64,000 nucleotides of DNA. Origin: Acidimicrobiia bacterium (lineage in GTDB: Bacteria; Actinomycetota; Acidimicrobiia; Spongiisociales; JAHEDJ01). The DNA is taken from positions 1-64,000 of the forward strand of contig DATIPS010000054.1 of the NCBI GenBank assembly GCA_035471805.1, given 5' to 3'. How positions within the stretch are numbered: position 1 is the first letter of the stretch; every line of letters starts with the position of its first letter. The notes beneath the pieces were generated by a model. That model did no database searches and was not told the DNA's origin. It worked only from the letters and a program-made list of their open reading frames with translations. The position numbers were made by a program, and so were the translations under genes. Positions 1 to 64,000 of this stretch are shown here, one piece after another.

Positions 1-1
1 C

Positions 2-340
2 GTGATCATCACCGTCGGGACGGACTCGATGGAGATGTATGCGAGCCGCCTCGAGGAGCTGACCGCCGAGCGAGGCGAGTTCACCACCCTGAACGCGGCA
101 GGTTCATACGAGCGCTATCTGATGGGCACTGGAATCGACCACGTTCACGAGCTGTCGTACTACGACCGTAAGCGGATCCACAACCTCAAGTACTACACGT
201 GGGTCGAGCAGCAGGGCAAGACCTACGACGAGATTCAGGCGCAGTGGTACGACCCGGAGTACTGGACATCGATCCAGGCGATGGTCGACCCCATCGACGA
301 TCTGATCGACGCCTTCAACGCCCGAGTCGCTCTCCACTGA
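2..340 (+). CDS. C-terminal part of a PLP-dependent cysteine-synthase-like enzyme (5' cut by window)
   Basis: Only the last ~112 residues lie in the window and the reading frame is open to the left edge, so the true start is outside. The tail (YLMGTG, then DHVHELSYYDRKRIHNLKYY and WVEQQGKT) resembles the C-terminal end of fold-type II PLP enzymes annotated as PLP-dependent protein beta subunit or cysteine synthase family. This is recalled family resemblance, not a search result. The PLP lysine and phosphate-binding loop would lie upstream and cannot be checked. The gene is convergent with the next one and ends just before a strong hairpin. Confidence 0.5.
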   Translation: MIITVGTDSMEMYASRLEELTAERGEFTTLNAAGSYERYLMGTGIDHVHELSYYDRKRIHNLKYYTWVEQQGKTYDEIQAQWYDPEYWTSIQAMVDPIDDLIDAFNARVALH

Positions 341-347
341 GCCGGCC

Positions 348-395
348 TTTTCGCGCGACATTCTGCCCCCAGAGGGTCAGAATGTCGCGCGAAAA
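348..395. terminator. Perfect 18-bp inverted repeat between convergent genes
   Basis: TTTTCGCGCGACATTCTG (348-365) is exactly complementary to 378-395, with a 12-nt loop whose CCC/GGG can also pair. The arms start with T and end with A, so each strand reads a stem followed by a short U run. This fits a bidirectional intrinsic terminator serving the gene ending at 340 and the one ending at 403. Confidence 0.75.
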
Positions 396-402
396 CGGAT
401 CA

Positions 403-894
403 CTAGTTGAAGATCAGCTCGTGTTCGATGGCCACCCGCTTGGGGTGGTTCGGGTCGAAACGGACCGAGACTGCGCTTCCCGGAAGGAAGTGTGACAGCT
501 CTCTGTCGTTCAGGTACTCGTAGGCGTGGGCGACGTAGGGCTCCGAGGATTCCGGGTGTACCTCCAGATCTACCTCGGATTGATGCAGAACGGCGCCATG
601 CCTGTGCATCGTGAGGCCGGTGTCGTGGATATCGAGAACCAGCCCCTGTGCATGTATCCCGACCTTGGCCAGCCTTCGCCGGCGAATCATCGGGCGGGTA
701 GCAGCGAACCCGAGCACTCCCAGTAGGGCCAATGTCGCGGCCGCCGCCGAAAGCGCCAACGCACCCCCGCCTCTGCCGACCGTCCACGGCCAATCGGCTC
801 CACGGGTCCAGCCCAGCGCATGCCCGATCCAGTAGCCGCCCCAGGCGGCCGCCACGCCTATGAGAATGACTCCGAATACCCGGGCCGTCTTCAT
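403..894 (-). CDS. Two-TM membrane protein with a DUF3592-like extramembrane domain
   Basis: The 163-residue protein has two hydrophobic segments near the N terminus (about residues 5-28 and 43-66), then an Arg-rich stop-transfer stretch (RRRRLAK). A ~90-residue beta-rich domain follows (QGLVLDIHDTGLT, later VSVRFDPNHPKRVAIE). The pattern of hydrophobic hairpin plus a domain ending in V-x-F-D-P-x-x-P matches the general look of DUF3592 proteins, which have no known biochemical role. It is a single gene, divergent from the response regulator operon across ~256 bp in which I see no further gene. Confidence 0.6.
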   Translation of the reverse strand: MKTARVFGVILIGVAAAWGGYWIGHALGWTRGADWPWTVGRGGGALALSAAAATLALLGVLGFAATRPMIRRRRLAKVGIHAQGLVLDIHDTGLTMHRHGAVLHQSEVDLEVHPESSEPYVAHAYEYLNDRELSHFLPGSAVSVRFDPNHPKRVAIEHELIFN

Positions 895-1150
895 AGGGAT
901 ATCGTCTCAGAAAGTGGCTGCAACTGGAAGGGCCCACCCGGCTTTCCACACGGCCGCCCGTCTGCATCTGTGCCCATGGCCGCGCCGCAAAGGCCTCGGG
1001 GTCGGGCTGAGAACCGGCCGGCGACCGGACGGTCCGCGGTCTCGAATCCGCTCCGGAATCATTGGGCTTCACCGTACGCCCGTTCATGCCGATAACAGCC
1101 GGAACCGGCGCGGTCGAACGCGCCGTGGTTGATCTATGGAGGACGCGGCG

Positions 1151-1525
1151 ATGAGTCGACCCAGAGTGTTGGTTGTTGAGGACGAGCGAGTGGTCTCGCT
1201 TCTCCTGACGCGCACACTCGAAGCCGCCGGCTATTCGGTGACCGCATGCGGAGACGGGCTCGACGCTTTGGAAATAGGGCTGGGACGGGATTTCGACCTC
1301 GTACTTCTCGACCAGAGAATGCCGGGCCTGCTCGGCCTCGAGGTCCTGCAGAGGTGGACTGCAGCAGGTCGGGAGTTCCCGGTCATCATGATCTCCGGGA
1401 TTACCGGCGAGGCCGACGTCATCCAAGCCCTGGAAGTCGGCGCGGTCGATTACATCCGGAAGCCGTTCAGCATCCAGGAGGTTCTGGCCCGGGTCAAGGT
1501 CCGCTTGCGCGGAGTCGCTTCGTGA
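1151..1525 (+). CDS. Single-domain response regulator (CheY-like receiver)
   Basis: The 124-residue protein is one receiver domain. The acidic pair is E10-D11 (VVEDE), the phosphoacceptor is D54 in LLDQRMPG, the Ser/Thr switch lies in VIMISG and the conserved Lys in YIRKPF. There is no output domain, so it must act by protein contact. I chose ATG 1151 because GGAGGA (1138-1143) lies 7 nt upstream; an in-frame ATG at 1136 would overlap that site. Its stop overlaps the start of the HEAT-repeat protein (GTGA), so the two are translationally coupled. A cognate kinase is not present in the window. Confidence 0.9.
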   Translation: MSRPRVLVVEDERVVSLLLTRTLEAAGYSVTACGDGLDALEIGLGRDFDLVLLDQRMPGLLGLEVLQRWTAAGREFPVIMISGITGEADVIQALEVGAVDYIRKPFSIQEVLARVKVRLRGVAS

Positions 1526-2724
1526 ACGGTGCCGTCGGCAGCTTGCTCATCGGGCTGGCCGGAGTGTTCGTACTGGCAGCAGGCTCGCTGTTCGTCCTCA
1601 AGGTCGCCCGCCGCCGGCAGCGCGACCGGCGGGTCGGGAGGAAGAACCGTTTCATCGACATGGTCGGTGGACTGGTGGTCGAGGGAGAGTGGAACGCACG
1701 CGTATTCAGGCGATATGCAAGCGATGAACTCTTTCGGGAGGTACTGCTCGAGTACCTGCGAATGATCGCCGGATCCGATCGAGAGCGGCTCATGGCCGTC
1801 ACCCGGGAGATCGGGATGGTTGCCGAGTACGTGGCGGACCTGCGCGCGGGGGACAAGAACGGGCGGGTGGCCGCAGCCGAGGCGTTGTCCGAGATCGCCG
1901 ATCCTGAGACGCTGACTGATCTCGTGTTCGCACTCGGCGATCCCGTTCCGGAGGTCAGGGTGCAGGCGGCCGCAGCACTGGCGAAGATCGGTGACGGCCG
2001 TGCCGTCAAGAGCCTTCTTGCGGCAATGGATCAACAGGACGACATGAGCGCCCAGCGACTGGCCGATGCTCTCTACGGCTTCGGTGCAGTAGCGGTGCAG
2101 GAGGCTGCTCGCTATCTCTCGAGTCCGGGCAAGTACCGCCCCTTGATCGCCAGAACCCTTGGTCTCATCGGCGACATCAACGCAGAAGATGCGTTGATCC
2201 AGGCCCTCGATTCGCCCGATCAAAGCCTGCGGATTCGTGCGGCGGCGGCCCTGGGTCGAGCCGGTACACACAGGTCCGTTCCGTACCTGCTCGAGATGCT
2301 CGGCGATGACCAGTGGGAGGTGCGCGCACAGGCTGCCACGGCAGTCGGGAGACGCCTGGATCAAAGGGCCGTGCCCTGGCTCAAAAGGGCGCTCAGCGAC
2401 GACTCTTGGTGGGTACGGCACAACGCCGCCGCCAGCCTCGTCGAAGTTCCCGGCGGACCCGACGCATTGCGCCTTGCCCTCGATCATCCGGATCCCTATG
2501 CCAGGGACGCGGCTGCTGCTGTGCTCCTCTCCTCAGGCATGGCCGGTGAGGCCGTCGGCGATCTGACCTCGGACGATCCGCTCGTCCGCAACCCTGCGAT
2601 GGACCTCGTCATGAAACTCGCCAGAGCCGGGAAGGGAGCATTCCTCGTCAACGAAGGAGTGCCGCCCGAGCTCGTGAGTCGACTCCATCATGCAGGGCAG
2701 TCTCATTTGCCGGCGGGCTTCTGA
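1522..2724 (+). CDS. Membrane-anchored HEAT-repeat protein
   Basis: Starting at GTG 1522 the protein has 400 residues. An N-terminal membrane helix (about 6-27) is followed by a basic stretch (ARRRQRDRRVGRKNR), so the bulk is probably cytoplasmic. From about residue 110 to 390 there are repeated ~30-residue helical pairs of HEAT/PBS-lyase type (for example DPVPEVRVQAAAALAKIGD, DDQWEVRAQAATAVG, DDSWWVRHNAAASLVEV). Such repeats serve as scaffolds. It sits between a receiver protein and a family 2 glycosyltransferase with 4-bp and 1-bp overlaps, which suggests that it links the regulator to the synthase. That role is inference. Confidence 0.8.
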   Translation: MNGAVGSLLIGLAGVFVLAAGSLFVLKVARRRQRDRRVGRKNRFIDMVGGLVVEGEWNARVFRRYASDELFREVLLEYLRMIAGSDRERLMAVTREIGMVAEYVADLRAGDKNGRVAAAEALSEIADPETLTDLVFALGDPVPEVRVQAAAALAKIGDGRAVKSLLAAMDQQDDMSAQRLADALYGFGAVAVQEAARYLSSPGKYRPLIARTLGLIGDINAEDALIQALDSPDQSLRIRAAAALGRAGTHRSVPYLLEMLGDDQWEVRAQAATAVGRRLDQRAVPWLKRALSDDSWWVRHNAAASLVEVPGGPDALRLALDHPDPYARDAAAAVLLSSGMAGEAVGDLTSDDPLVRNPAMDLVMKLARAGKGAFLVNEGVPPELVSRLHHAGQSHLPAGF

Positions 2725-4154
2725 TGGCGGAAACAGTCCTCCTCTGGATCAACTACGGGATGCTCGGCTACGTCCTGGTGATGGAGCTGCAGATCCTGTT
2801 GCTGGCCGGCGCTTCCTACGTCGCTCTGCGGCGGGATAACTTCACCCGGCGGCATGGACGCATCCGTGATCTGGCCACCTCCGACACCACACCCCCGATC
2901 ACGATCATCATCCCGGCCCACAACGAGCAGGCCGGAATCGTGGAGTCGGTGCGATCCACCGCCATGCTCCACTATCCACGTCTCGAGATAGTCGTTGTTA
3001 ACGATGGAAGCACCGATCTCACCGTTCAGCGCCTGGTTGAGGCATTCGACATGGTGCCGATCGACTTCCCGTTCCGCCCCGCCATCAGTACCAAACCGAT
3101 TCGTCGGATCTACCGGAGCCGGATGCCGCTGCCGCTGGTGCTCGTGGACAAGGAAGGGGGTGGGAAGTCGGATGCCATCAACGCAGGAATCAACGTTTCC
3201 CAGTATCCGTACTTCATGGCCACCGATGCGGACATGATCATCGAAAGCGAGGCCCTGATCCATGCGGCACGTCACTTCGTTGAGGACCGTGATCGCACGG
3301 TCGCAGTGGGCGGCAACGTCCGGCCCTTGAACGGGTCGCGAGTGCGCAGTGGTTCGGTCTCCGAAGTGGACCTGCCCAGGCGGCCGATCGAAATGGTCCA
3401 GATCGTCGAATATATCCGCTCATTCCTGGCGACCCGTCCCGGATGGTCGGCCTTCGGCTCACTCTTGATCGTTTCGGGAGCCTTCGGCATGTTCCGCAAG
3501 AGCGCAGTCATCGAGGTCGGCGGGTTCCGCAACGATCATCTTGGCGAGGACATGGAGATGACCATGCGGCTGCATCGGCACTATCTCAAGAAGAGACAAC
3601 CCTACCGGATCGTGTATGCGCCGGATGCCGTCGCCTGGACCGAAGTGCCCAGCACCTGGGGCATTCTGCGGAAGCAGCGGATTCGCTGGCATCGAGGTCT
3701 GATTCAGGTGATATGGCAATACAAGGGGATGATCTTCAACCCGCGTTACCGCCGGGTCGGCCTGATCGGCTGGCCGGTGTTCATCATCTTCGAGTTCATC
3801 GCGCCGACGGTCGAGTTGCTCGGATGGGTGATCGTGCCGGCATCGATCGCTTCCGGATTCGTTCAGGCTGCGGTCGCCCTGCCGCTGGCGATCGCTGCGC
3901 TGCTCTTGGGCGCGATCAACTCGGTCGTTTCGCTGTTTCTCGACGATCGCTTCGGATATTTCGGGAAGGCCGGCCAGACCCTCCGACTGCTCTTCTACTC
4001 GCTAGCCGAACACATCGGGCTGCGGCAGATGAGCGTGTGGTGGAGGTTCCGGGCGATGTTCTGGAACCGTTCCAGGAAGGTGTGGGGCGATATGCAGAGG
4101 ACCGGCGTCGGGAATCTCGCGGGTTCTCCCGGCGAAGAGATCGGAACCGCCTGA
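2724..4154 (+). CDS. Membrane-bound processive-type family 2 glycosyltransferase
   Basis: The 476-residue protein has an N-terminal TM helix, a GT-A catalytic domain and a C-terminal cluster of about three TM helices (residues ~345-415). GT2 motifs are visible: VVNDGST near residue 93, ATDADM near 166, GEDMEMT near 273 and QRIRW near 317. The last is the Q-x-x-R-W signature of cellulose, hyaluronan and poly-GlcNAc synthases. It probably polymerises a sugar nucleotide into an exported polysaccharide; the sugar cannot be told. It overlaps the HEAT-repeat gene by one base and completes the three-gene operon. No PilZ domain is seen. Confidence 0.88.
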   Translation: MAETVLLWINYGMLGYVLVMELQILLLAGASYVALRRDNFTRRHGRIRDLATSDTTPPITIIIPAHNEQAGIVESVRSTAMLHYPRLEIVVVNDGSTDLTVQRLVEAFDMVPIDFPFRPAISTKPIRRIYRSRMPLPLVLVDKEGGGKSDAINAGINVSQYPYFMATDADMIIESEALIHAARHFVEDRDRTVAVGGNVRPLNGSRVRSGSVSEVDLPRRPIEMVQIVEYIRSFLATRPGWSAFGSLLIVSGAFGMFRKSAVIEVGGFRNDHLGEDMEMTMRLHRHYLKKRQPYRIVYAPDAVAWTEVPSTWGILRKQRIRWHRGLIQVIWQYKGMIFNPRYRRVGLIGWPVFIIFEFIAPTVELLGWVIVPASIASGFVQAAVALPLAIAALLLGAINSVVSLFLDDRFGYFGKAGQTLRLLFYSLAEHIGLRQMSVWWRFRAMFWNRSRKVWGDMQRTGVGNLAGSPGEEIGTA

Positions 4155-4184
4155 TACTCTTGGGGGGCCGACCGAAGGGGAGTC

Positions 4185-4553
4185 ATGGCTGAACCGGTCC
4201 CGGTGGTGAGCAGCGTGGTGTTCGATTGCGCGGACGCCCATCTCGTATCCCGCTTCTGGATGGGCTTGCTGGATACCGAAGTAGCGGCCGAGTTCGCCGG
4301 TTTCATCTGGTTGAAGCCGCAATCCGGAGGGTCGCTGCAACTGGCATTCCAGGAGGTGCCGGACCCGACTCCCGGTAAGAACAAGCTGCACCTCGATGCC
4401 CACCACGAGGATCTCGAGACCGTGACCGAGCGTGTGGGCGGATTAGGCGGCGCCCTGGTCGGGACCCACAACGTTCCCGGATTTGTCTGGAACGTTTACG
4501 CCGATCCGGAAGGGAATCAGTTCTGCGTGGGCCACGAAGTCGAGCCGGGCTGA
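4185..4553 (+). CDS. VOC (glyoxalase/bleomycin-resistance fold) family protein
   Basis: The 122-residue single-domain protein shows the VOC layout. It opens with VVFDCADAHLVSRFWMGLLD, has a central KNKLHLDAHHEDLE (metal-ligand-type His) and closes with NVYADPEGNQFCVGHE (Glu ligand region). This is the actinobacterial glyoxalase-like subgroup, often of unknown substrate. Start ATG 4185 is preceded by AAGGGGAG. It lies 30 bp after the glycosyltransferase and 7 bp from the convergent transpeptidase gene. Confidence 0.8.
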   Translation: MAEPVPVVSSVVFDCADAHLVSRFWMGLLDTEVAAEFAGFIWLKPQSGGSLQLAFQEVPDPTPGKNKLHLDAHHEDLETVTERVGGLGGALVGTHNVPGFVWNVYADPEGNQFCVGHEVEPG

Positions 4554-4560
4554 GCGCTGT

Positions 4561-5619
4561 CTACGGGACGACGATGACCACCGTGCCGATCGGCGTCCAC
4601 GCGTAGAGAGCTTCCGCCTCGGCATCGGATTGTCTGACACATCCGGCGCTCAAGAACTGCCCCAACTCGTCTTCCGATTGCATCGGTTCTCCGTCGGATC
4701 GGCGGGGGATGGCGTGAAACCCTATGGATGCGGTTCTCCCGTAGGCGAAGCGCACCATGTGTTCCATTGTGATCCCGTGATGGCTCCAGGCAAGGGGCGA
4801 CTTCGAGTAGACGGTATATGTGCCGGGATCCGGTACTCCTTCACGGCCGGAGACGAGGTACGAGTCCACCACCGTGTCGTTCTGGTCGATCATCCAGATC
4901 CGTTGCTGGGCGTTGGCGTAGATGATGCGCTTTCCCTGCCCGACGTCGGGGGGTGAGGGGAACGGCCGGGCGGGAGGGGTGAGAGGATTCAGATCCAGGG
5001 CTCTTGCCAGGAACACGGCTGCCTGCCGGCGAGGGAGAGCGCCATAGGGGCAGAAACGGCCGGTGGCGCAACCCCTCGTGATCCCGGCCGCGGCGAGAGC
5101 GTTGATCGATGCTTCGTGAATCGTCAGCGAATCGTCGAAGAAGAGGTCGGTGTCCGCAGCCGGAAGGTCGAACGCACGCACCAGGAAGGTGGCCAGCTCT
5201 CCCCGGGTCACCGGAGCCGATCCACAGAACCTATCGGTGCCGCATCCGCCGGTGATGCCCGCTTCCGCCAGCGAGTTGATCGACGCTTCGTGAGCCGACC
5301 CGTTGTCATCGACGAAGAAGTCGCTCGCCGCGGGCCGCAGAGCAAGTGCTCTGGCGAGCATGGTCGCCAACTCGGCGCGGGTGACCGTCTGATCGGGACA
5401 GAAACGATCGCCCGCCGGCGGGTTGCAGCCTGTGGTGATTCCCTCTGCTGCCACAGCCTCTATGAAGCCTTCGGCGGCGGTCCCGTCGTCATCGACGAAC
5501 GTTCCTCCTGGTGGAAGCTCACCGGTCTGGGCTGCGACAGGGGTGGTCGACGGGAAAGCAATCAGCATGATCACCATTCCCGCGGCTAAGAGACCGGACG
5601 GGCGCGTCCCCGGGCGCAT
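4561..5619 (-). CDS. Secreted L,D-transpeptidase with three N-terminal SLH-type repeats
   Basis: The 352-residue protein begins with a signal peptide (about residues 8-30, cleavage near VAA-Q). Three ~58-residue SLH-like repeats follow (about 38-215), each with a FVDDDG- or FFDDS-type opening, EAGITGGC and an RFCP-to-RAELATMLARAL ending. The C-terminal 130 residues form a YkuD L,D-transpeptidase domain with HAIPRR and the catalytic S-A-G-C-V-R box (Cys near residue 325). It probably cross-links or modifies peptidoglycan at the cell surface. Each repeat carries a Cys pair, which suggests disulfides. No partner gene adjoins it. Confidence 0.88.
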   Translation of the reverse strand: MRPGTRPSGLLAAGMVIMLIAFPSTTPVAAQTGELPPGGTFVDDDGTAAEGFIEAVAAEGITTGCNPPAGDRFCPDQTVTRAELATMLARALALRPAASDFFVDDNGSAHEASINSLAEAGITGGCGTDRFCGSAPVTRGELATFLVRAFDLPAADTDLFFDDSLTIHEASINALAAAGITRGCATGRFCPYGALPRRQAAVFLARALDLNPLTPPARPFPSPPDVGQGKRIIYANAQQRIWMIDQNDTVVDSYLVSGREGVPDPGTYTVYSKSPLAWSHHGITMEHMVRFAYGRTASIGFHAIPRRSDGEPMQSEDELGQFLSAGCVRQSDAEAEALYAWTPIGTVVIVVP

Positions 5620-5760
5620 GCTCCTTCATCGGCACTCGGCCCGGAACCTTTATCCAGAGCGAGGAGGATTTGCCGTTCGCCGAGCCGGTCACGACGTCCC
5701 AGACCGGCGGGACTACCGGTTACCGGCGCCCGGGACCGCAGTGCTGCGACTCGAGTCCAC

Positions 5761-8700
5761 CTACTCCTCGTAGCCCGGGTGCAGCAGCCTGGTCCCGCCG
5801 CCCGCCACGGTGGGCAGGTGCGGCATCGAGCCTGCCAGCCCCCTGAGGAGCACGTACATATCCGCCACGGGCTCCAACGAGTACGCCTCCCCGTCTGTGG
5901 CCGGCCGGGTGGGTGTGACGTCGATTACCTCGAGCGTGCCCGGTTCCAGCCGGGCCGTGAATCCGGGGGTCGAATACTCGACCGACCCGTTCAGAGTCAT
6001 TCGGTGTGTCTCGCCGCCTACCCGGCTCTCGATCGAGCCGTCCTCGAAGATCATGAAGGCGTTGCCCACCTGGGCCTCGAAGTCCTCCCGGTCCAGGTAC
6101 AGGCGCGGCTTGTCTACGTATGGTCGTCCCGAAGTCGGACATGCCGTCGTGCAGTTGCCGCATTCGTTGCAGAAATCCGTGAGGACGGCGATCTGGAACT
6201 GCTGGTCCGCTCGATACGGCGAGGTGCCGCCGGCCGTCAACTCACCTCCCGACGCAGTCAGGGTCGCCAGGTCGGTCCGGAACGGGTCCATCTCGTAGGT
6301 CATCAGTGCCATGTTCGGGCACACCCCGACGCACAAGGAGCAGATGAGATGGCAGTCGAGGCACCGGGCTGCCTCGGCCATGGCTTCCTCGGCTGTGAAC
6401 CCGACGACCGTTTCCTCGAATCCGTCACGCTCGGACAGTGCCGTGTGCGACACGGGGACGCGATACTCCCGCCGGGACCTGCGGACGACCATGTCCTGGA
6501 GATCCACCTGCGGGTTTTCGACGGGTGGAGCCGATCCGTTGAGAGAGGAGGCGATGGAAGCTGCCACGGCTTTCCCGTCGGCCGCCGCCTTGACGATCGA
6601 GGACGGGCCGTGGGCGGCTACGTCTCCACCGGCGTATACGCCGGGGACGGTCGTTTCGAAGGTCGCCGGATCGACGACCAGGTAACCCTTCGCAGTCAAC
6701 TCCGGCGTCTCGCCGTCGAAGAAGTCCAGAACTGAATGCTGGCTGATGGCCAGGATCATCGTATCGAGGGGAATCTCGAACTCCGAGTCGGGCACGTCGA
6801 AGGGGATCTTCCGCCCTGAGGAGTCCCGTTCGCCGGTGTACCGGGTCCGGGTGCAGACGAGTCCGGCCAGCGCTCCGTCCTCGATGTGCAACGACGACGG
6901 ACTGGCCAGCTCGACTATCTCGATGCCCTCTTCGAGGCATGCATGAACCTCTTCGCGATCGGCAGGCATCTGGTCGATGGTGCGCCGGTAGATGATCGAC
7001 ACTTTCCCCGCACCGGTGCGGAGGGCGGAGCGAGCACAGTCCATGGCGGTGTCTCCGGCACCGATGATGCCCACCCGGTGGCCGATCGGCACCGGATCGC
7101 CTTCGCGCACACTGCGGAGATACCTGAGGGCGTCCAGCACGCCGTCGGCATCCTCGCCCGGCAGTCCGAGCTGCTTGGCCAGTTGCGCTCCGACTGCCAC
7201 GAAAACGGCTTCGTATCCCTCCCGGCGGAGGCCGTCCAGGGAGAAGTCGACACCGGCCTTCATCCCATAGCGGATTTCGACACCGAGCGACTCGAGGACC
7301 GCGACGTCCTGGTCGATGACGGTCTGCGGGAGCCGGTAGGAGGGGATTGCCCCACCGACCATTCCACCGGCATAGGGGTGGGCTTCGAATATCGTCACGC
7401 CGAATCCTGCGTAGGCGAGTTCCTGCCCCGCGGACAGGCCGGCCGGCCCGGCTCCGATGATGGCAATCTTCTTGCCCGTTCCCGGTTTGCGGGTGAACAG
7501 CACCGGTTGCTCCTCGTGCTCCATGATGAACCGCTTCATGTGCCGGATGGCCAGTGGCTCGTCGAAGTGGGTACGGATGCAGGTGTTCTCGCAGAGATGA
7601 TCACATACTCGCCCGAGGATCGAAGGGAGGGGGTTGTCCTCCCGGGTCAGCCTGACGGCCTCGAGGAAGTCGCCGTTGCGCACGGCGTTCATGTACTGCG
7701 GGACCTTCTGGTCCACGGGGCACTCGTCCAGGCACGGTGCTTCGATGCAGTCGAAGTAGTGGAGGCCGCGCGGAGTCTTCGAACGATCCGTCCGGAAGGA
7801 CTCTTTCCGGTAACGCCAATCGGATCGCACCTCGTCGGCGTAGTGGCGGAGATTCAGCCGCGCCAGCACCCTGCCCACCAACCCGACCAGAGCCTCGGAT
7901 CGATCGAAATCGCTCCCTGCCTCGACAGCCCAGGCGCGGGTTACCTCAACGGCAGGGCGGTCGATCGACTCCGAACGGAGAGCTTCGGCCAGTCCACGAC
8001 ACGAGTCGAGGTCCAGGTTCAGACCGCTGTCGGTGAGTGCGGAGTAGCGGAGCAGCGGGGCGAACTCGTCGAGGTTGGCGTCGCGCAAGGCGGACTTGGC
8101 AACGAAATCGGACAGATCCTCGGCGCCCACATCGTCGATCGCCTTCTCGAGGTGCTCGATGTACTGGAGCATTCGAAGGTAGCCGCCGGACTTGAGCAGG
8201 TCCGAGCACACGGTGACCGTCTTCATTCCGGACTTGAGCAGACCGGCGACGTTGAACGCATCCGCCCCACCGGCGAATGACAGCAGCAGATCGCCCCGGA
8301 AATCCTCCGAGATGCGCATAGCCAGATTGGCCGTGACGGCGTGCAAAGCGCGGCCGGAGAGATACATCATGTCGTCCGCCTCGAAAACCGTGCGCCAGTT
8401 GTTCACCTCGAGCGTGTTCGAGAGTTTCAAGCCGAAGGTGAGGTTGTGTCCGGCCGCCACCCTCCTGAGGTTGTGAAACATCGGCACGGCGTCGGCGTAC
8501 TTCAAATCGTGGCCGAACGCTTCGTCGGGGATCGGAACATCGTCGAAGCCGAGGTCTTCGTTGATGATTCCGCGTACGCGGTCGGCGCCGAGCAAGGTCG
8601 GGTTGCACTTCACCGAGGTGTGAAGCTGCCGCTCATCGAGCAGGTATTCGGTGATTCGTTCGATCTCATCCGGAGGGCAGCCGTGCATCGTCGAGAGCGT

Positions 8701-9318
8701 GATGGTGTTGGAGATCTGGGTCGGTATTTCGAGATTCCGAACGTCGGGATACCGCTGAGCGACGATTTCGACGTAGGCCGGAAGGTAGGCCGAGGCGTCA
8801 CGCATGGTGTCGAGGAACCACTGCACGTTCGGCTTCAGGATCCCCTCGAGGTTGTAGCCGACGCTCATGTTGAAGATCATTCCGGGTCGGTCGCCGGGGA
8901 AACCAAGCTTGTGGTGCAGAGCGTGGATGAGCACCCAGGCTCTCAGATACTCATCGAACGATTCGAATACCTTGAGCTCCTGCGACCACTCGACGTTGTA
9001 TCCCTCGTCTTCTATGTCGATGCAAGGTTTGTTGACGTCCAGTTCGTCGAGGGTCTGCACCGTCTTGAGTTCGATGAATCGGGCGCCGACCAGCCATGAG
9101 ACGATGATGTTCTGGGCCATCTGCGTGTGCGGTCCTGCGGCGACGCCGAATGGCGTTTCCAGCCACTGGCCGTACTTCTCGAGTCCGAAGCGATCGCCGG
9201 CGGACGGCTCGAAGAAGGCAGAGCGCGGAACGCCGAACAGGGAGTTCTTCTGCTCGAGTTCATCGAAGACCCAGTCGGTCAGCTGCTCCATCGAAATGGG
9301 ATGGAATCGATCGGACAT
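5761..9318 (-). CDS. ygfK: YgfK-type Fe-S flavoprotein (putative selenate reductase subunit) of the Se-Mo hydroxylase system
   Basis: The 1185-residue protein has an N-terminal DHOD/TIM-barrel-like region (FGVAAGPHTQMAQNIIVSWL). A glutamate-synthase-small-subunit-like half follows: a Cys cluster near 524 (CIEAPCLDECPVD), FAD site IIGAGPAGLSAG near 616 and NAD(P) site IIGAGDTAMDCARSA near 748. Two ferredoxin-like clusters end it, near 985 (CLDCHLICSLCVGVCP) and 1049 (CNECGNCTTACP). It is somewhat longer than E. coli YgfK (about 1030). In E. coli ygfK sits beside ssnA, ygfM and xdhD, as here, and is thought to shuttle electrons between NAD(P)H and the Mo hydroxylase. The start is supported by AGGAG upstream. 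It is second in a ssnA-ygfK operon (18-bp gap). Confidence 0.92.
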   Translation of the reverse strand: MSDRFHPISMEQLTDWVFDELEQKNSLFGVPRSAFFEPSAGDRFGLEKYGQWLETPFGVAAGPHTQMAQNIIVSWLVGARFIELKTVQTLDELDVNKPCIDIEDEGYNVEWSQELKVFESFDEYLRAWVLIHALHHKLGFPGDRPGMIFNMSVGYNLEGILKPNVQWFLDTMRDASAYLPAYVEIVAQRYPDVRNLEIPTQISNTITLSTMHGCPPDEIERITEYLLDERQLHTSVKCNPTLLGADRVRGIINEDLGFDDVPIPDEAFGHDLKYADAVPMFHNLRRVAAGHNLTFGLKLSNTLEVNNWRTVFEADDMMYLSGRALHAVTANLAMRISEDFRGDLLLSFAGGADAFNVAGLLKSGMKTVTVCSDLLKSGGYLRMLQYIEHLEKAIDDVGAEDLSDFVAKSALRDANLDEFAPLLRYSALTDSGLNLDLDSCRGLAEALRSESIDRPAVEVTRAWAVEAGSDFDRSEALVGLVGRVLARLNLRHYADEVRSDWRYRKESFRTDRSKTPRGLHYFDCIEAPCLDECPVDQKVPQYMNAVRNGDFLEAVRLTREDNPLPSILGRVCDHLCENTCIRTHFDEPLAIRHMKRFIMEHEEQPVLFTRKPGTGKKIAIIGAGPAGLSAGQELAYAGFGVTIFEAHPYAGGMVGGAIPSYRLPQTVIDQDVAVLESLGVEIRYGMKAGVDFSLDGLRREGYEAVFVAVGAQLAKQLGLPGEDADGVLDALRYLRSVREGDPVPIGHRVGIIGAGDTAMDCARSALRTGAGKVSIIYRRTIDQMPADREEVHACLEEGIEIVELASPSSLHIEDGALAGLVCTRTRYTGERDSSGRKIPFDVPDSEFEIPLDTMILAISQHSVLDFFDGETPELTAKGYLVVDPATFETTVPGVYAGGDVAAHGPSSIVKAAADGKAVAASIASSLNGSAPPVENPQVDLQDMVVRRSRREYRVPVSHTALSERDGFEETVVGFTAEEAMAEAARCLDCHLICSLCVGVCPNMALMTYEMDPFRTDLATLTASGGELTAGGTSPYRADQQFQIAVLTDFCNECGNCTTACPTSGRPYVDKPRLYLDREDFEAQVGNAFMIFEDGSIESRVGGETHRMTLNGSVEYSTPGFTARLEPGTLEVIDVTPTRPATDGEAYSLEPVADMYVLLRGLAGSMPHLPTVAGGGTRLLHPGYEE

Positions 9319-9336
9319 CTCTTGGCTCCTATGGAT

Positions 9337-10359
9337 TCAGAGTCGGGAATGAAGGCGAGCTGCCTGCTCTGCAGCTTTGGCGCGCACTTCATCGGCATCG
9401 ACCCGCGTTGTCTTGCCATCTTCGAAAACGGTTTCGCCGTCGACCCTGACCTCGAGCGGCCGCACTCCCGGTGTGAAGGCGATGTGCCACGGGTCCATCG
9501 GCTCGTACGACCAGGTGACTTCATCGTTGCGAGCTTCCGGCATGATGTCCCAGCCGGTCTCCAACCACGACCAGGCACGATCGGGTCCGGCGGTGACATC
9601 GACGGACCGCTGCATGACGTAGGCGAGTCGGAACGATTCGATCACGTTGGCGCCGATACCGTCGGTGCCCAGCGCCACCGGGTTGGAGAACCGGGCGGGG
9701 TTGGCGTATCCGACGCCGTTGTTCAGGTTCGAACGCGGATTATGGAGAATCGTGCCGTGCAGATGATGCTCGGTCGGAAGGTGCACGCAATGGCTGAGCA
9801 GCCAGTTGTCGCGGGTCAGCCCTGCCAGCCGGGACGGCGCGTCCTTGTCTCCGATGCCCTCTGCCACATGAATGTGAACGCCGACGCCTAGGTCGTTCGC
9901 CAGATGAGCTGCGTGGCGCAGCGACTCATCCGAGCACGTGAAGGCGGCGTGGATCCCCACCAGGCCCTTGTTGCCCTCCTTGATGAACCGTTCGTTTTCG
10001 GCGAGGCCGCGCCTGGCTCCGTCGACGCCGTGGCGGTCGGTGATGCCGTAGGCCGGGAGAACCCGTACGCCGACTTCTGCGCAGGCTTCGGCGATCACGC
10101 TCAGGCTGCCTTCGATGGCGTTCGGCGACTCGTGGTGGTCGACTATCGCAGTGGTGCCGGCCTCCAGTGCCTCGACTGCACCGAGCATGGCCGACCAGCG
10201 AATCATCTCCAAGTCCAGGGCCGTATCGAGACGCCACCAGATTTGCTCGAGGATCGTCTGGAAGTCTGTCGGGGTCTTCGGGGGAGGAGGCATTCCTCTG
10301 GCCAGAGCCGAGTAGAGGTGGTGGTGGGCACAAACCAATCCGGGTGTAGTCGCTGCCAT
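9337..10359 (-). CDS. ssnA: SsnA-type aminohydrolase, N-terminally short
   Basis: This is an amidohydrolase-superfamily enzyme with metal-site motifs CAHHHLYSALARGM, DHHESPN, HIHVAEG and ALGTDGIG. It aligns by eye with E. coli SsnA from the first metal motif to the end. ATG 10359 is preceded by GAGAGGAG. The frame stays open upstream, but that stretch resembles no known N terminus. From 10359 the protein has 340 residues against about 440 in E. coli, with the HxH motif already at residue ~10. The N-terminal half of the usual beta-sandwich is therefore missing. The likely role is deamination of a purine or related heterocycle feeding the Mo hydroxylases; the substrate is unproven. It is divergent from ygfM. 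Confidence 0.8.
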   Translation of the reverse strand: MAATTPGLVCAHHHLYSALARGMPPPPKTPTDFQTILEQIWWRLDTALDLEMIRWSAMLGAVEALEAGTTAIVDHHESPNAIEGSLSVIAEACAEVGVRVLPAYGITDRHGVDGARRGLAENERFIKEGNKGLVGIHAAFTCSDESLRHAAHLANDLGVGVHIHVAEGIGDKDAPSRLAGLTRDNWLLSHCVHLPTEHHLHGTILHNPRSNLNNGVGYANPARFSNPVALGTDGIGANVIESFRLAYVMQRSVDVTAGPDRAWSWLETGWDIMPEARNDEVTWSYEPMDPWHIAFTPGVRPLEVRVDGETVFEDGKTTRVDADEVRAKAAEQAARLHSRL

Positions 10360-10574
10360 ATCGCTCCTCTCGGCTACCCAAGCTAGCGGGCCGGCTTCCT
10401 CGTTTCCCATCTCGCAGGGGAATCTCACCATTGAGCGCTGCCCGGCGCGCCGGGTGTGATCCGGAATGAGCGTGGCCGTCGGCAACTATCCTGGTTGAGT
10501 CTTCTTCCTGCTCCGGTCGTGTAGCTCCCGGCCCGGGCAGACGTGGAGCTTGTCGAGTGAATGCGGGGTATGGG

Positions 10575-11318
10575 ATGCGAACGATCACGATGTACCACAG
10601 GCCTACGAGCCTCGGTGAGGCGTTAGATCTCATGGCCAGGGAAGGAGTGAGTTCGGTAGTGGTGGCCGGCGGGACGGTCGTCAACTCGTCGCCTCATCCA
10701 CCGGACACAGAAGTCATCGATCTTCAAGCCATCTGCGGCAACACGATCGAGAACGAGAATGGCCGCCTGGTCATTGGCGCAATGACCCGGTTGCAGACCC
10801 TCGTTGAGAATCCGGCGGTTCCGTCGCTGCTGCGCGAGCTGACCTACCGTGAAGGTCCCAACACCCTCCGTAACGCCGCCACGATTGGCGGCACCGTGGC
10901 GGCGGGTGACCCCGACAGCGAGCTGCTGGCAGGTTTGCTGGTCTTCGAAGCAACGGTTCGAGTCGAGCACCAGGGCCGCACCTCGACTCTGCCGGTTGCG
11001 GATCTCCTCGCCGACCGGCGACTGATCGAAGGCGGGATCATCAGCTCGATCTCCGTCGCCACCGGCGGAACCACCGCCTCGGCCAGGACCGGGCGCACTC
11101 CCGCAGATGTTTCGATCGTTGCCGCAATCGGGCGATCTGCCGGTGACGGTGTGCTTCTGGCGCTGACCGGGGTTGCCGCCACGCCGATCCTCGCCACGCG
11201 CGAGACGATCGCACATCTCGATCCGTCCGGCGATTTTCGCGGTTCGGCCGATTATCGGATCGACCTTGCCGGGACCCTGGCCGGCCGAGTCTTCGATCAG
11301 TTGGGAGGTGTGGCGTGA
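10575..11318 (+). CDS. ygfM: FAD-binding subunit of a molybdenum hydroxylase (YgfM/XdhB type)
   Basis: The protein has about 247 residues and the CO-dehydrogenase/xanthine-dehydrogenase FAD fold. It opens MYHRPTSLGEALDLM, has the ADP-ribose loop VVAGGTVVN, then LRNAATIGGTVAAGDPDSEL, the flavin-binding TIGG segment. I chose ATG 10575; an in-frame GTG at 10557, 9 nt after GGAG, is an alternative. Its stop overlaps the xdhD start (GTGA). With xdhD it corresponds to the E. coli ygfM-xdhD pair. It should pass electrons from the Mo/Fe-S subunit to NAD or to YgfK. Confidence 0.88.
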   Translation: MRTITMYHRPTSLGEALDLMAREGVSSVVVAGGTVVNSSPHPPDTEVIDLQAICGNTIENENGRLVIGAMTRLQTLVENPAVPSLLRELTYREGPNTLRNAATIGGTVAAGDPDSELLAGLLVFEATVRVEHQGRTSTLPVADLLADRRLIEGGIISSISVATGGTTASARTGRTPADVSIVAAIGRSAGDGVLLALTGVAATPILATRETIAHLDPSGDFRGSADYRIDLAGTLAGRVFDQLGGVA

Positions 11319-14227
11319 AGATCGACCTGAGAGTGAACGGAATCGATCGATCCTTCGACTGCGCGCCACACGAGTCTCTTCGAGCTGTGCTTCGCCGGGA
11401 GGGCCTCTTCAGCGTTCGTTTCGGGGCCGAGACCGGCGAGACCGGGGCGGACGCCGTTCTGCTCGACGGCCGGTTGGTCTCCTCCGAGATCATGCTGGCC
11501 GCCCAGGCCGGTGGGCACAGCGTCGAGACCGTCGAAGGCCTGAACCCTGCACGGGGGCTTCATCCGATCCAGGAGGCCTTCGTCGCCTCGGGCGCCATCC
11601 AGTCGGGATACTCGACCCCGGCCATGATCCTCGCCGCCAAGGAGCTGCTCGACCGCAATCCTGATCCCACCGAGGTCGAGGTGCGGGATGCGTTATCCGG
11701 AATCCTCGATCGCGAGACCGGCTACCTGCGGCCGGTCCACGCCATCTTGCGGGCCGCGGCAATGCTGCGCGGTGAGGCGATCGCTCCGATTGAACCGGCG
11801 CTGATCGAACCCCTCGTCGAGCCCGATCAAGGGCCCGATTTCGGCGCAGTCGAGCGGTGGCTCGACCTTCCGCCGCTGGCTCCGAAGGTCATTCCGAGCC
11901 CCGACGTTCCCGAGACCCAGGTGGTCGGCAAGCCCGAGCGGAAGGTCGACGCCGTCAAGCTCGCCAAGGGTCATCCTGCGTTCGTAGACGACATCGAACT
12001 GCGCGGGATGCTCTACGCCAAGATGCTCTACAGCCCGCATGCCCATGCCCGGATCGTCGGTATAGACGACTCGCGCGCCCGGGCGCTTCCCGGCGTTCAT
12101 GCCGTTCTCCACCACGAGAACGTGGCCCGGGTCAGGTATGCCTCCGGCGGTCAGAGCTACCCGAATCCGCTCCCTTACGATCAGGTCAGCTTCGACAACA
12201 AGGTCAGGCACGTTGGAGACCGGGTCGCCGTGGTAGCCGCCGAGTCCATCGAGATCGCCGAGGAGGCCGTCTCTCTGATCGATGTCGAGTACGAAGTCCT
12301 GCCCGCGGTGTTCGACGAGAACGAGGCCATTTCCGGTCATGCGCCGATCATTCACGACGAACCCGACATGGAAGGTGCCTTCGACGCCGCTCGCAATATC
12401 GTCCAGCACATCGAAGCTGAGGTGGGGGACATCGAGGCCGGACTGGCCGGCGCGGATCACGTGTTCGAGCGGACCTTCCGGGTGCATCAGGTTCAGCAGG
12501 CGCCGATTGAGCCGCACATCGCCATCTCGTGGTTGGACAGCGATGAACGGCTCGTCATCCGGACCTCGACCCAGGTTCCTTTCCACGTCCGCCGGATGGT
12601 TGCCCCGCTGCTCGGCCTCCCCGTCCGGCAGGTGCGGATCATCAAGCCCCGCATCGGTGGTGGTTTCGGGGTGAAACAGGAGATGCTGATCGAGGATATC
12701 GTCGGCCATCTGACCCTTGCCACCGGGCGCCCCGTGCGCCTCGAACTGAACCGGCAGGAAGAGTTCGTCTCGAGTCGAACACGACATCCGCAGACGATCA
12801 CGTTCACGACGGGTGTCAAGAGCGACGGAACCCTGGTCGCTCAGAGAATGCGGACCGTGGCCAACACCGGCCCCTACGGGACGCACGCACTGACGGTACA
12901 GATGGTCAGCGGGCTGCGCGGTCTGAGTTCCTACAACTCCCCGAACAAGAAGTTCGACTGTGACGTGGCCTACACCAATGTTCCCGTCGCCGGCGCGTAC
13001 CGCGGTTACGGCGCGCCGCAGGCGCTGTTTGCCCTCGAGTCGCACATGGAGGACATTGCGACGGCGCTCGGGATGGATGTTCTCGAGTTCAGACGCAAGA
13101 ACTGGACCAAGGTCGGCGATCCGCTGGACGTGGCGGCCGAGCTCGGCGAAGGGGCGGCCGAGATGAAGTTCATTCCCGTGGTCACCTCCAGCGGGATGGA
13201 TGAGTGTGTTGCCCAGGGACAGCGCGCCGTTGGGTGGCATCGCCGCTACGACCCCGAATGGGTGAGTCCGAGCGATCGTCCCCACATCCGGCGTGGCATC
13301 GGCTTCGCGATGTGTATGCACGGGAGCGCCATTTCCGGACTCGATATGGGCGGTGCGAGTCTCAAGATCAACGACGACGGATCGTTCAACCTCCTCATTG
13401 GAGCCACCGATCTCGGTACCGGAGCCGACACGATCCTGGCGCAGATCGCGGCAGAGGTGCTGGGCGTGCCGACTGAGGAGATAATCGTCTATGCCGCCGA
13501 CACCGACATGACGCCGTTCGATGTGGGTGCCTATGCCTCGAGCACCACCTATGTGTCGGGCATGGCCGTCAAGAAAGCCGCCGACGAAGTCCACCGGCAG
13601 ATCGTCACCCGGGCTGCGTTGATGCTCGATGTCGACTCCCCCGGCGAAATCGTCCTGCGCGACCGGGCGGCCTTTGCCACGGATGGACGCTCGGTGACTC
13701 TGGCGGAGGTGGCGTTGCATTCGCTTCACCAGGACGATCAGCACCAGATCATGGCCACCGCGTCCTATGTCGCCCCGGATTCCCCGCCACCGTATGCCGC
13801 ACAGTTCGCCGAGGTGGAGGTGGATGTGGAAACCGGACAGGTCACCGTCTACGCACTCGTGATGGCGGTCGACTGCGGAGTACCGATCAATCCCATGACT
13901 TCGGCGGGACAGGTAGAAGGGGGGATGGTTCAGGCACTCGGATACGGCCACTGTGAGGAAATGGCTCTCGACGAGGACGGGCGGATGGTCAATGCCCGGT
14001 TCGGACCGTACAAGCTCTATCGCAGCGACGAGATGCCCCGGATCGAGGCATACCTGGTGCAGACAATGGAGAAATCGGGTCCGTTTGGGGCCAAGGCGAT
14101 CGCTGAAATCCCCAAGGACGGGGTGGCGCCGGCGATTCGCAACGCGATCTTCAATGCAACGACGGTCGCCATCGACAACATTCCGTTCACGCCCGAGCGG
14201 GTGTGGCGGGCTTTGCAGGACCGCTGA
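11315..14227 (+). CDS. xdhD: XdhD-type molybdenum hydroxylase with a degenerate, cysteine-free ferredoxin domain
   Basis: The 970-residue protein fuses a 2Fe-2S ferredoxin-type domain (about 1-155) to a large Mo-pterin catalytic domain. Catalytic features include GGGFGVKQE near 447, the GAYRGYGAPQ pterin loop, and GPFGAKAIAEIP near 921, which supplies the active-site Glu. The ferredoxin region keeps the fold text (SGYSTPAMILAAKELLDRNPDPTE) but every cluster cysteine is replaced: SVRFGAETGETGADAV where CxxxxCGxC is expected, QSGYS for QCGFC, GILDRETGY for LCRCTGY. As I recall it, E. coli XdhD shows the same loss. It probably hydroxylates purines or related compounds with a Se-Mo cofactor. It overlaps ygfM by 4 bp. 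Confidence 0.92.
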   Translation: MKIDLRVNGIDRSFDCAPHESLRAVLRREGLFSVRFGAETGETGADAVLLDGRLVSSEIMLAAQAGGHSVETVEGLNPARGLHPIQEAFVASGAIQSGYSTPAMILAAKELLDRNPDPTEVEVRDALSGILDRETGYLRPVHAILRAAAMLRGEAIAPIEPALIEPLVEPDQGPDFGAVERWLDLPPLAPKVIPSPDVPETQVVGKPERKVDAVKLAKGHPAFVDDIELRGMLYAKMLYSPHAHARIVGIDDSRARALPGVHAVLHHENVARVRYASGGQSYPNPLPYDQVSFDNKVRHVGDRVAVVAAESIEIAEEAVSLIDVEYEVLPAVFDENEAISGHAPIIHDEPDMEGAFDAARNIVQHIEAEVGDIEAGLAGADHVFERTFRVHQVQQAPIEPHIAISWLDSDERLVIRTSTQVPFHVRRMVAPLLGLPVRQVRIIKPRIGGGFGVKQEMLIEDIVGHLTLATGRPVRLELNRQEEFVSSRTRHPQTITFTTGVKSDGTLVAQRMRTVANTGPYGTHALTVQMVSGLRGLSSYNSPNKKFDCDVAYTNVPVAGAYRGYGAPQALFALESHMEDIATALGMDVLEFRRKNWTKVGDPLDVAAELGEGAAEMKFIPVVTSSGMDECVAQGQRAVGWHRRYDPEWVSPSDRPHIRRGIGFAMCMHGSAISGLDMGGASLKINDDGSFNLLIGATDLGTGADTILAQIAAEVLGVPTEEIIVYAADTDMTPFDVGAYASSTTYVSGMAVKKAADEVHRQIVTRAALMLDVDSPGEIVLRDRAAFATDGRSVTLAEVALHSLHQDDQHQIMATASYVAPDSPPPYAAQFAEVEVDVETGQVTVYALVMAVDCGVPINPMTSAGQVEGGMVQALGYGHCEEMALDEDGRMVNARFGPYKLYRSDEMPRIEAYLVQTMEKSGPFGAKAIAEIPKDGVAPAIRNAIFNATTVAIDNIPFTPERVWRALQDR

Positions 14228-14232
14228 CTCCC

Positions 14233-15024
14233 GTGACCTCAGGAGACAACGCCCGGGTGCTGAGCGAGCTGGCTGCCGCAGTGGAGAGCGGTCGTCCGGT
14301 AGCTCTGGCCACCGTCGTCCAAACCCGGCGTTCGGTTCCGCGCAGAGCGGGCACCAAGATGCTGGTCTTCGGCGACGGCCGTACCGTGGGCACGGTCGGC
14401 GGCGGAGCGATGGAGGCGGCGGTCATCGAGGAGGCACTCGCCGCCATCGCGACAGGCACCAATAGTCTGTTGGAATACGATCTCTTGAATCCCGCCGACG
14501 GGGATCCTGGGATCTGCGGCGGCGAAGTGAAGATCTACCTGGAGCCCTATATGCCACCTCACACGGTCTATGTCATCGGCTGTGGCCACGTCGGTCGCAG
14601 TGTGGTCGATCTGGCCCACTGGCTCGGCTACCGGACGATCGCGGTCGACGATCGTGAGGACCTGGTATCGGAAGAGGCGTTGCCGAACGCCGACGTACGG
14701 TTCAACGGGTCGGTGGACCAAGCCGTGGCCGAATATCCGATTTCCGTCGACTCGTCGATCGTGGTCGTGACCAGGAGCACCGATCTCGATGTTGCCGCCC
14801 TGCCGCACCTGGTGGGTTCGGCGGCCCGTTACGTCGGCGTGATGGGTAGCGCCACCCGCTGGCGAACGACCCGGGACCGTCTGATCAGGGCGGGAGTGCC
14901 TGTTGAAAGCCTCGACCGTGTGCATTCGCCGATCGGCATAGAAGTTGGCGCCGAGACCCTCGAAGAGATCGCCGTCTCCATTCTGTCTGAGATCATCAAG
15001 GTCAACCGGACGGTCGGGGTCTAG
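14233..15024 (+). CDS. XdhC/CoxI-family molybdenum hydroxylase maturation factor
   Basis: The protein has about 263 residues. The N-terminal XdhC_CoxI domain has TVVQTRRSVPRRAGTKM and TVGGGAMEAAV. A C-terminal Rossmann domain begins YVIGCGHVGRSVVDLA and includes YVGVMGSATRWRTTRDRL. XdhC proteins bind Mo cofactor, help insert the terminal sulfido (or selenido) ligand and deliver the cofactor to the apoenzyme. I prefer GTG 14233, just after the xdhD stop; a GTG at 14203 inside xdhD is possible. The 3' end overlaps the yqeB start (TAGTG). Its place between xdhD and yqeB supports a job in loading this enzyme. Confidence 0.85.
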   Translation: MTSGDNARVLSELAAAVESGRPVALATVVQTRRSVPRRAGTKMLVFGDGRTVGTVGGGAMEAAVIEEALAAIATGTNSLLEYDLLNPADGDPGICGGEVKIYLEPYMPPHTVYVIGCGHVGRSVVDLAHWLGYRTIAVDDREDLVSEEALPNADVRFNGSVDQAVAEYPISVDSSIVVVTRSTDLDVAALPHLVGSAARYVGVMGSATRWRTTRDRLIRAGVPVESLDRVHSPIGIEVGAETLEEIAVSILSEIIKVNRTVGV

Positions 15025-15824
15025 TGCTCTTCGGTGAGCACCCGATCGTCGTCCGTGGTGGCGGTGATCTCGCCACCGGCGTCGTGTATCGATTGTGGCG
15101 TGCCGGGTTCCCGGTCGTAGTCACGGAGCTCGCCCGTCCGCTGACGATCCGGCGCACGGTGGCCGTTTCCTCCGCGGTATCCGAGGGAGAGTTTCGAGTT
15201 GAAGGCCTCACGGCAGTCCGCGTCGACTCGGCCGCCGGCGCCGTCGCGACGGCCCTGAGCGGTCGGGTTCCCGTACTGGTCGATTCAGGACTTCCCGAGT
15301 TACCGGACCGTCCGTTCGCCGTGATCGACGCCCGGCTGGCAAAACGAAACATCGATACGTCGATCGGCGACGCACCGCTGGTCGTGGGCCTGGGGCCCGG
15401 GTTCAGCGCCGGGTTGGACTGCCACGCGGTCGTGGAGACGATGCGAGGCCACCGTCTCGGTCGGGTGATCCTCGACGGCTCGGCCGCCCCGGACACCGGT
15501 GTGCCGGGGGTAGTCGGCGGAGAGTCCGAGAAGCGGGTGGTGCGTGCATCGACCTCGGGCACGCTGGTGTGGCGGGTGGCCATCGGCGACGCAGCCCACG
15601 CCGGTGAGGTGCTCGGCGAGATAGGCGGCGAGGCCATCGAGGCACCGCTCAGCGGAGTTGTCCGCGGCCTGCTGTCCGAGGGTGAGACGGTACGGGGGCT
15701 CAAGATCGCCGACATCGATCCCCGGGCGGATGCATCCGCGTGTTTCGAGATCTCCGACAAGTCGCTGGCAGTAGGCGGGGGAGTTCTGGAGGCCGTGCTG
15801 GCGTGGCTGGGCCGGAAGGGATGA
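15024..15824 (+). CDS. yqeB: YqeB-type selenium-dependent molybdenum hydroxylase accessory protein (EF2563 family)
   Basis: The 266-residue protein opens with the family's VVRGGGDLATGVVYRLWRAG Rossmann loop, then VLVDSGLPELPDRPFAVIDARLAK and VVGLGPGFSAG. The C-terminal third looks like a lipoyl/biotinyl-type beta barrel (VLGEIGGEAIEAPLSGVVRGL). Members occur almost only in genomes with Se-dependent Mo hydroxylases and are held to act in maturation of the labile selenium cofactor. The start is GTG 15024 overlapping the previous stop by one base; the stop overlaps yqeC by 4 bp. Confidence 0.9.
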   Translation: MLFGEHPIVVRGGGDLATGVVYRLWRAGFPVVVTELARPLTIRRTVAVSSAVSEGEFRVEGLTAVRVDSAAGAVATALSGRVPVLVDSGLPELPDRPFAVIDARLAKRNIDTSIGDAPLVVGLGPGFSAGLDCHAVVETMRGHRLGRVILDGSAAPDTGVPGVVGGESEKRVVRASTSGTLVWRVAIGDAAHAGEVLGEIGGEAIEAPLSGVVRGLLSEGETVRGLKIADIDPRADASACFEISDKSLAVGGGVLEAVLAWLGRKG

Positions 15825-16525
15825 CCCTGGCCGGGCAGCTGGGGGTCCGGCAGCGCGAACTCATTGCGCTGGTCGGGGGCGGAGGGAAGTCGACCCTCAT
15901 GTTTCGGCTCGGCGCCGAACTCGCCGCAGGAGGCCGGCGCGTGATACTGACGACCACAACGAAGATGGGCCGCAGCCAGATCGAGGCGGTTCCGAACGTG
16001 TGCGATTCGATCGATGGCACTCTGGCGAGTCGGCCGCAACCGGGTCCGATCATGCTGGTGACCGGTGGGGATTCACACAAGGTCACGGGTCCGCGACCGG
16101 AGGAACTGGACACGCTGGCACGCCACCCCCTTGTCGACTTCGTGGTCGTGGAAGCCGACGGCGCGCACGGCAGGCCACTCAAAGCTCCGGCCGCGCACGA
16201 ACCGGTTGTGCCGTCGTCGACGACGATGGTCGTGATCGCCATGGGCATCGATGCTGTGGGGGGGAGGCTGATGGACGTTGCTCACCGGGTTGAGCGTGCC
16301 GTTGCGTTCACGGGCTTCGACCCCGATCGAGTCATGACGCCGGAGGATTGCGCACTTGTCCTGAGCCATCCGGAGGGTGCCCTCCGCAAAGCGCCCGCCG
16401 GAGCCAGGGTGGTGGTGGCATTGACCAAGGTGACCGGCGATTCGGCAGGCACGGCAGAGAGGGTTCGCCGCGCGTTGGCCGGCCATCCGGCGATCGACGA
16501 TGTGGTTGCGATCCGGGCTCGATGA
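15821..16525 (+). CDS. yqeC: YqeC-type selenium cofactor biosynthesis protein
   Basis: The 234-residue protein has a P-loop-like GGGGKSTLMFRLGAELA near residue 19, then VILTTTTKMG, and VVVEADGAHGRPLKAPAAHE, the Walker-B-like family signature. YqeC is a marker of selenium-dependent molybdenum hydroxylases and probably an NTP-using factor in their cofactor assembly. ATG 15821 overlaps the yqeB stop (ATGA). The MocA-like YgfJ nucleotidyltransferase usually found in such clusters is not in this window, so it may lie elsewhere or be dispensable. Confidence 0.9.
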   Translation: MTLAGQLGVRQRELIALVGGGGKSTLMFRLGAELAAGGRRVILTTTTKMGRSQIEAVPNVCDSIDGTLASRPQPGPIMLVTGGDSHKVTGPRPEELDTLARHPLVDFVVVEADGAHGRPLKAPAAHEPVVPSSTTMVVIAMGIDAVGGRLMDVAHRVERAVAFTGFDPDRVMTPEDCALVLSHPEGALRKAPAGARVVVALTKVTGDSAGTAERVRRALAGHPAIDDVVAIRAR

Positions 16526-16577
16526 ACCAGGTCTGTCGGCGTGGTCCCGGCCGGTCGGCGGCGCTACCGTCAGTTCC

Positions 16578-18128
16578 ATGGTTTGGGAACCGGAAGTGGA
16601 ACAGCTCCGCCGGCGAAAGGAAATGGCCGAAGAGCTCGGCGGAGAAGAGCGCGTTGCCCGACACAGGGCATCGGGCAAACTCACGGTCAGGGAGCGGATC
16701 CGGGCGCTCGTCGACGAGGGTTCGTTCCGTGAGGTGGGTTCGACGGCCGGCTTCGCCGCGTACGGGGACGACGGCGAGCTGGTCGAGTTCGTCCCGGCGA
16801 ACTTCGTATTCGGCCGTGCCGAGATCGACGGCCGGCCGGTGGTGGTAGCAGGCGACGACTTCACGGTCAGAGGTGGTTCCTCGGACGCGGCAATCTGGAG
16901 GAAAGCCGTGTATGCGGAGCAGCTGGCCCGGGAACTCAAGCTTCCAATCATCCGGCTCGTGGACGGTTCGAGCGGCGGAGGGAGCGTCAAGTCCTACCAC
17001 GACATTGGACGCACCTATGTCCCGCCGCTGCCGGGTTGGGCGGATCAGACGGCCCTGCTCTCGGAGGTCCCGGTAGTAGCAGCCGCGCTCGGCTCGGTCG
17101 CCGGACTGGGCGCGGCCCGGGTGGCGGCCAGCCACTTCTCCCTCATGGTTGAAGGCACGTCGCAGATCTTCACCGCCGGCCCGCCGGTCGTCGCATACGC
17201 AACCCACGAGGACGTAGATAAGGAGCAGTTGGGGGGCGTTGAGATTCACGGAGTGAACGGCACCGTCGACAACGTTGCCCGTTCTGAGGAGGAAGCCTTC
17301 TGGCAGATCAGGGCCTTCCTCTCCTTCCTTCCCCGTCATGTCGGGCAACCGGCTCCACGCCGGACATCGACAGACGATCCGGCACGACGCGAAGAGCGGC
17401 TGCTGTCGGTCATACCCCGGAACCGCCGGGCGGGCTACGACCCGTTCGATCTGATCCAGATGATCGTCGACACCGAGTCCCTGTTCGTGATCGGGTCGGG
17501 CTGGGGACAGTCGGTGGTTACCGGATTGGCGCGCCTCGATGGCCATCCGGTCGGAGTGCTGGCTTCTGACCCGAACCAGCTCGGCGGGACGCTGACCGCG
17601 GACGGCTCCGACAAGCTGAGGAGGTTCGTCGACCTGTGCGACACCTTCCACCTTCCCCTGGTCAATCTCGTCGACCAGCCGGGGTTCGCCGTTGGAGTGC
17701 AGGCCGAGGGCGAGGCGACCATCCGCCGCGGGGTCACCGCGATTGCCGCCCTCTACCAGTTGTCCGTGCCCGTGTTCACCGTGATTCTGCGTCGTGCTTT
17801 CGGCGTCGCCGGGGCGGCGCTGGTCGACAGGGGAGAGCCCGACGTTCGAGTCGCCTGGCCGAGCGGAGATTGGGGGTCGCTACCTCTGGAAGGCGGAGTG
17901 GAAGCGGCTTACCGGAGGGTTCTCGCCGACTCCGATGATCCCGATGCGCTGCGAGACGAGTTGCTGGCCGGCTTCGAGGCGATTCGGTCACCCTTCCGCA
18001 CGGCCGACGCGTTCGATATCGAGGAGATCATCGACCCGCGCGATACACGTCCGATCCTGTGTGAATGGGTGAATCTGGTGTGGGACACGATCGAGCCGGG
18101 GCCTCGAACACGCGGTTACAGGCCCTAG
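16578..18128 (+). CDS. Acyl-CoA carboxylase carboxyltransferase (beta) subunit
   Basis: The 516-residue protein has two crotonase-fold carboxyltransferase domains. The first has ASGKLTVRERIRALVDEGSF, the biotin-side loop IIRLVDGSSGGGSVKSY and the GAARVAASHFSLM segment. The second has PNQLGGTLTADGSDKLRRFVDLCD and VDQPGFAVGVQAEG, where the acyl-CoA site lies. It is of the propionyl-/methylcrotonyl-CoA carboxylase type. No biotin carboxylase or BCCP gene adjoins it, so the partner must be elsewhere. It starts 52 bp after yqeC on the same strand. Its stop directly abuts the stop of the convergent xanthine dehydrogenase gene. Substrate unknown. Confidence 0.88.
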   Translation: MVWEPEVEQLRRRKEMAEELGGEERVARHRASGKLTVRERIRALVDEGSFREVGSTAGFAAYGDDGELVEFVPANFVFGRAEIDGRPVVVAGDDFTVRGGSSDAAIWRKAVYAEQLARELKLPIIRLVDGSSGGGSVKSYHDIGRTYVPPLPGWADQTALLSEVPVVAAALGSVAGLGAARVAASHFSLMVEGTSQIFTAGPPVVAYATHEDVDKEQLGGVEIHGVNGTVDNVARSEEEAFWQIRAFLSFLPRHVGQPAPRRTSTDDPARREERLLSVIPRNRRAGYDPFDLIQMIVDTESLFVIGSGWGQSVVTGLARLDGHPVGVLASDPNQLGGTLTADGSDKLRRFVDLCDTFHLPLVNLVDQPGFAVGVQAEGEATIRRGVTAIAALYQLSVPVFTVILRRAFGVAGAALVDRGEPDVRVAWPSGDWGSLPLEGGVEAAYRRVLADSDDPDALRDELLAGFEAIRSPFRTADAFDIEEIIDPRDTRPILCEWVNLVWDTIEPGPRTRGYRP

Positions 18129-20708
18129 TTACTTCTGGATCGGTTGGTGGATTCCCATCGGGAGTCGGTTGCGCCAGATTCCGTCCACCTCGTGGTAGGC
18201 GGCGGCCACCGCGCCGGCCGTGGGAACCAGGCCGATCTCGCCGACGCCCTTGATACCGTAAGGCGCCCTCGGCTGGGGTACCTCGACGAGCACGGCCTCG
18301 ATTTCCGGGATGTCCTTGGCCCGGAGGATCCCGAGGCTGCGCAGCGTCATGTTGGTCGGCCTCCCGAGTTCGTCGGTGGGGAACTCCTCGGTGAGGGCAT
18401 AACCGAGGCCCATGTGGACGGCGCCTTCGATCTGGCCTTCGACGAGCTGCGGGTTCATCGCCCGGCCGATGTCATGGACTGCGATCACTTTCTCGATGGT
18501 TCCCGTCTCGGGGTCCGCGATGACCAGTTGAGCGGCGTAGCCGAATGCCGAATGGATGACCGGGTTCTCCAGGCCGTCCTCCAGGGCGTTGGTCCAGTCG
18601 ACCCGGTACTCGCCGACGTAGTCGACTCCCGGTGCCCGTCCTGCCTCGTTGGCGATGCGGCAGGCTTCGGCGACTGATCCGGCCCCCAACAGTGTTCCGC
18701 GCGATCCGGTGGTCTGGCCTGCGCCCAGCTCCCTGGTCGTGTCTACGACGACCCGGATCAGGGCCGGGTCGATGTCGAGCTCCTCCGCGGCGATCTGCAT
18801 GGCCACGGTATGAATCCCCTGACCCATCTCCGTCCAGCAGTGGCGGACCTCGACCGTTCCGTCATCTTCGAACCGGACAACAGCCCTGGAGATCTCGACG
18901 AAGCCGTTGCCGAGCCCGGAGTTCTTCAGACCGAGGCCCAGTCCGATTGCCTTCCCCGCCGCCCGGGCGGTGTCGTAGGCGGGTTTCACAGCGTCCAGGC
19001 ACCGACGCGCTCCGGCCGACCCATCGTCCATGATCTGGCCGGGACCCCAGACGACCCCGGGTGTGATGACATTGCGCGACCGGATTTCCCAACCGCTGAT
19101 GCCGACCTTCTCGGCCAGCCGGTCGAGAAGGCCCTCTGTGGCGAACTGAGCCTGGTTGGCGCCGAACCCCCGAAAAGCCCCGCACACCGGGTTGTTGGTG
19201 CGGACGGCGACCGCTTCGACGTCGATGGCCGGAAACACATAAGGTCCGGCCGCATGTCCGGCGGCCCGTTCGAGCACCTTCATTCCCACCGACGCGTACG
19301 GCCCCGAGTCTCCGACCATTCGCATCCGCAACGCCGTCAAGCGGCCCTCCGAATCACAACCTGCCGTCGCTTCGATGCGGATCGGGTGGCGTTTCGCGTG
19401 CATCAGCAGTGATTGCTCCCGGGTCAGAGTGCACTTGACCGGTCGTTGCAGCAGATGGGCGGCCAGCGCCGTCTGCCCCTGGTTCGACATGTCCTCTTTT
19501 CCGCCGAAAGCGCCGCCGTTGGAGACGAGTTCGACCACGACATCGTCGGTGTCGACGTTGAGGATCGACGCGATCTGATTCCGATCGTCCCATACTCCCT
19601 GGCCGCCTGAGTAGACCTTCAACCGGCCGTCTTCCGGAACCGCCAGGGTCGATTCCGGTTCTAGGAAGGCGTGTTCGACGCGCTGGGTGTGGAATGTCTC
19701 ATGGACTGTGAAGGCCGAGCCCCGGAGCGCCTCGTCCACATCCCCCCTTGCGTACTCCGAGCGAGAGAGAATGTTGCCGTCCAGGCCCCACACTGCATCT
19801 TCATCGGAGGTGAGGGCCGCGTCTGCCGTCGTGAAAGGTGCCAGGACGTCGTATTCGACATCGACGAGCCCGGCAGCACGGCGGGCGACGTCGACGCTGT
19901 CGGCGACGACGACCGCGAGAACGTCCCCCAGGTAGGAGGTGCGTCCCCCCTCCGGAATGAAGACCGGCCAATCGGTGTGAATGATGCCCACTCGCAGTTG
20001 GCCGGGAACGTCCGCGCCCGTGTATACGGCTACGACGCCTTCTGTTTCCTCGGCCGCCGATGTGTCGATGCGCAGAACGTCGGCCCGCGCATGATCTGCC
20101 AGCTTGAGAGCGGCGTGCAGCATGCCGTCGACGACCAGGTCGTCGACGTACCCGCGGTCTCCCAACGCCAACTCGCGTGCCTCATACTTGGCGCCCGACT
20201 CTCCAATCCTCCGTGGTAGTTCGGGAGCCGGGACGGTCCCGTCTCTCAGCATCTCTATCGCTTCGAAGATCTTCGTGTAGCCGGTACAGCGGCACAGGTG
20301 TCCACCAAGTCGGCCGGCGGTCGTCTCCCTGGTCAGGTCCTTGCCCTTCTGGTCCAGCAAGGTCTTCGTGCGGACGAGGATTCCCGGCGTGCAGAAGCCG
20401 CACTGCAGGGCACCGGTGGCTGCGAACGCGGTCGCCAGGCGTTCGCGCTCCCCGGGATCGAAACCCTCGAGTGTCGTGACCTCTCTCCCGGCCGCCTTGT
20501 TCATGTCCACCAGGCAACTCTGGATGGCCTTGCCGTCGAGGAGCACCGTGCAGGCTCCGCATTGTCCCGAAGGCGAGCACCCGTCCTTGGGCGAGGTGAC
20601 ATGAAGCTCTTCACGCAGAGCCGCCAGCAAGTGAGGATGATCAGAACGAACGGAGACGGGACCACCGTTGAGGCGGAAACTGGTGGTCTCTGGAGTCGTG
20701 AACGTCAT
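18129..20708 (-). CDS. Selenium-dependent xanthine dehydrogenase (2Fe-2S plus Mo subunits fused)
   Basis: From ATG 20708, preceded by AGAAAGG, the protein has 859 residues. It carries a complete ferredoxin domain (DGCSPSGQCGACTVLLDG near 40, LQCGFCTPGIL near 100, LCRCTGYTKIFEAIEML near 139). The Mo-pterin domain includes SNGGAFGGKEDMSNQGQTA, CGAFRGFGANQAQ and the active-site Glu in GIKGVGEIGLVPTAG. This text is characteristic of the selenium-dependent xanthine dehydrogenase family as I recall it. It should hydroxylate xanthine or hypoxanthine. An in-frame extension to 20831 lacks family resemblance and was left out. The divergent neighbour is a purine/nucleoside-type importer, which supports purine catabolism. 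Confidence 0.9.
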   Translation of the reverse strand: MTFTTPETTSFRLNGGPVSVRSDHPHLLAALREELHVTSPKDGCSPSGQCGACTVLLDGKAIQSCLVDMNKAAGREVTTLEGFDPGERERLATAFAATGALQCGFCTPGILVRTKTLLDQKGKDLTRETTAGRLGGHLCRCTGYTKIFEAIEMLRDGTVPAPELPRRIGESGAKYEARELALGDRGYVDDLVVDGMLHAALKLADHARADVLRIDTSAAEETEGVVAVYTGADVPGQLRVGIIHTDWPVFIPEGGRTSYLGDVLAVVVADSVDVARRAAGLVDVEYDVLAPFTTADAALTSDEDAVWGLDGNILSRSEYARGDVDEALRGSAFTVHETFHTQRVEHAFLEPESTLAVPEDGRLKVYSGGQGVWDDRNQIASILNVDTDDVVVELVSNGGAFGGKEDMSNQGQTALAAHLLQRPVKCTLTREQSLLMHAKRHPIRIEATAGCDSEGRLTALRMRMVGDSGPYASVGMKVLERAAGHAAGPYVFPAIDVEAVAVRTNNPVCGAFRGFGANQAQFATEGLLDRLAEKVGISGWEIRSRNVITPGVVWGPGQIMDDGSAGARRCLDAVKPAYDTARAAGKAIGLGLGLKNSGLGNGFVEISRAVVRFEDDGTVEVRHCWTEMGQGIHTVAMQIAAEELDIDPALIRVVVDTTRELGAGQTTGSRGTLLGAGSVAEACRIANEAGRAPGVDYVGEYRVDWTNALEDGLENPVIHSAFGYAAQLVIADPETGTIEKVIAVHDIGRAMNPQLVEGQIEGAVHMGLGYALTEEFPTDELGRPTNMTLRSLGILRAKDIPEIEAVLVEVPQPRAPYGIKGVGEIGLVPTAGAVAAAYHEVDGIWRNRLPMGIHQPIQK

Positions 20709-20906
20709 GACACCTTTCTGGACGGCCGCCGGAACATGCTCCAACTGAAGCAACCGGATGTCAAGAGCGCAACCCGGAGACCTATTCGTGTCATAGGACC
20801 CCACCGTATGTGCCCCTTGTTCGGTTGACATCGAGCCGGCGTTCGGCGAGCCTCAGCTGAGTTTGCCGGGAAGCGCCGGCAAATCCGCGAGAGGGAGTCG
20901 GATCGG

Positions 20907-22064
20907 GTGGCGACAGCGGACACGAACCGCCGTTCTAGACCTAAGTTCGTCGCGTACCTCGTGCCGCTGATCGCGGTGGTCGTGGCCCTCGGTGTCGGTG
21001 CCGTCATGCTCGCCCTGCTCGGCGCCAGCCCGATCGAAGGATTCCGGGCGATGCTCAGGGGAGCATTCGGAAGTAGCGATGCCTTGATCGAAACGGCGCT
21101 CAAGGCCACTCCGCTTCTTTTCGTCGGGGTGGGAATCACCATTGCCTTCAGGGCAAACGTCATAAACATAGGCGGGGAAGGGCAAATGGTGGCGGGAGCC
21201 CTTCTCTCTACCGCGATCGCTCTTGCCCTGCCCGACTGGCCGGCCGCGGTCATGTTGCCGACCGTTCTGGTGGCAGGCATCGTCGGCGGGGCCGCCTGGG
21301 GGGCCGTTCCCGGCGCCTTGAAGGCCTATTACAACGTCAACGAGATCCTCAGCACGATCATGCTGAACGTCGTCGCCGTGCAACTGATGAACTTCCTCTT
21401 GCGAGGTCCGATGATCGATCCGGGCGAGCTCGAAAGAGGTACCCGGATACCCCAGACGGCACGGCTTCAGGAGGGGGCAGATCTCCCCTTGCTCTTCGGC
21501 GACGGTCGACTCCACATCGGCCCTCTCGTGGCCCTCCTGGCGGCGATCGGCGCCTACGTGCTCCTGTGGCGCACTCCTCTCGGATACCGGGTCCGTGCCG
21601 TCGGCTTGAGTCCGGATGCAGCCCGCTATGCGGGCATATCAGTCAAGCGAACGATTGTCCTGGCAATGACCATGAGTGGCGCCATGTCGGGTCTGGCCGG
21701 AGCGGTCCTCGTTTTCGGAAGCGAGAGCCACCGGATGGTCACGGACGGTTCGACAGTCGGCTTCACAGGATCGGCGGGGTTCAACGGGATCGTGGCTGCT
21801 CTGTTCGGAGGTCTTCATCCGTTGTGGACCATTCCCGCCTCCTTCATGTTCGGCGGCCTCCTCGTCGGCGGTATCGCACTTCAACGGGCCGTGCAAGTGC
21901 CGTCGGCGTTGATCATGGCGCTGAACGGGCTCGTGGTCGTCTTTGTGGTGGCCAGCGACAGGTGGAAGAAACGCCTCCAGGAGCAACCCGTGCATGTGGA
22001 CGACGTGGCGCCGAATCCGCCGCTCCCGGGATCAAGCACGGTTGATGGAGGGGGAGGGCCGTGA
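20907..22064 (+). CDS. ABC importer permease, nucleoside/purine type (NupP/YufP-like)
   Basis: The 385-residue membrane protein has about nine TM helices and is of the branched-chain-amino-acid/ribose permease superfamily. The loop IAFRANVINIGGEGQMVAGAL is typical of permeases paired with BMP lipoproteins. NEILSTIMLNVVA and AVGLSPDAARYAGISV, the EAA-like coupling segment, are also present. GTG 20907 has GAGGGAG about 9 nt upstream. The C terminus is a hydrophilic tail of ~40 residues. It is first in the importer operon and overlaps the second permease by 4 bp. Confidence 0.88.
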   Translation: MATADTNRRSRPKFVAYLVPLIAVVVALGVGAVMLALLGASPIEGFRAMLRGAFGSSDALIETALKATPLLFVGVGITIAFRANVINIGGEGQMVAGALLSTAIALALPDWPAAVMLPTVLVAGIVGGAAWGAVPGALKAYYNVNEILSTIMLNVVAVQLMNFLLRGPMIDPGELERGTRIPQTARLQEGADLPLLFGDGRLHIGPLVALLAAIGAYVLLWRTPLGYRVRAVGLSPDAARYAGISVKRTIVLAMTMSGAMSGLAGAVLVFGSESHRMVTDGSTVGFTGSAGFNGIVAALFGGLHPLWTIPASFMFGGLLVGGIALQRAVQVPSALIMALNGLVVVFVVASDRWKKRLQEQPVHVDDVAPNPPLPGSSTVDGGGGP

Positions 22065-22993
22065 GCGAGTTCTTCACTCAAGCGATTCTCATAGCAACGG
22101 TGGCGTCGGGCATCCGTCTGGCAGTCCCTCTGTTGCTCGCCTCTCTCGGAGAGACTTTCGGACAACGAAGCGGTGTGCTCAACCTGGGCGTCGACGGGAT
22201 CATGTTGCTCGGTGCGTTCGGCGGCTACTACACGGTCCTCAAAACGGACAGCGTTTGGCTCGGGTTGTTGATGGGAATAGGGATCGGCCTCATTCTCGGC
22301 CTTGTGTCGGCAGTCATCTCGGTCACGCTGAAGGCCGAGCAGGGCATCAGCGGAATCGGTATCTATCTGTTCGGCCTGGGCATGAGCGATCTTCTCTTCC
22401 AGAAGCTCGTCGGGACACCGCGACCCGTCGGCAGCTTTCCGAAGCTTGATATCCCGGGCCTCAGCGACATCCCGATACTGGGCGAGATGCTGTTCCAGCA
22501 CAGCATGATCGTCTACCTGGCTTTCGGTCTGGTCCCCGTGAGCATGTACATCATCAATCGGACGACTTTCGGAATGAACATACGGGCAGTCGGCGAGAAC
22601 CCTGAGGCGGCGGACAGTCTCGGCGTGAGTGTGGTTCGCACCCGCTATCTGACCGTCACGATGGGAGGGACCCTGGCGGGGATTGCGGGTGCAGCTCTGG
22701 CGATAGATCTCGGGATCTTCCAGCAGAACCTGACGAACGCTCAGGGGTTCATCGCCATTGCGCTGGTCTATTTCGGTGCCTGGCGCCCGGCAGGTGTGAT
22801 GGGGGGAGCGCTTCTGTACGGATTCGTCAACTCCCTGGTTTTGCAGTTCAAGACCCTGGGCATCATCCCGAGAAGCTGGTCGGATATCGCAGCCATGGCC
22901 CCTGCCATCATCACGATCCTGGCCTTGGTGCTGGTTGCGAGGAGGTTCCGGCAGCCGGCAGCTCTCACCAAACCTTTCACTAGAGGAGCATGA
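22061..22993 (+). CDS. ABC importer permease, nucleoside/purine type (NupQ/YufQ-like)
   Basis: The 310-residue protein has about eight TM helices. Its N-terminal part reads GETFGQRSGVLNLGVDGIMLLGAFGG, the NupQ-type counterpart of the first permease's NIGGEGQ loop. The coupling segment is IRAVGENPEAADSLGVSV. It forms a heterodimeric channel with the upstream permease. The start overlaps the previous stop, and the stop lies 43 bp before the lipoprotein gene. Confidence 0.88.
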   Translation: MSEFFTQAILIATVASGIRLAVPLLLASLGETFGQRSGVLNLGVDGIMLLGAFGGYYTVLKTDSVWLGLLMGIGIGLILGLVSAVISVTLKAEQGISGIGIYLFGLGMSDLLFQKLVGTPRPVGSFPKLDIPGLSDIPILGEMLFQHSMIVYLAFGLVPVSMYIINRTTFGMNIRAVGENPEAADSLGVSVVRTRYLTVTMGGTLAGIAGAALAIDLGIFQQNLTNAQGFIAIALVYFGAWRPAGVMGGALLYGFVNSLVLQFKTLGIIPRSWSDIAAMAPAIITILALVLVARRFRQPAALTKPFTRGA

Positions 22994-23036
22994 AAGCGGC
23001 GACCGGCTCGCCGGCCGCCATCGAACAGGAGGAAGA

Positions 23037-24068
23037 ATGAGAAGACGACATACAACCTGGTTGGCGCTATTCGCAGCGCTGACGATGGTATTGGCCGCCT
23101 GTGGGGACAGTACCGACGACACAACCGCAACCGACGACACGGAGGGTTCGACGGAAACCACGGCGGCGGCTGCCGAACCTTTCCGGATCGCCATCGTCGC
23201 CCCGTCGGCTTCGAACGATCTGGCCTTCACCCAGTCGATCGTCGACGCCGTCGATGTGATCAGAAGCGAGATGGGCAACGTTGAGGTTGCCGTGACCGAC
23301 GGCACCTTCGTCGTCGAGGACGCGGCGGCTGCCATTCGCGGCTATGCGTCTGAGGGCTACGACCTGGTGATCGCCCACGGATCTCAGTACGGCGGCTCGC
23401 TTCAGGAGATAGCACCGGACTTTCCCGAGGTCTCGTTCGCGTGGGGAACCGCGGCCGATACGTTCGGGATTCCGAACGTCTACTCCTACGAGGCTGCCTC
23501 CGACGAGGGCGGCTATGTGATGGGAGTCATGGCGGCGGCACTCAGCGAGAGCGGAGTCATCGGTGTCGTTGGGCCGATCGAGGTCGGTGACGCCAAGCTG
23601 TACGTCGACGGCTTCGCGGCCGGGGTTGTTGCCCAGAATCCGGCGGCGTCCGTCAACATCAACTACACAGGCTCGTTTGGCGACGTTGCTCTCGCTTCCG
23701 AGGCGGCTCAGGCCCATGCGGCTGCGGGTGCCGATGTCATGTCGGGTACGGCCCAGATGGTCGTGGGTGCGGTCGGAGTGGCGGACGAGCAGGGGATCCT
23801 CTGGTTCGGAACACAAGCGAACCAGTCCTCGCTGGCTCCCGACATCGTCGTGGCTTCTCAGGTCTATCACTGGGAGGTCGTCCTCAGGGACATAATCTCG
23901 AACCTCCAGAGCGGCAAGCTCGGCGGTGAGATCTACTCGATCAATCTGGCCAACGGCGGCGAGGTCATCGAGTACAACCCCGGCTACGCGCTTCCCGATG
24001 ACGTGAGGCAACTCGCCGAGGAGACGATTGCCGGGATCATCGACGGCTCGATCAGCACCGGCGGATAA
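23037..24068 (+). CDS. BMP/PnrA-family substrate-binding lipoprotein
   Basis: The 343-residue protein starts at ATG 23037 after AGGAGGAAGA. It has a lipoprotein signal peptide (TMVLAAC, lipidated Cys near residue 22) and a Thr/Asp-rich linker. A two-lobed BMP domain follows: FRIAIVAPSASNDLAFTQS, YDLVIAHGSQYGGSL, FPEVSFAWGT, EGGYVMGVMAAAL. BMP proteins bind nucleosides or purines for importers of this type. Placement beside xanthine dehydrogenase points to purines or nucleosides as ligand, which is inference. A strong intercistronic hairpin follows. Confidence 0.88.
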   Translation: MRRRHTTWLALFAALTMVLAACGDSTDDTTATDDTEGSTETTAAAAEPFRIAIVAPSASNDLAFTQSIVDAVDVIRSEMGNVEVAVTDGTFVVEDAAAAIRGYASEGYDLVIAHGSQYGGSLQEIAPDFPEVSFAWGTAADTFGIPNVYSYEAASDEGGYVMGVMAAALSESGVIGVVGPIEVGDAKLYVDGFAAGVVAQNPAASVNINYTGSFGDVALASEAAQAHAAAGADVMSGTAQMVVGAVGVADEQGILWFGTQANQSSLAPDIVVASQVYHWEVVLRDIISNLQSGKLGGEIYSINLANGGEVIEYNPGYALPDDVRQLAEETIAGIIDGSISTGG

Positions 24069-24106
24069 TCGGCCTGCCTATGAGAGAAACTCACACCCGG
24101 AGGAGC

Positions 24107-24134
24107 GGTATCAGGTACCGGGTATCAGGTACCG
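24107..24134. repeat. Tandem heptanucleotide repeat, locus 1
   Basis: Two exact copies of GGTATCAGGTACCG lie end to end, which read as alternating heptads GGTATCA and GGTACCG. The repeat sits between the BMP lipoprotein and ATPase genes. Similar seven-base-phased tracts occur at 49539-49566, 49626-49639 and 63450-63491. Confidence 0.85.
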
Positions 24135-24156
24135 GGACCCCGCGTGTGCGCACATC

Positions 24157-24188
24157 GAGGGGCGAGCGAGCTCTGTCGCTCGCCCCTC
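24157..24188 (+). promoter_or_regulatory. Intercistronic hairpin between lipoprotein and ATPase genes
   Basis: GAGGGGCGAGCGA (24157-24169) pairs perfectly with 24176-24188 around a 6-nt loop, giving a 13-bp GC-rich stem. No T run follows. In binding-protein importer operons such hairpins typically protect the upstream mRNA from 3' decay or attenuate read-through, which would make the lipoprotein more abundant than the ATPase. That role is inferred. Confidence 0.65.
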
Positions 24189-24210
24189 CGACTCCACTCG
24201 AGGGCCTTCC

Positions 24211-25731
24211 ATGAGCGATGTTCCGATGCTCGAAATGCGCGGCATCACCAAGCGTTTTCCCGGTGTGCTCGCCAACTACCGGGTCGATTTCGACCTCCGG
24301 TCCGGCGAGGTGCACACCCTGCTCGGCGAGAACGGGGCGGGAAAGAGCACGCTTATGAAGATCCTCTACGGCCTCTATCAGGCCGACGAGGGAGAGATCC
24401 TGCTGAACGGCGAGCCGGTGGCGATCCACAGTCCGACTGATGCGATCAAGCGCAACATCGGCATGATTCATCAGCATTTCATGCTCGTTGAGACACTGAC
24501 CGTTGCCGAGAATGTGGCGCTCGGGCTGCCTTCCGAGCGCGGCTTTCGGACCGATCTCGATGCGGTTTCCGAGAGAATCGAGGTGCTCGCCGAGCGATAC
24601 GGGCTTTCGATCGATCCGAGTGCGATCGTGTGGCAACTGGCCGTCGGGCAGCGGCAACGCGTGGAGATCATCAAGGCTCTCTACCGGGAGGCGAGACTGC
24701 TGATTCTCGATGAGCCGACTGCAGTCCTCACCCCCCAGGAAGTAGACCAGCTCTTCAACACGCTGCGACAGATGACCGCCGATGGTCGAGGGCTGATATT
24801 CATCTCCCACAAACTCCACGAGGTGCTGGCGCTGAGTGATCGGATCACCGTGTTGCGGCAGGGTCACGTCACCGGCCGGGTTCCGGTCGAGGGGGCGACT
24901 CGAGAGAGCCTCGCCGAGATGATGGTCGGCCGGCAGGTGAAGCTGGTGCCCGACAAGCCCCCGGTGGAGGTCGGCTCGGCGGCTCTGGAGATCAAAGGAT
25001 TGCGCGTGATGGGGGATCGCGGCCATGAAACGGTGCGCGGCCTCAATCTCGAGGTCCGCGCCGGAGAGATCCTCGGCATCGCCGGAGTTTCCGGGAACGG
25101 TCAGCGGGAGATGGCGCAGGCTATCGCCGGGCTCCGGGAGGTCACCGGTGGTTCCATCCGGATCGGTGGGGTGGAAACGACCAACCTGAAGCCGGCCGAG
25201 ATCCGCAAGCACGGCCTTGCCTATGTCACAGAGGGGCGGCTGCGGGACGGCGCCGTCGCCGATTTCTCCGTCTCGGAGAACATCATGCTGATCGACCATG
25301 CCGATCCGAGGTATCTCAACCACGGTCTGATGGATTTCAAGGCGATCCGGGGGCACAGTCAGCTGCTGGTTGACCAATACGCGGTGAAGACACCGACTCT
25401 GGATACGCCTGCCAGGAACCTGTCCGGCGGCAACATCCAGAAGATGATTCTGGCGCGGGAGATGTCGGGGACCCCGACCGTGCTCGTAGCCTCCCAGCCG
25501 ACCCGCGGTGTCGACATCGGAGCAGCCGAATACATTCACAGTCGCCTCGTGCAGCAGCGCTCCGAACACACAGCCATCCTCATGATTTCCGAGGATCTCG
25601 ATGAGGTGTTCGCTCTGTCGGATCGAATCGCGGTGATCTATGAAGGTCAGATCATCGGCATCGTCGACCCTGCCGGCGCCACGCGCGAGCAGGTCGGCCT
25701 GATGATGGCGGGCGTCCGGCCGGAATCCTGA
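24211..25731 (+). CDS. Double-domain ABC importer ATPase (NupO/YufO-like)
   Basis: The 506-residue protein has two nucleotide-binding domains. The first is canonical: Walker [13 protein letters not shown] near 40, Q-loop [11 protein letters not shown], a signature region reading [16 protein letters not shown], and Walker [16 protein letters not shown]. The second has a degenerate A loop ([14 protein letters not shown] near 290) and the signature [15 protein letters not shown], as is usual in sugar/nucleoside importers. I chose ATG 24211 because family similarity begins there; upstream open frame overlaps the hairpin and repeats. It lies 2 bp before the M28 peptidase gene. Confidence 0.9.
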
Positions 25732-25733
25732 CC

Positions 25734-26960
25734 ATGTCCGACGATATGTCTGCGGACGCCCTTCGAGCGGCTCGCCTTCTCGAAACTCTGTGCGCCGTGG
25801 TTCCCGATCGCCGGCCGGGGAGTTCGGGAAACGACGAAGCGGTGGCACTGGTGGCCGGAGCGATGGGGGCTTCCGGTTGGAGTCTTGAGTTCCAGGACTT
25901 CGATTGCCTGGACTGGGAAACCGATGGCGGCGAGGTGAGGATCGACGGCGCGACAGTCTCGCTCACACCCGGGCCCTACGGTCTCGGAGTGGAAGCGGTT
26001 GGCCCGGTTCGGGTATTGCACACTCTGCAAGATCTCGAGCAGGCCGCACTTGCCGGCTCGATTGCGGTGTTGGCCGGTGACCTGGCGTCTGTGCCGTTGA
26101 CACCGAAGGCGTTTCCGTTCTACGGGTCCGACGAGCATGCGGAGATCATCCGCCTCCTGGAGGCTGGTGCTCCCGAAGCGGTGCTTGCCGTCACGGGGAA
26201 ACACCCGGAACTGTGCGGAGCGCTCGATCCATTCCCACTCATTGAGGATGGGGACTTCAACATCCCGGTGGCGAGCGTTCGACCGAATGATGCCGGGCCA
26301 CTGCTGGACGGTGAGGGCGAAGTAGCCACGGTCGAAATCCGCTCTCGTCGGATTCCCTCCCGGGCCCGGAACGTCATCGCTACCAGGGGGCCGCAATCGC
26401 CACGGCTGACGGTGATTGCCCACATCGACACCAAGCCCGGCACTCCTGGGGCAGTGGACAACGCCACCGGGGTGGTGGTGCTGTTGCTACTGGCCGAATT
26501 GCTTGCTCCTGCACGCCATCCTGATCTCAAGATTGGAGTTGAGCTCCTCGCAGTCAATGGCGAGGACCACTACGCCGCACCCGGGGAGCTCGCCTGGCTG
26601 GCTTCCAATGGCGATGCGCTCGAAGAGGTGACGCTGGCGATCAACATCGACGGAGCCGGATACCGGAAAGGGAAGTCGGCATACTCGACCTACAACGTCG
26701 ATGGGGACATCGCCGAACACGTGCAGCGCGTCTTCGATACCCGGGACGATTTCGTGAATGGACCCGACTGGTATCAGAGCGATCATGCGATCTTTGCCAT
26801 GCGGGGTCGGCCCGCTCTGGCAATCACCACCGAATACGTTCAAGAGATGCTCGGCGAGCTGTTCCACTCCGCCGCCGACACCCCGGACCAGGTCGATATC
26901 GATCTGGTCGCCGGTATCGCTGAGGCACTCGAAGAGCTGATCGTCACCTGGCCCCGGTAA
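25734..26960 (+). CDS. M28-family zinc metallopeptidase
   Basis: The 408-residue protein has metal-ligand motifs of M28: AHIDTKPGTPGAVDNATG (His and bridging Asp), VNGEDHYAAPGE, LAINIDGAG and HSAADTPD. A PA-like insert precedes the catalytic half. No signal peptide is visible, so it is probably cytoplasmic. It begins 2 bp after the ATPase stop and is likely co-transcribed with the importer. It may hydrolyse a small peptide or amide taken up by that system; its role in a purine operon is unclear. Confidence 0.8.
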   Translation: MSDDMSADALRAARLLETLCAVVPDRRPGSSGNDEAVALVAGAMGASGWSLEFQDFDCLDWETDGGEVRIDGATVSLTPGPYGLGVEAVGPVRVLHTLQDLEQAALAGSIAVLAGDLASVPLTPKAFPFYGSDEHAEIIRLLEAGAPEAVLAVTGKHPELCGALDPFPLIEDGDFNIPVASVRPNDAGPLLDGEGEVATVEIRSRRIPSRARNVIATRGPQSPRLTVIAHIDTKPGTPGAVDNATGVVVLLLLAELLAPARHPDLKIGVELLAVNGEDHYAAPGELAWLASNGDALEEVTLAINIDGAGYRKGKSAYSTYNVDGDIAEHVQRVFDTRDDFVNGPDWYQSDHAIFAMRGRPALAITTEYVQEMLGELFHSAADTPDQVDIDLVAGIAEALEELIVTWPR

Positions 26961-27056
26961 GGACGACCGTCAGTGGCGCGCGAAAGCCGCCCGTATCGGG
27001 TGGTTTCGGAATCGGTGGGTGGATGTTCGGCGTCGATGAGGGGTCAACGGATCCAA

Positions 27057-28175
27057 TCAGGGCGGGCCGTTGCCTGGTGGTTGTTGGAAGCGGAGTCTGC
27101 CTGGTGCTGAGTCGGGCTGGATGGTGTAGCCCGATTGGTGGATGACCACATGATGATGAAACCAGCACAACGTGGTGAGGTTGGTTGGGTCTGTTCGACC
27201 ACCCTGTGACCAGGGAGTCTTGTGGTGTGGTTGGAGTCGGTAACGTGATGTGCAGCCGTCGGCTGTGCATCCTCCATCCCGGTAGAGGACAGCCCGGCGG
27301 AGTTTGGGAGGGATGACCCGTGTGGTTCGTCCCGCCGCTAGAGGTTGTCCGTTTTGGAAGCTGATGTGTTCGGTTGATCCGGTGCAGAAGATCTCCTCGA
27401 TCGTTGATCGTCCGACCGAGATACCTGTCGAGGTGACCGAACCGGTCTGCCCGTCCGACCCGGCAGCTAGGTCATGGTTGGTGAGTACCGACAACACAGG
27501 ACCAGAACCACTGTCGTTCTGGTCTCCTGAGCTGGTTGTGAGGGAATCGGCTGCGATGGAGACCAGAGCGTCCGCATTCCGTTGACCCAGTGAACTTCTG
27601 GTTTCGTCTGGCAGGGTGGGGAAGGTATCTGCTCTGGTGAGGAGTGCTTGTTCAACCAGTTGTCCGTCCAATCCGGGGAGTTGTCCCCACAGACGGTATG
27701 CGGTGCGGTCCAGAGTGGGTTGCATAGACACATACCGGTCCGAGAACATTTGCTGTTCATGGATAGGGGCCATACGTCTGTGCATGGCGGTCAAACGGCG
27801 GATACCAGGGATATCGAGACCAGCCGCTTGTTCAACCCGATCCGGAGATGCTCCGGCAACGGTGAGGTGGGCGGTGGCGATGATCCGGTCGAACGAACCC
27901 AACCCCGACCCCAATCTTTGTTCCTGGTCTGGAACGGTTTCCAACACCCGGCAAGCAGCCACCAAAGCTTTGGCCGTCTCAGGTGCGACATCCAACCGGC
28001 CGGCCGTCCACTCACCCAACGACCGACATCCATCCCCAAGTGGGGCCTGACGTCGGTCGGCTTCCCGCAACAGACTGATCTGGCGGGCAGTCAAGCGAGC
28101 CTTGATCGACTCCAACTCGATGAGTTGCTGCTCTAAACCATCGGTTGTCAGGTCAGCCGTTGACGTCGGTTCCAT
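27057..28175 (-). CDS. DUF222/HNH endonuclease (13E12-repeat-like family)
   Basis: The 372-residue protein has an N-terminal helical DUF222 domain (ESIKARLTARQISLLREADRR, GWTAGRLDVAPETAKALV-like segments). A C-terminal HNH motif reads CTADGCTSRYRLQPHHKTPW, then TNLTTLCWFHHHVV. These genes are multi-copy, strain-variable and restricted mainly to Actinomycetota, where they behave like selfish endonuclease elements. The gene looks less GC-rich than its neighbours and uses many TTG and GTT codons, which suggests separate ancestry. It is oriented against both flanking operons. I found no inverted or direct repeats marking an insertion. Confidence 0.88.
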   Translation of the reverse strand: MEPTSTADLTTDGLEQQLIELESIKARLTARQISLLREADRRQAPLGDGCRSLGEWTAGRLDVAPETAKALVAACRVLETVPDQEQRLGSGLGSFDRIIATAHLTVAGASPDRVEQAAGLDIPGIRRLTAMHRRMAPIHEQQMFSDRYVSMQPTLDRTAYRLWGQLPGLDGQLVEQALLTRADTFPTLPDETRSSLGQRNADALVSIAADSLTTSSGDQNDSGSGPVLSVLTNHDLAAGSDGQTGSVTSTGISVGRSTIEEIFCTGSTEHISFQNGQPLAAGRTTRVIPPKLRRAVLYRDGGCTADGCTSRYRLQPHHKTPWSQGGRTDPTNLTTLCWFHHHVVIHQSGYTIQPDSAPGRLRFQQPPGNGPP

Positions 28176-28513
28176 TCATGCAACATATCAACCGGGTATG
28201 ACAGAAAACGGCCATAAACAACCGTTGACAAGGAATATCGAAGAAAATGTGGAGCCAGGACGGCTGTGGCAGCGGACCCCGTGCGTTCGGCGGCAGGAAG
28301 CGAGTCAGCGCCTCTGCAACAAGCATCAACCACCGGCCGTCCCGGGCCGGTGGACAACTCCCCCGTAGACGGCAGGGGACCCCCGGCAGACCGGCTGAAC
28401 GCGGACGGGTACCGGCGGGCATCTTCGCCCCCCCGGATTCCGAGCAACTCGAATACCGCCTTCTCCCACAACACGCCTACCATCGTGCGGACAGATTTTC
28501 GTGAGGTGATTCC
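28176..28513. other. Intergenic region between divergent HNH and foldase genes
   Basis: This stretch of 338 bp holds no convincing gene. The first ~80 bp is A/T-richer than the surroundings. A TTGACA lies at 28225-28230, but no good -10 follows at 16-18 bp. The foldase ribosome-binding site (AGGTGA, 28504-28509) is at the right end. Nothing else supportable is seen. Confidence 0.6.
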
Positions 28514-29385
28514 TTGAAACGCATCGTATGGTTGGTCATGGCGCTCGCCGTCCTTGTCTCTGCCTGTTCCGGCGGCTCCCTGGTCGCAACCGTCGACGGA
28601 GTGGAGATCAGCGCCGGCGACGTGGAGAAGCTGATATCGGGCGATCTCGCCACGGCACCGCCCGATCTCTATGCCCAACTGATCCAGACCCTCATCATTC
28701 ATGAGGTCGTCTCCAAAGCGGCGGAGGCCGAGTTCGGGATTTCCATCACTGCGGAAGAGATCGACGAGCAGATCGTCGCTCTGACTGCGCAGATCGAGTC
28801 GGGCGGGGGAACCCTCGAGCAAGCCGCGGCCCAGCAAGGTCTGAGCCTGGACGCGGTTCCGATCATCATCGAGGAGGATCTGACGGAGCAGGCGATCGGT
28901 GAAGCCCTGACTGAGGCTCAGGCCGATCCGTCCGAGGAGGAGGTCCTCGCCGCCTACAACTCGTCGCTTCAGTCCCTGACCGAGGTGTGCGCGAGCCACA
29001 TCCTGGTGCCGACCGAGGAAGAGGCGCAGGCCGCACTCGATCGTATCGAGGGTGGAGAGGCGTTCGAGGACGTGGCCGCCGAACTGGGGACGGACGGAAC
29101 TGCCGAGGTGGGTGGTGACCTCGGATGTGCGCAGGCATCGAACTACGTTGCAGAGTTCGCCGTAGCGACGATCGAGGCGGAGCTGGATGTGCCTACCGGA
29201 CCGGTGCAGTCGCAGTTCGGTTTCCACGTCATTCTGGTGAGGGACCGCACGGAGACGGCGCTCGCGGATGTCCGTGCGGACATCGTGGCCGGCCTCCGTG
29301 AGCAGCAACGCAACACCTTGCTGGGTGATTGGATGCTCGCCGTGATCGGCGGGGCCGACGTGGCCGTTGAAGAGGAGTACGGCAC

Positions 29386-32590
<3,205 letters not shown>

Positions 32591-32614
32591 GCTACCGATC
32601 GCCGGGCGGATGAC

Positions 32615-33139
32615 TTGATCAACGACCAGGCTGCCGCAACCATCCAACTCGACCGGCCTCTACGTGCAACCGGCGAGGTGGTGGCCCGCTGCCATCTGGC
32701 GTTGCCCGTGGTCATGAGGGTGCCGCCGGTGCTCGACGACGGCACCCCGTTTCCCACTCTCTACTGGCTGACCTGCCCGCTGGCCCTGCGGCGGATCGGG
32801 CGGCTGGAATCCGTCGGCGGTGTCAAGCAGATGGAGCGACTGCTCGAGTCGGATGAGGCACTCACCGCCGCTTTTGCCCGGCGGCACGAGAGTTACGCAG
32901 CAGAACGCGATGCCCTCGTCCCTGCCGATGCGCCGCTCAGACCGGAAGGGGGCGTTGCCGGGTTGCGACGGGGGGTCAAGTGCCTCCATGCCCATTACGG
33001 CGACTTTGCGGCGGGCGGTGACAACCCGGTTGGAGCGCTCGTGGCGCCGTGGGTGGAGCCGCTCGACTGTGCCCGGCCCTGTGTGGTCGGGGACGGCGCA
33101 GATGTTGCGTGGAATCCGGCGTGGCGTGAACCGAAGTGA
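32615..33139 (+). CDS. DUF501 family protein
   Basis: The 174-residue protein of unknown function shows DUF501 features: RCHLALPVVMRVPPVLDDGTPFPTLYWLTCPL, ESVGGVKQME and VKCLHAHYGDFAAGGDNPVG, with conserved Cys and His. TTG 32615 is the best start, though without a strong ribosome-binding site. It sits between the FtsB-like and Ppx/GppA genes as in mycobacteria (Rv1025), which supports the call and orthology. It overlaps the next gene (GTGA). Confidence 0.88.
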   Translation: MINDQAAATIQLDRPLRATGEVVARCHLALPVVMRVPPVLDDGTPFPTLYWLTCPLALRRIGRLESVGGVKQMERLLESDEALTAAFARRHESYAAERDALVPADAPLRPEGGVAGLRRGVKCLHAHYGDFAAGGDNPVGALVAPWVEPLDCARPCVVGDGADVAWNPAWREPK

Positions 33140-34032
33140 CGGTCGCTGCAGTAGATATCGGCACCAACTCCGTACGTCTGCTCGTTCTCGACGAGACCGG
33201 CAGGGAGCTCGAGAGAATCGTGAAGGTCGTCGGGTTGGGCCGCGGGGTCGATCGGAGCGGATCGCTGTCCGAGGACGCAATGGATCGCACGGTGGAGGTT
33301 CTCGGCGAGTTCGGTCGTCGAACACGGCTGTTGGATGCATCGAGAGTTCGGGTTGTTGCGACCTCGGCCAGTCGGGACGCCGCCAACAGTGAACTGTTCC
33401 TCGACCGGGCAGAAACAGCACTTGGAGTTCGACCGGAAGTCATCTCGGGCGTGGAGGAGGCACGGCTCACCTTCGCGGGTGCCGTGGGTTCCGTCGAGGA
33501 CGCAGGCCCATACGTCGTCATCGACATCGGGGGCGGAAGCACGGAGTTCGCTTTCGGGGATACCGGGGTCGACTACTCCCGGAGCGTGGACATTGGTTCA
33601 GTCCGGCTCACCGAGCGTGCGGTTCGCTCCCGCCCGGCCCCCGAACGAATAGTCGATGAGGGCCGCGCGATCGTGGATCGTCTCTTCGAGGACGTTCACC
33701 TGCCGTCCTCCCCGAACTCAGTGATCGGGGTTGCAGGTACGTTCACGAGTCTCGCCGCGATCGTTCTCGGCCTCGAGCAATACGATCGCTCCAGGGTGCA
33801 TCTGGCTCGTCTGCATGCACCGGACCTGGCCTCTGTGATCGATCGACTCCGGCGGCTCAGCATCCCCGAAACGGCAGCGATTCCTGCTCTGGATCCCGCC
33901 CGAGCTCCCGTCCTGCTGGCCGGAGCCATCGTTGCCGAGCGGGCGCTGGCACGCGTGGGAGTCGACTCGTTGGTGATATCGGAGCATGACTTGCTCGACG
34001 CCGCGGCCGAGAGCCTTCTTCCCGAACCGTAG
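33136..34032 (+). CDS. Ppx/GppA-family exopolyphosphatase
   Basis: The 298-residue protein has the ASKHA phosphatase fold: phosphate-1 loop AVDIGTNSVRLLVLDE, TSASRDAANSELFLDRA, the catalytic Glu region in ISGVEEARLTF and phosphate-2 loop VIDIGGGSTEFAFGD. It corresponds to the short actinobacterial Ppx (about 300 residues, no C-terminal HD domain). It hydrolyses polyphosphate and/or pppGpp; which one cannot be told from sequence. It is last in the block and is followed by a strong hairpin and a tRNA. Confidence 0.9.
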   Translation: MTVAAVDIGTNSVRLLVLDETGRELERIVKVVGLGRGVDRSGSLSEDAMDRTVEVLGEFGRRTRLLDASRVRVVATSASRDAANSELFLDRAETALGVRPEVISGVEEARLTFAGAVGSVEDAGPYVVIDIGGGSTEFAFGDTGVDYSRSVDIGSVRLTERAVRSRPAPERIVDEGRAIVDRLFEDVHLPSSPNSVIGVAGTFTSLAAIVLGLEQYDRSRVHLARLHAPDLASVIDRLRRLSIPETAAIPALDPARAPVLLAGAIVAERALARVGVDSLVISEHDLLDAAAESLLPEP

Positions 34033-34038
34033 GCGAAT

Positions 34039-34075
34039 CATCCGGCATCGATCTCGTCGAGATCCATGCCGGATG
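34039..34075. terminator. Long hairpin after the Ppx/GppA gene
   Basis: CATCCGGCAT, one unpaired C, then GATCTC pairs across the loop GTC with GAGATC, one unpaired C and ATGCCGGATG. This gives about 16 paired bases with a single C/C mismatch. No T run follows, so factor-independent termination is uncertain. Its position 7 bp after the stop suggests a 3'-end or processing signal. Confidence 0.55.
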
Positions 34076-34135
34076 CTGCAAGGCTCGACCAACGGTGTCG
34101 ATCAAACCATTCCCGGAGCATTAGCCTGCAATCCA

Positions 34136-34219
34136 GCCCGGGTGGCGTAACAGGCAGCCGCGGGGGACTTAAAATCCCCTGCCCGGAAGGGCGTGTGGGT
34201 TCGAGTCCCACCCCGGGCA
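34136..34219 (+). tRNA. tRNA-Leu (anticodon UAA)
   Basis: An 84-nt class II cloverleaf. The acceptor stem GCCCGGG pairs with CCCGGGC (34212-34218) with discriminator A. The anticodon stem GGGGA/TCCCC closes loop CTTAAAA, with anticodon TAA at 34170-34172. The long variable arm is GCCC-GGAA-GGGC, and the T arm GTGGG-TTCGAGT-CCCAC. CCA is not encoded. The long variable arm and anticodon both fit leucine (UUA/UUG codons). Confidence 0.96.
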
Positions 34220-34405
34220 CACGCCGTCCTCGAGAGGGGTCGGCCGGATTACCACGGCTTGTCCCGACCGACCCGGTGGAGACGCCGGAACCCCCTCGTT
34301 GCCGGATCGGGAGCGCCGCGAATGGTCCGAGCGATGTGAGGGGGAGGTCGAACGGCAGGTCGATGGGGCACGGCGATGCCTCCACTATCAGCGAGAATGG
34401 CATCG

Positions 34406-36121
34406 ATGACCAACGACATCGCATATCAGGCCGCCCGTTCGGTGCACGCCGCGTTCACATCGTATGCGGACCAGTTTCGAGCGATCACACGCCGGGCCCG
34501 GACACGATTCGAACGTTGTGACTGGCCGGGGGCCCAGCAGGACGCCCTCGAACGGCTTTCGCTGTATCGGGCGGTCCTCAATCCGTTGATCGAAGATGTC
34601 CGGGGGATCCTCGGCGACTGCCTCGAAAACAAAGAGATGTGGGCGGAGATGCGCTCCCGGTACTCGGCCCTGATTTCAGATCGGGACGACTTCGACATCG
34701 CGGAGACGTTCTTCAACTCGGTCACCCGTCGAATCTTCGACACGGTCGGCGTTGACCCTGCGATCGAGTTCGTCGATACCGACTTCGTAACCCCGCCGAC
34801 CCGGACGCGTCGTCCCGTCTACCGTACCTACCAGCGTTCGGACCGCACTTCGGTGCTGATCGCAGAAATCCTCTCGGACTTCGCCCTGACCGTCGGCTAC
34901 GAGGATCTGGCCAGAGACGCGAAGCTCGTCGCCGAACGGGTCGAGCAACGACTGCTGGAGCTGGGGGCGCTGTCAATCGTCGAGTTGGCAGAGATCGTCG
35001 AGTCTCTCTTCTTCCGGGGGCAAGGCGCCTACATCGTCGGGCGCCTCTTCAGCGGATCACATGATGTTCCCCTGGTGATAGCGCTGCACAACAGGGGGGA
35101 CCGGGTATTCGTCGACGCCGTGCTGACCAGGCCCGAGGATCTCCGCGTTCTGTTCAGCTTCACCCGCTCCTACTTCCACGTCGATACCGATCGTCCCTAC
35201 GACCTGGTCCGGTTCCTCGGCACGCTGATGCCAGGCAAGCGCCCGGCCGAGCTGTATATAACGACCGGATACAACAAGCACGGCAAGACCGAGATGTATC
35301 GGGATCTGCTGCATCATCTCGATCGATCCGCCGGCAAGTTCGTTGTTGCCAGGGGCAAGAAGGGTCTCGTGATGATCGTTTTCACAATGCCCGGCCATGA
35401 CCTCGTGTTCAAGGTCATCAGGGATCGATTCCCTCCTCAGAAGCGGACCACACGCAAGCAGATAATGGACAGATACAGGCTCGTGTTCAACCACGACCGG
35501 GCCGGCCGGCTCATCGATGCGCAGGAGTTCGAGCACCTTGCTTTCGCTCGCGATCGGTTTTCGGAGGAGCTCCTCCACGAACTGACGACTGAGGCGTCCG
35601 AGACGGTTCGCATAGAGGGCGGCAGTGTCGTCGTTGCCCACGTGTACGTCGAGCGCCGGGTGATCCCTCTCGACATCTACCTGCGCGAAGCCGACGAAGC
35701 CGCCGCGCACGGGGCGGTGGTCGACTACGGACGGTGCATCAAGGACCTGGCGGCCGCCAATATCTTTGCCGGCGATCTGCTGCTGAAGAATTTCGGTGTG
35801 ACGCGGCACGGCCGGGTGGTCTTCTACGACTACGACGAGTTGACCGAGCTGATCGAGTGCAACTTCCGACGCATCCCTCCGCCTGTCCACCCCGAAGACG
35901 AGTTGTCGGATCAGCCGTGGTATTCGGTCGGGCCCTATGACGTGTTTCCGGAGGAGTTCCGGCATTTCCTCGGCCTGCGGTCCCCGCTGAAGGAGACGTT
36001 TGAACAGCGACATTCCGACCTCTTCGACACCCCGCTCTGGCACGGCCTCCAGGACACTATTCGCGCCGGAGAGGTCGTCGAGGTGGTCCCGTACGGCGAG
36101 TCCGATCGACTCGACCGGTAG
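34406..36121 (+). CDS. aceK: Isocitrate dehydrogenase kinase/phosphatase
   Basis: From ATG 34406 the protein has 571 residues, close to E. coli AceK (578). Family text is clear: ELYITTGYNKHGKTEMYRDL near 285, VMIVFTMPGHDLVFKVIRDR (ATP-binding Lys region), and the catalytic stretch KDLAAANIFAGDLLLKNFGV followed by TRHGRVVFYDYDELTEL. AceK phosphorylates and dephosphorylates isocitrate dehydrogenase, setting flux between the TCA cycle and the glyoxylate shunt. ATG 34397 is an alternative start; neither has a good ribosome-binding site. AceK is best known from Proteobacteria. No aceA or aceB is nearby. Confidence 0.93.
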   Translation: MTNDIAYQAARSVHAAFTSYADQFRAITRRARTRFERCDWPGAQQDALERLSLYRAVLNPLIEDVRGILGDCLENKEMWAEMRSRYSALISDRDDFDIAETFFNSVTRRIFDTVGVDPAIEFVDTDFVTPPTRTRRPVYRTYQRSDRTSVLIAEILSDFALTVGYEDLARDAKLVAERVEQRLLELGALSIVELAEIVESLFFRGQGAYIVGRLFSGSHDVPLVIALHNRGDRVFVDAVLTRPEDLRVLFSFTRSYFHVDTDRPYDLVRFLGTLMPGKRPAELYITTGYNKHGKTEMYRDLLHHLDRSAGKFVVARGKKGLVMIVFTMPGHDLVFKVIRDRFPPQKRTTRKQIMDRYRLVFNHDRAGRLIDAQEFEHLAFARDRFSEELLHELTTEASETVRIEGGSVVVAHVYVERRVIPLDIYLREADEAAAHGAVVDYGRCIKDLAAANIFAGDLLLKNFGVTRHGRVVFYDYDELTELIECNFRRIPPPVHPEDELSDQPWYSVGPYDVFPEEFRHFLGLRSPLKETFEQRHSDLFDTPLWHGLQDTIRAGEVVEVVPYGESDRLDR

Positions 36122-36241
36122 TCATGCCGCTCCCGTCATCTTGGAAAAGGGTACGGTGTCAGCACCGGAGGGGACCGAGGTCGGCATCTCGATCGATTCT
36201 CCTCATGAGAAGATGTACCTAGAACGTCAGAAGGATCTCTG

Positions 36242-38989
36242 TTGTCTGAATATCCATCCGAGTACGAGTTCGACGTCGTCCTGCGGGACGGCGAGGTTGC
36301 GCAGTTCCGACCCATCAGGCCGGACGACGGCGAGCGGATGCTGGGAATGTTCGAGAACATGGGGCCCGAGTCCCGCTACTTCAGGTTCTTTCGCGTCAAG
36401 CGTGAGCTGACACCTGAGGAGCTCGAGTACTTCACCAACGTTGACTACGACGACCGCATGGCTCTCATCGTCAGCCAGGACGGGGTCATGGTCGGCGTCG
36501 GGCGCTACGACCGCGCCGGAGACGATCCGAGATTGGCCGAGGTCGCCTTCGCGGTCGCCGACGGGCACCAGGGCCGCGGTATCGGAACGCAGCTCCTCCA
36601 GCTGCTCACGGTATATGCCCGTTCCCGGGGCATCACCGGGTTCCGTGCTTTTGTGTTGCCCGAGAACGTCGGCATGATGCGCGTTTTTCGTAACAGTGGA
36701 TACGCTCTCGGTCGTACCCTCGAAGAGGGTGTCTACACGGTCGACTTCCCGGTCGAACACAGCGAGGATGCCATCGCCCGTGAACAGGTACGCGAACGCA
36801 GAGCGGTATCGGCCTCCATTCTCCCCATCCTCTATCCGCGCTCGGTGGCTGTTGTCGGAGCGAGCAGGACCCCGGGCAGCATCGGCAGCCGGCTTCTGCG
36901 CAACCTCGTAAACAACGGATTCACCGGACCGGTCTATCCGGTCAATCCGTCCGCCGACGTCGTCAACTCGATAAAGGCGTACCCGTCGGTGACGGACATT
37001 CCCGGCGATGTCGACCTCGCCATCATCGTTGTCCCGTCCCCGTACGTATTGTCGGTGGTCGAAGACTGCGCCGAGAAAGGCGTGCGAGGACTGGTCGTGA
37101 TCTCGGCCGGGTTCTCGGAAGTCGGCGAAAGCGGAATCGAGCTGGAACGCACATTGCTCGAGAAGGTGCGGTCGGCCGGGATGCGAATGGTCGGACCCAA
37201 CTGCATGGGTGTTCTCAATACGAGCCGAACCGTGTCGATGAACGGAACGTTCGCCCCCGTCTACCCGCCCCGTGGCAATGTCGCCATGTCGAGCCAGTCG
37301 GGGGCGCTCGGCATCGCGATTCTCGACTACGCACACAGTGCCAACATCGGAATCTCTTCGTTCGTCTCGGTCGGCAACAAGGCGGATATCTCAGGCAACG
37401 ATCTGCTTCTGGCATGGGAGGAAGATCCGGCCACCGACGTCATCGTGCTCTACCTGGAATCGTTCGGCAATCCTCGCAAGTTCGCCCGTGTGGCCAGAAG
37501 AGTTGCCAGGACTAAGCCGATCGTGGCGGTGAAGTCCGGTCGCACCGTTGCCGGCTCGCGAGCGGCCAGCAGTCACACGGGGGCCCTGGCGTCGGCGGAC
37601 ATCGCGGTGGATGCTCTGTTCCACCAGACCGGCGTAATCCGCACAAACACCCTCGAGGAACTGTTCGACGTCGCGCAGCTTCTCGCCAACCAGCCCGTGC
37701 CGCGCGGCAGGCGAGTGGGGGTCATCACCAACGCCGGCGGACCGGGCATCCTGGCCGCGGACGCGCTCGAGTCGAACGGGTTGATCATGGGGGAGTTCTC
37801 ACCGGAGCTGCAGGGCAAGTTGCGGGCCGTTCTGTCGCCGGAAGCCTCGGTTCGCAATCCGGTGGACATGATCGCATCTGCCGGACCGGAGCAGTATCTG
37901 CACATGCTGAGAACGCTGCTCGAGAGCGACGAAATCGATGCCCTGATGGCCATTTACATCCCGACGACTCCCGAGGGCGTTCCCGAGATCACCGCGGCCG
38001 TTCGCCAGGCGCTGGGCGACTACGACGGCGACAAGACCTTCCTCTCGGTGTTCATGCAGTCAGATGACGCCGTCCAGATGCTGACCACCGACGGGACCAG
38101 GATTCCGACCTACCTGTTCCCGGAATCAGCGGCGCAAGCCCTCTCGAGGGCGGTCAGATATGGCGAGTGGCTCCAGATTCCGGAGGGTTCGGTCCCCGAA
38201 CTCACGGGCATCGATGCTCCAACCGCCCGCTATATAGTCGACAAGGCATTGCAGCGACTGGGGTCGGAGGGCGGTTGGCTGGAGCCGCATGAGGTCAGGG
38301 ACATGCTGGCCGCCTTCGGGATCGGCCTTCCCGTCGAGGAAACGGCCCACAGTGCCGACGAAGCCGCCGAGATTGCAGACACGATCGGAGGGCCCGTCGC
38401 CGTCAAAGTGCTGTCGCCTTCGGCGCTGCACAAGTCCGACGTCGGCGGAGTACTTCTCAACATCGAAGGTGAAGCCGAGGTCCGGGAAGCCTACGAGAAG
38501 GTCCGGTCGGCGGTCGCCGACCCGGAAGGCGTTCTGATCCAGCAGATGGTCCCGGGAGGACACGAAGTCCTGATCGGGATGACGGAGGATCCATCGTTCG
38601 GGCCGTTGCTGGCGTTCGGTCTGGGCGGGGTCTACGTCGAGCTGCTCGAGGACGTCGCCTTCCGTACGCTTCCTCTGACCGACCTCGAGGCGTCGACGAT
38701 GGTCAAGGAGGTCAAGGGTTATCGACTGCTCGAGGGATACCGCGGACTGCCTGCGGGTGACGTGCACGCCGTCGAAGAGGCGTTGCTCAGGATCTCGGCC
38801 CTGATCGAGGCTGTGCCCGAGCTGATCGAGATGGATCTCAACCCGGTCAAGGTTCTCAGACCGGGCGAGGGTGTGCAGGTGGTCGACGCGCGTGTCAGGG
38901 TGCGGCCGATCCAGACCGGATGGGGTCCGGAGCTCGTCGACATCCCGTCGGTTGCGAGCCGGGCTCGAAGACGACGCGAGGCGGGTTAG
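36242..38989 (+). CDS. GNAT acetyltransferase fused to an ADP-forming acyl-CoA synthetase (Pat-like)
   Basis: The 915-residue protein has an N-terminal GNAT domain (about 15-165; acetyl-CoA loop GHQGRGIGTQLLQLL). A CoA-binding Rossmann domain (RSVAVVGASRTPGSIGSRLL) and succinyl-CoA-ligase-like flavodoxin domains follow, with GPNCMGVLN, SSQSGALGIAILD and SSHTGALAS near 442. It ends in an ATP-grasp domain (about 690-915; VAVKVLSPSALHKSDVGGV). The His of SSHTG, the phosphohistidine of active ADP-forming synthetases, is present. GNAT is N-terminal, the reverse of Salmonella Pat. It may acylate lysines of metabolic enzymes, make acyl-CoA, or both. TTG 36242 follows AGAAGGA. Confidence 0.88.
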   Translation: MSEYPSEYEFDVVLRDGEVAQFRPIRPDDGERMLGMFENMGPESRYFRFFRVKRELTPEELEYFTNVDYDDRMALIVSQDGVMVGVGRYDRAGDDPRLAEVAFAVADGHQGRGIGTQLLQLLTVYARSRGITGFRAFVLPENVGMMRVFRNSGYALGRTLEEGVYTVDFPVEHSEDAIAREQVRERRAVSASILPILYPRSVAVVGASRTPGSIGSRLLRNLVNNGFTGPVYPVNPSADVVNSIKAYPSVTDIPGDVDLAIIVVPSPYVLSVVEDCAEKGVRGLVVISAGFSEVGESGIELERTLLEKVRSAGMRMVGPNCMGVLNTSRTVSMNGTFAPVYPPRGNVAMSSQSGALGIAILDYAHSANIGISSFVSVGNKADISGNDLLLAWEEDPATDVIVLYLESFGNPRKFARVARRVARTKPIVAVKSGRTVAGSRAASSHTGALASADIAVDALFHQTGVIRTNTLEELFDVAQLLANQPVPRGRRVGVITNAGGPGILAADALESNGLIMGEFSPELQGKLRAVLSPEASVRNPVDMIASAGPEQYLHMLRTLLESDEIDALMAIYIPTTPEGVPEITAAVRQALGDYDGDKTFLSVFMQSDDAVQMLTTDGTRIPTYLFPESAAQALSRAVRYGEWLQIPEGSVPELTGIDAPTARYIVDKALQRLGSEGGWLEPHEVRDMLAAFGIGLPVEETAHSADEAAEIADTIGGPVAVKVLSPSALHKSDVGGVLLNIEGEAEVREAYEKVRSAVADPEGVLIQQMVPGGHEVLIGMTEDPSFGPLLAFGLGGVYVELLEDVAFRTLPLTDLEASTMVKEVKGYRLLEGYRGLPAGDVHAVEEALLRISALIEAVPELIEMDLNPVKVLRPGEGVQVVDARVRVRPIQTGWGPELVDIPSVASRARRRREAG

Positions 38990-39010
38990 GCGGCTCCCTC
39001 TCATCCGCGT

Positions 39011-39027
39011 CGGGAGTATCACTCCCG
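39011..39027. terminator. Short hairpin between convergent genes
   Basis: CGGGAGT (39011-39017) pairs with ACTCCCG (39021-39027) around a 3-nt loop, between the Pat-like gene and dinB, whose 3' ends face each other. The stem is 7 bp with no T run, so a terminator role is plausible but weak. Confidence 0.4.
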
Positions 39028-39058
39028 GCAAAGGCGCCGAGCTTCCGGGCAGAGTCGG

Positions 39059-40303
39059 TCAATCCTTCTCGGCGAGCTCCCGGAATGCGTCGGGGACCGA
39101 GCGATTCCCGGTCAGTGCCACCGAGGCGTAGTCGACTGCCCGGCGTCCGAATCTCCTGCGCACTTCATCGATTGACCGATCCAGGACCCAGCGGGCCGCG
39201 CCGGATTCGGTTCCCGGCCTGTGCTCGTCGTCGTCCAGTTCGATCGGCAACTCGAGCTGAAGGGCAGGTTCTTCCGCCAACTGCGAAACGGAGATTGCGA
39301 GAAGGGAGATGATGGTCTCATCAGGATGATCGGCCAGGGCTGTTCGAACCAGGTCGCCGGCGATCCCGGCGAGAGTCGACGTCGAAGACACCGCGGCCGA
39401 AAGGGTGATCGACCGGGTTACCGTCCGGAGATCCGCGAAGCGAATGCGGGCGGTTATCGTCCGGCCCGCTTTGCTCCCGGCACGCAGACGACCGGCTACG
39501 CGATCGGCGAGATGTCGCAGAGTCGAGTCGATTACCTCATCCGTTGCCTCCATGCGGCCCAGGGCCGATTGAGCACCGACCGAGCCCGCCCGGCGGCCGG
39601 TTTCGACGGTGCGATGATCCCGGTTCCGGGCAAGCTCCCCGAGTTTTGTGCCGACGGCCCGACCCAGCAGCTGCTCGAGTGATTGGCCCGGCATGGCGGC
39701 GAGCTGGCCGATCGTGGCGATTCCCTTCTCAGCGAGCCGCCGGCGTGTCACGGGGCCGATTCCCCAGACGAGGCCGACCGGCAGGGGGTGGAGGAAATCC
39801 AGTTCCGAGCCCGGGTCTATCACAATCATGCCGTCCGGTTTCGCAACCTGAGAAGCGATCTTGGCGAGGTGCTTGGTCCGGGCCACGCCGACTGAGACCG
39901 CCAGACCTGCCTCATCACGAGACCGCTGCCTGATCCTGGCGGCGATTTCGGCCGGGGGTCCAAACAGGTGGACCGAGCCCGACACGTCCGCGAATGCTTC
40001 ATCGATCGAAATCCGCTCGATCAGTGGAGTGAAGTCACGAATGATTTCGATCACCTGATCGCCGAGTCTCTGGTATTCCGAGAAGTGACCGCCGACGAAC
40101 TGGAGATTGGGACAGAGCCGGCGTGCCTGCCGGCCCGGCATCCCGCCGCGCACCCCGAACGCTTTTGCTTCATACGAGGCGGCGAGCACGACACCGCCGC
40201 CCACGGCTACAGGCTTGCCCCGCAGGCGGGGGTTCAACAACTGCTCGACCGAAGCGTAGAAGGCGTCGAGGTCGGCATGGAGAATCGCCGGCGTGTCCGA
40301 CAT
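39059..40303 (-). CDS. dinB: DNA polymerase IV (Y family)
   Basis: The 414-residue protein has Y-family motifs: HADLDAFYASVEQ near residue 8 (catalytic Asp), VVLAASYEAKAFGVRGGM, ERISIDEAFADVSG near 100 (catalytic Asp-Glu), SVGVARTKHLAKIAS and the helix-hairpin region VWGIGPVTRRRLAEKGIATI. It performs error-prone translesion synthesis. It lacks a clear C-terminal clamp-binding motif of the QxxLF type, as far as I can see. ATG 40303 lies directly downstream of a -10 box and an SOS box, and no ribosome-binding site precedes it, which suggests a leaderless mRNA. Confidence 0.94.
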   Translation of the reverse strand: MSDTPAILHADLDAFYASVEQLLNPRLRGKPVAVGGGVVLAASYEAKAFGVRGGMPGRQARRLCPNLQFVGGHFSEYQRLGDQVIEIIRDFTPLIERISIDEAFADVSGSVHLFGPPAEIAARIRQRSRDEAGLAVSVGVARTKHLAKIASQVAKPDGMIVIDPGSELDFLHPLPVGLVWGIGPVTRRRLAEKGIATIGQLAAMPGQSLEQLLGRAVGTKLGELARNRDHRTVETGRRAGSVGAQSALGRMEATDEVIDSTLRHLADRVAGRLRAGSKAGRTITARIRFADLRTVTRSITLSAAVSSTSTLAGIAGDLVRTALADHPDETIISLLAISVSQLAEEPALQLELPIELDDDEHRPGTESGAARWVLDRSIDEVRRRFGRRAVDYASVALTGNRSVPDAFRELAEKD

Positions 40304-40309
40304 GGACCC

Positions 40310-40315
40310 ATTATA
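40310..40315 (-). promoter_or_regulatory. -10 box of the dinB promoter
   Basis: On the minus strand this is a perfect TATAAT, 6 nt upstream of the dinB ATG at 40303. With the usual 6-8 nt from -10 to transcription start, the RNA would begin at or beside the A of ATG, giving a leaderless message. The SOS box lies immediately upstream, over the spacer. Confidence 0.75.
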
Positions 40316-40316
40316 G

Positions 40317-40330
40317 CGAACGTATGTTCG
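40317..40330. promoter_or_regulatory. LexA (SOS) box upstream of dinB
   Basis: CGAACGTATGTTCG is a perfect match to the actinobacterial and Gram-positive SOS consensus CGAAC-N4-GTTCG. It lies 1 bp upstream of the TATAAT of dinB, so bound LexA would occlude RNA polymerase. It shows that this polymerase is part of the SOS response. Confidence 0.88.
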
Positions 40331-40497
40331 ATGGAGGTGGCGGCTGAAAAGCGGAGGGTCGCGCCCCTCAGGAGATGCTGTTGCAGGCGAAGGTCGCGGA
40401 TGCCGCTCCCTCAGGCAGGCGAGGAGGCTGAGAGCCGTACCCTCGTGAATCGCCCGGATGACGGACCGGGCCTCCAACAGAATCCGGCGAGTAGTTC

Positions 40498-41961
40498 TCA
40501 GTCGTCTATGCCTGCCAGGCTCTTCGCCAGCGCCTTCTTGCCGTCCAGGTCTGATTGTCTTCCGATCAGGATTCTCTGGGCCTGCGGCGACCCGGCACCG
40601 TGCATCGACTCGGTCAGATAGCCCACAGCATTCCGGCCCAGAGTCATGTTCTCGACCAGGCGAAGGATTCGCATGCGGTTCTCGGTAGAGACATCCTCCC
40701 GGCCTTTGAGGTACTTGTCGAGCAACGGGCCGGCTTCGGGATCCGCGAAGTCGAGTTGGGACGGCATGGTGACCATCAGCCCGCCGGCGAGGTCCTGGGC
40801 GAGACGCCCTATCTCGTAGGGGAAGCGCGTGACGTTGTGTTTGCAGACGTTGGCCAGCAGCCCGTCGTTCTCCCAGTTGCCGGCCTCGGTCTGGAACGAC
40901 TCGTGCGAGGCGGCGATCCCGCCGCCGTAGATGGTCTCGTTCAGGTGGTTCATCTCGACGAGTTTGTCCTTGATGTGCGAGGCCTCTCCCACACCGTTGT
41001 ATTCGGCGGCGAGCGCCGCGGCGCCGATCAGGACGTCACCAACGCCGCTCTTGCATACGTAGCTCCGCCGGTGGTAGCTGGTGAAGCGTTCGACGAGGGT
41101 GGCCGCGAACTCATACTCGCCGTCCATGAAGACGTGCTCCCAGGGAACGAAAACGTCCTCGAGGATGATCATCGCTTCCTGTCCGGAGAACCGGGCGTTG
41201 CCTGAATCGATCTCTCCTCCGTCGAGAATGCGCGTGTCGCATGATTGCCGCCCGTAGATGTAGGTGAGTCCGTTCGCTTCGGCCGGCACCGCGCAGGTGA
41301 TCGCGTAGTCCCGGTCGGCTTGGCGGAGGCGGATCGTCGGCATCACGATGAACCAGTGTGAGTTGATTGCTCCCGTCTGATGGGCTTTGGCGCCCCGGAT
41401 CACGATCCCGTCGTCGCGGCGCTCGGTCACATGAACGTAGAGATCGGGGTCGGTTTGCTCGGATGGCGCCTTCGACCTGTCGCCCTTCGGATCGGTCATT
41501 GCGCCGCCGATAACGAAGTTCATCCGTTGCATCTCGGCGAGCCAAGTCGTGAACCGCTTGTGGTAGTCGGTGCCGTTGGCGGCGTCGATGTCGTAGGTGA
41601 CCGAGAAGGTGGAGTTGATGGCGTCCATACCAACGCAGCGTTGAAAGCAGGTGCCGGTCAGTTGGCCGAGCCTTCGCTGCATCTTGTTCTGAGCAACCAC
41701 ATCGTCGGCGCTCTCGGTGACGTGCAGGAAGCGGTTGACCGGGGCGTCGATTATCGAAGAGCCGGCGGCGGCCAGATCGGGTTGGTCGACTGCCAGGTCG
41801 TAGGTGGCAGCCAGCGCGTTGATGGACGGTCGGATCACCGGATGGTCGACGGGTTCGGGCACTCTCTCGCCCATCAGGAAGACCTTGAGATTACGGTCGC
41901 GGAGACTCTCGATGTAGTCGTCCCCGGTGCGGATCGGTTCACCTTTGGTCCAGCCGGCCAT
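40498..41961 (-). CDS. 4-hydroxybutyryl-CoA dehydratase / vinylacetyl-CoA isomerase type enzyme (HpaB superfamily)
   Basis: The 487-residue protein starts at ATG 41961, preceded by GGAGGAG. It belongs to the acyl-CoA-dehydrogenase-like HpaB superfamily. It carries the cluster-ligand pattern of the [4Fe-4S] flavoprotein 4-hydroxybutyryl-CoA dehydratase: C105 and C109 in GTCFQRC, and H297 and C303 in SYHRRSYVC. The HpaB monooxygenases lack this set. The H-to-C spacing seems one residue shorter than I recall for Clostridium AbfD (H292, C299). It should dehydrate 4-hydroxybutyryl-CoA to crotonyl-CoA, as in GABA or 4-hydroxybutyrate catabolism. No CoA transferase is adjacent. It is divergent from the B12 uptake operon. 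Confidence 0.82.
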   Translation of the reverse strand: MAGWTKGEPIRTGDDYIESLRDRNLKVFLMGERVPEPVDHPVIRPSINALAATYDLAVDQPDLAAAGSSIIDAPVNRFLHVTESADDVVAQNKMQRRLGQLTGTCFQRCVGMDAINSTFSVTYDIDAANGTDYHKRFTTWLAEMQRMNFVIGGAMTDPKGDRSKAPSEQTDPDLYVHVTERRDDGIVIRGAKAHQTGAINSHWFIVMPTIRLRQADRDYAITCAVPAEANGLTYIYGRQSCDTRILDGGEIDSGNARFSGQEAMIILEDVFVPWEHVFMDGEYEFAATLVERFTSYHRRSYVCKSGVGDVLIGAAALAAEYNGVGEASHIKDKLVEMNHLNETIYGGGIAASHESFQTEAGNWENDGLLANVCKHNVTRFPYEIGRLAQDLAGGLMVTMPSQLDFADPEAGPLLDKYLKGREDVSTENRMRILRLVENMTLGRNAVGYLTESMHGAGSPQAQRILIGRQSDLDGKKALAKSLAGIDD

Positions 41962-42077
41962 TGCTCCTCCAATCGATGAACTCACGCTACTACCCGCCGT
42001 TCCGGCCTCCCTCGAAAAGGGACGGTCACAGGGGTTGCGGGCAGGAACGGGACGGATTGAGGTCGCTAAGCTCAGGT

Positions 42078-42215
42078 TGTCCGGCACAAGAATCCGGATG
42101 CCGTCGAGTGCAGCGAAGTGCGGTGAGATTCCGCTGCTGTCCCGCAACTGTGATGCCCCTTCCGGGGACGAGCCAGGACGCCTGACTCGATGGCCACGAA
42201 CAAGTCTCGGGTGAA
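42078..42215 (+). ncRNA. Cobalamin riboswitch aptamer
   Basis: Core text of the B12 riboswitch is present in order: GCAGCGAAGTGCGGTGAGAT, TCCGCTGCTGTCCCGCAACTGTGA and the GAGCCAGGACGCCTG segment, ending with TCGGGTGAAGG near 42210. It lies between the dehydratase start and a cobalamin-type ABC importer, whose expression it should reduce when B12 is plentiful. The outer boundaries are approximate. Confidence 0.92.
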
Positions 42216-42225
42216 GGCAGCGTTC

Positions 42226-42279
42226 GTGACCTGGTCCCCAGGTCACCTAGGCACCCTTCATCCTCCCGAGTGGAGGATG
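42226..42279 (+). promoter_or_regulatory. Riboswitch expression platform with RBS-masking hairpin
   Basis: Two hairpins follow the aptamer. GTGACCTGG (42226-42234) pairs with CCAGGTCAC (42238-42246). CATCCTCC (42259-42266) pairs with GGAGGATG (42272-42279). The second right arm is the Shine-Dalgarno sequence of the TTG start at 42282, so the hairpin would block initiation. Only four T residues follow, so translational control fits better than termination. How the first hairpin switches is not clear from sequence. Confidence 0.7.
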
Positions 42280-42281
42280 TT

Positions 42282-43283
42282 TTGGATTTCAGGAAGATTG
42301 CCGCTCTCGTCGTGCTGGTGTTGCTCGTCGCAGCTTGCGGTGTGACCGCCACCGATGGGAACGGGGACGCAACCCCCGAAGTAGTACTCGAACCCGTTGA
42401 GTCGACTACCACTTCACAACCCACAACGACTCAGACCACCGTGCCGCAAGTTGACGGAGCTTTTCCCGTCACCGTTGCGGCCGGCAACGGTGCGGTGACC
42501 ATCGAGTCACGTCCGCAAGCGATCATCTCGCTCTCGCCTACGGCCACGGAGATGCTCTTCGCAATCGGGGCCGGCAGTCAGGTGATTGCCGTCGATGAGT
42601 ATTCGACGTATCCGGCAGATGCTCCGGTCACAGACCTCTCCGGCTGGATTCCCAACATCGAGGCAATCGTCTCTTACGGGCCCGATCTAGTGGTCGTCTC
42701 CAACGACATAGACGACATCGTCGCCAATCTCGAGACCCTCGGCGTACAGGTGCTGGTCATGCCGGCAGTGTCCACCATCGAGGGAACGTTCGAGCAGATG
42801 GAACAACTCGGTGCTGCCGTCGGCCGCCCGGCCGAGGCCACCCGGGCAACCGCAGAGCTGCGCGACGAGTTGGATTCCCTCCTCTCGTCACTCGAGGGTG
42901 TCGACCCGCCCCTCACCTACTACCACGAACTGGACCCGAACTTCTTCTCCGTGACCTCGTCGACATTCATAGGCGGCGTCTACCGGGAACTCGGGCTGGT
43001 GAACATCGCCGATCCGGCGGATGTGGATGGATTCGGCTACCCGCAGCTTTCCGTCGAGTTCATCGTCGACGCAGACCCGGATCTCATCTTCGTCACGGAC
43101 TGCTGCGGCGAGTCGATCGAAACGATCTCGGCCCGGCCCGGGTGGGGGAGTATCTCGGCGGTCCAGACCGGATCGATAGTCGTGGTCGATGATGACATCG
43201 CCTCGCGCTGGGGCCCGCGTACCGTCGAGTACTTGCAGGCCGTCGCCGCTGCGATCGCCACCCTGGCTGTGGCAGGCGGATGA
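42282..43283 (+). CDS. btuF: Cobalamin-binding lipoprotein of an ABC importer (BtuF-like)
   Basis: The 333-residue protein starts at TTG 42282, 4 nt after GGAGGA. It has a lipoprotein signal (VLLVAAC, Cys near residue 18), a Thr/Glu-rich linker and a class III periplasmic-binding fold: PQAIISLSPTATEMLFAIGAG, YGPDLVVVSNDI, VQVLVMPAVSTIEGTFEQM and DPDLIFVTDCCGES. The text alone could also fit a siderophore-binding protein. The cobalamin riboswitch and the btuCD-type genes behind it make B12 or cobinamide the likely ligand. Confidence 0.87.
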   Translation: MDFRKIAALVVLVLLVAACGVTATDGNGDATPEVVLEPVESTTTSQPTTTQTTVPQVDGAFPVTVAAGNGAVTIESRPQAIISLSPTATEMLFAIGAGSQVIAVDEYSTYPADAPVTDLSGWIPNIEAIVSYGPDLVVVSNDIDDIVANLETLGVQVLVMPAVSTIEGTFEQMEQLGAAVGRPAEATRATAELRDELDSLLSSLEGVDPPLTYYHELDPNFFSVTSSTFIGGVYRELGLVNIADPADVDGFGYPQLSVEFIVDADPDLIFVTDCCGESIETISARPGWGSISAVQTGSIVVVDDDIASRWGPRTVEYLQAVAAAIATLAVAGG

Positions 43284-44344
43284 GCTCGACACTCGTCGTA
43301 GGCCCGGACCTCCCGAGGGCTACCCGGCCGACTTGGGGCCAGGTCACCGCGGGCGTCGCGGCGCTCCTGGCGGCCGGCATCGCCGGTCTGGTCATCGGCC
43401 CGGCAGACCTCCCGGTTGGCGAACTGCTGCGCGCTCTGGCCGATTCGCTGCCTTTCGTGGATGTCTCCCAGGGTTTGACCGAGACCCAGCTCGACATACT
43501 CTGGGAACTGAGACTCCCGCGGGTTGCCCTGGGGGCGATCGTCGGGGCGACGCTGGCCATCTCCGGAGCTGCCTATCAGGGTGTGTTCCGTAATCCGCTG
43601 GCGGACCCGTATCTCCTCGGTGTTGCAGCTGGGGCCGGATTCGGAGCCACGCTGGCCTTCGTGTTCGCTCCCGGCGCGGCGGTCGGGCCGATTGAGTTAC
43701 TCCCACTCGCAGCATTCGGCGGGGCACTGGTCGGAGTCGGCCTCACCTACGGTGTAGGTCGAACGCTGGGTGACCGGAGCAATGCCGCCCTCATCCTGGC
43801 CGGTGTGGCCGTTGCATCTTTCCTGACCGCAGTGCAGACATTCATCCAGCAACGAAACACCGACACCTTGCGCGAGGTGTATTCGTGGATCCTCGGATCC
43901 ATCGGCACGCTGGGTTGGCATGAGGTCTTGTTGTCTTTGCCCTACGCCGGCATCGCCACGATCGTCATCTTCCTTCACAGGCGTCTACTCGATGTGCTGG
44001 CAGTCGGGGAAGAGGAGTCGAGAGCCCTGGGGGTATCGACGGGTCGTGTTCGTGCCGCGGTCGTGATCGCCGCCAGCCTCGGAACGGCAGCCGCAGTAGC
44101 GGTGTCGGGCTTGATCGGCTTCGTGGGGATCATCGTCCCCCACACGGTGCGCTTGCTGACGGGTTGGAGTTACCGGGTGATCATCCCGCTGTCGGCGTTG
44201 TTCGGCGGAGCATTCCTGGTAGCGGCCGACCTGGCGGCTCGCACGGTGATGTCCCCGGCCGAACTTCCGATAGGTGTGGTTACCGCATTCCTGGGTGCAC
44301 CATTCTTCGCCGTTGTGATGCGCTCGGCGCGGAGGATGCGATGA
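43280..44344 (+). CDS. btuC: FecCD-family ABC permease (BtuC-like)
   Basis: The 354-residue protein has about ten TM helices. Family motifs are LRLPRVALGAIVGATLAISGAA with YQGVFRNPLADPYLLGVAAGAGFGAT, the ATP-domain coupling segment ALGVSTGRVRAAVV and GLIGFVGIIVPHTVRLLTG. It forms the cobalamin channel as a homodimer. Start ATG overlaps the btuF stop and its stop overlaps btuD (ATGA at both junctions). Confidence 0.9.
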   Translation: MSSTLVVGPDLPRATRPTWGQVTAGVAALLAAGIAGLVIGPADLPVGELLRALADSLPFVDVSQGLTETQLDILWELRLPRVALGAIVGATLAISGAAYQGVFRNPLADPYLLGVAAGAGFGATLAFVFAPGAAVGPIELLPLAAFGGALVGVGLTYGVGRTLGDRSNAALILAGVAVASFLTAVQTFIQQRNTDTLREVYSWILGSIGTLGWHEVLLSLPYAGIATIVIFLHRRLLDVLAVGEEESRALGVSTGRVRAAVVIAASLGTAAAVAVSGLIGFVGIIVPHTVRLLTGWSYRVIIPLSALFGGAFLVAADLAARTVMSPAELPIGVVTAFLGAPFFAVVMRSARRMR

Positions 44345-45120
44345 ACACCCTGTCGATCAGCGGCTTGCGGGTCTCCTACAACGGCACCGAGGTGCTGAAG
44401 GGCGTCGATATCGAGGTCGAGCGTGGCGGCTGGCTGGGTCTGGTCGGGCCCAACGGATCCGGCAAGACGACGCTGCTGCGCGCCGTGGTCGGAACGGTGG
44501 AAGCAGGGGGCAGGGTCTCACTCGACGGTCGGGATGTTCGACAGATGAGCTCCGCCGAACGGTCCCGTTCGATCGCAGTGGTTGCGCAGCGTCCCAATCT
44601 TCCGTCGGACATGACGGTCTTCGATTACGTGCTGCTCGGGCGCACACCGCACATCTCGTACTTCGGAGTCGAAGGCAGGGCGGATCTGCAGGTGGTGGTG
44701 GACGTGTTGGAACGGTTGCAGCTGGGTGCCCTTTCGTTCCGGACGCTCGGATCTCTGTCGGGCGGGGAGGCTCAGCAGTCGGCCCTCGCCAGGGCGCTGG
44801 CCCAGCGCGCACCGATTCTCTTGCTCGACGAGCCGACGAGCGCACTCGATGTGGGGCATCAGCAACAGGTTCTGGAGCTGGTTGACGAGTTGCGCAGGGA
44901 GCAGTCGCTCACCGTAGTGAGCGCGCTGCACGATCTCACCCTGGCTGCGCAGTTCTGTGATGGGCTGGTCATGCTGGGCGGCGGGATTGTGCACGGGGCA
45001 GGAGCCCCCGGTGACGTTTTGACCGCGGACAACATCCGCAACCTCTACGGTGCCTCGGTTCGAATCATCGAAATGGGCGAGGGGGGAGTGGCCGTGGTTC
45101 CCTACCGCGCCGGCCGCTAG
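44341..45120 (+). CDS. btuD: ABC ATPase of the cobalamin importer (BtuD-like)
   Basis: The 259-residue protein has Walker A GPNGSGKTTLLR near 38, Q-loop VAQRPNLPSDMTVFDYVLLG, signature LSGGEAQQSALARALAQ, Walker B ILLLDEPTSALD and H-loop VSALHDLTLAAQF. It powers the BtuC channel. It is last in the riboswitch-controlled operon; the next gene is convergent 31 bp away. Confidence 0.9.
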   Translation: MNTLSISGLRVSYNGTEVLKGVDIEVERGGWLGLVGPNGSGKTTLLRAVVGTVEAGGRVSLDGRDVRQMSSAERSRSIAVVAQRPNLPSDMTVFDYVLLGRTPHISYFGVEGRADLQVVVDVLERLQLGALSFRTLGSLSGGEAQQSALARALAQRAPILLLDEPTSALDVGHQQQVLELVDELRREQSLTVVSALHDLTLAAQFCDGLVMLGGGIVHGAGAPGDVLTADNIRNLYGASVRIIEMGEGGVAVVPYRAGR

Positions 45121-45151
45121 AACGGCCCAAGGGCAGCGATCGGGCGGAGGC

Positions 45152-45535
45152 TCAGGAAGGGATCGCCGTCTCGATGGCCTCGACGATCTTCTTGACCGAC
45201 AACATGCCGTAGTCGAAGACGAACTCCTCGCCTCCCTGCATGGTCACTACCGCTTGCTTGAGCAACCCCCGCTTGGTTGCCTTGACGCCTGTGATCTCGT
45301 TCACGGGCAGCTCGACGCGGGCCTCGTCGTCGTTGGAGTAGCGGTAAACGGTATGTCCGCCGGCTGCTGCAAAAGAACCAACATCGAGAAAGATCGCCTT
45401 GACGATCGTCTTGTTGCCGGACTCGTACAGGGAGACGAAAGTGAGCTTCTCGTCCGTGAGGTTGAGTTTGCCCGTGTACCGACCGCCTTCGTCCGGAAGG
45501 TAGTTGACTGCCCAGTTACCGAGTTCCTGTGCCAT
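45152..45535 (-). CDS. Small GRAM/PH-like domain protein
   Basis: The 127-residue protein has no signal or TM helix. It reads as a PH-like beta barrel (YTGKLNLTDEKLTFVSLY, YRYSNDDEARVELPVNEITGVK) with a C-terminal helix (MLSVKKIVEAIETAI). This is the usual look of bacterial GRAM-domain proteins, whose role is unknown. I chose ATG 45535, where similarity starts; the frame is open to 45625. It is a single gene. Confidence 0.65.
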   Translation of the reverse strand: MAQELGNWAVNYLPDEGGRYTGKLNLTDEKLTFVSLYESGNKTIVKAIFLDVGSFAAAGGHTVYRYSNDDEARVELPVNEITGVKATKRGLLKQAVVTMQGGEEFVFDYGMLSVKKIVEAIETAIPS

Positions 45536-45677
45536 TCCGGTGCCCTTCGTTCGACGTCGGACTAACCCTAGGCGCGCAGTCTGAACCGCGTCATGCCTGA
45601 TCTGTTGCGCAGGCTTAGGGGTCATTCACGGAGGCGAGACTACCCGGCCCCACGCACCTGCCTCGATCGGTATCCTG

Positions 45678-46406
45678 ATGCTCATGAGACAGGTAGCAAC
45701 CAACACATTCGCACTCGGGACCGGAGGCCACAACTTCTACGTTCTCCGTGACGGTGATCAGGTGACCGTCATCGACGCGGGATGCTCGAGAGAATGGCGG
45801 AAGCTCGTCAACGGCCTCGAGTCGATTGGTCTGTCCCTCGAGTCGGTGGCGGGCATCGTGGCCACCCACTCCCATGCCGACCACCTCGGGTTCGGCAAGG
45901 AGGCGATGAGAAACGGAGTGGCGGTGTCGGTGCACTCGGCGGAGGAAACCCGTGCCCTCGGGACCTACACCGGCCGTGCTGCGGTATCCATCTCCGAGAT
46001 CCCCCTCTTCAACCGGTATTCCCTGAGGACCTTCCTTCCGATGATCGTCGCGGGCGTGATGAAGCTGGAGCATCTCGACGAGGTGGACACTTTCCAGGAT
46101 GGCGAACGGCTCGACCTGCCCGGCCACCCCGTAGTTGTCCATACGCCGGGCCATACCGAAGGTCACGCGATGTTCCATTGCCCCGAGTTGGGCCTGCTGT
46201 TCACCGGGGATGGTTTGATCACGATGGATCTCGTCGGTCCGGGCCGGGGGCCGCAGCTGATCGACGAGCGCTTCAACCTGGATCATGAGCTGGCCGACTC
46301 GTCACTCGAGCGCCTCGTTGGCCTGGAGGCCGAGATGTTGCTGCCGGGACACGGGGATCCGTGGATGGGAAGCCCGGCCGAGGCCGTGGCGCTGGCCCGC
46401 GCCTAG
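45678..46406 (+). CDS. Metallo-beta-lactamase-fold hydrolase
   Basis: The 242-residue protein carries the metal site HSHADH (about residue 63), HTPGHTEGHAMF, the bridging Asp in LLFTGDGLI and a final His in LLPGHGDPW. This is a di-metal MBL-fold hydrolase of general glyoxalase II/lactonase type; the substrate is unknown. Start ATG 45678 or 45684. It is a single gene. Confidence 0.85.
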   Translation: MLMRQVATNTFALGTGGHNFYVLRDGDQVTVIDAGCSREWRKLVNGLESIGLSLESVAGIVATHSHADHLGFGKEAMRNGVAVSVHSAEETRALGTYTGRAAVSISEIPLFNRYSLRTFLPMIVAGVMKLEHLDEVDTFQDGERLDLPGHPVVVHTPGHTEGHAMFHCPELGLLFTGDGLITMDLVGPGRGPQLIDERFNLDHELADSSLERLVGLEAEMLLPGHGDPWMGSPAEAVALARA

Positions 46407-46451
46407 CCGCCGTTTCGGATCGCCGTTCTCGGTTTGTGGGCCACCAGGTTG

Positions 46452-47906
46452 TCAGCGGATCTTCGCCCTTCGGGCCGGACCGAGATGGGTTCGCAGTCGA
46501 AGCACCGCCGGGAAACCGGCGGCAACGACACAAGCTCCCACGAGTGCAGTCAGGCCGAAACCGTCGGCGATTCCCTGGGCGGCGACACCGGTCATGTCGA
46601 CCGACTCACCCGCAAGGAGTTGCCTCACCATCTCCAGGTCGGGAACGACCCTGGAGACCGCCAGCAGGATCACCGAACCGCCGAGCGCGGCTCCGATCGT
46701 GAAGCCCTGTGCCCTGGCCACCTGGTGGGCCGCGGAGGCCCTTCCGAGCTGATCGTCCGGCGTGGCCGTCCGCAGCAGAGTGAGTCCCGAGTTGGTCGAT
46801 ATCCCGACCCCCGTCCCGGCGACATACAGGCAGCCGAATACGACGGCGGACGGCAAGCCGAATGTCACGGCCGCCCACATGAGAATGAGCGCCGGCACGG
46901 TCAGACCGAAGCCGCCCACGGTCAGAGTCGACTCGGGCATCCGCCGAGTGAGTCTGCCGGAGATGTTGGCTCCGGTCGTCCACCCGAGCGTGAAGAAGAT
47001 GACGGACCAGGCAGTCGACGCTGAGCCTGCTCCCAGAGCACCCCTGACGTACAGCGGCACGTAGGTCTCGGCAGCGATCGCACCCGCCACCATGAGGCCC
47101 AGGCCGACGGCCAGCCCGGCGTACGGTTGCCGGATCAGATGCTCCAGCCGGACGATCGGAGCTTCACGGCTGCGGGCGTGCAGGACGTAGAGCCAGGCTC
47201 CGATCACCATGAGGGCAATCCAGGGCAGCGACGTCATGTCGAGTTGATCGACCGCCATCGCCAGGCTGATCGTCACCGTTCCGACGAGGGCTGCGCCTCT
47301 CCAGTCCACTCGTCTGTCGCGTCGACCGGCCGGGCCGGGCAGAACTCGCCAACCGGCGATCAATGCGGCCAGCCCGAGCGGCAGGTTGACGAGGAATATC
47401 CAGCGCCAGTCCAGCACAGTCAGCATCAGAGCCGCGATAGCCGGGGCGGCAACACCCATCACCCCCCAGACGGTGGCGTTGGCCGCGAATGCTCTCCCGA
47501 CGAGGTGATGCGGATAGACGAGCCCGACGGCTGCGATACCCACCGCGGAGATCATCCCCCCTCCGGCGCCCTGGACTATCCGGGAGACGATCATTACGGC
47601 CATCGAGGGAGCCAAGGCTGCCGCCACACTGGCTCCCACGAAGATGGCGACGGCCCACCGGAACATCGTTCGGGTTCCGACACCGTCGACCAGCGGTCCG
47701 GAAATAGCGGTGGCGATTCCTGAAGTCAGAAGGAACCCGGTGATCGTCCAGGGAAGGAGCGAGACCCCGCCGAGGTCGGCGGCCAGTTCTGGCAGAGCGG
47801 CTGTGACCGCCAGGCCCTCGAACGCCACCAGCGCCACCGTTGTGAAGATGGCAATCGAGGCAGGCAGGAGCTGTTTGGAGAGGACACCTGAGGGTTCGGG
47901 CACCAC
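46452..47906 (-). CDS. MFS transporter, drug-efflux (DHA2-like) type
   Basis: The 484-residue protein has about 12-14 TM helices. The first loop reads AALPELAADLGGVSLLPWTITGFLL and the antiporter-type motif is ISGPLVDGVGTRTMFRWA. QGAGGGMISAVGIAAVGLVYPHH follows in helix 5, a motif of proton antiporters. It probably exports a drug or metabolite. The start is GTG 47906; no regulator gene adjoins it. Confidence 0.82.
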   Translation of the reverse strand: MVPEPSGVLSKQLLPASIAIFTTVALVAFEGLAVTAALPELAADLGGVSLLPWTITGFLLTSGIATAISGPLVDGVGTRTMFRWAVAIFVGASVAAALAPSMAVMIVSRIVQGAGGGMISAVGIAAVGLVYPHHLVGRAFAANATVWGVMGVAAPAIAALMLTVLDWRWIFLVNLPLGLAALIAGWRVLPGPAGRRDRRVDWRGAALVGTVTISLAMAVDQLDMTSLPWIALMVIGAWLYVLHARSREAPIVRLEHLIRQPYAGLAVGLGLMVAGAIAAETYVPLYVRGALGAGSASTAWSVIFFTLGWTTGANISGRLTRRMPESTLTVGGFGLTVPALILMWAAVTFGLPSAVVFGCLYVAGTGVGISTNSGLTLLRTATPDDQLGRASAAHQVARAQGFTIGAALGGSVILLAVSRVVPDLEMVRQLLAGESVDMTGVAAQGIADGFGLTALVGACVVAAGFPAVLRLRTHLGPARRAKIR

Positions 47907-48073
47907 CAGAGGATAGGGTCACGGTGTGGGGGGCATGTCCACAGCCTCTCGATTGGAGAGCCGGCCGTCCCACCAACGACTCGGCGGATGACCATGACCC
48001 TCGTCTCACATGCGTCTCCCTGGCCACACCGACGCCAGTGGGCCCTTTGCACCGTCGCAGAGTGCCCGGGCGC

Positions 48074-48853
48074 TCAATCCTGAAACTGCACCGACCTGCG
48101 ACTGATGGTTCCGTGCTCGAAGCCCTCGACGCTGAACCGAGCGCTCTCGCCTCGGGCAGCGCCTGCAGCCACCAGGATCGGCCGGTAGTGCTCGGCAGTC
48201 GGGTGGGATCGCAGCGGCTCCGGTGCCTGCTCCCGCCAGCGCAGCAGAGCGCGGTCGTCGCGTCCCGTCAAGGCTCTGGCAACCCATGTATCGAACGCTT
48301 CCACGTATTCGGGAGGAGGAGGGTCGGACCACAGGTCCGCTCCACGCAGATCGTGTACGAGGTTGCCGGTCCCGAGAATGAATACGCCGTCATCGCGAAG
48401 TGGTGCGAGATCACGGCCCAGGGTGTACAGATGTTCTTCATGCAGATCGATCGGCATCGAGATCTGGAGTACCGGAATGTCCGCGGCCGGCCACATCCTC
48501 ATGAGAGGGATCCAAGCCCCGTGGTCCAGGGGCCGCTCGGATCGCCGGACCGTCACGCTGGGATCCAGCAGTGCTTCGACGCGGTCGGCGAGACCGGGTG
48601 CGCCGGGAGCCCGGTATTGAAGGTTGTACATGAAGTCCGGGAATCCCCAGAAGTCGTACAACAAGGCGTCGTGAGTTGACGTGGAACCCATTGTCACGGG
48701 CGCGTCTTCCCAATGTGCAGAGACGACCAGGATCGATTTGGGCCGGGGGAGTCGTTGGGCCCAGGCGGTCCATGGGGCCGTACGGGCCGGCTCGGCGACC
48801 GACAACGGATTCCCGTGTCCGATGAAGCCGACGGGCATTCGGTGGGTGGTCAC
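48074..48853 (-). CDS. 4,5-DOPA dioxygenase extradiol-type enzyme (YgiD-like)
   Basis: The 259-residue protein of the class III extradiol (LigB) family has ligand motifs FIGHGNPLS, VVSAHWED, LDHGAWIPLMRMWP and GTGNLVHDLRG. Homologues cleave the catechol ring of DOPA or related compounds with Fe(II), or Zn in some cases. It is a single gene; the physiological substrate is unknown. Confidence 0.88.
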   Translation of the reverse strand: MTTHRMPVGFIGHGNPLSVAEPARTAPWTAWAQRLPRPKSILVVSAHWEDAPVTMGSTSTHDALLYDFWGFPDFMYNLQYRAPGAPGLADRVEALLDPSVTVRRSERPLDHGAWIPLMRMWPAADIPVLQISMPIDLHEEHLYTLGRDLAPLRDDGVFILGTGNLVHDLRGADLWSDPPPPEYVEAFDTWVARALTGRDDRALLRWREQAPEPLRSHPTAEHYRPILVAAGAARGESARFSVEGFEHGTISRRSVQFQD

Positions 48854-48963
48854 GGCACCTCGTTGCTAGACGTTCGAGGACCATCTAAGCCGGAGGGTAT
48901 TCCTATGGGCAGGAATTCTGCTCACCGTCCCGGCATCTACCGGAGGCGACCCGCCGTTTGCCT

Positions 48964-49461
48964 TCAGGTCTGCGAGGCCGCCAGAACACGCCCGACTTCT
49001 TTCGCCCACACCCCGACCTGGTCCAAGTCCCGCCAGTCGCCGGACCTGCCCTGCTTCACCATGCTCCGGGCTATCGCACCCTTTGCATCATCCGGCAGAC
49101 GCCCGCCGAACGTCTTGCGGTCCTTCACGCTGAGGTCGACCGCCAGTTTCTCCACCTTGGCGGGGAATGGCTGAGGATCCTGGGCTATGTCGTCGGCGAT
49201 CGGGCCGCTGTGGAACAACCAGACCGGCCGGTCGAAGCCCGCCCGCCTGAGGCGCCTCAGCAATCGAACCGATTCACGCCGCCAGCGCGCCCCGTAGATC
49301 GCGCTGCCGAGTATCACAGCGTCGAACTCCTCGGGGTTGGGCACTTCTCCGGCCGAGCGGAGGGTCACGGTGAAATGCTCGCCGGTCAGCGTGTCGGCGA
49401 CCTTCTTGGCGATGCCCTCTGTTCCACCCATCTTGCTGCTGTATGCGACCAGCACGTGCAC
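48964..49461 (-). CDS. Flavodoxin-domain protein (HemG-like)
   Basis: The 165-residue protein opens with an FMN phosphate-binding loop VLVAYSSKMGGTEGIAKKVAD, then FDAVILGSAIYGARWRRES and VWLFHSGPI, as in the short flavodoxin-like proteins related to protoporphyrinogen oxidase HemG. It likely carries electrons as an FMN protein; a true HemG role is not shown. It is divergent from the PFOR operon 296 bp away. Confidence 0.78.
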   Translation of the reverse strand: MHVLVAYSSKMGGTEGIAKKVADTLTGEHFTVTLRSAGEVPNPEEFDAVILGSAIYGARWRRESVRLLRRLRRAGFDRPVWLFHSGPIADDIAQDPQPFPAKVEKLAVDLSVKDRKTFGGRLPDDAKGAIARSMVKQGRSGDWRDLDQVGVWAKEVGRVLAASQT

Positions 49462-49538
49462 GGTTCCGCCTCCTTTCGAATCTGGTTCTCAAGATCGCGC
49501 GTTTCGGGCGTCTTGTACAGGGCCAATAGGATCTCTCA

Positions 49539-49566
49539 GGTTCCGGGTCTCGAGTTCCACGTTCCG
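49539..49566. repeat. Tandem heptanucleotide repeat, locus 2
   Basis: Four degenerate heptads follow in strict seven-base phase: GGTTCCG, GGTCTCG, AGTTCCA, CGTTCCG. They lie in the non-coding region upstream of the PFOR gene. The rest of that ~296-bp gap holds no gene that I can see, only locus 3 and the PFOR ribosome-binding site (AGGAAGGA). Confidence 0.6.
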
Positions 49567-49625
49567 GGCGGTGCAGGGGTGAACGGGATGAAACCATGAT
49601 TCAGGACGTGGAACCTTCTGCTGGA

Positions 49626-49639
49626 TACTCGCTACTCGC
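49626..49639. repeat. Tandem heptanucleotide repeat, locus 3
   Basis: Two exact tandem copies of TACTCGC, followed by a diverged GACCAGC heptad. It is in the same intergenic region as locus 2 and about 120 bp upstream of the PFOR start. Confidence 0.55.
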
Positions 49640-49757
49640 GACCAGCGGATCGCGCCTTGTTATGGCCCATTACTCCCTGGTAACTGCCGACGTCCCCTGC
49701 TCAGATCTCTAGGTTGGGTACCAACATTCGAGTTGATCACGACAGGAAGGACCCGGA

Positions 49758-52700
49758 GTGGGACGCGTCGTCACCGTTGATGGCAATGAAGCGGCCGCTT
49801 CCGTTGCGTTTAGAACCAACGAAGTCATTGCCATCTACCCCATCACACCTTCATCTCCGATGGGTGAGCTGTCCGATGAATGGTCGGCCAAGGGCCGCAC
49901 GAACATCTTCGGAACGATCCCCGAGGTTGTCGAAATGCAGAGCGAGGCGGGTGCTGCCGGTGCTCTCCACGGCGCTCTCCAGGGCGGCGCGATGGCGACG
50001 AGTTTCACGGCGTCACAGGGACTGCTGCTGAAGATTCCCAATATGTACAAGATCGCAGGCGAGCTGCTGCCGTCGGTCATTCACGTGGCCGCTCGCACCC
50101 TGGCGACTCATGCACTCTCCATCTTTGGTGATCACAGCGACGTTATGGCGACTCGCGGGACCGGTTGGGCGCTGTTGGCGTCGGCATCGGTACAAGAAGC
50201 GCACGACCTGGCTCTCGTCGCTCAAGCCGCGACGCTCGAAAGTCGCGTTCCGTTTCTGCACTTCTTCGACGGATTCCGAACATCGCACGAAGTCGGGAAG
50301 ATCAATGAACTGAGCGACGACGACATCCGGGTGATGATCGACGAGGAACTCGTCGCCGCCCACCGTATTCGTCGCCTCAATCCGGATGCCCCGGTAATCC
50401 GTGGTACAGCGCAGAACCCGGACGTGTTCTTCCAGGCACGAGAAGCCTGCAACCTCTACTACGACGCGGTCCCCGATCTCGTGCAATCGACCATGGATCG
50501 GCTTGCCGAGCTCACGGGACGCAGCTACCGCCTCTTCGACTATGTCGGCGCACCCGACGCCGAGCGAGTGGTGATCATGATGGGCTCGGGAATCGGCGCG
50601 ACCGAGGAGGCGGTGCAGGCGCTCGTTGATCGCGGTGAGAAGGTCGGTCTGGTCAAGGTCAGGCTGTACAGGCCGTTCTCGGCGGAGGCCCTCATCGCCG
50701 CCCTGCCCGGCTCGACCCGCTCGATTGCGGTGCTCGACCGTACCAAAGAACCCGGGGCCCTCGGCGAGCCGCTCTACCAGGACGTGATAACCGCGATATC
50801 GGAGCAGACCGCAGCCGGCAACGTCGCCTGGGACGGTTTCCCCCGGATAATCGGTGGCAGGTACGGGCTTTCATCGAAGGAGTTCACGCCGTCGATGGTT
50901 GCGGCGATCTTCGCAGAACTCGACAAGGAGTCTCCGAAGGTGCACTTCACGGTTGGGATCGTGGACGATGTGACGCATCTCAGCCTCGATGTGACCGAGG
51001 AACTGAACACCGAGCCGGACGACGTCGTCCGCGCGGTGTTCTTCGGACTCGGCGCAGACGGAACCGTCGGGGCCAACAAGAACTCGGTGAAGATCATCGG
51101 CGAGAACACCGACCTGTATGCGCAGGGTCATTTCGTCTACGACTCGAAGAAGTCGGGAGCGATCACGGTCTCGCACTTGCGGTTCGGTCCCCGGCCGATC
51201 AACTCGACATACGAGATCACCAAGGCGAGCTTCGTCGCTTGCCACCAGTTCAACTTCCTCGAGAAGATGGCCGTTCTCGAGGTTGCCGACCAGGGAGCAA
51301 CCTTCCTCCTCAACAGCCCCTATTCGGCCGACGAGGTTTGGGACAAGGTACCCCTGGAGACCCAGCAGGCGATCATCGACAAGAACATCACGTTCTACGT
51401 CGTGGACGGCGTCAAGGTCGCTCGGGAGGTCGGTCTCGGCGGCCGTATCAACACGGTTCTCCAGACTTGTTTCTTCAATCTGGCTGGGATACTCCCGCCG
51501 GACCAGGCGATTGCCGAAATCAAGGAAGCGATCCAGAAGAGCTACGGGAAGTTCGGTCAAACGGTACTTGATCGGAACTTCGCAGCGGTCGACGCCTCAA
51601 TCGCAGCCCTCGAGAAGGTGGCGGTTCCGGCCCGGGCGAGCTCGGTGTTCGTTCGGCCGCCCTCCGTACCGGAAGCAGCTCCGGATTTCGTGCAGCGCGT
51701 GACCGCCATGATGATCGCAGGGAAGGGCAACTTGTTGCCCGTGTCTGCGATGCCGGTCGACGGGACGTTCCCGACCGGAACGACCAAGTTCGAGAAGCGC
51801 TCGATCGCCCAGGACATTCCGATCTGGGACCCCGACATCTGCATCGATTGCGCCAAGTGTGCGCTCGTTTGCCCCCACGCCGCCATCCGGATGAAGGTAT
51901 ATGATCCGGCGTTCCTCGATGGAGCGCCGGACACGTTCCTCTCGAAGGAGTTCAGAAGCCGCGAGATGCCCGGCAACGTCCTCACGATTCAAGTCGCACC
52001 GGACGACTGCACCGGTTGCGGGGTCTGCGTCGATGTCTGTCCGGCCAAGTCCAAGGAAGAGGTCAAGCACAAGTCGATCAACATGATGCCCAAACTCGAC
52101 CATCTCGAGGTGGAGCAGGCCAACTTCGACTTCTTCCTGAGTCTCCCCGAGCCGGATCGGACCGAAGTGCGTCTCGACACGGTGAAAGGCAGTCAGATGG
52201 CCGAGCCGTTGTTCGAGTTCTCGGGAGCATGTTCCGGCTGCGGAGAAACCCCCTACATCAAGCTTATGACTCAGATGTTCGGAGATCGGGTAACCATCGC
52301 CAACGCGACGGGCTGTTCCTCTATCTACGGCGGCAACCTGCCGACGACTCCGTACTCGACGAATGCCGACGGCCGCGGCCCGTCCTGGGCCAACAGCCTG
52401 TTCGAAGACAACGCCGAGTTCGGGCTCGGTTTGCGGCTGGCGCAGGACCAGTCGGTCCAGGATGCCAAGGTCCTCGTGAGCCGTTTCGCCTCAGAACTAG
52501 GAGATGATCTCGTAACGGGACTCCTGGCCGGCGTCACCGACACCGATGAGGTCGGGTTGGCCGCGCAGCGCCTGCGTATTGCACACGCCAAGAAGATCCT
52601 CGGCGACATCGACTCGATCGAAGCTCGTCGCCTCATCGCCGGAATCGACACACTGGCTCACAAGAGCGTCTGGATAGTCGGCGGTGACGGCTGGGCGTAC

Positions 52701-53342
52701 GACATCGGGTTTGGCGGCCTGGACCATGTGTTCGCCTCCGGCCGGAATGTCAACATTCTGGTCCTCGACACCGAGGTGTACTCGAACACCGGCGGGCAGG
52801 CTTCGAAAGCCACCCCGCGGGGAGCGGTTGCCAAGTTTGCCGCCGGTGGGAAGCCGACCGGCAAGAAGGATCTGGGAATGATCGCCCAGGCCTACGGCAA
52901 CGTGTACGTGGCACAGATCGCGGTGGGCGCCAACAACACGCAGACCGTGAAGGCCTTCGCCGAGGCCGAGGCGTATCCGGGGACCTCCCTCATCATCGCC
53001 TACAGCCAGTGCATCGCCCACGGCATCGACATGGAGACCGGGATGAGCCACCAGAAGGAAGCCGTTGAGAGCGGCTACTGGCCGCTGTTTCGGTTCGACC
53101 CGATGGCAGAGGCCGAAGGCCGGCACTCGTTCCATCTCGACAGCCGGGCACCGAAGCTCACCTTCAAGGACTTCGCGATGCAGGAAGCTCGCTATGCGAT
53201 GCTGGCCAGAACCAAGCCGGAGCAGGCTGAAGAGCTGTTCGCGAGAGCACAGGACGACATCGACAATCGGTGGCACCTCTACGAGCAACTGGCGGACCTG
53301 GACCGGCAGGTCCCTGAGGAGGAGGAGGAGGTCGCGCCATGA
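49758..53342 (+). CDS. nifJ: Pyruvate:ferredoxin (flavodoxin) oxidoreductase
   Basis: The 1194-residue single-chain PFOR has all domains in order. The N-terminal pyrimidine-binding domain has TNEVIAIYPITPSSPMGELS. The gamma domain has FFGLGADGTVGANKNSVKII. Two 4Fe-4S ferredoxin motifs lie near 694 (CIDCAKCALVCP) and 750 (CTGCGVCVDVCP). The C-terminal TPP domain has CSGCGETPY near 824 and GDGWAYDIGFGGLDH, then LDTEVYSNTGGQ. It cleaves pyruvate to acetyl-CoA and CO2 with reduction of ferredoxin, or the reverse. GTG 49758 follows AGGAAGGA. The next gene overlaps by 4 bp. Confidence 0.97.
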   Translation: MGRVVTVDGNEAAASVAFRTNEVIAIYPITPSSPMGELSDEWSAKGRTNIFGTIPEVVEMQSEAGAAGALHGALQGGAMATSFTASQGLLLKIPNMYKIAGELLPSVIHVAARTLATHALSIFGDHSDVMATRGTGWALLASASVQEAHDLALVAQAATLESRVPFLHFFDGFRTSHEVGKINELSDDDIRVMIDEELVAAHRIRRLNPDAPVIRGTAQNPDVFFQAREACNLYYDAVPDLVQSTMDRLAELTGRSYRLFDYVGAPDAERVVIMMGSGIGATEEAVQALVDRGEKVGLVKVRLYRPFSAEALIAALPGSTRSIAVLDRTKEPGALGEPLYQDVITAISEQTAAGNVAWDGFPRIIGGRYGLSSKEFTPSMVAAIFAELDKESPKVHFTVGIVDDVTHLSLDVTEELNTEPDDVVRAVFFGLGADGTVGANKNSVKIIGENTDLYAQGHFVYDSKKSGAITVSHLRFGPRPINSTYEITKASFVACHQFNFLEKMAVLEVADQGATFLLNSPYSADEVWDKVPLETQQAIIDKNITFYVVDGVKVAREVGLGGRINTVLQTCFFNLAGILPPDQAIAEIKEAIQKSYGKFGQTVLDRNFAAVDASIAALEKVAVPARASSVFVRPPSVPEAAPDFVQRVTAMMIAGKGNLLPVSAMPVDGTFPTGTTKFEKRSIAQDIPIWDPDICIDCAKCALVCPHAAIRMKVYDPAFLDGAPDTFLSKEFRSREMPGNVLTIQVAPDDCTGCGVCVDVCPAKSKEEVKHKSINMMPKLDHLEVEQANFDFFLSLPEPDRTEVRLDTVKGSQMAEPLFEFSGACSGCGETPYIKLMTQMFGDRVTIANATGCSSIYGGNLPTTPYSTNADGRGPSWANSLFEDNAEFGLGLRLAQDQSVQDAKVLVSRFASELGDDLVTGLLAGVTDTDEVGLAAQRLRIAHAKKILGDIDSIEARRLIAGIDTLAHKSVWIVGGDGWAYDIGFGGLDHVFASGRNVNILVLDTEVYSNTGGQASKATPRGAVAKFAAGGKPTGKKDLGMIAQAYGNVYVAQIAVGANNTQTVKAFAEAEAYPGTSLIIAYSQCIAHGIDMETGMSHQKEAVESGYWPLFRFDPMAEAEGRHSFHLDSRAPKLTFKDFAMQEARYAMLARTKPEQAEELFARAQDDIDNRWHLYEQLADLDRQVPEEEEEVAP

Positions 53343-54349
53343 GCGTCGATCTGACGACCAAGTATCTCGGGCTCGACCTGGCCCATCCGATCGTTCCCTC
53401 CGCTTCGCCGATGACCGGCAACCTCACCTCGCTCCGCCAGCTCGAGGCGGCCGGCGCCTCGGCTGTGGTGCTCTGGTCGCTGTTCGAAGAACAGATCGTC
53501 CACGACGAGGAGCAAGCCCTGGCCCTCGCCGAGTTCCACTCGGACAGCTTCGGTGAGGCCGTCGGCGGGTATTTCCCCACCCTGCAGGATTACAACACCG
53601 GACCGGGTGAGTATCTGAAGCTCATCCGCGACGCCAAAGAGCACCTGGAGATCCCGGTGATCGCCAGCCTGAACGGCACTTCGATCGGGGGCTGGCTTCG
53701 CTACGGGAAGCTGATGGAGGAGGCGGGTGCGGACGCGCTCGAGCTGAATGTCTATCTGATCCCGACCAACCCGGAGACGACCGGAGCTGAGGTTGAGGAA
53801 CAGTATCTAGATCTGGTGATGGCCCTCAAGAAATCGATAACGATTCCCTTGGCCGTGAAAGTGGGGCCGTTCTTCAGCTCGATCCCCAATATGGCGACCA
53901 GGCTGATCGATGCCGGCGCCGACGGTCTGGTGCTGTTCAACCGGTTCTATCAGCCCGACATCGACCTCGATGAACTCGAGGTGAAGCCGAATCTCAGGTT
54001 GTCCCACTCGGACGATCTGAGATTGCCGTTGCGCTGGACTGCGATCCTCAAGGGCCGTTTGCTCGGCTCGATGGCCGTGACCAGCGGTGTTCACACGGCG
54101 CAGGATGTGATCAAACTCCTCCTGGCCGGGGCCGACGTCACGATGATGGCATCGGCCCTGCTGCGCAACGGTCCGGCCGTGCTCACCGAGGCCCTGGAAG
54201 GACTGCGGTCCTGGCTGGAAGAGAACGAGTACGAATCTGTGCGTCAGATGAAGGGCTCGATGAGTCAGTCGGCGTCTCCGGATCCGGCGGCCTTCGAGCG
54301 CGGCAACTACATGAAGACGCTGGTCACCTACGCCCGGCCGGGTGTATAG
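53339..54349 (+). CDS. Dihydroorotate-dehydrogenase-like flavoprotein paired with PFOR
   Basis: The 336-residue TIM-barrel protein resembles class 1 DHODH: HPIVPSASPMTGNLTSLRQLE, IASLNGTSIGGWL, ALELNVYLIP, PLAVKVGPFFS, GLVLFNRFYQPDID, ALLRNGP. Genes of this subtype often follow nifJ, and it overlaps nifJ here (ATGA). The pairing suggests a redox job linked to PFOR rather than pyrimidine synthesis. The exact reaction is unknown. Confidence 0.85.
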   Translation: MSVDLTTKYLGLDLAHPIVPSASPMTGNLTSLRQLEAAGASAVVLWSLFEEQIVHDEEQALALAEFHSDSFGEAVGGYFPTLQDYNTGPGEYLKLIRDAKEHLEIPVIASLNGTSIGGWLRYGKLMEEAGADALELNVYLIPTNPETTGAEVEEQYLDLVMALKKSITIPLAVKVGPFFSSIPNMATRLIDAGADGLVLFNRFYQPDIDLDELEVKPNLRLSHSDDLRLPLRWTAILKGRLLGSMAVTSGVHTAQDVIKLLLAGADVTMMASALLRNGPAVLTEALEGLRSWLEENEYESVRQMKGSMSQSASPDPAAFERGNYMKTLVTYARPGV

Positions 54350-54365
54350 CGGAGGGCAGGCCGCA

Positions 54366-54869
54366 CTAGGCCGGAGGGCGGTTCTCTCTGAGGGCCGCCC
54401 TCACGTTCGTCCACGTGTCTTCCAGAGACTCGGGCAAGACTCTGGTGCCTGCGGTGGAGGTCATGAAGTTTGTGTCTCCCAACCAGCGCGGCACCAGGTG
54501 GAAGTGGAGGTGGTCGGGGATCCCGGCTCCCGCCACCCGGCCCAGGTTCAACCCCAGATTGAAGCCTTGAGGACGCATAGCGGCGTTGAGACCCAGCTCG
54601 GCGCGGATGATCAGGTCCCACATCTGCGACCGCTCTTCAGGCGTGAGCTCCGAGAGGCCGGCGGTGTGGCGATTGGTAGTGATCATCAGGTGACCAGTCG
54701 AATACGGGTAACGGTTCAGAACCGAGTAGGCGAGAGGCGTGCGCTCGAGGATCAAGGCGTCTTCGTCGGACTCGTCGGGCAGCCGGCAGAACAGACAGTC
54801 GTCGTCGAGAGCGCCGTCGATTGACTTCACGTACGTGGACCGCCAACCGGCCCAGAGATGATCAAGCAC
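54366..54869 (-). CDS. HIT-family hydrolase/phosphorylase
   Basis: The ~167-residue protein opens DHLWAGWRSTYVKSI, the usual start of actinobacterial Ap4A-phosphorylase-like HIT proteins. It has CLFCRLP, a Zn-type Cys pair, RYPYSTGHLMITTNRH and the histidine triad HLHFHLVPRW. It should act on diadenosine polyphosphates or other nucleotide conjugates. GTG 54869 is chosen by similarity; its ribosome-binding site is weak. It follows the selenoprotein gene on the same strand with a 40-bp gap and may be co-transcribed. Confidence 0.83.
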   Translation of the reverse strand: MLDHLWAGWRSTYVKSIDGALDDDCLFCRLPDESDEDALILERTPLAYSVLNRYPYSTGHLMITTNRHTAGLSELTPEERSQMWDLIIRAELGLNAAMRPQGFNLGLNLGRVAGAGIPDHLHFHLVPRWLGDTNFMTSTAGTRVLPESLEDTWTNVRAALRENRPPA

Positions 54870-54909
54870 AATCTCAGGGTAACCGACGACCTGCTCGCCG
54901 CCCGCAAAC

Positions 54910-55758
54910 CTATCGTTCCAGCATGTTTCGTTCGAGCCACCACTGGGTGATCGGACTTGGTTTCGCCGGTTGCCAGGCCTTGTAGGCCTCTTTGCGGGGA
55001 ACCGGCCACTCGATGTCGATGTCGACTCTGGTTCCGAACCGATCCGCTCCCGCCAGCACGTTGAGCGCTTCCCCGAGCACACGGTCCTGCATGGGGGCGT
55101 CGCCCGGCATTCCGAATGGATGACCGAAGGGAAACTCGACGCCGACGGTACGCGGGTTGAACAGAGCTGTGGCGAGATCCGGCATCATGGTCACGACAAC
55201 CGTTGGGATTCCTGCCGCTTCGATCCAGCGTGCCAGCACGGGCACGTTCTTACAACAGTCCGGTCAGACCGGAGCCAGGATGAGGCCGTCCACTTCATCC
55301 TGATGAAGGAGGTCGATTATCCCGGGAGCGGCAATCTCCCGCCACCCCTCCAGTCCGGCTCCCTGGAATCCCATCACCGAGTAGTGGCGCCGGGCGGCTT
55401 CTCCGATCACCCGGCGTTCCTCGGCGTCTGCGAGCCTATCGATGGGCAAAGCGATGTTTGGATCGGCCAGGATGTCGTCGTGGCTGATGTGCAGGTGAGC
55501 GAGCGCGATCCGTTGCCACGGCTTTGGAATGACCCGAAAGGACGGGTCGCCCCAGGTTGGTTCGGCACGTTCCCGATCGAGATCAAACGCTTCCTGGCCG
55601 TTCTCGAGGTACATGCCCGAGGAGGTGAGGAGCGCTATGCGGCTGCTGCCCAGGCGTTTGTCGAACGGGGCCCACACCGGGTCGGTGCCGTCCGGCGTGG
55701 GGTTCTCGTAGAAAGGGCGGAAGCTGCGGGGAAGGAACCGGTAGCTGTCGATCTTCAC
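54910..55758 (-). CDS. Selenoprotein of the glycine/sarcosine/betaine/D-proline reductase (GrdB/PrdB-like) family, in-frame UGA
   Basis: Two open stretches in the same frame are split only by one TGA at 55264-55266. Upstream: 164 residues with family text (IALLTSSGMYLENGQEAFD, ALAHLHISHDD, LPIDRLADAEERRVIGEAA, YSVMGFQG). Downstream: 117 residues continuing the same family (LARWIEAAGIPTVVVTMMPD). Read as Sec, the junction is LAPV-U-PDCCKN, a UxxC redox motif at the place where homologues, as I recall them, have Sec or Cys in a P-V-U/C-P-x-C context. The product would be 282 residues with Sec165. GTG 55758 is preceded by AGGAG. A SECIS-like hairpin follows the UGA. The substrate is unknown; the family reduces glycine-type amines or proline, and many members are uncharacterised. 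Confidence 0.82.
55229..55246 (-). promoter_or_regulatory. Candidate bacterial SECIS hairpin
   Basis: In the mRNA, 17 nt after the UGA, CGUGCC pairs with GGCACG around the 6-nt loop CGUGCU. The loop begins 23 nt after the UGA and has G as its second base with U next. That fits the known rule for bacterial SECIS elements (apical loop 16-37 nt downstream, G among the first two loop bases). Confidence 0.55.
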
Positions 55759-55858
55759 TGCTGCTCCTGCGGCTGTTTCAGTTCACAGTAATAGCCGCCG
55801 GTCGTCGGCAGGTTCCGGTGGGTGACCGGGTGGCGAACGGCGGCTCGGAAAGCCGGGT

Positions 55859-56380
55859 TCACCCGGTCGTGGAGGGCGTGTCGGGCCGTGCGACGGTTTC
55901 CTCGGGAAGGTCCGCGCCGCGCAGGTCGATCGACACCTGGTCGCACTGTTTGCATACGCGGCGAATCAGGCCTCCCGGGAGGTTTTGTTCGCTCCAGTCG
56001 TGAACGTGGTCCGCCGATCGACTGATCTTGCGAGTGTGGCGCCTTCCGCCCGATCTCTCGATTCGCTCGATGAGGTTGGTCCGGCGCTGCTCCAGACGCC
56101 GCTTGATCCCTTTTCGGCTCTTCGGTTTTCGGGTTTCGATCCAATCGGGAACCGTGTACGCGAAATCGACCGGATCGTTGGCGATGAAGGTCAAGCGTTC
56201 GCCGTCCAGTTCGAGGGCGAAACGGTCGCTTGCCGAACGGCGGATCTCGACGGTGTCGAAACCCCAGGAGCCGAGGTCCGATTCTCCGACCTTGAGCGTC
56301 AGGGAGTCTTCGTCGATCGCCAAAGAAGCCGGGGCGCGGTCCCCCCCGGCTGTTTCGAGCGAGCCTTTGAAGATTTTCAC
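55859..56380 (-). CDS. Uncharacterised protein with a C-terminal CxxC motif
   Basis: The protein has about 173 residues from GTG 56380, chosen because AGGGGA lies 8 nt upstream. I do not recognise the family. The N-terminal ~90 residues look like a small beta-barrel (SLAIDEDSLTLKVGESDLG, FALELDGERLTFI). The middle is strongly basic (KSRKGIKRRLEQRRTN), and near the C terminus is VCKQCDQVSIDL, half of a zinc-ribbon-like site. It may bind nucleic acid, but that is a guess. It precedes the selenoprotein gene on the same strand by 100 bp. Confidence 0.6.
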   Translation of the reverse strand: MKIFKGSLETAGGDRAPASLAIDEDSLTLKVGESDLGSWGFDTVEIRRSASDRFALELDGERLTFIANDPVDFAYTVPDWIETRKPKSRKGIKRRLEQRRTNLIERIERSGGRRHTRKISRSADHVHDWSEQNLPGGLIRRVCKQCDQVSIDLRGADLPEETVARPDTPSTTG

Positions 56381-56449
56381 TCTAAGTTCCCCTAATGCCA
56401 CCGTGCGTGAACTATCGCGCCGCCCGGGCCTCCCGTCAAGACCAGGAGA

Positions 56450-57196
56450 TCAGAGTTCGCGTTTGGCGAGTGCGCCTATTGTCCCATACAGCAGGGCGAA
56501 CGTGCCGGCCAGGGTCACGAACAGGGATTTCAGGAAATCGCCGAATGCCGCACCCCGGACCAGCCCGTCGAGTGCCCCGATCAGACGGCTGGGCAGCCAA
56601 TCCGTCAAGCTCGGGATCAACCCGATGATCGGCAGCACGAGGAGCACCACCAGGCTGAGGATCACGGTCGGAAGCACGTTCTTGAGCGTCGAGCCGAAGA
56701 AAGCAACTATCGAGACGGTGAACAGCAGGTAGACGGAGCCGCAGAGCATTCCGGCGGCCATTGCGCCGGCGTCCGGCGCTCCGATGAGCACCGCCGTCTC
56801 GTACCAGGCGAGTAATCCTCCCACAACGTAGGCCAGGATCCCGGCGGCGGTGACGACCACATAGCGGGGGATCAACAGCCGGGCGGACGACATCACGCGG
56901 GTACGCAGGAACACCGCCATCTCGTAGCGAGATTCGATGGTGAGGGCTCCGGCCGCGATCATCACCAGGACGAGTATGCCGAGCTGCTGAATGTTGGCCG
57001 AATACTGCTCGATTCCGTCGGCCGGTGTCGGCTCCGGGAGGATGATCTGAACACCGCCGCCGAATCGCTCGACTAACTCTCCGATGTAGCGGGCCGACAG
57101 CGGTCCGATGATGCCGAAGAAGACGAACACGCCGAAGATCGCAACCCATCTTTTGGTGCGCACCATCCGGATCCACTCGAGTCTCCAGAGATTCAC
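56450..57196 (-). CDS. ABC-2-type transporter permease
   Basis: The 248-residue protein has six TM helices with the ABC-2 exporter layout: a cytoplasmic start (MNLWRLEWIRMVRTKRWVAI), an extracytoplasmic loop after TM1, and ESRYEMAVFLRTRVMSSARLLIPRYVV before the later helices. The start overlaps the ATPase gene by 4 bp. The substrate is unknown. Confidence 0.83.
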   Translation of the reverse strand: MNLWRLEWIRMVRTKRWVAIFGVFVFFGIIGPLSARYIGELVERFGGGVQIILPEPTPADGIEQYSANIQQLGILVLVMIAAGALTIESRYEMAVFLRTRVMSSARLLIPRYVVVTAAGILAYVVGGLLAWYETAVLIGAPDAGAMAAGMLCGSVYLLFTVSIVAFFGSTLKNVLPTVILSLVVLLVLPIIGLIPSLTDWLPSRLIGALDGLVRGAAFGDFLKSLFVTLAGTFALLYGTIGALAKREL

Positions 57197-58071
57197 GACG
57201 TGAGCTCCAGGAATACGTCTTCGAGGTTCGCCCCTTCCGGCGACATCGATATCACGGCCGCTCCATTGTCGGCGAGAACCTTCACAAGGTTGCGCTCGGC
57301 CTCATCTCGTCCTGCAACCGTTACCCGAAGGTCACCTGCCGAAACTCGCTCGACCAGGTGTACCCACGGCGCATCCCGAAGCGACTGCAAGACACCGTCG
57401 TCGGCGTCGCGCAGCCGAATCCGATAGACGGCTTCGACCCTGCCCACCAGCAGCTCATCGAGCGAACCCTGGAAGAGGAGTCGGCCATCTCTGAGGATGC
57501 CGACAGTGTCGCACACCTCCTGGACGTCTCCCAAGATGTGACTGGAGAACATGACCGTTGACCGGCCGCGCAGCCGGGTGACGAGGTCGAGCACCTCCCG
57601 TCTGCCGGCCGGATCGAGTGCGGCGCTGGGCTCGTCGAGCAGCAGTACCTGCGGCTCGCCGATGACCGTGGCCGCCAGACCGAGGCGTTGGAGCATTCCT
57701 CGCGAAAAGCCGCCGACGCGAACGTCCGTGGAATCTCCCAGTCCGGTCTCCGCCAGCACCTCCTCTACCCGTTCGACGGGAACGTCCGGGGCGGCGAGGT
57801 TGCGGGCAAGGTCGACCACCTCGCGCGCCGTGAGCCAGGGCTCGAACTGGGGTGTGTCCGGTAGCACGGCCGTCCGCGACCGGGGGGCGCCGATATCGAC
57901 GGCTCCGGAGTCCGGGTGTCTCAGTCCCGCCAGGATTCCGAGCAGTGTCGTCTTTCCGGCGCCGTTCGGCCCGACCAGGCCGTATACGGAACCCTCGGGA
58001 ACGACAATCGAGACTTCGTCGAGCGCACGCTTGGGCCCGTAGGTCTTGGTGAGCGACTTGGTCGAAATCAT
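57193..58071 (-). CDS. ABC-2-type transporter ATPase
   Basis: The 292-residue protein has Walker A GPNGAGKTTLLGILAGL near 37, signature GGFSRGMLQRLGLAATV, Walker B QVLLLDEPSAALDPAGRREV and H-loop SSHILGDVQEVCD, with the C-terminal extension typical of exporter ATPases. Start ATG 58071 overlaps the stop of the small membrane-protein gene (ATGA). The three genes form one operon. Confidence 0.9.
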   Translation of the reverse strand: MISTKSLTKTYGPKRALDEVSIVVPEGSVYGLVGPNGAGKTTLLGILAGLRHPDSGAVDIGAPRSRTAVLPDTPQFEPWLTAREVVDLARNLAAPDVPVERVEEVLAETGLGDSTDVRVGGFSRGMLQRLGLAATVIGEPQVLLLDEPSAALDPAGRREVLDLVTRLRGRSTVMFSSHILGDVQEVCDTVGILRDGRLLFQGSLDELLVGRVEAVYRIRLRDADDGVLQSLRDAPWVHLVERVSAGDLRVTVAGRDEAERNLVKVLADNGAAVISMSPEGANLEDVFLELTS

Positions 58072-58256
58072 TCGGGTCCGCGCCCCACCAGGAAGTACAC
58101 GATTCCTCCAATAGGAACGGACAGGCATATCAGGGCCCATGCCCACTTCGGAAGGTGCCGTACCGATCTCCTCGAGATGTCGTACCAGCAGTAGCCGATC
58201 CAGGCGATTACGAAGATGGCGAGTGGAACGAGGGCGGCAATCAGGGTAGAACTCAT
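58068..58256 (-). CDS. Small PLDc_N-type membrane protein
   Basis: The 62-residue protein has two TM helices separated by YDISRRSVRHLPKWAWALI and ends IPVGGIVYFLVGR-like (seen: VPIGGIVYFLVGRGPE), the phospholipase D nuclease N-terminal (PLDc_N) signature. Such proteins often accompany actinobacterial ABC-2 transporters. It is first in the operon and overlaps the ATPase gene by 4 bp. Confidence 0.8.
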   Translation of the reverse strand: MSSTLIAALVPLAIFVIAWIGYCWYDISRRSVRHLPKWAWALICLSVPIGGIVYFLVGRGPE

Positions 58257-58309
58257 ACGGGGGAAGCTAGCAAAGCAGATGCCGATCAATGGGTCGGTTC
58301 GTCCTGGTT

Positions 58310-59245
58310 TTAGAAGGCGTTCAGCAGGATCATGTAGAGAGCTGCGTAGAGGAGCAGGAGACCGGTTCCGGTGATCCTGTTGTGACGCCTCAGCGTTCCC
58401 AGGAGGAGGGTCACCACGCCGGCGGCTCCCAACGCTCCCATTCCGCCCGTGAGCGCCAGGTCGGCGGAGACTGCCACCGGGGCGACGAGGGGCCCTATTC
58501 CGATAGAAAGTGTGGCATCGACCAGGCTGGATCCAAACACATCGCCAACCGCAAGGTCCCGTCGGCCCTGTCGGAGCGCCGTCACGTCCACCAGGAGTTC
58601 GGGCAGCGAGGTGCCGAGTGACACACCCAGGAATCCGATGATGTAGACGGGTACTTCTACGAGCTCGGCGATTCGCAGGAGGGCTTCGATCGCGAGCCAG
58701 GATCCTGCTCCAACGAGACCGAGAGCTCCCAACGCAAGAAGAATGTGTCTCGACTTCCGGCGGGAAGGTACGCGGAGTGCAGGGCCGGATGTTGGTGGCG
58801 CATACTTCCAGACGGCGGCGCAGGCGACCATCCATGCGATCACGAGGACCCCGCCATCGAGTCTGCTCAGATATCCGTCTGCCACTAGGAAGATTCCCAG
58901 GATCAGAGCAAGGATCGTTAGACCTCCAACCAGACGGACGCGCCTCTTGCCCAGCACCAGTGTGCCCCCGACGAACGGCAGAAGGCCGAGTACGAGGGTC
59001 ATTTGGGTGGCCGCCGATCCGATGGAATCGCTGACGTTGACGTCGCCCTGATCGCGCACCGAGGAGATGATCGAGTTGGCGATTTCAGGGAGATCGGTCC
59101 CGATCGCCAGCAAGCTGAGTCCGATGACGAACGGGGGAAGCCGACTGCCGAATGCCAGAGCGGAGGCGTGGTGTACTGCTCGGCGACTGGCTCCCAGAGC
59201 GACGACCAGTCCGATGATGCCGGCGACGATCCACGCTGCGGTCAT
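58310..59245 (-). CDS. Sodium/calcium exchanger family (CaCA) cation antiporter
   Basis: The 311-residue protein has about ten TM helices with two inverted alpha repeats: LAIGTDLPEIANSIISS with DSIGSAATQMTLVLGLLP, and SLGTSLPELLVDVTALRQG with VGDVFGSSLVDATLSIGIGP. The acidic residues in G-T-x-L-P-E bind the cation. It probably exchanges Ca2+ or another divalent cation for Na+ or H+. It is divergent from the sulfur operon regulator. Confidence 0.88.
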   Translation of the reverse strand: MTAAWIVAGIIGLVVALGASRRAVHHASALAFGSRLPPFVIGLSLLAIGTDLPEIANSIISSVRDQGDVNVSDSIGSAATQMTLVLGLLPFVGGTLVLGKRRVRLVGGLTILALILGIFLVADGYLSRLDGGVLVIAWMVACAAVWKYAPPTSGPALRVPSRRKSRHILLALGALGLVGAGSWLAIEALLRIAELVEVPVYIIGFLGVSLGTSLPELLVDVTALRQGRRDLAVGDVFGSSLVDATLSIGIGPLVAPVAVSADLALTGGMGALGAAGVVTLLLGTLRRHNRITGTGLLLLYAALYMILLNAF

Positions 59246-59336
59246 CTCGTCTCGATACTACGTGACCCCGCCGCGGGACGGTCCGAGGACGGCCCCGGCC
59301 CAGATGCTCCGGCTCCGTGTTCGAGCCGTGGGTGCA

Positions 59337-59395
59337 GCATTGTGCGCATTACGGGGTGTTGCATAATGCTGCATAATCTGCACGGTCTGCATAGT
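59337..59395. promoter_or_regulatory. Cluster of GCATAAT-like direct repeats upstream of the PocR-type regulator
   Basis: Six copies of a degenerate heptamer lie in one orientation: GCATTGT (59337), GCATTAC (59346), GCATAAT (59361), GCATAAT (59371), GCACGGT (59380), GCATAGT (59389). The start-to-start spacings are 9, 15, 10, 9 and 9 bp, about one helical turn. They sit in the divergent gap between the antiporter and the regulator start at 59506. An operator array for the regulator is the simplest reading. Confidence 0.55.
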
Positions 59396-59505
59396 CGGGA
59401 AGTACGGTCTCCGGAATGGGACCTTGTGCCCTGCTTCACAAACTCTGCGCGGCGTATTGTGAATGGTATGCAGAACACCGCCCACCCCACTCGATCGGAC
59501 CGACG

Positions 59506-60297
59506 GTGACCTCACTTCTCACCGCCAAGGAACTGCAGGAAGTCCTCCAGGTCGATCGATCCACGATCTACCGGATGGCCGAGTCCGGCCGTCTTCCGGC
59601 AATCAAGGTCGGCAGACAGTGGCGTTTCCCGTCCGCCCAGGTCGATGCTTGGCTCGGTACCTCGAGCGGGATCTCATCGAGGGTCTCCGCCGTCAACGTC
59701 CCTCCGCCGGGCGGCAACGGGGCCCTCATCAGCCTTCTTCCGAGAGAATACGTCGAGGACATGACCGAGCTACTGGGCCAGCTGCTCGGTGTCATGGTCG
59801 TGGTGACCGACATGGACGGACAACCTATCTCCGAGGCAGCCAATCCGTGCGGTCTCTTTGAGGCAATCAACGAGACCGATGAAGCCGTTGCAGGGTGTGT
59901 GGTCAGCTGGAAACGCCTGGCCGACGAGGCCGATCTTCGGCCTCGCTTCATGGCCAGCCACATGGGACTCCTCTGCGCTCGAAGCTTTGTGCGGGTCGGT
60001 TCGGAGCTGAAGGGGATGGTGATGGTCGGCGGAGTAGCTCCCGACCCGTGGCCGCCGGCGCCGGGTGAACTGGCTCGTATCGCGGATGCCTTCGGCGTGC
60101 CCCACGGTGTGGTGGAAGACCGCGTGAATGAGGTCTACCGACTCGACGAATCCGACCTCGACCGCGTGTTGGATTACCTGCCCCGTATAGCGCAGATGCT
60201 GTCTCATCTCGCGACTGAAAGAACAAACCACCTCGCCAAACTGGACGCGATCGCGACCCTGGTTGGGGCGGATGCAACAACCAAGGAGAATCAATGA
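59506..60297 (+). CDS. Excisionase-type HTH regulator with PocR-like sensory domain
   Basis: From GTG 59506 the protein has 263 residues. The N-terminal ~60 form a MerR/excisionase-like winged helix (LLTAKELQEVLQVDRSTIYR and GRLPAIKVGRQWRFPSAQVDAWL). The rest resembles a PocR domain (EDMTELLGQLLGVMVVVTDMDG, GLLCARSFVRVGSELKGMVM) with Cys residues in NPCGLFE, AGCVVSW and LLCARSF that could bind a metal or sense sulfur or redox state. The stop overlaps the SQR-like gene, so it likely controls the sulfur operon. Upstream in-frame codons from 59416 show no similarity. Confidence 0.8.
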   Translation: MTSLLTAKELQEVLQVDRSTIYRMAESGRLPAIKVGRQWRFPSAQVDAWLGTSSGISSRVSAVNVPPPGGNGALISLLPREYVEDMTELLGQLLGVMVVVTDMDGQPISEAANPCGLFEAINETDEAVAGCVVSWKRLADEADLRPRFMASHMGLLCARSFVRVGSELKGMVMVGGVAPDPWPPAPGELARIADAFGVPHGVVEDRVNEVYRLDESDLDRVLDYLPRIAQMLSHLATERTNHLAKLDAIATLVGADATTKENQ

Positions 60298-61532
60298 GAA
60301 AGCTGCTCGTCCTCGGTGCCGGCACGGCCGGCACCATGGTCGTCAACAAGCTGAGCCACCACCTCGACGGCGAGGAGTGGGACATAACGATCGTCGATCA
60401 AGACGAGACCCACTACTACCAGCCGGGTTTCTTGTTCATCCCGTTTGGGATCTACGGACGAAATGATGTGATCAAGGCCAAGCGGGACTTCATGCCCGCC
60501 GGCGTCAAGATGATCACCTCGGCGATCGAGATCGTCGAACCCGAGAACAACCGCGTCAAGATCGTAGAAGGCGACCGCTGGCTCGACTACGACTACCTGG
60601 TAATCGCCACCGGGACGCACCCGCGTCTCGAAGAGACTCCCGGACTTCAAAACGAAGACGGGACCATGCCTGACAACGTTCACACGTTCTACACCCTCGA
60701 GGGTGCCTGCCGTCTGCAGAAGTACCTGCGCAGCTGGGAGGGCGGCAAGATGGTGATGAACATCATGGAGATGCCCTTCAAGTGCCCCGTCGCCCCGCTC
60801 GAGTTCACGTTTCTGGCCGACTGGTGGTTCTCAGAACAGGGCATGCGCGACCGGGTGGAAATCGAGTATGTGACCCCGCTGCCCGGGGCTTTCACCAAAC
60901 CGGTTGCATCGAGAGCTCTGGGCGGGATGCTCGACGAACGCAAGGTGTCCCTCGTAGCGGACTTCATGGTGGAGCGCGTGGACGCTGAGAACAACAAGCT
61001 CGTGGCCTTCGACGAGGAGGAGGTCGAATACGACCTGTTGGTCACGGTTCCCGTCAACATGGGCGCCGACTTCGTCGGCAGGTCGGGTCTGGGCGACGAA
61101 CTCAACCACGTGCCGGTCGACAAGGGCAATTTCCTCTCGACTCACTACGACAACATCTTTGCGCTCGGTGACGCCTCGAACATCCCGACCTCAAAGGCAG
61201 GATCGGTTGCCCACTTCGCCGTCGACATCTGGACCGAGAACTTCCTGCGCTACATAGACGGACTCGAGATGGTGGAGGAGTTCGACGGTCATGCCAACTG
61301 CTTCATCGAGAGCGGCCACGGCAAGGGCCTCTTGATCGACTTCAACTACGAAACAGAGCCGCTGCCGGGCAAGTACCCGCTTCCGGGAGTCGGGCCCTTC
61401 TCGCTCCTGCAGGAATCCGAGATGAACCACTGGGGCAAGATGATGTTCCGCTGGATCTACTGGAACATCCTGCTCAAAGGCAAGGAGATGCCCGTCCCGG
61501 CGCTCATGTCGATGGCCGGCAAGTGGAGCTGA
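60294..61532 (+). CDS. Sulfide:quinone oxidoreductase-like FAD flavoprotein
   Basis: The 412-residue protein has the N-terminal FAD loop LLVLGAGTAGTMVVNKLSHH, then HYYQPGFLFIPFG as in SQR, YDYLVIATGTHPR and DNIFALGDASNIPTSKAGSV. Cysteines in KCPVAPLE and ANCFIESGHGKG match the two redox Cys positions of SQR-type enzymes; a further Cys is in GACRLQK. The C-terminal amphipathic end (MMFRWIYWNILL) suits membrane contact. It should oxidise sulfide or a persulfide and pass electrons to quinone. It is coupled to the regulator by a 4-bp overlap. Confidence 0.87.
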   Translation: MRKLLVLGAGTAGTMVVNKLSHHLDGEEWDITIVDQDETHYYQPGFLFIPFGIYGRNDVIKAKRDFMPAGVKMITSAIEIVEPENNRVKIVEGDRWLDYDYLVIATGTHPRLEETPGLQNEDGTMPDNVHTFYTLEGACRLQKYLRSWEGGKMVMNIMEMPFKCPVAPLEFTFLADWWFSEQGMRDRVEIEYVTPLPGAFTKPVASRALGGMLDERKVSLVADFMVERVDAENNKLVAFDEEEVEYDLLVTVPVNMGADFVGRSGLGDELNHVPVDKGNFLSTHYDNIFALGDASNIPTSKAGSVAHFAVDIWTENFLRYIDGLEMVEEFDGHANCFIESGHGKGLLIDFNYETEPLPGKYPLPGVGPFSLLQESEMNHWGKMMFRWIYWNILLKGKEMPVPALMSMAGKWS

Positions 61533-61536
61533 GCAC

Positions 61537-62247
61537 ATGACCACCGCGACCGACATCACCATCGCCGAGTTGAACGACAAGATCGACCGGCTCACCGCGC
61601 AGGTCGAGTTTCTTGCCGATGAGGCGATCGAGGCACGGAGACGGCGGCAGGAGTGGGACGAGTTGAAAGCAGACGTCACTCCGCTGTTGGGTGAGATGTA
61701 CTCGTATGCCGCGCGGGAACTGGCCGAGGTCGAGCACGATGTGTCGCTCGAGCAGATCGCCCATCTGCTCAAGCGTTTGATGCGCAACGCAGGCACTCTG
61801 GAGGCTTTGCTCGAGCAACTGGAGAGCGCATCCGACCTGATCGGCACTCTTTCGCCGCTCACCGGCGACGCCGTCTACAAGCTGATGGAGGTTCTCAACG
61901 GCCTGGAGCAACGGGGCTACTTCGCCTTCGCGAAAGGGTCGCTCGGTGTCATCGACAACGTAGTCACGTCGTTTACGACGGAGGACGTCAATGCACTCGG
62001 CGATAACGTGGTCCTGATTCTTCAGGCGGTGCGGGAAATGACCCAGCCCGAAGTGATGACCATGCTTCGCAACACGGCGACGACCGTCCGGGAGCAACCG
62101 GTACCCGAAGACGTTTCACTGTTCGCCCTCATCAAGCAGATGCGCGACCCGGCAGTGAAGCGAGGGCTGTCCAGGGCGCTCAGCGCGCTGCGGTCCGTTT
62201 CGGGCGATTTCTCAGAACAACAAGGGCAACAAGGCTCAGAAAGGTAG
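61537..62247 (+). CDS. DUF1641 protein
   Basis: The 236-residue all-helical protein has no TM helix: an N-terminal coiled coil (IAELNDKIDRLTAQVEFLADEAIEARRRRQ), then LLEQLESASDLIGTLSPLTG and GYFAFAKGSLGVIDNVVTSF, the DUF1641 core. These proteins often adjoin SQR-type or formate-dehydrogenase genes, and their function is unknown. It is 4 bp from the SQR-like gene. Confidence 0.82.
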   Translation: MTTATDITIAELNDKIDRLTAQVEFLADEAIEARRRRQEWDELKADVTPLLGEMYSYAARELAEVEHDVSLEQIAHLLKRLMRNAGTLEALLEQLESASDLIGTLSPLTGDAVYKLMEVLNGLEQRGYFAFAKGSLGVIDNVVTSFTTEDVNALGDNVVLILQAVREMTQPEVMTMLRNTATTVREQPVPEDVSLFALIKQMRDPAVKRGLSRALSALRSVSGDFSEQQGQQGSER

Positions 62248-62252
62248 AAACC

Positions 62253-62570
62253 ATGGCAACCGAACTGATCGGTGGCATCGAACTCGAAGTCGACGACGAA
62301 GGCTTCATGACTGATCCGAGTCAGTGGAGTGAGGAACTCGCTCCTGCGCTCGGCAAGGAGATCGGTATCGATGAGCTGACCGACGAGCACTGGAAGGTAA
62401 TTCGCTTCCTGCGTTCCGATTTCGAAGCTCAGGGCGAGACGGCCACGCTGCGGCGTGTTTCGACGATGGCCGGCGTTCCGACAAAGGATCTCTACAAGCT
62501 CTTCCCGAAGAAGCCCGCCAAGAAGATGTCGTATGTCGCCGGGTTGCAGAAGCCGACCGGCTGCGTGTAG
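62253..62570 (+). CDS. DsrC/TusE-family sulfur carrier protein
   Basis: The 105-residue protein has the DsrC/TusE fold text: EVDDEGFMTDPSQWSEELA, LTDEHWKVIRFLRSDFEAQG, KDLYKLFPKKPAKK and the C-terminal KPTGCV with the penultimate catalytic Cys104. The second Cys of dissimilatory DsrC, about 11 residues earlier, is absent (KMSYVAG). It should carry sulfur as a persulfide between the SQR-like or DsrE-like proteins and an acceptor. Confidence 0.92.
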   Translation: MATELIGGIELEVDDEGFMTDPSQWSEELAPALGKEIGIDELTDEHWKVIRFLRSDFEAQGETATLRRVSTMAGVPTKDLYKLFPKKPAKKMSYVAGLQKPTGCV

Positions 62571-62594
62571 TGGAAGAGGGAAGGAGCACAACTA

Positions 62595-63098
62595 GTGCCG
62601 AAATTTGACGACGACGGCGGCGATCGGAAACTCTGCATCATCGTGAGCAAGGGGACCATGGAATGGTCGACGGCCGCCATGGTTCTCGGCAACGCCGCGA
62701 TCGGTGAGGGCATCGAACTGCACGTGTTCTTCACCTTCTGGGGCCTGGACGCCATCGTCGATCGCCGTATGGACAAGCTCAAGATCTCCCCGGTGGCCAA
62801 CCCATCGATGAAGATCCCGGGCACCGATATCGGGATGGCCAACATGCTGGCCGGCCTGCCGGGCATGACGGCATTTGCATCGAACATGATGGCCAAGGAG
62901 ATGAAGGCTCTCGATGTGCCCCCGCATCGCGAGTTCATGCAGATGGTCCACGACTCCGGCGCCCATTTCTGGGCGTGTCGGTTGACCTACGACATGCTTA
63001 AGCTGACTCGGGAGGATCTCTGGGATGGGGTCGAAGATGTGATTTCGGCTACCGACTTCATGGAGCTCTCCGAAGGCGCACAGATCATTTTCATCTGA
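62595..63098 (+). CDS. DsrE/DsrF/DrsH-like sulfur transfer protein
   Basis: The 167-residue protein starts at GTG 62595. It has the DsrE-family opening KLCIIVSKGTMEWSTAAMVL, EGIELHVFFTFWGLDAIVD, a Met/Gly-rich segment (GMANMLAGLPGMTAFASNMM) and a conserved Cys in HFWACRLTYDML. It belongs to the larger DsrE2-like group, which traffics persulfide sulfur. It is last in the operon and is followed by a terminator. Confidence 0.88.
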   Translation: MPKFDDDGGDRKLCIIVSKGTMEWSTAAMVLGNAAIGEGIELHVFFTFWGLDAIVDRRMDKLKISPVANPSMKIPGTDIGMANMLAGLPGMTAFASNMMAKEMKALDVPPHREFMQMVHDSGAHFWACRLTYDMLKLTREDLWDGVEDVISATDFMELSEGAQIIFI

Positions 63099-63129
63099 GG
63101 AAAACGTACCTCGTACGACTGGCAACGAC

Positions 63130-63164
63130 TTGGGCCGCCCACGAGGGCGGCCCAATCGCGTTTT
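63130..63164 (+). terminator. Rho-independent terminator of the sulfur operon
   Basis: TTGGGCCGCCC (63130-63140) pairs perfectly with GGGCGGCCCAA (63145-63155) around loop ACGA. TTTT follows at 63161-63164 after five bases. It lies 31 bp after the DsrE-like stop. Confidence 0.75.
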
Positions 63165-63284
63165 CTCCCCCGCACGAGCGGGGGAGATCCCTGAGTCTTC
63201 GAAGGGAGAGGGGGCAAGCGCAAGACAGCCCCCCTCGCCCTCGAAGACTCGGGCACTCCCCCCGCCGGCGGCGGGGGGAGAAAC
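63157..63284. repeat. Palindromic repeat element, copies A (+) and B (-) facing each other
   Basis: Copy A starts near 63160 with TCTCCCCCGC-ACGA-GCGGGGGAGA (63164-63187) and continues GAGTCTTCGA (63193-63202) and a G-rich run. Copy B is the same element inverted: CTCCCCCCGCC-GGC-GGCGGGGGGAG (63256-63280) preceded by TCGAAGACTC (63241-63250) and a C-rich run. Together the inner parts (63193-63214 and 63229-63250) form a ~22-bp imperfect stem. Confidence 0.75.
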
Positions 63285-63352
63285 AGGTTTGCTTTCCTCT
63301 CCGGGCGCCTGATGGGGGAGGTGGTTGCGGGTCCGAAGGACTGGGAGCGGTG

Positions 63353-63426
63353 GGGGCAGGCGCAAGACAGCCCCCCTCGCCCTCGAAGACTCGGGCACTC
63401 CCCCCGCCGGTGGCGGGGGGAGAAAC
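63353..63426. repeat. Palindromic repeat element, copy C (direct repeat of copy B)
   Basis: 74 nt repeating 63211-63284 with two mismatches by eye (72/74). It contains the same CGAAGACTC box and CTCCCCCC...GGGGGGAG palindrome. The three copies show that this element amplifies or converts locally. Confidence 0.85.
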
Positions 63427-63449
63427 GCGAATCCCCCAGGTCTGGCGGG

Positions 63450-63491
63450 GCCAATTGCCAATTGCCTGCTCCTACTGCCTACCGCCTACCG
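63450..63491. repeat. Tandem heptanucleotide repeat, locus 4
   Basis: Six heptads in one phase: GCCAATT twice, GCCTGCT, CCTACTG, then CCTACCG twice. It lies just beyond the 3' end of the DUF302 gene, next to repeat copy C. Confidence 0.75.
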
Positions 63492-63499
63492 CCCGCTAC

Positions 63500-63898
63500 T
63501 CACGCTTCCAGCATCTCCATCGCTCTTGCCAGCTTCTCGCGAGCCTCCGCGGCAATGATCTCCATCTCGGGCGCGTCGGTGACCGAGTTCATGATTCCGG
63601 GGTCCAGCGCTTCCACGATCGTGCCCGATTCGCTCTCGTACACGACGACATTGCAGGGGAGCAGCAGGCCGATTTCCTCTTCAGCGCCCAGGGCTCGATT
63701 GGCCAGAACCGGGTTGCAGGCGCCCAGAATCTTATAGGCGGGCCGATCGACGCCTATCTTCTCTTTGAGCGTTGCCTGCACGTCGATCTCGGTCAGGACC
63801 CCGAATCCCTCCACCGCCAGGGCGGCGCGCGTCCGGGTCTCTGCTTCCTCTACTCCGACTTCGAGAATCACTCTCAGTCCATAGGGCCTTTGCTCCAT
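63500..63898 (-). CDS. DUF302 family protein
   Basis: The 132-residue protein has the DUF302 text: ETRTRAALAVEGFGVLTEIDV, IGVDRPAYKILGACNPVLANRAL, IGLLLPCNVVVYESESG, PGIMNSV. Two conserved Cys (GACNP, LLPCN) may bind a metal or sulfur species. The function is unknown; members often occur near sulfur-oxidation or CsoR-type genes. ATG 63898 follows AGGAG. Confidence 0.9.
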   Translation of the reverse strand: MEQRPYGLRVILEVGVEEAETRTRAALAVEGFGVLTEIDVQATLKEKIGVDRPAYKILGACNPVLANRALGAEEEIGLLLPCNVVVYESESGTIVEALDPGIMNSVTDAPEMEIIAAEAREKLARAMEMLEA

Positions 63899-63926
63899 TG
63901 CTCCTCTTTCCCCCGATGGGCCATTG

Positions 63927-63942
63927 ATACCCCCCGGAGTAT
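63927..63942. promoter_or_regulatory. CsoR/CstR-like operator candidate upstream of the DUF302 gene
   Basis: ATACCCC-CC-GGAGTAT is an imperfect palindrome (6 of 7 arm positions match) with A/T ends around a G/C tract. This is the general form of operators bound by CsoR-family copper or persulfide repressors. It lies about 30 bp upstream of the ATG. Confidence 0.4.
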
Positions 63943-64000
63943 ATCTCGGTTGCCGCCGCCCAGGCGTGCGGTTCGGCGGTCAGTCGGGGACGTTGGCCCC

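Follow-up and report, generated by a model that had tools for sequence, protein, structure and literature searches.

The xdhD-like gene of this Acidimicrobiia bacterium appears to encode a molybdenum hydroxylase in which the molybdenum site is intact while the internal electron relay is cut, and comparison across the XdhD family points to at least four independent losses of its iron-sulfur clusters. In the textbook path electrons pass from flavin to cluster II, then to cluster I and on to molybdenum. Since the relay has been cut repeatedly, with the molybdenum site and the flavin partner YgfM kept, XdhD probably works outside this mechanism. Our preferred explanation, taken as a whole, is a functional selenium-type molybdenum hydroxylase with a cut relay, whose metal is re-set in its own pocket; we give it a probability of about 50%.

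Within the window, as we call the whole stretch of 64,000 nucleotides analysed, the gene occupies positions 11315..14227 of the plus strand and encodes 970 residues from a GTG start, with a former [2Fe-2S] region fused N-terminally to the molybdenum domains. The Pfam domains MoCoBD_1/2, Ald_Xan_dh_C and Fer2_2 were recognized (PF02738, 264 bits; PF20256, 245 bits), and the best NCBIfam match, TIGR03313, scores 696.2 bits, under its cut-off of 1101.9. The neighbors are of the XdhD type: a YgfM-like FAD-binding subunit (10557..11318, plus strand; PF00941, 75.7 bits; below its own cut-off) that overlaps xdhD by four bases, a YgfK of the yanthine-reductase type (5761..9318, minus strand; TIGR03315, 904 bits against a cut-off of 835.3) and a short-form SsnA-like amidohydrolase (9337..10485, minus strand; TIGR03314, 240 bits, below cut-off). 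A block of maturation genes follows on the plus strand (14203..16525), comprising an XdhC-like factor (14203-15024), YqeB (15024-15824) and YqeC (15740-16525). The last two, both above cut-off, are markers of the selenium-type molybdenum cofactor, and their adjacency indirectly suggests that XdhD is a selenium-type enzyme. A second, wired enzyme of the selenium-dependent XDH type (18129..20831, minus strand; TIGR03311, 830.7 bits against 830.45) carries all eight ligand cysteines.

Residues 1-155 of XdhD match E. coli XdhC and the selenium-dependent XDH of the window end to end, both of which have the eight ligand cysteines, and the Fer2_2 score (PF01799, 74.5 bits against a cut-off of 30.3) makes homology to a [2Fe-2S] domain certain. 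By alignment, none of the eight ligands for the two clusters is present. The cluster II codons (11426..11488, plus strand), aligned to C44, C49, C52 and C64 of E. coli XdhC, encode A38 (11426-11428), T43 (11441-11443), D46 (11450-11452) and E58 (11486-11488); those of cluster I (11603..11716, plus strand) encode S97 (11603-11605), S100 (11612-11614), D132 (11708-11710) and E134 (11714-11716). The cysteines of the protein are at positions 16, 549, 631, 667, 854 and 880 only, so that Cys16 (11360..11362, plus strand) is the sole one in the N-terminal domain and falls in none of the ligand columns. An AlphaFold2 model (mean pLDDT 82.2, mostly 84-94 in the N-terminal domain, with a weak loop at 31-50) superposes on FeS-containing chains from residue 1 and aligns over residues 1-970 with 1dgj (Z 35.7, rmsd 3.2, 847 residues). 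Alignment and model together delimit a putatively cluster-free ferredoxin-type and helical-bundle domain at residues 1-153 (11315..11773, plus strand). These results are in agreement with the initial annotation, which had proposed that the XDH ferredoxin fold is kept without its cluster cysteines, that Cys16 is not a ligand, that E. coli XdhD shares the loss (the K-12 protein has no cysteine before residue 190) and that the internal wire is missing; modeling XdhD alone was one of the checks it had suggested. As ligands for both clusters are absent, no canonical wire is predicted, and we infer that the domain binds no cluster. Databases label E. coli XdhD a 'Mo/Fe-S-binding subunit', its cluster ligands being absent.

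The loss is neither a chance event nor a sequencing slip, since cysteine is absent from seven of the eight ligand columns in all 80 XdhD homologues compared; column 132 is cysteine in 7 of them. S97 and E134 are each present in 80/80, Cys16 occurs in 66/80, and the residues replacing the ligands are near-fixed across phyla. The three cluster I losers all changed C97 to Ser and C134 to Glu or Asp. A metal site taking the place of the clusters was considered and rejected given that no constant four-ligand set exists (position 100 is Ser or Ala, 132 is Asp or Cys, and the cluster II positions vary); a site on S97 and E134 alone is possible. Over 248 pairs of proteins that lost both clusters, the median dN/dS was 0.123 for the N-terminal domain and 0.098 for the molybdenum domain (range 0.03-0.19), and 5130 of 5426 E. 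coli genomes carry DNA of the N-terminal domain. These substitution rates indicate purifying selection on the N-terminal domain rather than decay. A dying xdhD that shed its cysteines first would fit locus L071, where the gene is broken into two frames; set against the low dN/dS, the replacements fixed across phyla and the E. coli counts, this reading is scarcely credible, and for the group as a whole it is refuted.

Both clusters were lost twice, the flavin-side cluster II alone once (24 Chloroflexota genomes) and the molybdenum-side cluster I alone once (L151, a single draft genome that keeps cluster II). In a molybdenum-domain tree of 78 rows, the window clade (30 rows, support 100) is sister to the eight-cysteine L158 (support 99), and the clade lacking cluster II (12 rows, support 100) lies beside the eight-cysteine L167, L169 and L174. 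E. coli XdhD is sister (support 100) to its closest relative found, a Cetobacterium protein with all eight ligand cysteines, both on long branches flagged by the tree program, and L151 stands apart. A reduced tree requires a minimum of four changes. The AU test rejects a single clade for the E. coli and window types (dlnL 185, p 3.2e-61) as well as for L151 and the window types (p 6.3e-6), so a single common loss is rejected and E. coli XdhD and the window type would have lost their cysteines separately. The length of one loop agrees with this grouping: the window clade shares 11 residues with L158, while L151, L152, L153, L154, L167, L169 and L174 have 13 and E. coli has 38. The cut helix of L151 resembles that of the window type (QSGY, RETGY), and its cluster I loss possibly reflects recombination of that half rather than an independent event. 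With the far cluster kept and the near one lost, L151 is also hard to square with a current that still flows.

We sampled 40 further genes (39 from Chloroflexota, one from Actinomycetota), of which 33 could be parsed: the first 28 comprised 12 lacking cluster II, 3 lacking both and 13 with eight cysteines, and the 5 parsed later, with 9-11 cysteines each, were classed as eight-cysteine forms. In a survey of 396 Actinomycetota genomes, based on the match table and one gene, the top matches other than G000 and G031 have open frames that are short, as is usual where the FeS subunit is a protein of its own. The Enterobacteria were represented by E. coli only. The recurrence of wire loss across the family goes beyond what the initial annotation could see.

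At the molybdenum site, all the hydroxylase-type residues examined are retained, which argues for an intact site beside the cut relay. E931 (14105..14107, plus strand), by alignment at what we take to be the catalytic glutamate of the xanthine-oxidase family, is Glu in 69 of 70 rows lacking both clusters, the remaining row being a gap. Compared with molybdenum hydroxylases of that family, XdhD has the molybdenum-cofactor domains and the catalytic Glu and lacks the eight-cysteine clusters, and YgfM is the predicted FAD subunit (some members have no FAD domain or subunit). Arg563 is Arg in the window and in 70/70 of these rows, and Gln in E. coli XdhD. E612 (13148..13150, plus strand) aligns with E606 of E. 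coli XdhD, and this Glu is present in 70/70 rows lacking both clusters, in 12/12 lacking cluster II, and in L151, E. coli and Cetobacterium; the part of PMC12507026 consulted proposes that E606 orients uric acid and is uric-acid-specific. XdhAC of C. sporogenes is reported to reduce uric acid to yanthine (PMC12990295).

In the preferred reading, XdhD would belong to the uric-acid reductase (XdhD/YgfM) clade, with its relay cut at least four times in differing orders and the molybdenum active site and YgfM retained. The former [2Fe-2S] domain would persist as a rigid scaffold, devoid of clusters, that lies between the molybdenum domain and YgfM, conserved Ser97 and the acidic residue 134 filling the cluster I cavity. 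A second substrate or small reductant may then re-set the molybdenum in its own pocket, not via protein, through a ping-pong chemistry resembling transhydroxylation. Some evidence runs against this reading. According to the consulted part of Li et al. (PMC12507026), XdhD purified from E. coli together with a protein of ~30 kDa converts uric acid to yanthine with NADH (10 uM enzyme, no rate given in the methods), which implies flavin-to-molybdenum transfer, and an xdhA mutant does not use up xanthine, a result that speaks against xanthine being the reductant in the pocket of the E. coli enzyme. Moreover, the FAD motifs of YgfM would be odd if flavin input were unneeded, L151 is one draft genome, and the E. 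coli and Cetobacterium branches are the flagged ones.

The same NADH-dependent reaction favors reduction of molybdenum by the FAD of YgfM without clusters, by slow long-range tunneling or domain movement. YgfM lies upstream of xdhD in 72 of 80 loci and was found in 17/17 genomes examined, even where no copy adjoins xdhD, which identifies it, rather than YgfK, as the apparent constant partner; its motifs and fold are retained and FAD binding is predicted (model pLDDT 90.4; CutM 1ffu_C, Z 26.9, rmsd 2.9). However, the two clusters alone bridge flavin and molybdenum in the canonical geometry, and the XdhD model retains the fold that sets it. YgfM also evolves faster than the molybdenum domain (median dN/dS 0.277 vs 0.098 in the 248 pairs), a possible mark of a dead flavin, although the control is mixed: the dN ratio of FAD subunit to molybdenum domain is 3.44 without both clusters, 2.54 without cluster II and 0.35 with eight cysteines, where 9 of 11 pairs belong to a single tight group and the ratio is ~3 in the remaining two (L156-L161, L181-L184). 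We regard this route as rather unlikely. A conserved Asp of the FAD subunit is found in 15/18 eight-cysteine partners vs 0/74 of both-lost and 0/6 of II-lost ones, with Glu the most frequent residue in YgfM (52/74 both-lost partners); this difference was set aside as evidence for decay of the FAD site, as the solved FAD-type subunit 7dqx also has Glu there. The initial annotation had suggested that the vacated domain docks an external carrier, with YgfK as partner. A carrier of the YgfK, AegA/YgfT or ferredoxin type would explain why N-terminal conservation exceeds mere folding needs, and E. coli uric-acid use needs formate and AegA, a ferredoxin-GltD protein of unknown acceptor, according to the consulted part of the review PMC8097209. 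YgfK (TIGR03315) is above cut-off in only 19 of 66 cut-wire genomes (19/53 lacking both clusters, 0/13 half-lost), with strong partial matches below cut-off in G459, G467 and G484, where contig ends perhaps split the gene; hence YgfK docking is not the general reason for the cut wire, and of the earlier suggestion the wire loss itself stands and the YgfK partnership does not. The Fe-S motifs of YgfK are accounted for by its own function, described in the consulted part of Li et al. 2025 (PMC12507026) as that of a yanthine reductase resembling dihydropyrimidine dehydrogenase. No conserved ferredoxin-like neighbor was found in 80 xdhD loci (a 4Fe-4S motif occurs in 8, 6 of them YgfK by reading), and a docked carrier would still be far from molybdenum without clusters. 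Docking is thus unlikely, a carrier encoded elsewhere in the genome being possible. Finally, conversion of XdhD into a hydratase, lyase or isomerase needing no electrons would suit clusters lost repeatedly and in either order; every examined hydroxylase-type residue is kept, however, selenium-cofactor genes adjoin xdhD, and E. coli XdhD reportedly carries out a reduction (PMC12507026, as consulted in part), making this quite improbable.

More tentatively, XdhD could be the first member of the xanthine-oxidase family whose molybdenum is reduced and oxidized wholly by molecules in its own pocket. E. coli and the Actinomycetota/Chloroflexota would have arrived at this state independently, and two further lineages would have come half-way. 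Transhydroxylation between purines, or isomerization of xanthine to yanthine, would be examples, with C8 hydroxylation of one purine molecule paying for C6 dehydroxylation of a second. The four separate losses amount to a natural experiment on when a molybdenum enzyme can dispense with such a relay, and enzymes whose wire is full, half-cut or cut could be set side by side in vitro. Gut-bacterial uric-acid breakdown is already used in designing gout therapies. The missing cysteines are unmentioned in the main text of PMC12990295 and in the consulted parts of the main texts of PMC12507026, PMC2997495, PMC2276186 and PMC3958847.

Among known systems, E. coli XdhD-YgfM resembles the window in its cluster-free N-terminal domain fused to the molybdenum domain, the E606-type Glu, the overlapping upstream YgfM and the YgfK and SsnA neighbors; it differs in that the two proteins share 39% identity, apparently lost their cysteines separately, and the window protein falls under the TIGR03313 cut-off. 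The XdhD-like protein of Cetobacterium somerae (L146) is likewise fused, with an upstream FAD subunit, an SsnA/HydA cluster and the same Glu, whereas all eight ligand cysteines are present. The half-wired Chloroflexota forms share the clade and molybdenum site, but the L152 group (24 genomes) lost only cluster II and L151 (one genome) only cluster I. The aldehyde oxidoreductases of D. desulfuricans and D. gigas (1dgj, 1sij) have the same single-chain FeS and molybdenum fold over the full length, and bind two [2Fe-2S] clusters with no FAD subunit. Turnover of molybdenum between two substrates is known from pyrogallol-phloroglucinol transhydroxylase, a member of the DMSO-reductase family unrelated to XdhD.

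The xdhD gene (11315-14227) encodes 970 residues, with cysteine present only at positions 16, 549, 631, 667, 854 and 880. Residues 1-155 can be aligned with E. coli XdhC, the [2Fe-2S] subunit, and with the second enzyme of the window, each of which carries eight ligand cysteines. In this alignment the eight ligand columns of XdhD hold A, T, D, E and S, S, D, E, bearing out the proposal of the initial annotation that all cluster cysteines were gone from the domain. That the XDH ferredoxin fold is nevertheless kept, as it had also proposed, agrees with a Fer2_2 match of 74.5 bits and with an AlphaFold2 model (46-row alignment, mean pLDDT 82.2) whose predicted structure superposes along its full length on single-chain aldehyde oxidoreductases (1dgj, Z 35.7, rmsd 3.2). 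Cys16 (codon 11360-11362) occupies a non-ligand position, yet is kept in 66 of 80 homologues.

The genome encodes four Fer2_2 domains, two of them inside the window: that of xdhD and that of a Se-dependent XDH-type gene (18129-20831) with eight ligand cysteines, which lies 0.25 bit above the cut-off. This fully wired enzyme is encoded around 4 kb from the unwired XdhD and carries an N-terminal extension of about 48 residues; further XDH-type genes adjoin xdhD in L064, L065, L068, L069, L071, L093, L097, L106 and L107. A short SsnA-like gene (9337-10485, 382 aa) matches its NCBIfam profile from position 57-58 to near 340 of 441 and has relatives at 84-95% identity in L036, L037 and L068, so that either this SsnA is compact or its start was called wrongly.

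Scanning 84,980 species genomes with the N-terminal domain gave 210 relatives, of which 80 were retained, from Acidimicrobiia and other Actinomycetota, Chloroflexota and MAGs with other labels. As the search patterns included Cys-free motifs, this set is skewed to cut forms and gives no basis for frequencies. Within it, cysteine never occurs at seven of the ligand columns and is found at the eighth in 7 of 80; the replacements are nearly fixed, with S97 and E134 invariant, T43 in 78 and D/E58 in 79. Neighbouring genes are often SsnA-, HyuA-, YgeW- or YgeY-like, together with an XdhC-like/YqeB/YqeC maturation set. Between the window and L036, dN/dS is 0.084 for the N-domain, 0.032 for the Mo domain, 0.18 for the linker and 0.28 for YgfM, the FAD-binding subunit; among 248 non-independent pairs lacking both clusters the N-domain has a median of 0.123, the Mo domain 0.098 and YgfM 0.277. 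In an Acidimicrobiia MAG (L071, 10001-12900) xdhD is split over two reading frames, a pseudogene or an assembly error.

A search of 201 Chloroflexota genomes recovered fused relatives in other cluster states: eight-Cys forms, forms that lost cluster II and kept cluster I, and the converse in one genome (L151). A second, overlapping draw of 400 genomes from this phylum, where 28 of 40 fetched genes were parsed, raised the genomes lacking cluster II from 12 to 24, and revealed no cluster with one to three cysteines remaining beyond a lone C132. Among the wired relatives recovered, the one nearest to E. coli XdhD comes from Cetobacterium somerae (45% identity, all eight cysteines); it is plasmid-encoded (L146, 7992-10856) with a FAD subunit upstream. 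In a 78-row tree of the Mo domain, leaving out the trait region, E. coli XdhD is sister to Cetobacterium (support 100) and the window clade to eight-Cys L158 (99), the clade lacking cluster II (100) groups with eight-Cys L167, L169 and L174, and L151 stands by itself. The column-1 mismatch of L167, L169 and L174 is a one-residue alignment shift, these genomes having 8-9 cysteines. A 38-row tree requires at least four changes of cluster state and rejects all rows lacking both clusters as one group (dlnL 185, p 3.2e-61); grouping L151 with the window clade is also rejected (p 6.3e-6). The trees come from a quick method, and the E. coli and Cetobacterium branches are long, with one representative each. 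The loop-length marker is consistent with separate losses, and gain of eight cysteines is taken as implausible relative to loss because the outgroups carry eight. For L151, recombination rather than independent loss is possible. Three cluster-I losses share the end state Ser97 plus Glu/Asp134; therefore re-packing of the cavity probably favours a single arrangement.

The Mo site is retained. The catalytic Glu is present in 69 of 70 rows lacking both clusters, the remaining row being a gap. The Glu corresponding to E606 of E. coli XdhD, proposed in the consulted part of PMC12507026 to orient uric acid, occurs in 70/70 rows lacking both clusters, 12/12 lacking cluster II, L151, Cetobacterium and E. 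coli, compared with 8/16 other eight-Cys relatives.

In the xanthine-oxidase family, flavin, two clusters and Mo are arranged as one line. For R. capsulatus XDH this line is summarised in the portion of PMC2997495 consulted. Since both clusters are gone, and L151 lost the near-Mo cluster while keeping the far one, it is unlikely that selection acts on long-range transfer through the domain, and the Mo site would therefore be served some other way. We rank first a second substrate or small reductant that would serve Mo in its own pocket. Against this ranking count two reports in the sections of Li et al. (PMC12507026) consulted: that E. coli XdhD, together with a protein that co-purifies with it, forms yanthine in an NADH-dependent manner, in an assay using 10 uM enzyme for which those methods state no rate, and that an xdhA mutant does not use xanthine.

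Ranked next are direct but slow reduction of Mo by flavin and supply by an external carrier. Regarding flavin, a YgfM gene lies upstream of xdhD in 72 of 80 loci, and 17/17 genomes inspected have a YgfM-like gene, even where none adjoins xdhD (the weakest two matches, 115 and 140 bits, are both from eight-Cys genomes); the YgfM model (pLDDT 90.4) is predicted to resemble the flavoprotein CutM (Z 26.9, rmsd 2.9). Regarding a carrier, YgfK, whose Fe-S motifs had led the initial annotation to suggest that the degenerate domain may be a docking surface for an external electron carrier, is above cut-off in 19 of 66 genomes. A 4Fe-4S motif is found in 8 of 80 loci, six of these being YgfK by motif, and no ferredoxin family emerged among the neighbour-gene clusters of the 80 loci, where counts are lower bounds owing to ORF calling in GC-rich DNA. 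Eleven of the 80 loci (L077, 8155-9180, and 10 others) have a neighbour of about 340 aa, putatively luciferase-like by its start; the consulted text of Li et al. proposes an F420-dependent yanthine reductase of the luciferase-like kind in Chloroflexota (PMC12507026).

The portion of the literature searched contains no statement that XdhD is without cluster ligands or that the loss recurs, and the NCBI name of the protein is 'Mo/Fe-S-binding subunit'. A match in E. coli OkiPb01675 (NZ_AP042478.1, 3373067-3373153), annotated as a 2Fe-2S protein, covers no more than 18% of the N-domain query and is probably a broken xdhD. For the related XdhAC, PMC12990295 treats the identity of the physiological donor as an open question; in E. 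coli, formate and AegA have been implicated, with the acceptor given as unknown in the part of PMC8097209 consulted. XdhD is a member of the xanthine-oxidase family whose two-cluster feature, checked at the level of the ligand cysteines, is absent, and whose fold and Mo site are present.

Follow-up and report, generated by a model that had tools for sequence, protein, structure and literature searches.

A gene on the minus strand of the window (the whole 64,000-nt stretch of DNA analysed here, from an Acidimicrobiia bacterium) very probably encodes a selenoprotein, in which UGA codon 165 is read through as selenocysteine (Sec) and which represents a subfamily of its own within the PrdB/GrdB superfamily; this joint assignment comes from comparative sequence analysis. 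Reverse-strand translation gives a continuous frame of 282 codons with a GTG start, an AGGAG sequence six to ten bases upstream of it and a TAG stop, and the single internal TGA is followed by codons for P-D-C-C-K-N (Table 1). The coordinates, codon count, motif and lone TGA given in an earlier sequence-only reading of this DNA were borne out by the translation, to which we add the strand. The ORF listing shows the gene as two separate ORFs (55264-55758 and 54910-55245), and genes of this kind come out of automatic annotation split or cut short at the UGA. A broader proposition, for which we see an even chance, is that the subfamily constitutes a new selenoenzyme class, i.e. a partner-free PrdB/GrdB member with a U-x-x-C-C site that is intolerant of Cys in place of Sec, catalyzing a reductive reaction and distributed across Actinomycetota, Chloroflexota and Dormibacterota.

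Table 1. Features of the selenoprotein locus (positions in the window)
Feature	Position	Strand	Evidence or remark
Putative selenoprotein gene, 282 codons, UGA = Sec at codon 165, GTG start, TAG stop	54910..55758	-	Translation; TGA kept in 13 class sequences and 66 collection relatives
In-frame TGA read as Sec (U165), first residue of the U-P-D-C-C motif (predicted)	55264..55266	-	Conservation; aligned with Sec of PrdB and with Cys of distant paralogues
Bacterial SECIS-type stem-loop CGUGCC-CGUGCU-GGCACG, 6-bp stem, G at second loop position	55229..55246	-	Frozen silent sites in 67 sequences
AGGAG upstream of the GTG start, probable ribosome-binding site	55764..55768	-	Upstream sequence
HIT-domain protein directly downstream (start approximate)	54366..54932	-	Pfam HIT, 46 bits; adjacent within the genus only (L071, L073, L051)
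180-aa protein upstream, no Pfam match	55859..56401	-	Adjacent within the genus only (L071, L073, L051)

Conservation of the TGA codon

Searches of 395 genomes of the class identified 12 further full-length orthologues (47-92% identity), each with exactly one internal TGA, and in the codon alignment the TGAs of all 13 class sequences share one column. In a collection covering 84,980 species genomes, 67 relatives were identified, labelled as Actinomycetota (Acidimicrobiia, Rubrobacter, Geodermatophilaceae), Chloroflexota, Dormibacterota and one Bacillota; TGA is present in 66/66 of those with a readable site and Cys in none, the class-level and collection sets being overlapping, with some records in both. 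Judging from these matches, the subfamily is spread over at least two bacterial phyla. One of the two patterns used in the collection search required a Cys codon at this site, so that Cys forms were favored there, and none turned up. The gene thus defines a clean, widespread subfamily with no Cys form found, in which Sec is apparently obligatory; selenium seems to be required for the chemistry rather than merely helpful.

Pairwise dN/dS values among close orthologues lie around 0.1 on either side of the TGA (for the nearest pair 0.045/0.40 before and 0.032/0.245 after), and by this measure both sides of the TGA are under purifying selection. A single internal stop would also be expected of a pseudogene in decay, or of a sequencing error that created a chance TGA. 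Against such an origin stand the TGA common to the 66 collection records and the 13 class sequences, the low dN/dS after it, silent sites frozen into a hairpin only there, and the complete Sec machinery (see below). We regard the probability of a pseudogene or sequencing error as negligible, and this candidate explanation was rejected on the conservation and selection data.

A SECIS-type hairpin downstream of the UGA

The bacterial SECIS element is a stem-loop that closely follows the UGA on its 3' side and has a guanosine in its small loop (PMC9312934, PMC1088965). The hairpin seen here (Table 1), 20-37 nt from the first base of UGA165, fits this description in position and form. Synonymous choice at codons +18 to +35 after the TGA (silent sites 18-37 nt downstream) is nearly invariant: GTG in 67/67 sequences (background 0.37), CCC in 61/61 (0.33), a further GTG in 63/63 (0.37) and GCA in 53/67 (0.07), while the codons that flank the hairpin on either side vary at silent sites. 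The six-pair stem can be formed in 62 of the 67 sequences, versus 7.3% expected when synonymous codons are resampled from the background usage; four sequences of one deep branch form four of the six pairs only. As the 67 sequences are related, they do not represent 67 independent events, but about 20 clusters at 75% identity are covered by the targets. Our argument for a SECIS element is built on the frozen silent sites and not on the folding energies of single hairpins, the MFE z-scores of which are modest (-1.6 to -2.3). A scan with Rfam gave no SECIS match.

Selenocysteine machinery of the genome

The sequence-only reading had supposed that the organism makes Sec, and all of selA, selB, selD and tRNA-Sec(UCA) are indeed present in the source genome of the window (2.85 Mb, 70 contigs, 97% complete). 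The tRNA-Sec was identified by Infernal with a score of 75 bits, above the Rfam cut-off, and was also called by ARAGORN, with the anticodon TCA (UCA in RNA). The selB and selA genes adjoin on contig C49, each above its cut-off, and selD (C31:62529-63458, labelled L018), also above its cut-off, carries one in-frame TGA of its own, which makes SelD probably a second selenoprotein of this genome.

The same reading regarded Sec synthesis as uncommon in Actinomycetota. This view did not hold: selA is found in 28/31 tested genomes of the class (24/27 in the order), and Actinobacteria were listed among the selenoprotein-rich phyla already in 2006 (PMC1794560). All 12 of the other class-level carriers have selA, but its presence in nearly every genome of the order means that it fails to separate carriers from non-carriers. 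Symbiobacterium, one of the organisms in that 2006 count, is now placed elsewhere.

On the sequence alone, the UGA could formally be recoded to another amino acid (e.g. Trp) or skipped. Yet the genome possesses tRNA-Sec, selA, selB and selD, a SECIS-type hairpin lies downstream, and the corresponding alignment column is occupied by Sec in PrdB and by Cys in distant paralogues; we consider skipping, or recoding to anything other than Sec, very improbable. The original proposal of a Sec codon opening a U-x-x-C motif is therefore sustained by the kept TGA, the hairpin, the full Sec machinery and the Sec column of PrdB.

A selenium-dependent Mo hydroxylase system, which had also been noticed in the window, was recovered as a YqeB-type selenium-cofactor set at 11315-15824 (+), comprising a Mo hydroxylase with a fused [2Fe-2S] part, an XdhC-like factor and YqeB. 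The best model for the hydroxylase is TIGR03313 (696 bits, below the cut-off of 1102), and YqeB scores above its cut-off (313 vs 220); a selenium-cofactor trait thus occurs alongside the Sec trait.

Relationship to PrdB and GrdB

PrdB (TIGR04483) is the best named family for the translated protein (E-value 1.9e-29), with a score of 103 bits versus a cut-off of 300. The GRDB family of Pfam (PF07355) matches with 21.5 bits, just under its cut-off of 22, and the GrdB model TIGR01918 with 42.7 bits versus a cut-off of 65.45. In the alignment with four annotated plasmid PrdB proteins (from Peptoclostridium, Enterococcus, Ligilactobacillus and Terrisporobacter), U165 falls exactly on the Sec of the PrdB motif U-G-T-C-H and C168 on its Cys; C168, H88, D99, E180 and R203 are invariant in all compared sequences. 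Like the PrdB genes, the present gene has its UGA inside the coding region, and G130 is a further residue shared with PrdB. The two proteins differ in that identity is only 29-32%, the motif here is U-P-D-C-C instead of U-G-T-C-H, and the N- and C-terminal segments of the present protein are absent from PrdB. With GrdB, homology covers the C-terminal region that includes the UxxC site; the 431-position GrdB model exceeds the present protein in length by about 150 residues.

In a maximum-likelihood tree of 61 sequences, the 40 U-P-D-C-C sequences form one clade (support 100/99) and annotated PrdB a separate one (support 100/99). The U-P-D-C-C clade is set apart also from two Sec subfamilies of the class, U-P-M-C-H and U-P-[LE]-C-[TS]; its members exhibit the motif U-P-D-C-C-x-N and the conserved additions VDSYxFLPRSF at the N-terminus and WQPxEPSPIV at the C-terminus. 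The genome has one PrdB-like gene and no second. No paper describing the U-P-D-C-C subfamily was found in the open-access literature.

Among five distant paralogues of the class that have no TGA, the Sec column is occupied by Cys in three and by Ala in two; the two with Ala indicate that not all superfamily members depend on this residue. The two Ala paralogues (L066 and L067, from genomes G158 and G194) exhibit P-V-A-P-M-C in an uninterrupted frame; Sec has apparently been lost there with no Cys taking its place. The TGA-containing paralogues of the class (e.g. L032-L048), several of which occur together in some genomes, fall into subfamilies with U-P-M-C-H-R-S-V and U-P-[LE]-C-[TS]-R-T-V, the latter with open frames of about 390-450 codons and a C-terminal extension.

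PrdB-like selenoproteins have been reported outside clostridia, from the surface ocean, since 2005 (42 genes, PMC1088965), and a later marine set comprises 235 genes and 110 Cys homologues (PMC2398784). These marine metagenome sequences, abundant in surface-ocean samples, are likewise UxxC selenoproteins and provide a non-clostridial precedent; subfamilies were not separated in those surveys, and they contain Cys homologues, whereas no Cys form turned up in the U-P-D-C-C branch here.

Absence of the pyruvoyl partner

PrdB and GrdB act with a pyruvoyl partner, and the absence of PrdA was judged by PF09338, the pyruvoyl component-B family, which gave no match in the own genome of the present gene or in 27 other carriers. 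Within the phylum, the same search matches 15/396 genomes, including two from the same order; because it does find the family in these genomes, the absence is meaningful. GrdA (PF04723) had no match in the genome in a search run without a positive control. Three of the four fetched plasmid PrdB genes adjoin prdA. On a Peptoclostridium acidaminophilum plasmid (L145), the annotated PrdB, with the motif U-G-T-C, has no prdA within 3 kb, so stand-alone genes of the superfamily may occur in clostridia too.

An alternative reading of the present protein is a true PrdB subunit, reducing D-proline together with a diverged PrdA, as TIGR04483 is its best named family and U165, C168 and the surrounding residues align with annotated PrdB. 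This is nevertheless very unlikely, given the score far under the cut-off, the separate and fully supported clade, the absence of PF09338 from the own genome and 27 carriers with a working positive control, the location of the gene outside any prd operon, and the segments at both termini that PrdB does not have. Strict membership in PrdB or GrdB was likewise rejected, on the grounds of the cut-offs, the tree and the missing partners. Of the earlier assignment to the GrdB/PrdB family, the homology, the UxxC motif and the placement of U165 on the PrdB Sec column stand, and the protein itself lies outside the named families. In this subfamily, selection maintains a PrdB/GrdB-type selenol subunit in genomes that lack the pyruvoyl half, and this raises the question of the subunit's role alone.

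Predicted structure and proposed mechanism

The structure model, obtained with 51 window and locus sequences, has a mean pLDDT of 94.4. It places Sec165 (modelled as Cys) between a predicted β-strand (residues 158-162) and the start of a predicted α-helix (166-181). A Sec residue at the start of a helix that follows a strand is in a setting that favors a reactive selenolate. The fold search of the PDB with this model returned no entry at an E-value below 0.001, and the sequence search of the PDB revealed no credible relative; a solved structure of the present protein would therefore serve PrdB and GrdB as well.

We envisage the following cycle, for which the GrdB enzyme described in PMC13188914 is one basis. 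The SECIS hairpin would recruit SelB with Sec-tRNA(UCA), and we infer from the presence of the hairpin and the machinery that translation passes UGA165. In the folded protein, the position at the helix start predicted by the model would stabilize the selenolate of Sec165, which probably attacks an electrophilic substrate to give a selenide or selenenyl intermediate. By analogy with PrdB/GrdB and other UxxC enzymes, this intermediate could be resolved by Cys168, perhaps also by the additional Cys169, and thioredoxin or another cellular dithiol would re-reduce the enzyme. PrdB and GrdB have their amines presented by the pyruvoyl partner. In its absence, activation of the substrate as a Schiff base is improbable, and a disulfide, a peroxide or another small electrophile would be a likelier substrate than D-proline or glycine. 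By this analogy, the protein may function as a stand-alone selenol/dithiol reductase, a mechanism about which our expectation is evenly balanced.

Gene neighborhood

Comparison of 68 neighborhoods revealed no constant partner gene, and the neighbors of the present gene (Table 1) are kept within the genus only. A weak recurrence was seen for a CoA-transferase-like gene, which 11 loci carry at a distance of no more than 3 kb, and for a few enoyl-CoA-hydratase-like genes, both names being given by a look at the sequence and not by a family search. As no neighbor is conserved beyond the genus, the context indicates neither the substrate nor a partner.

Elsewhere in the window, a cobalamin riboswitch (42057-42199, +, 39 bits) is located just before a BtuF/BtuC-like transporter pair (42270-44344). 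A regulator with a helix-turn-helix and a PocR sensory domain (59416-60297, +) adjoins a pyridine nucleotide-disulphide oxidoreductase and a DUF1641 protein.
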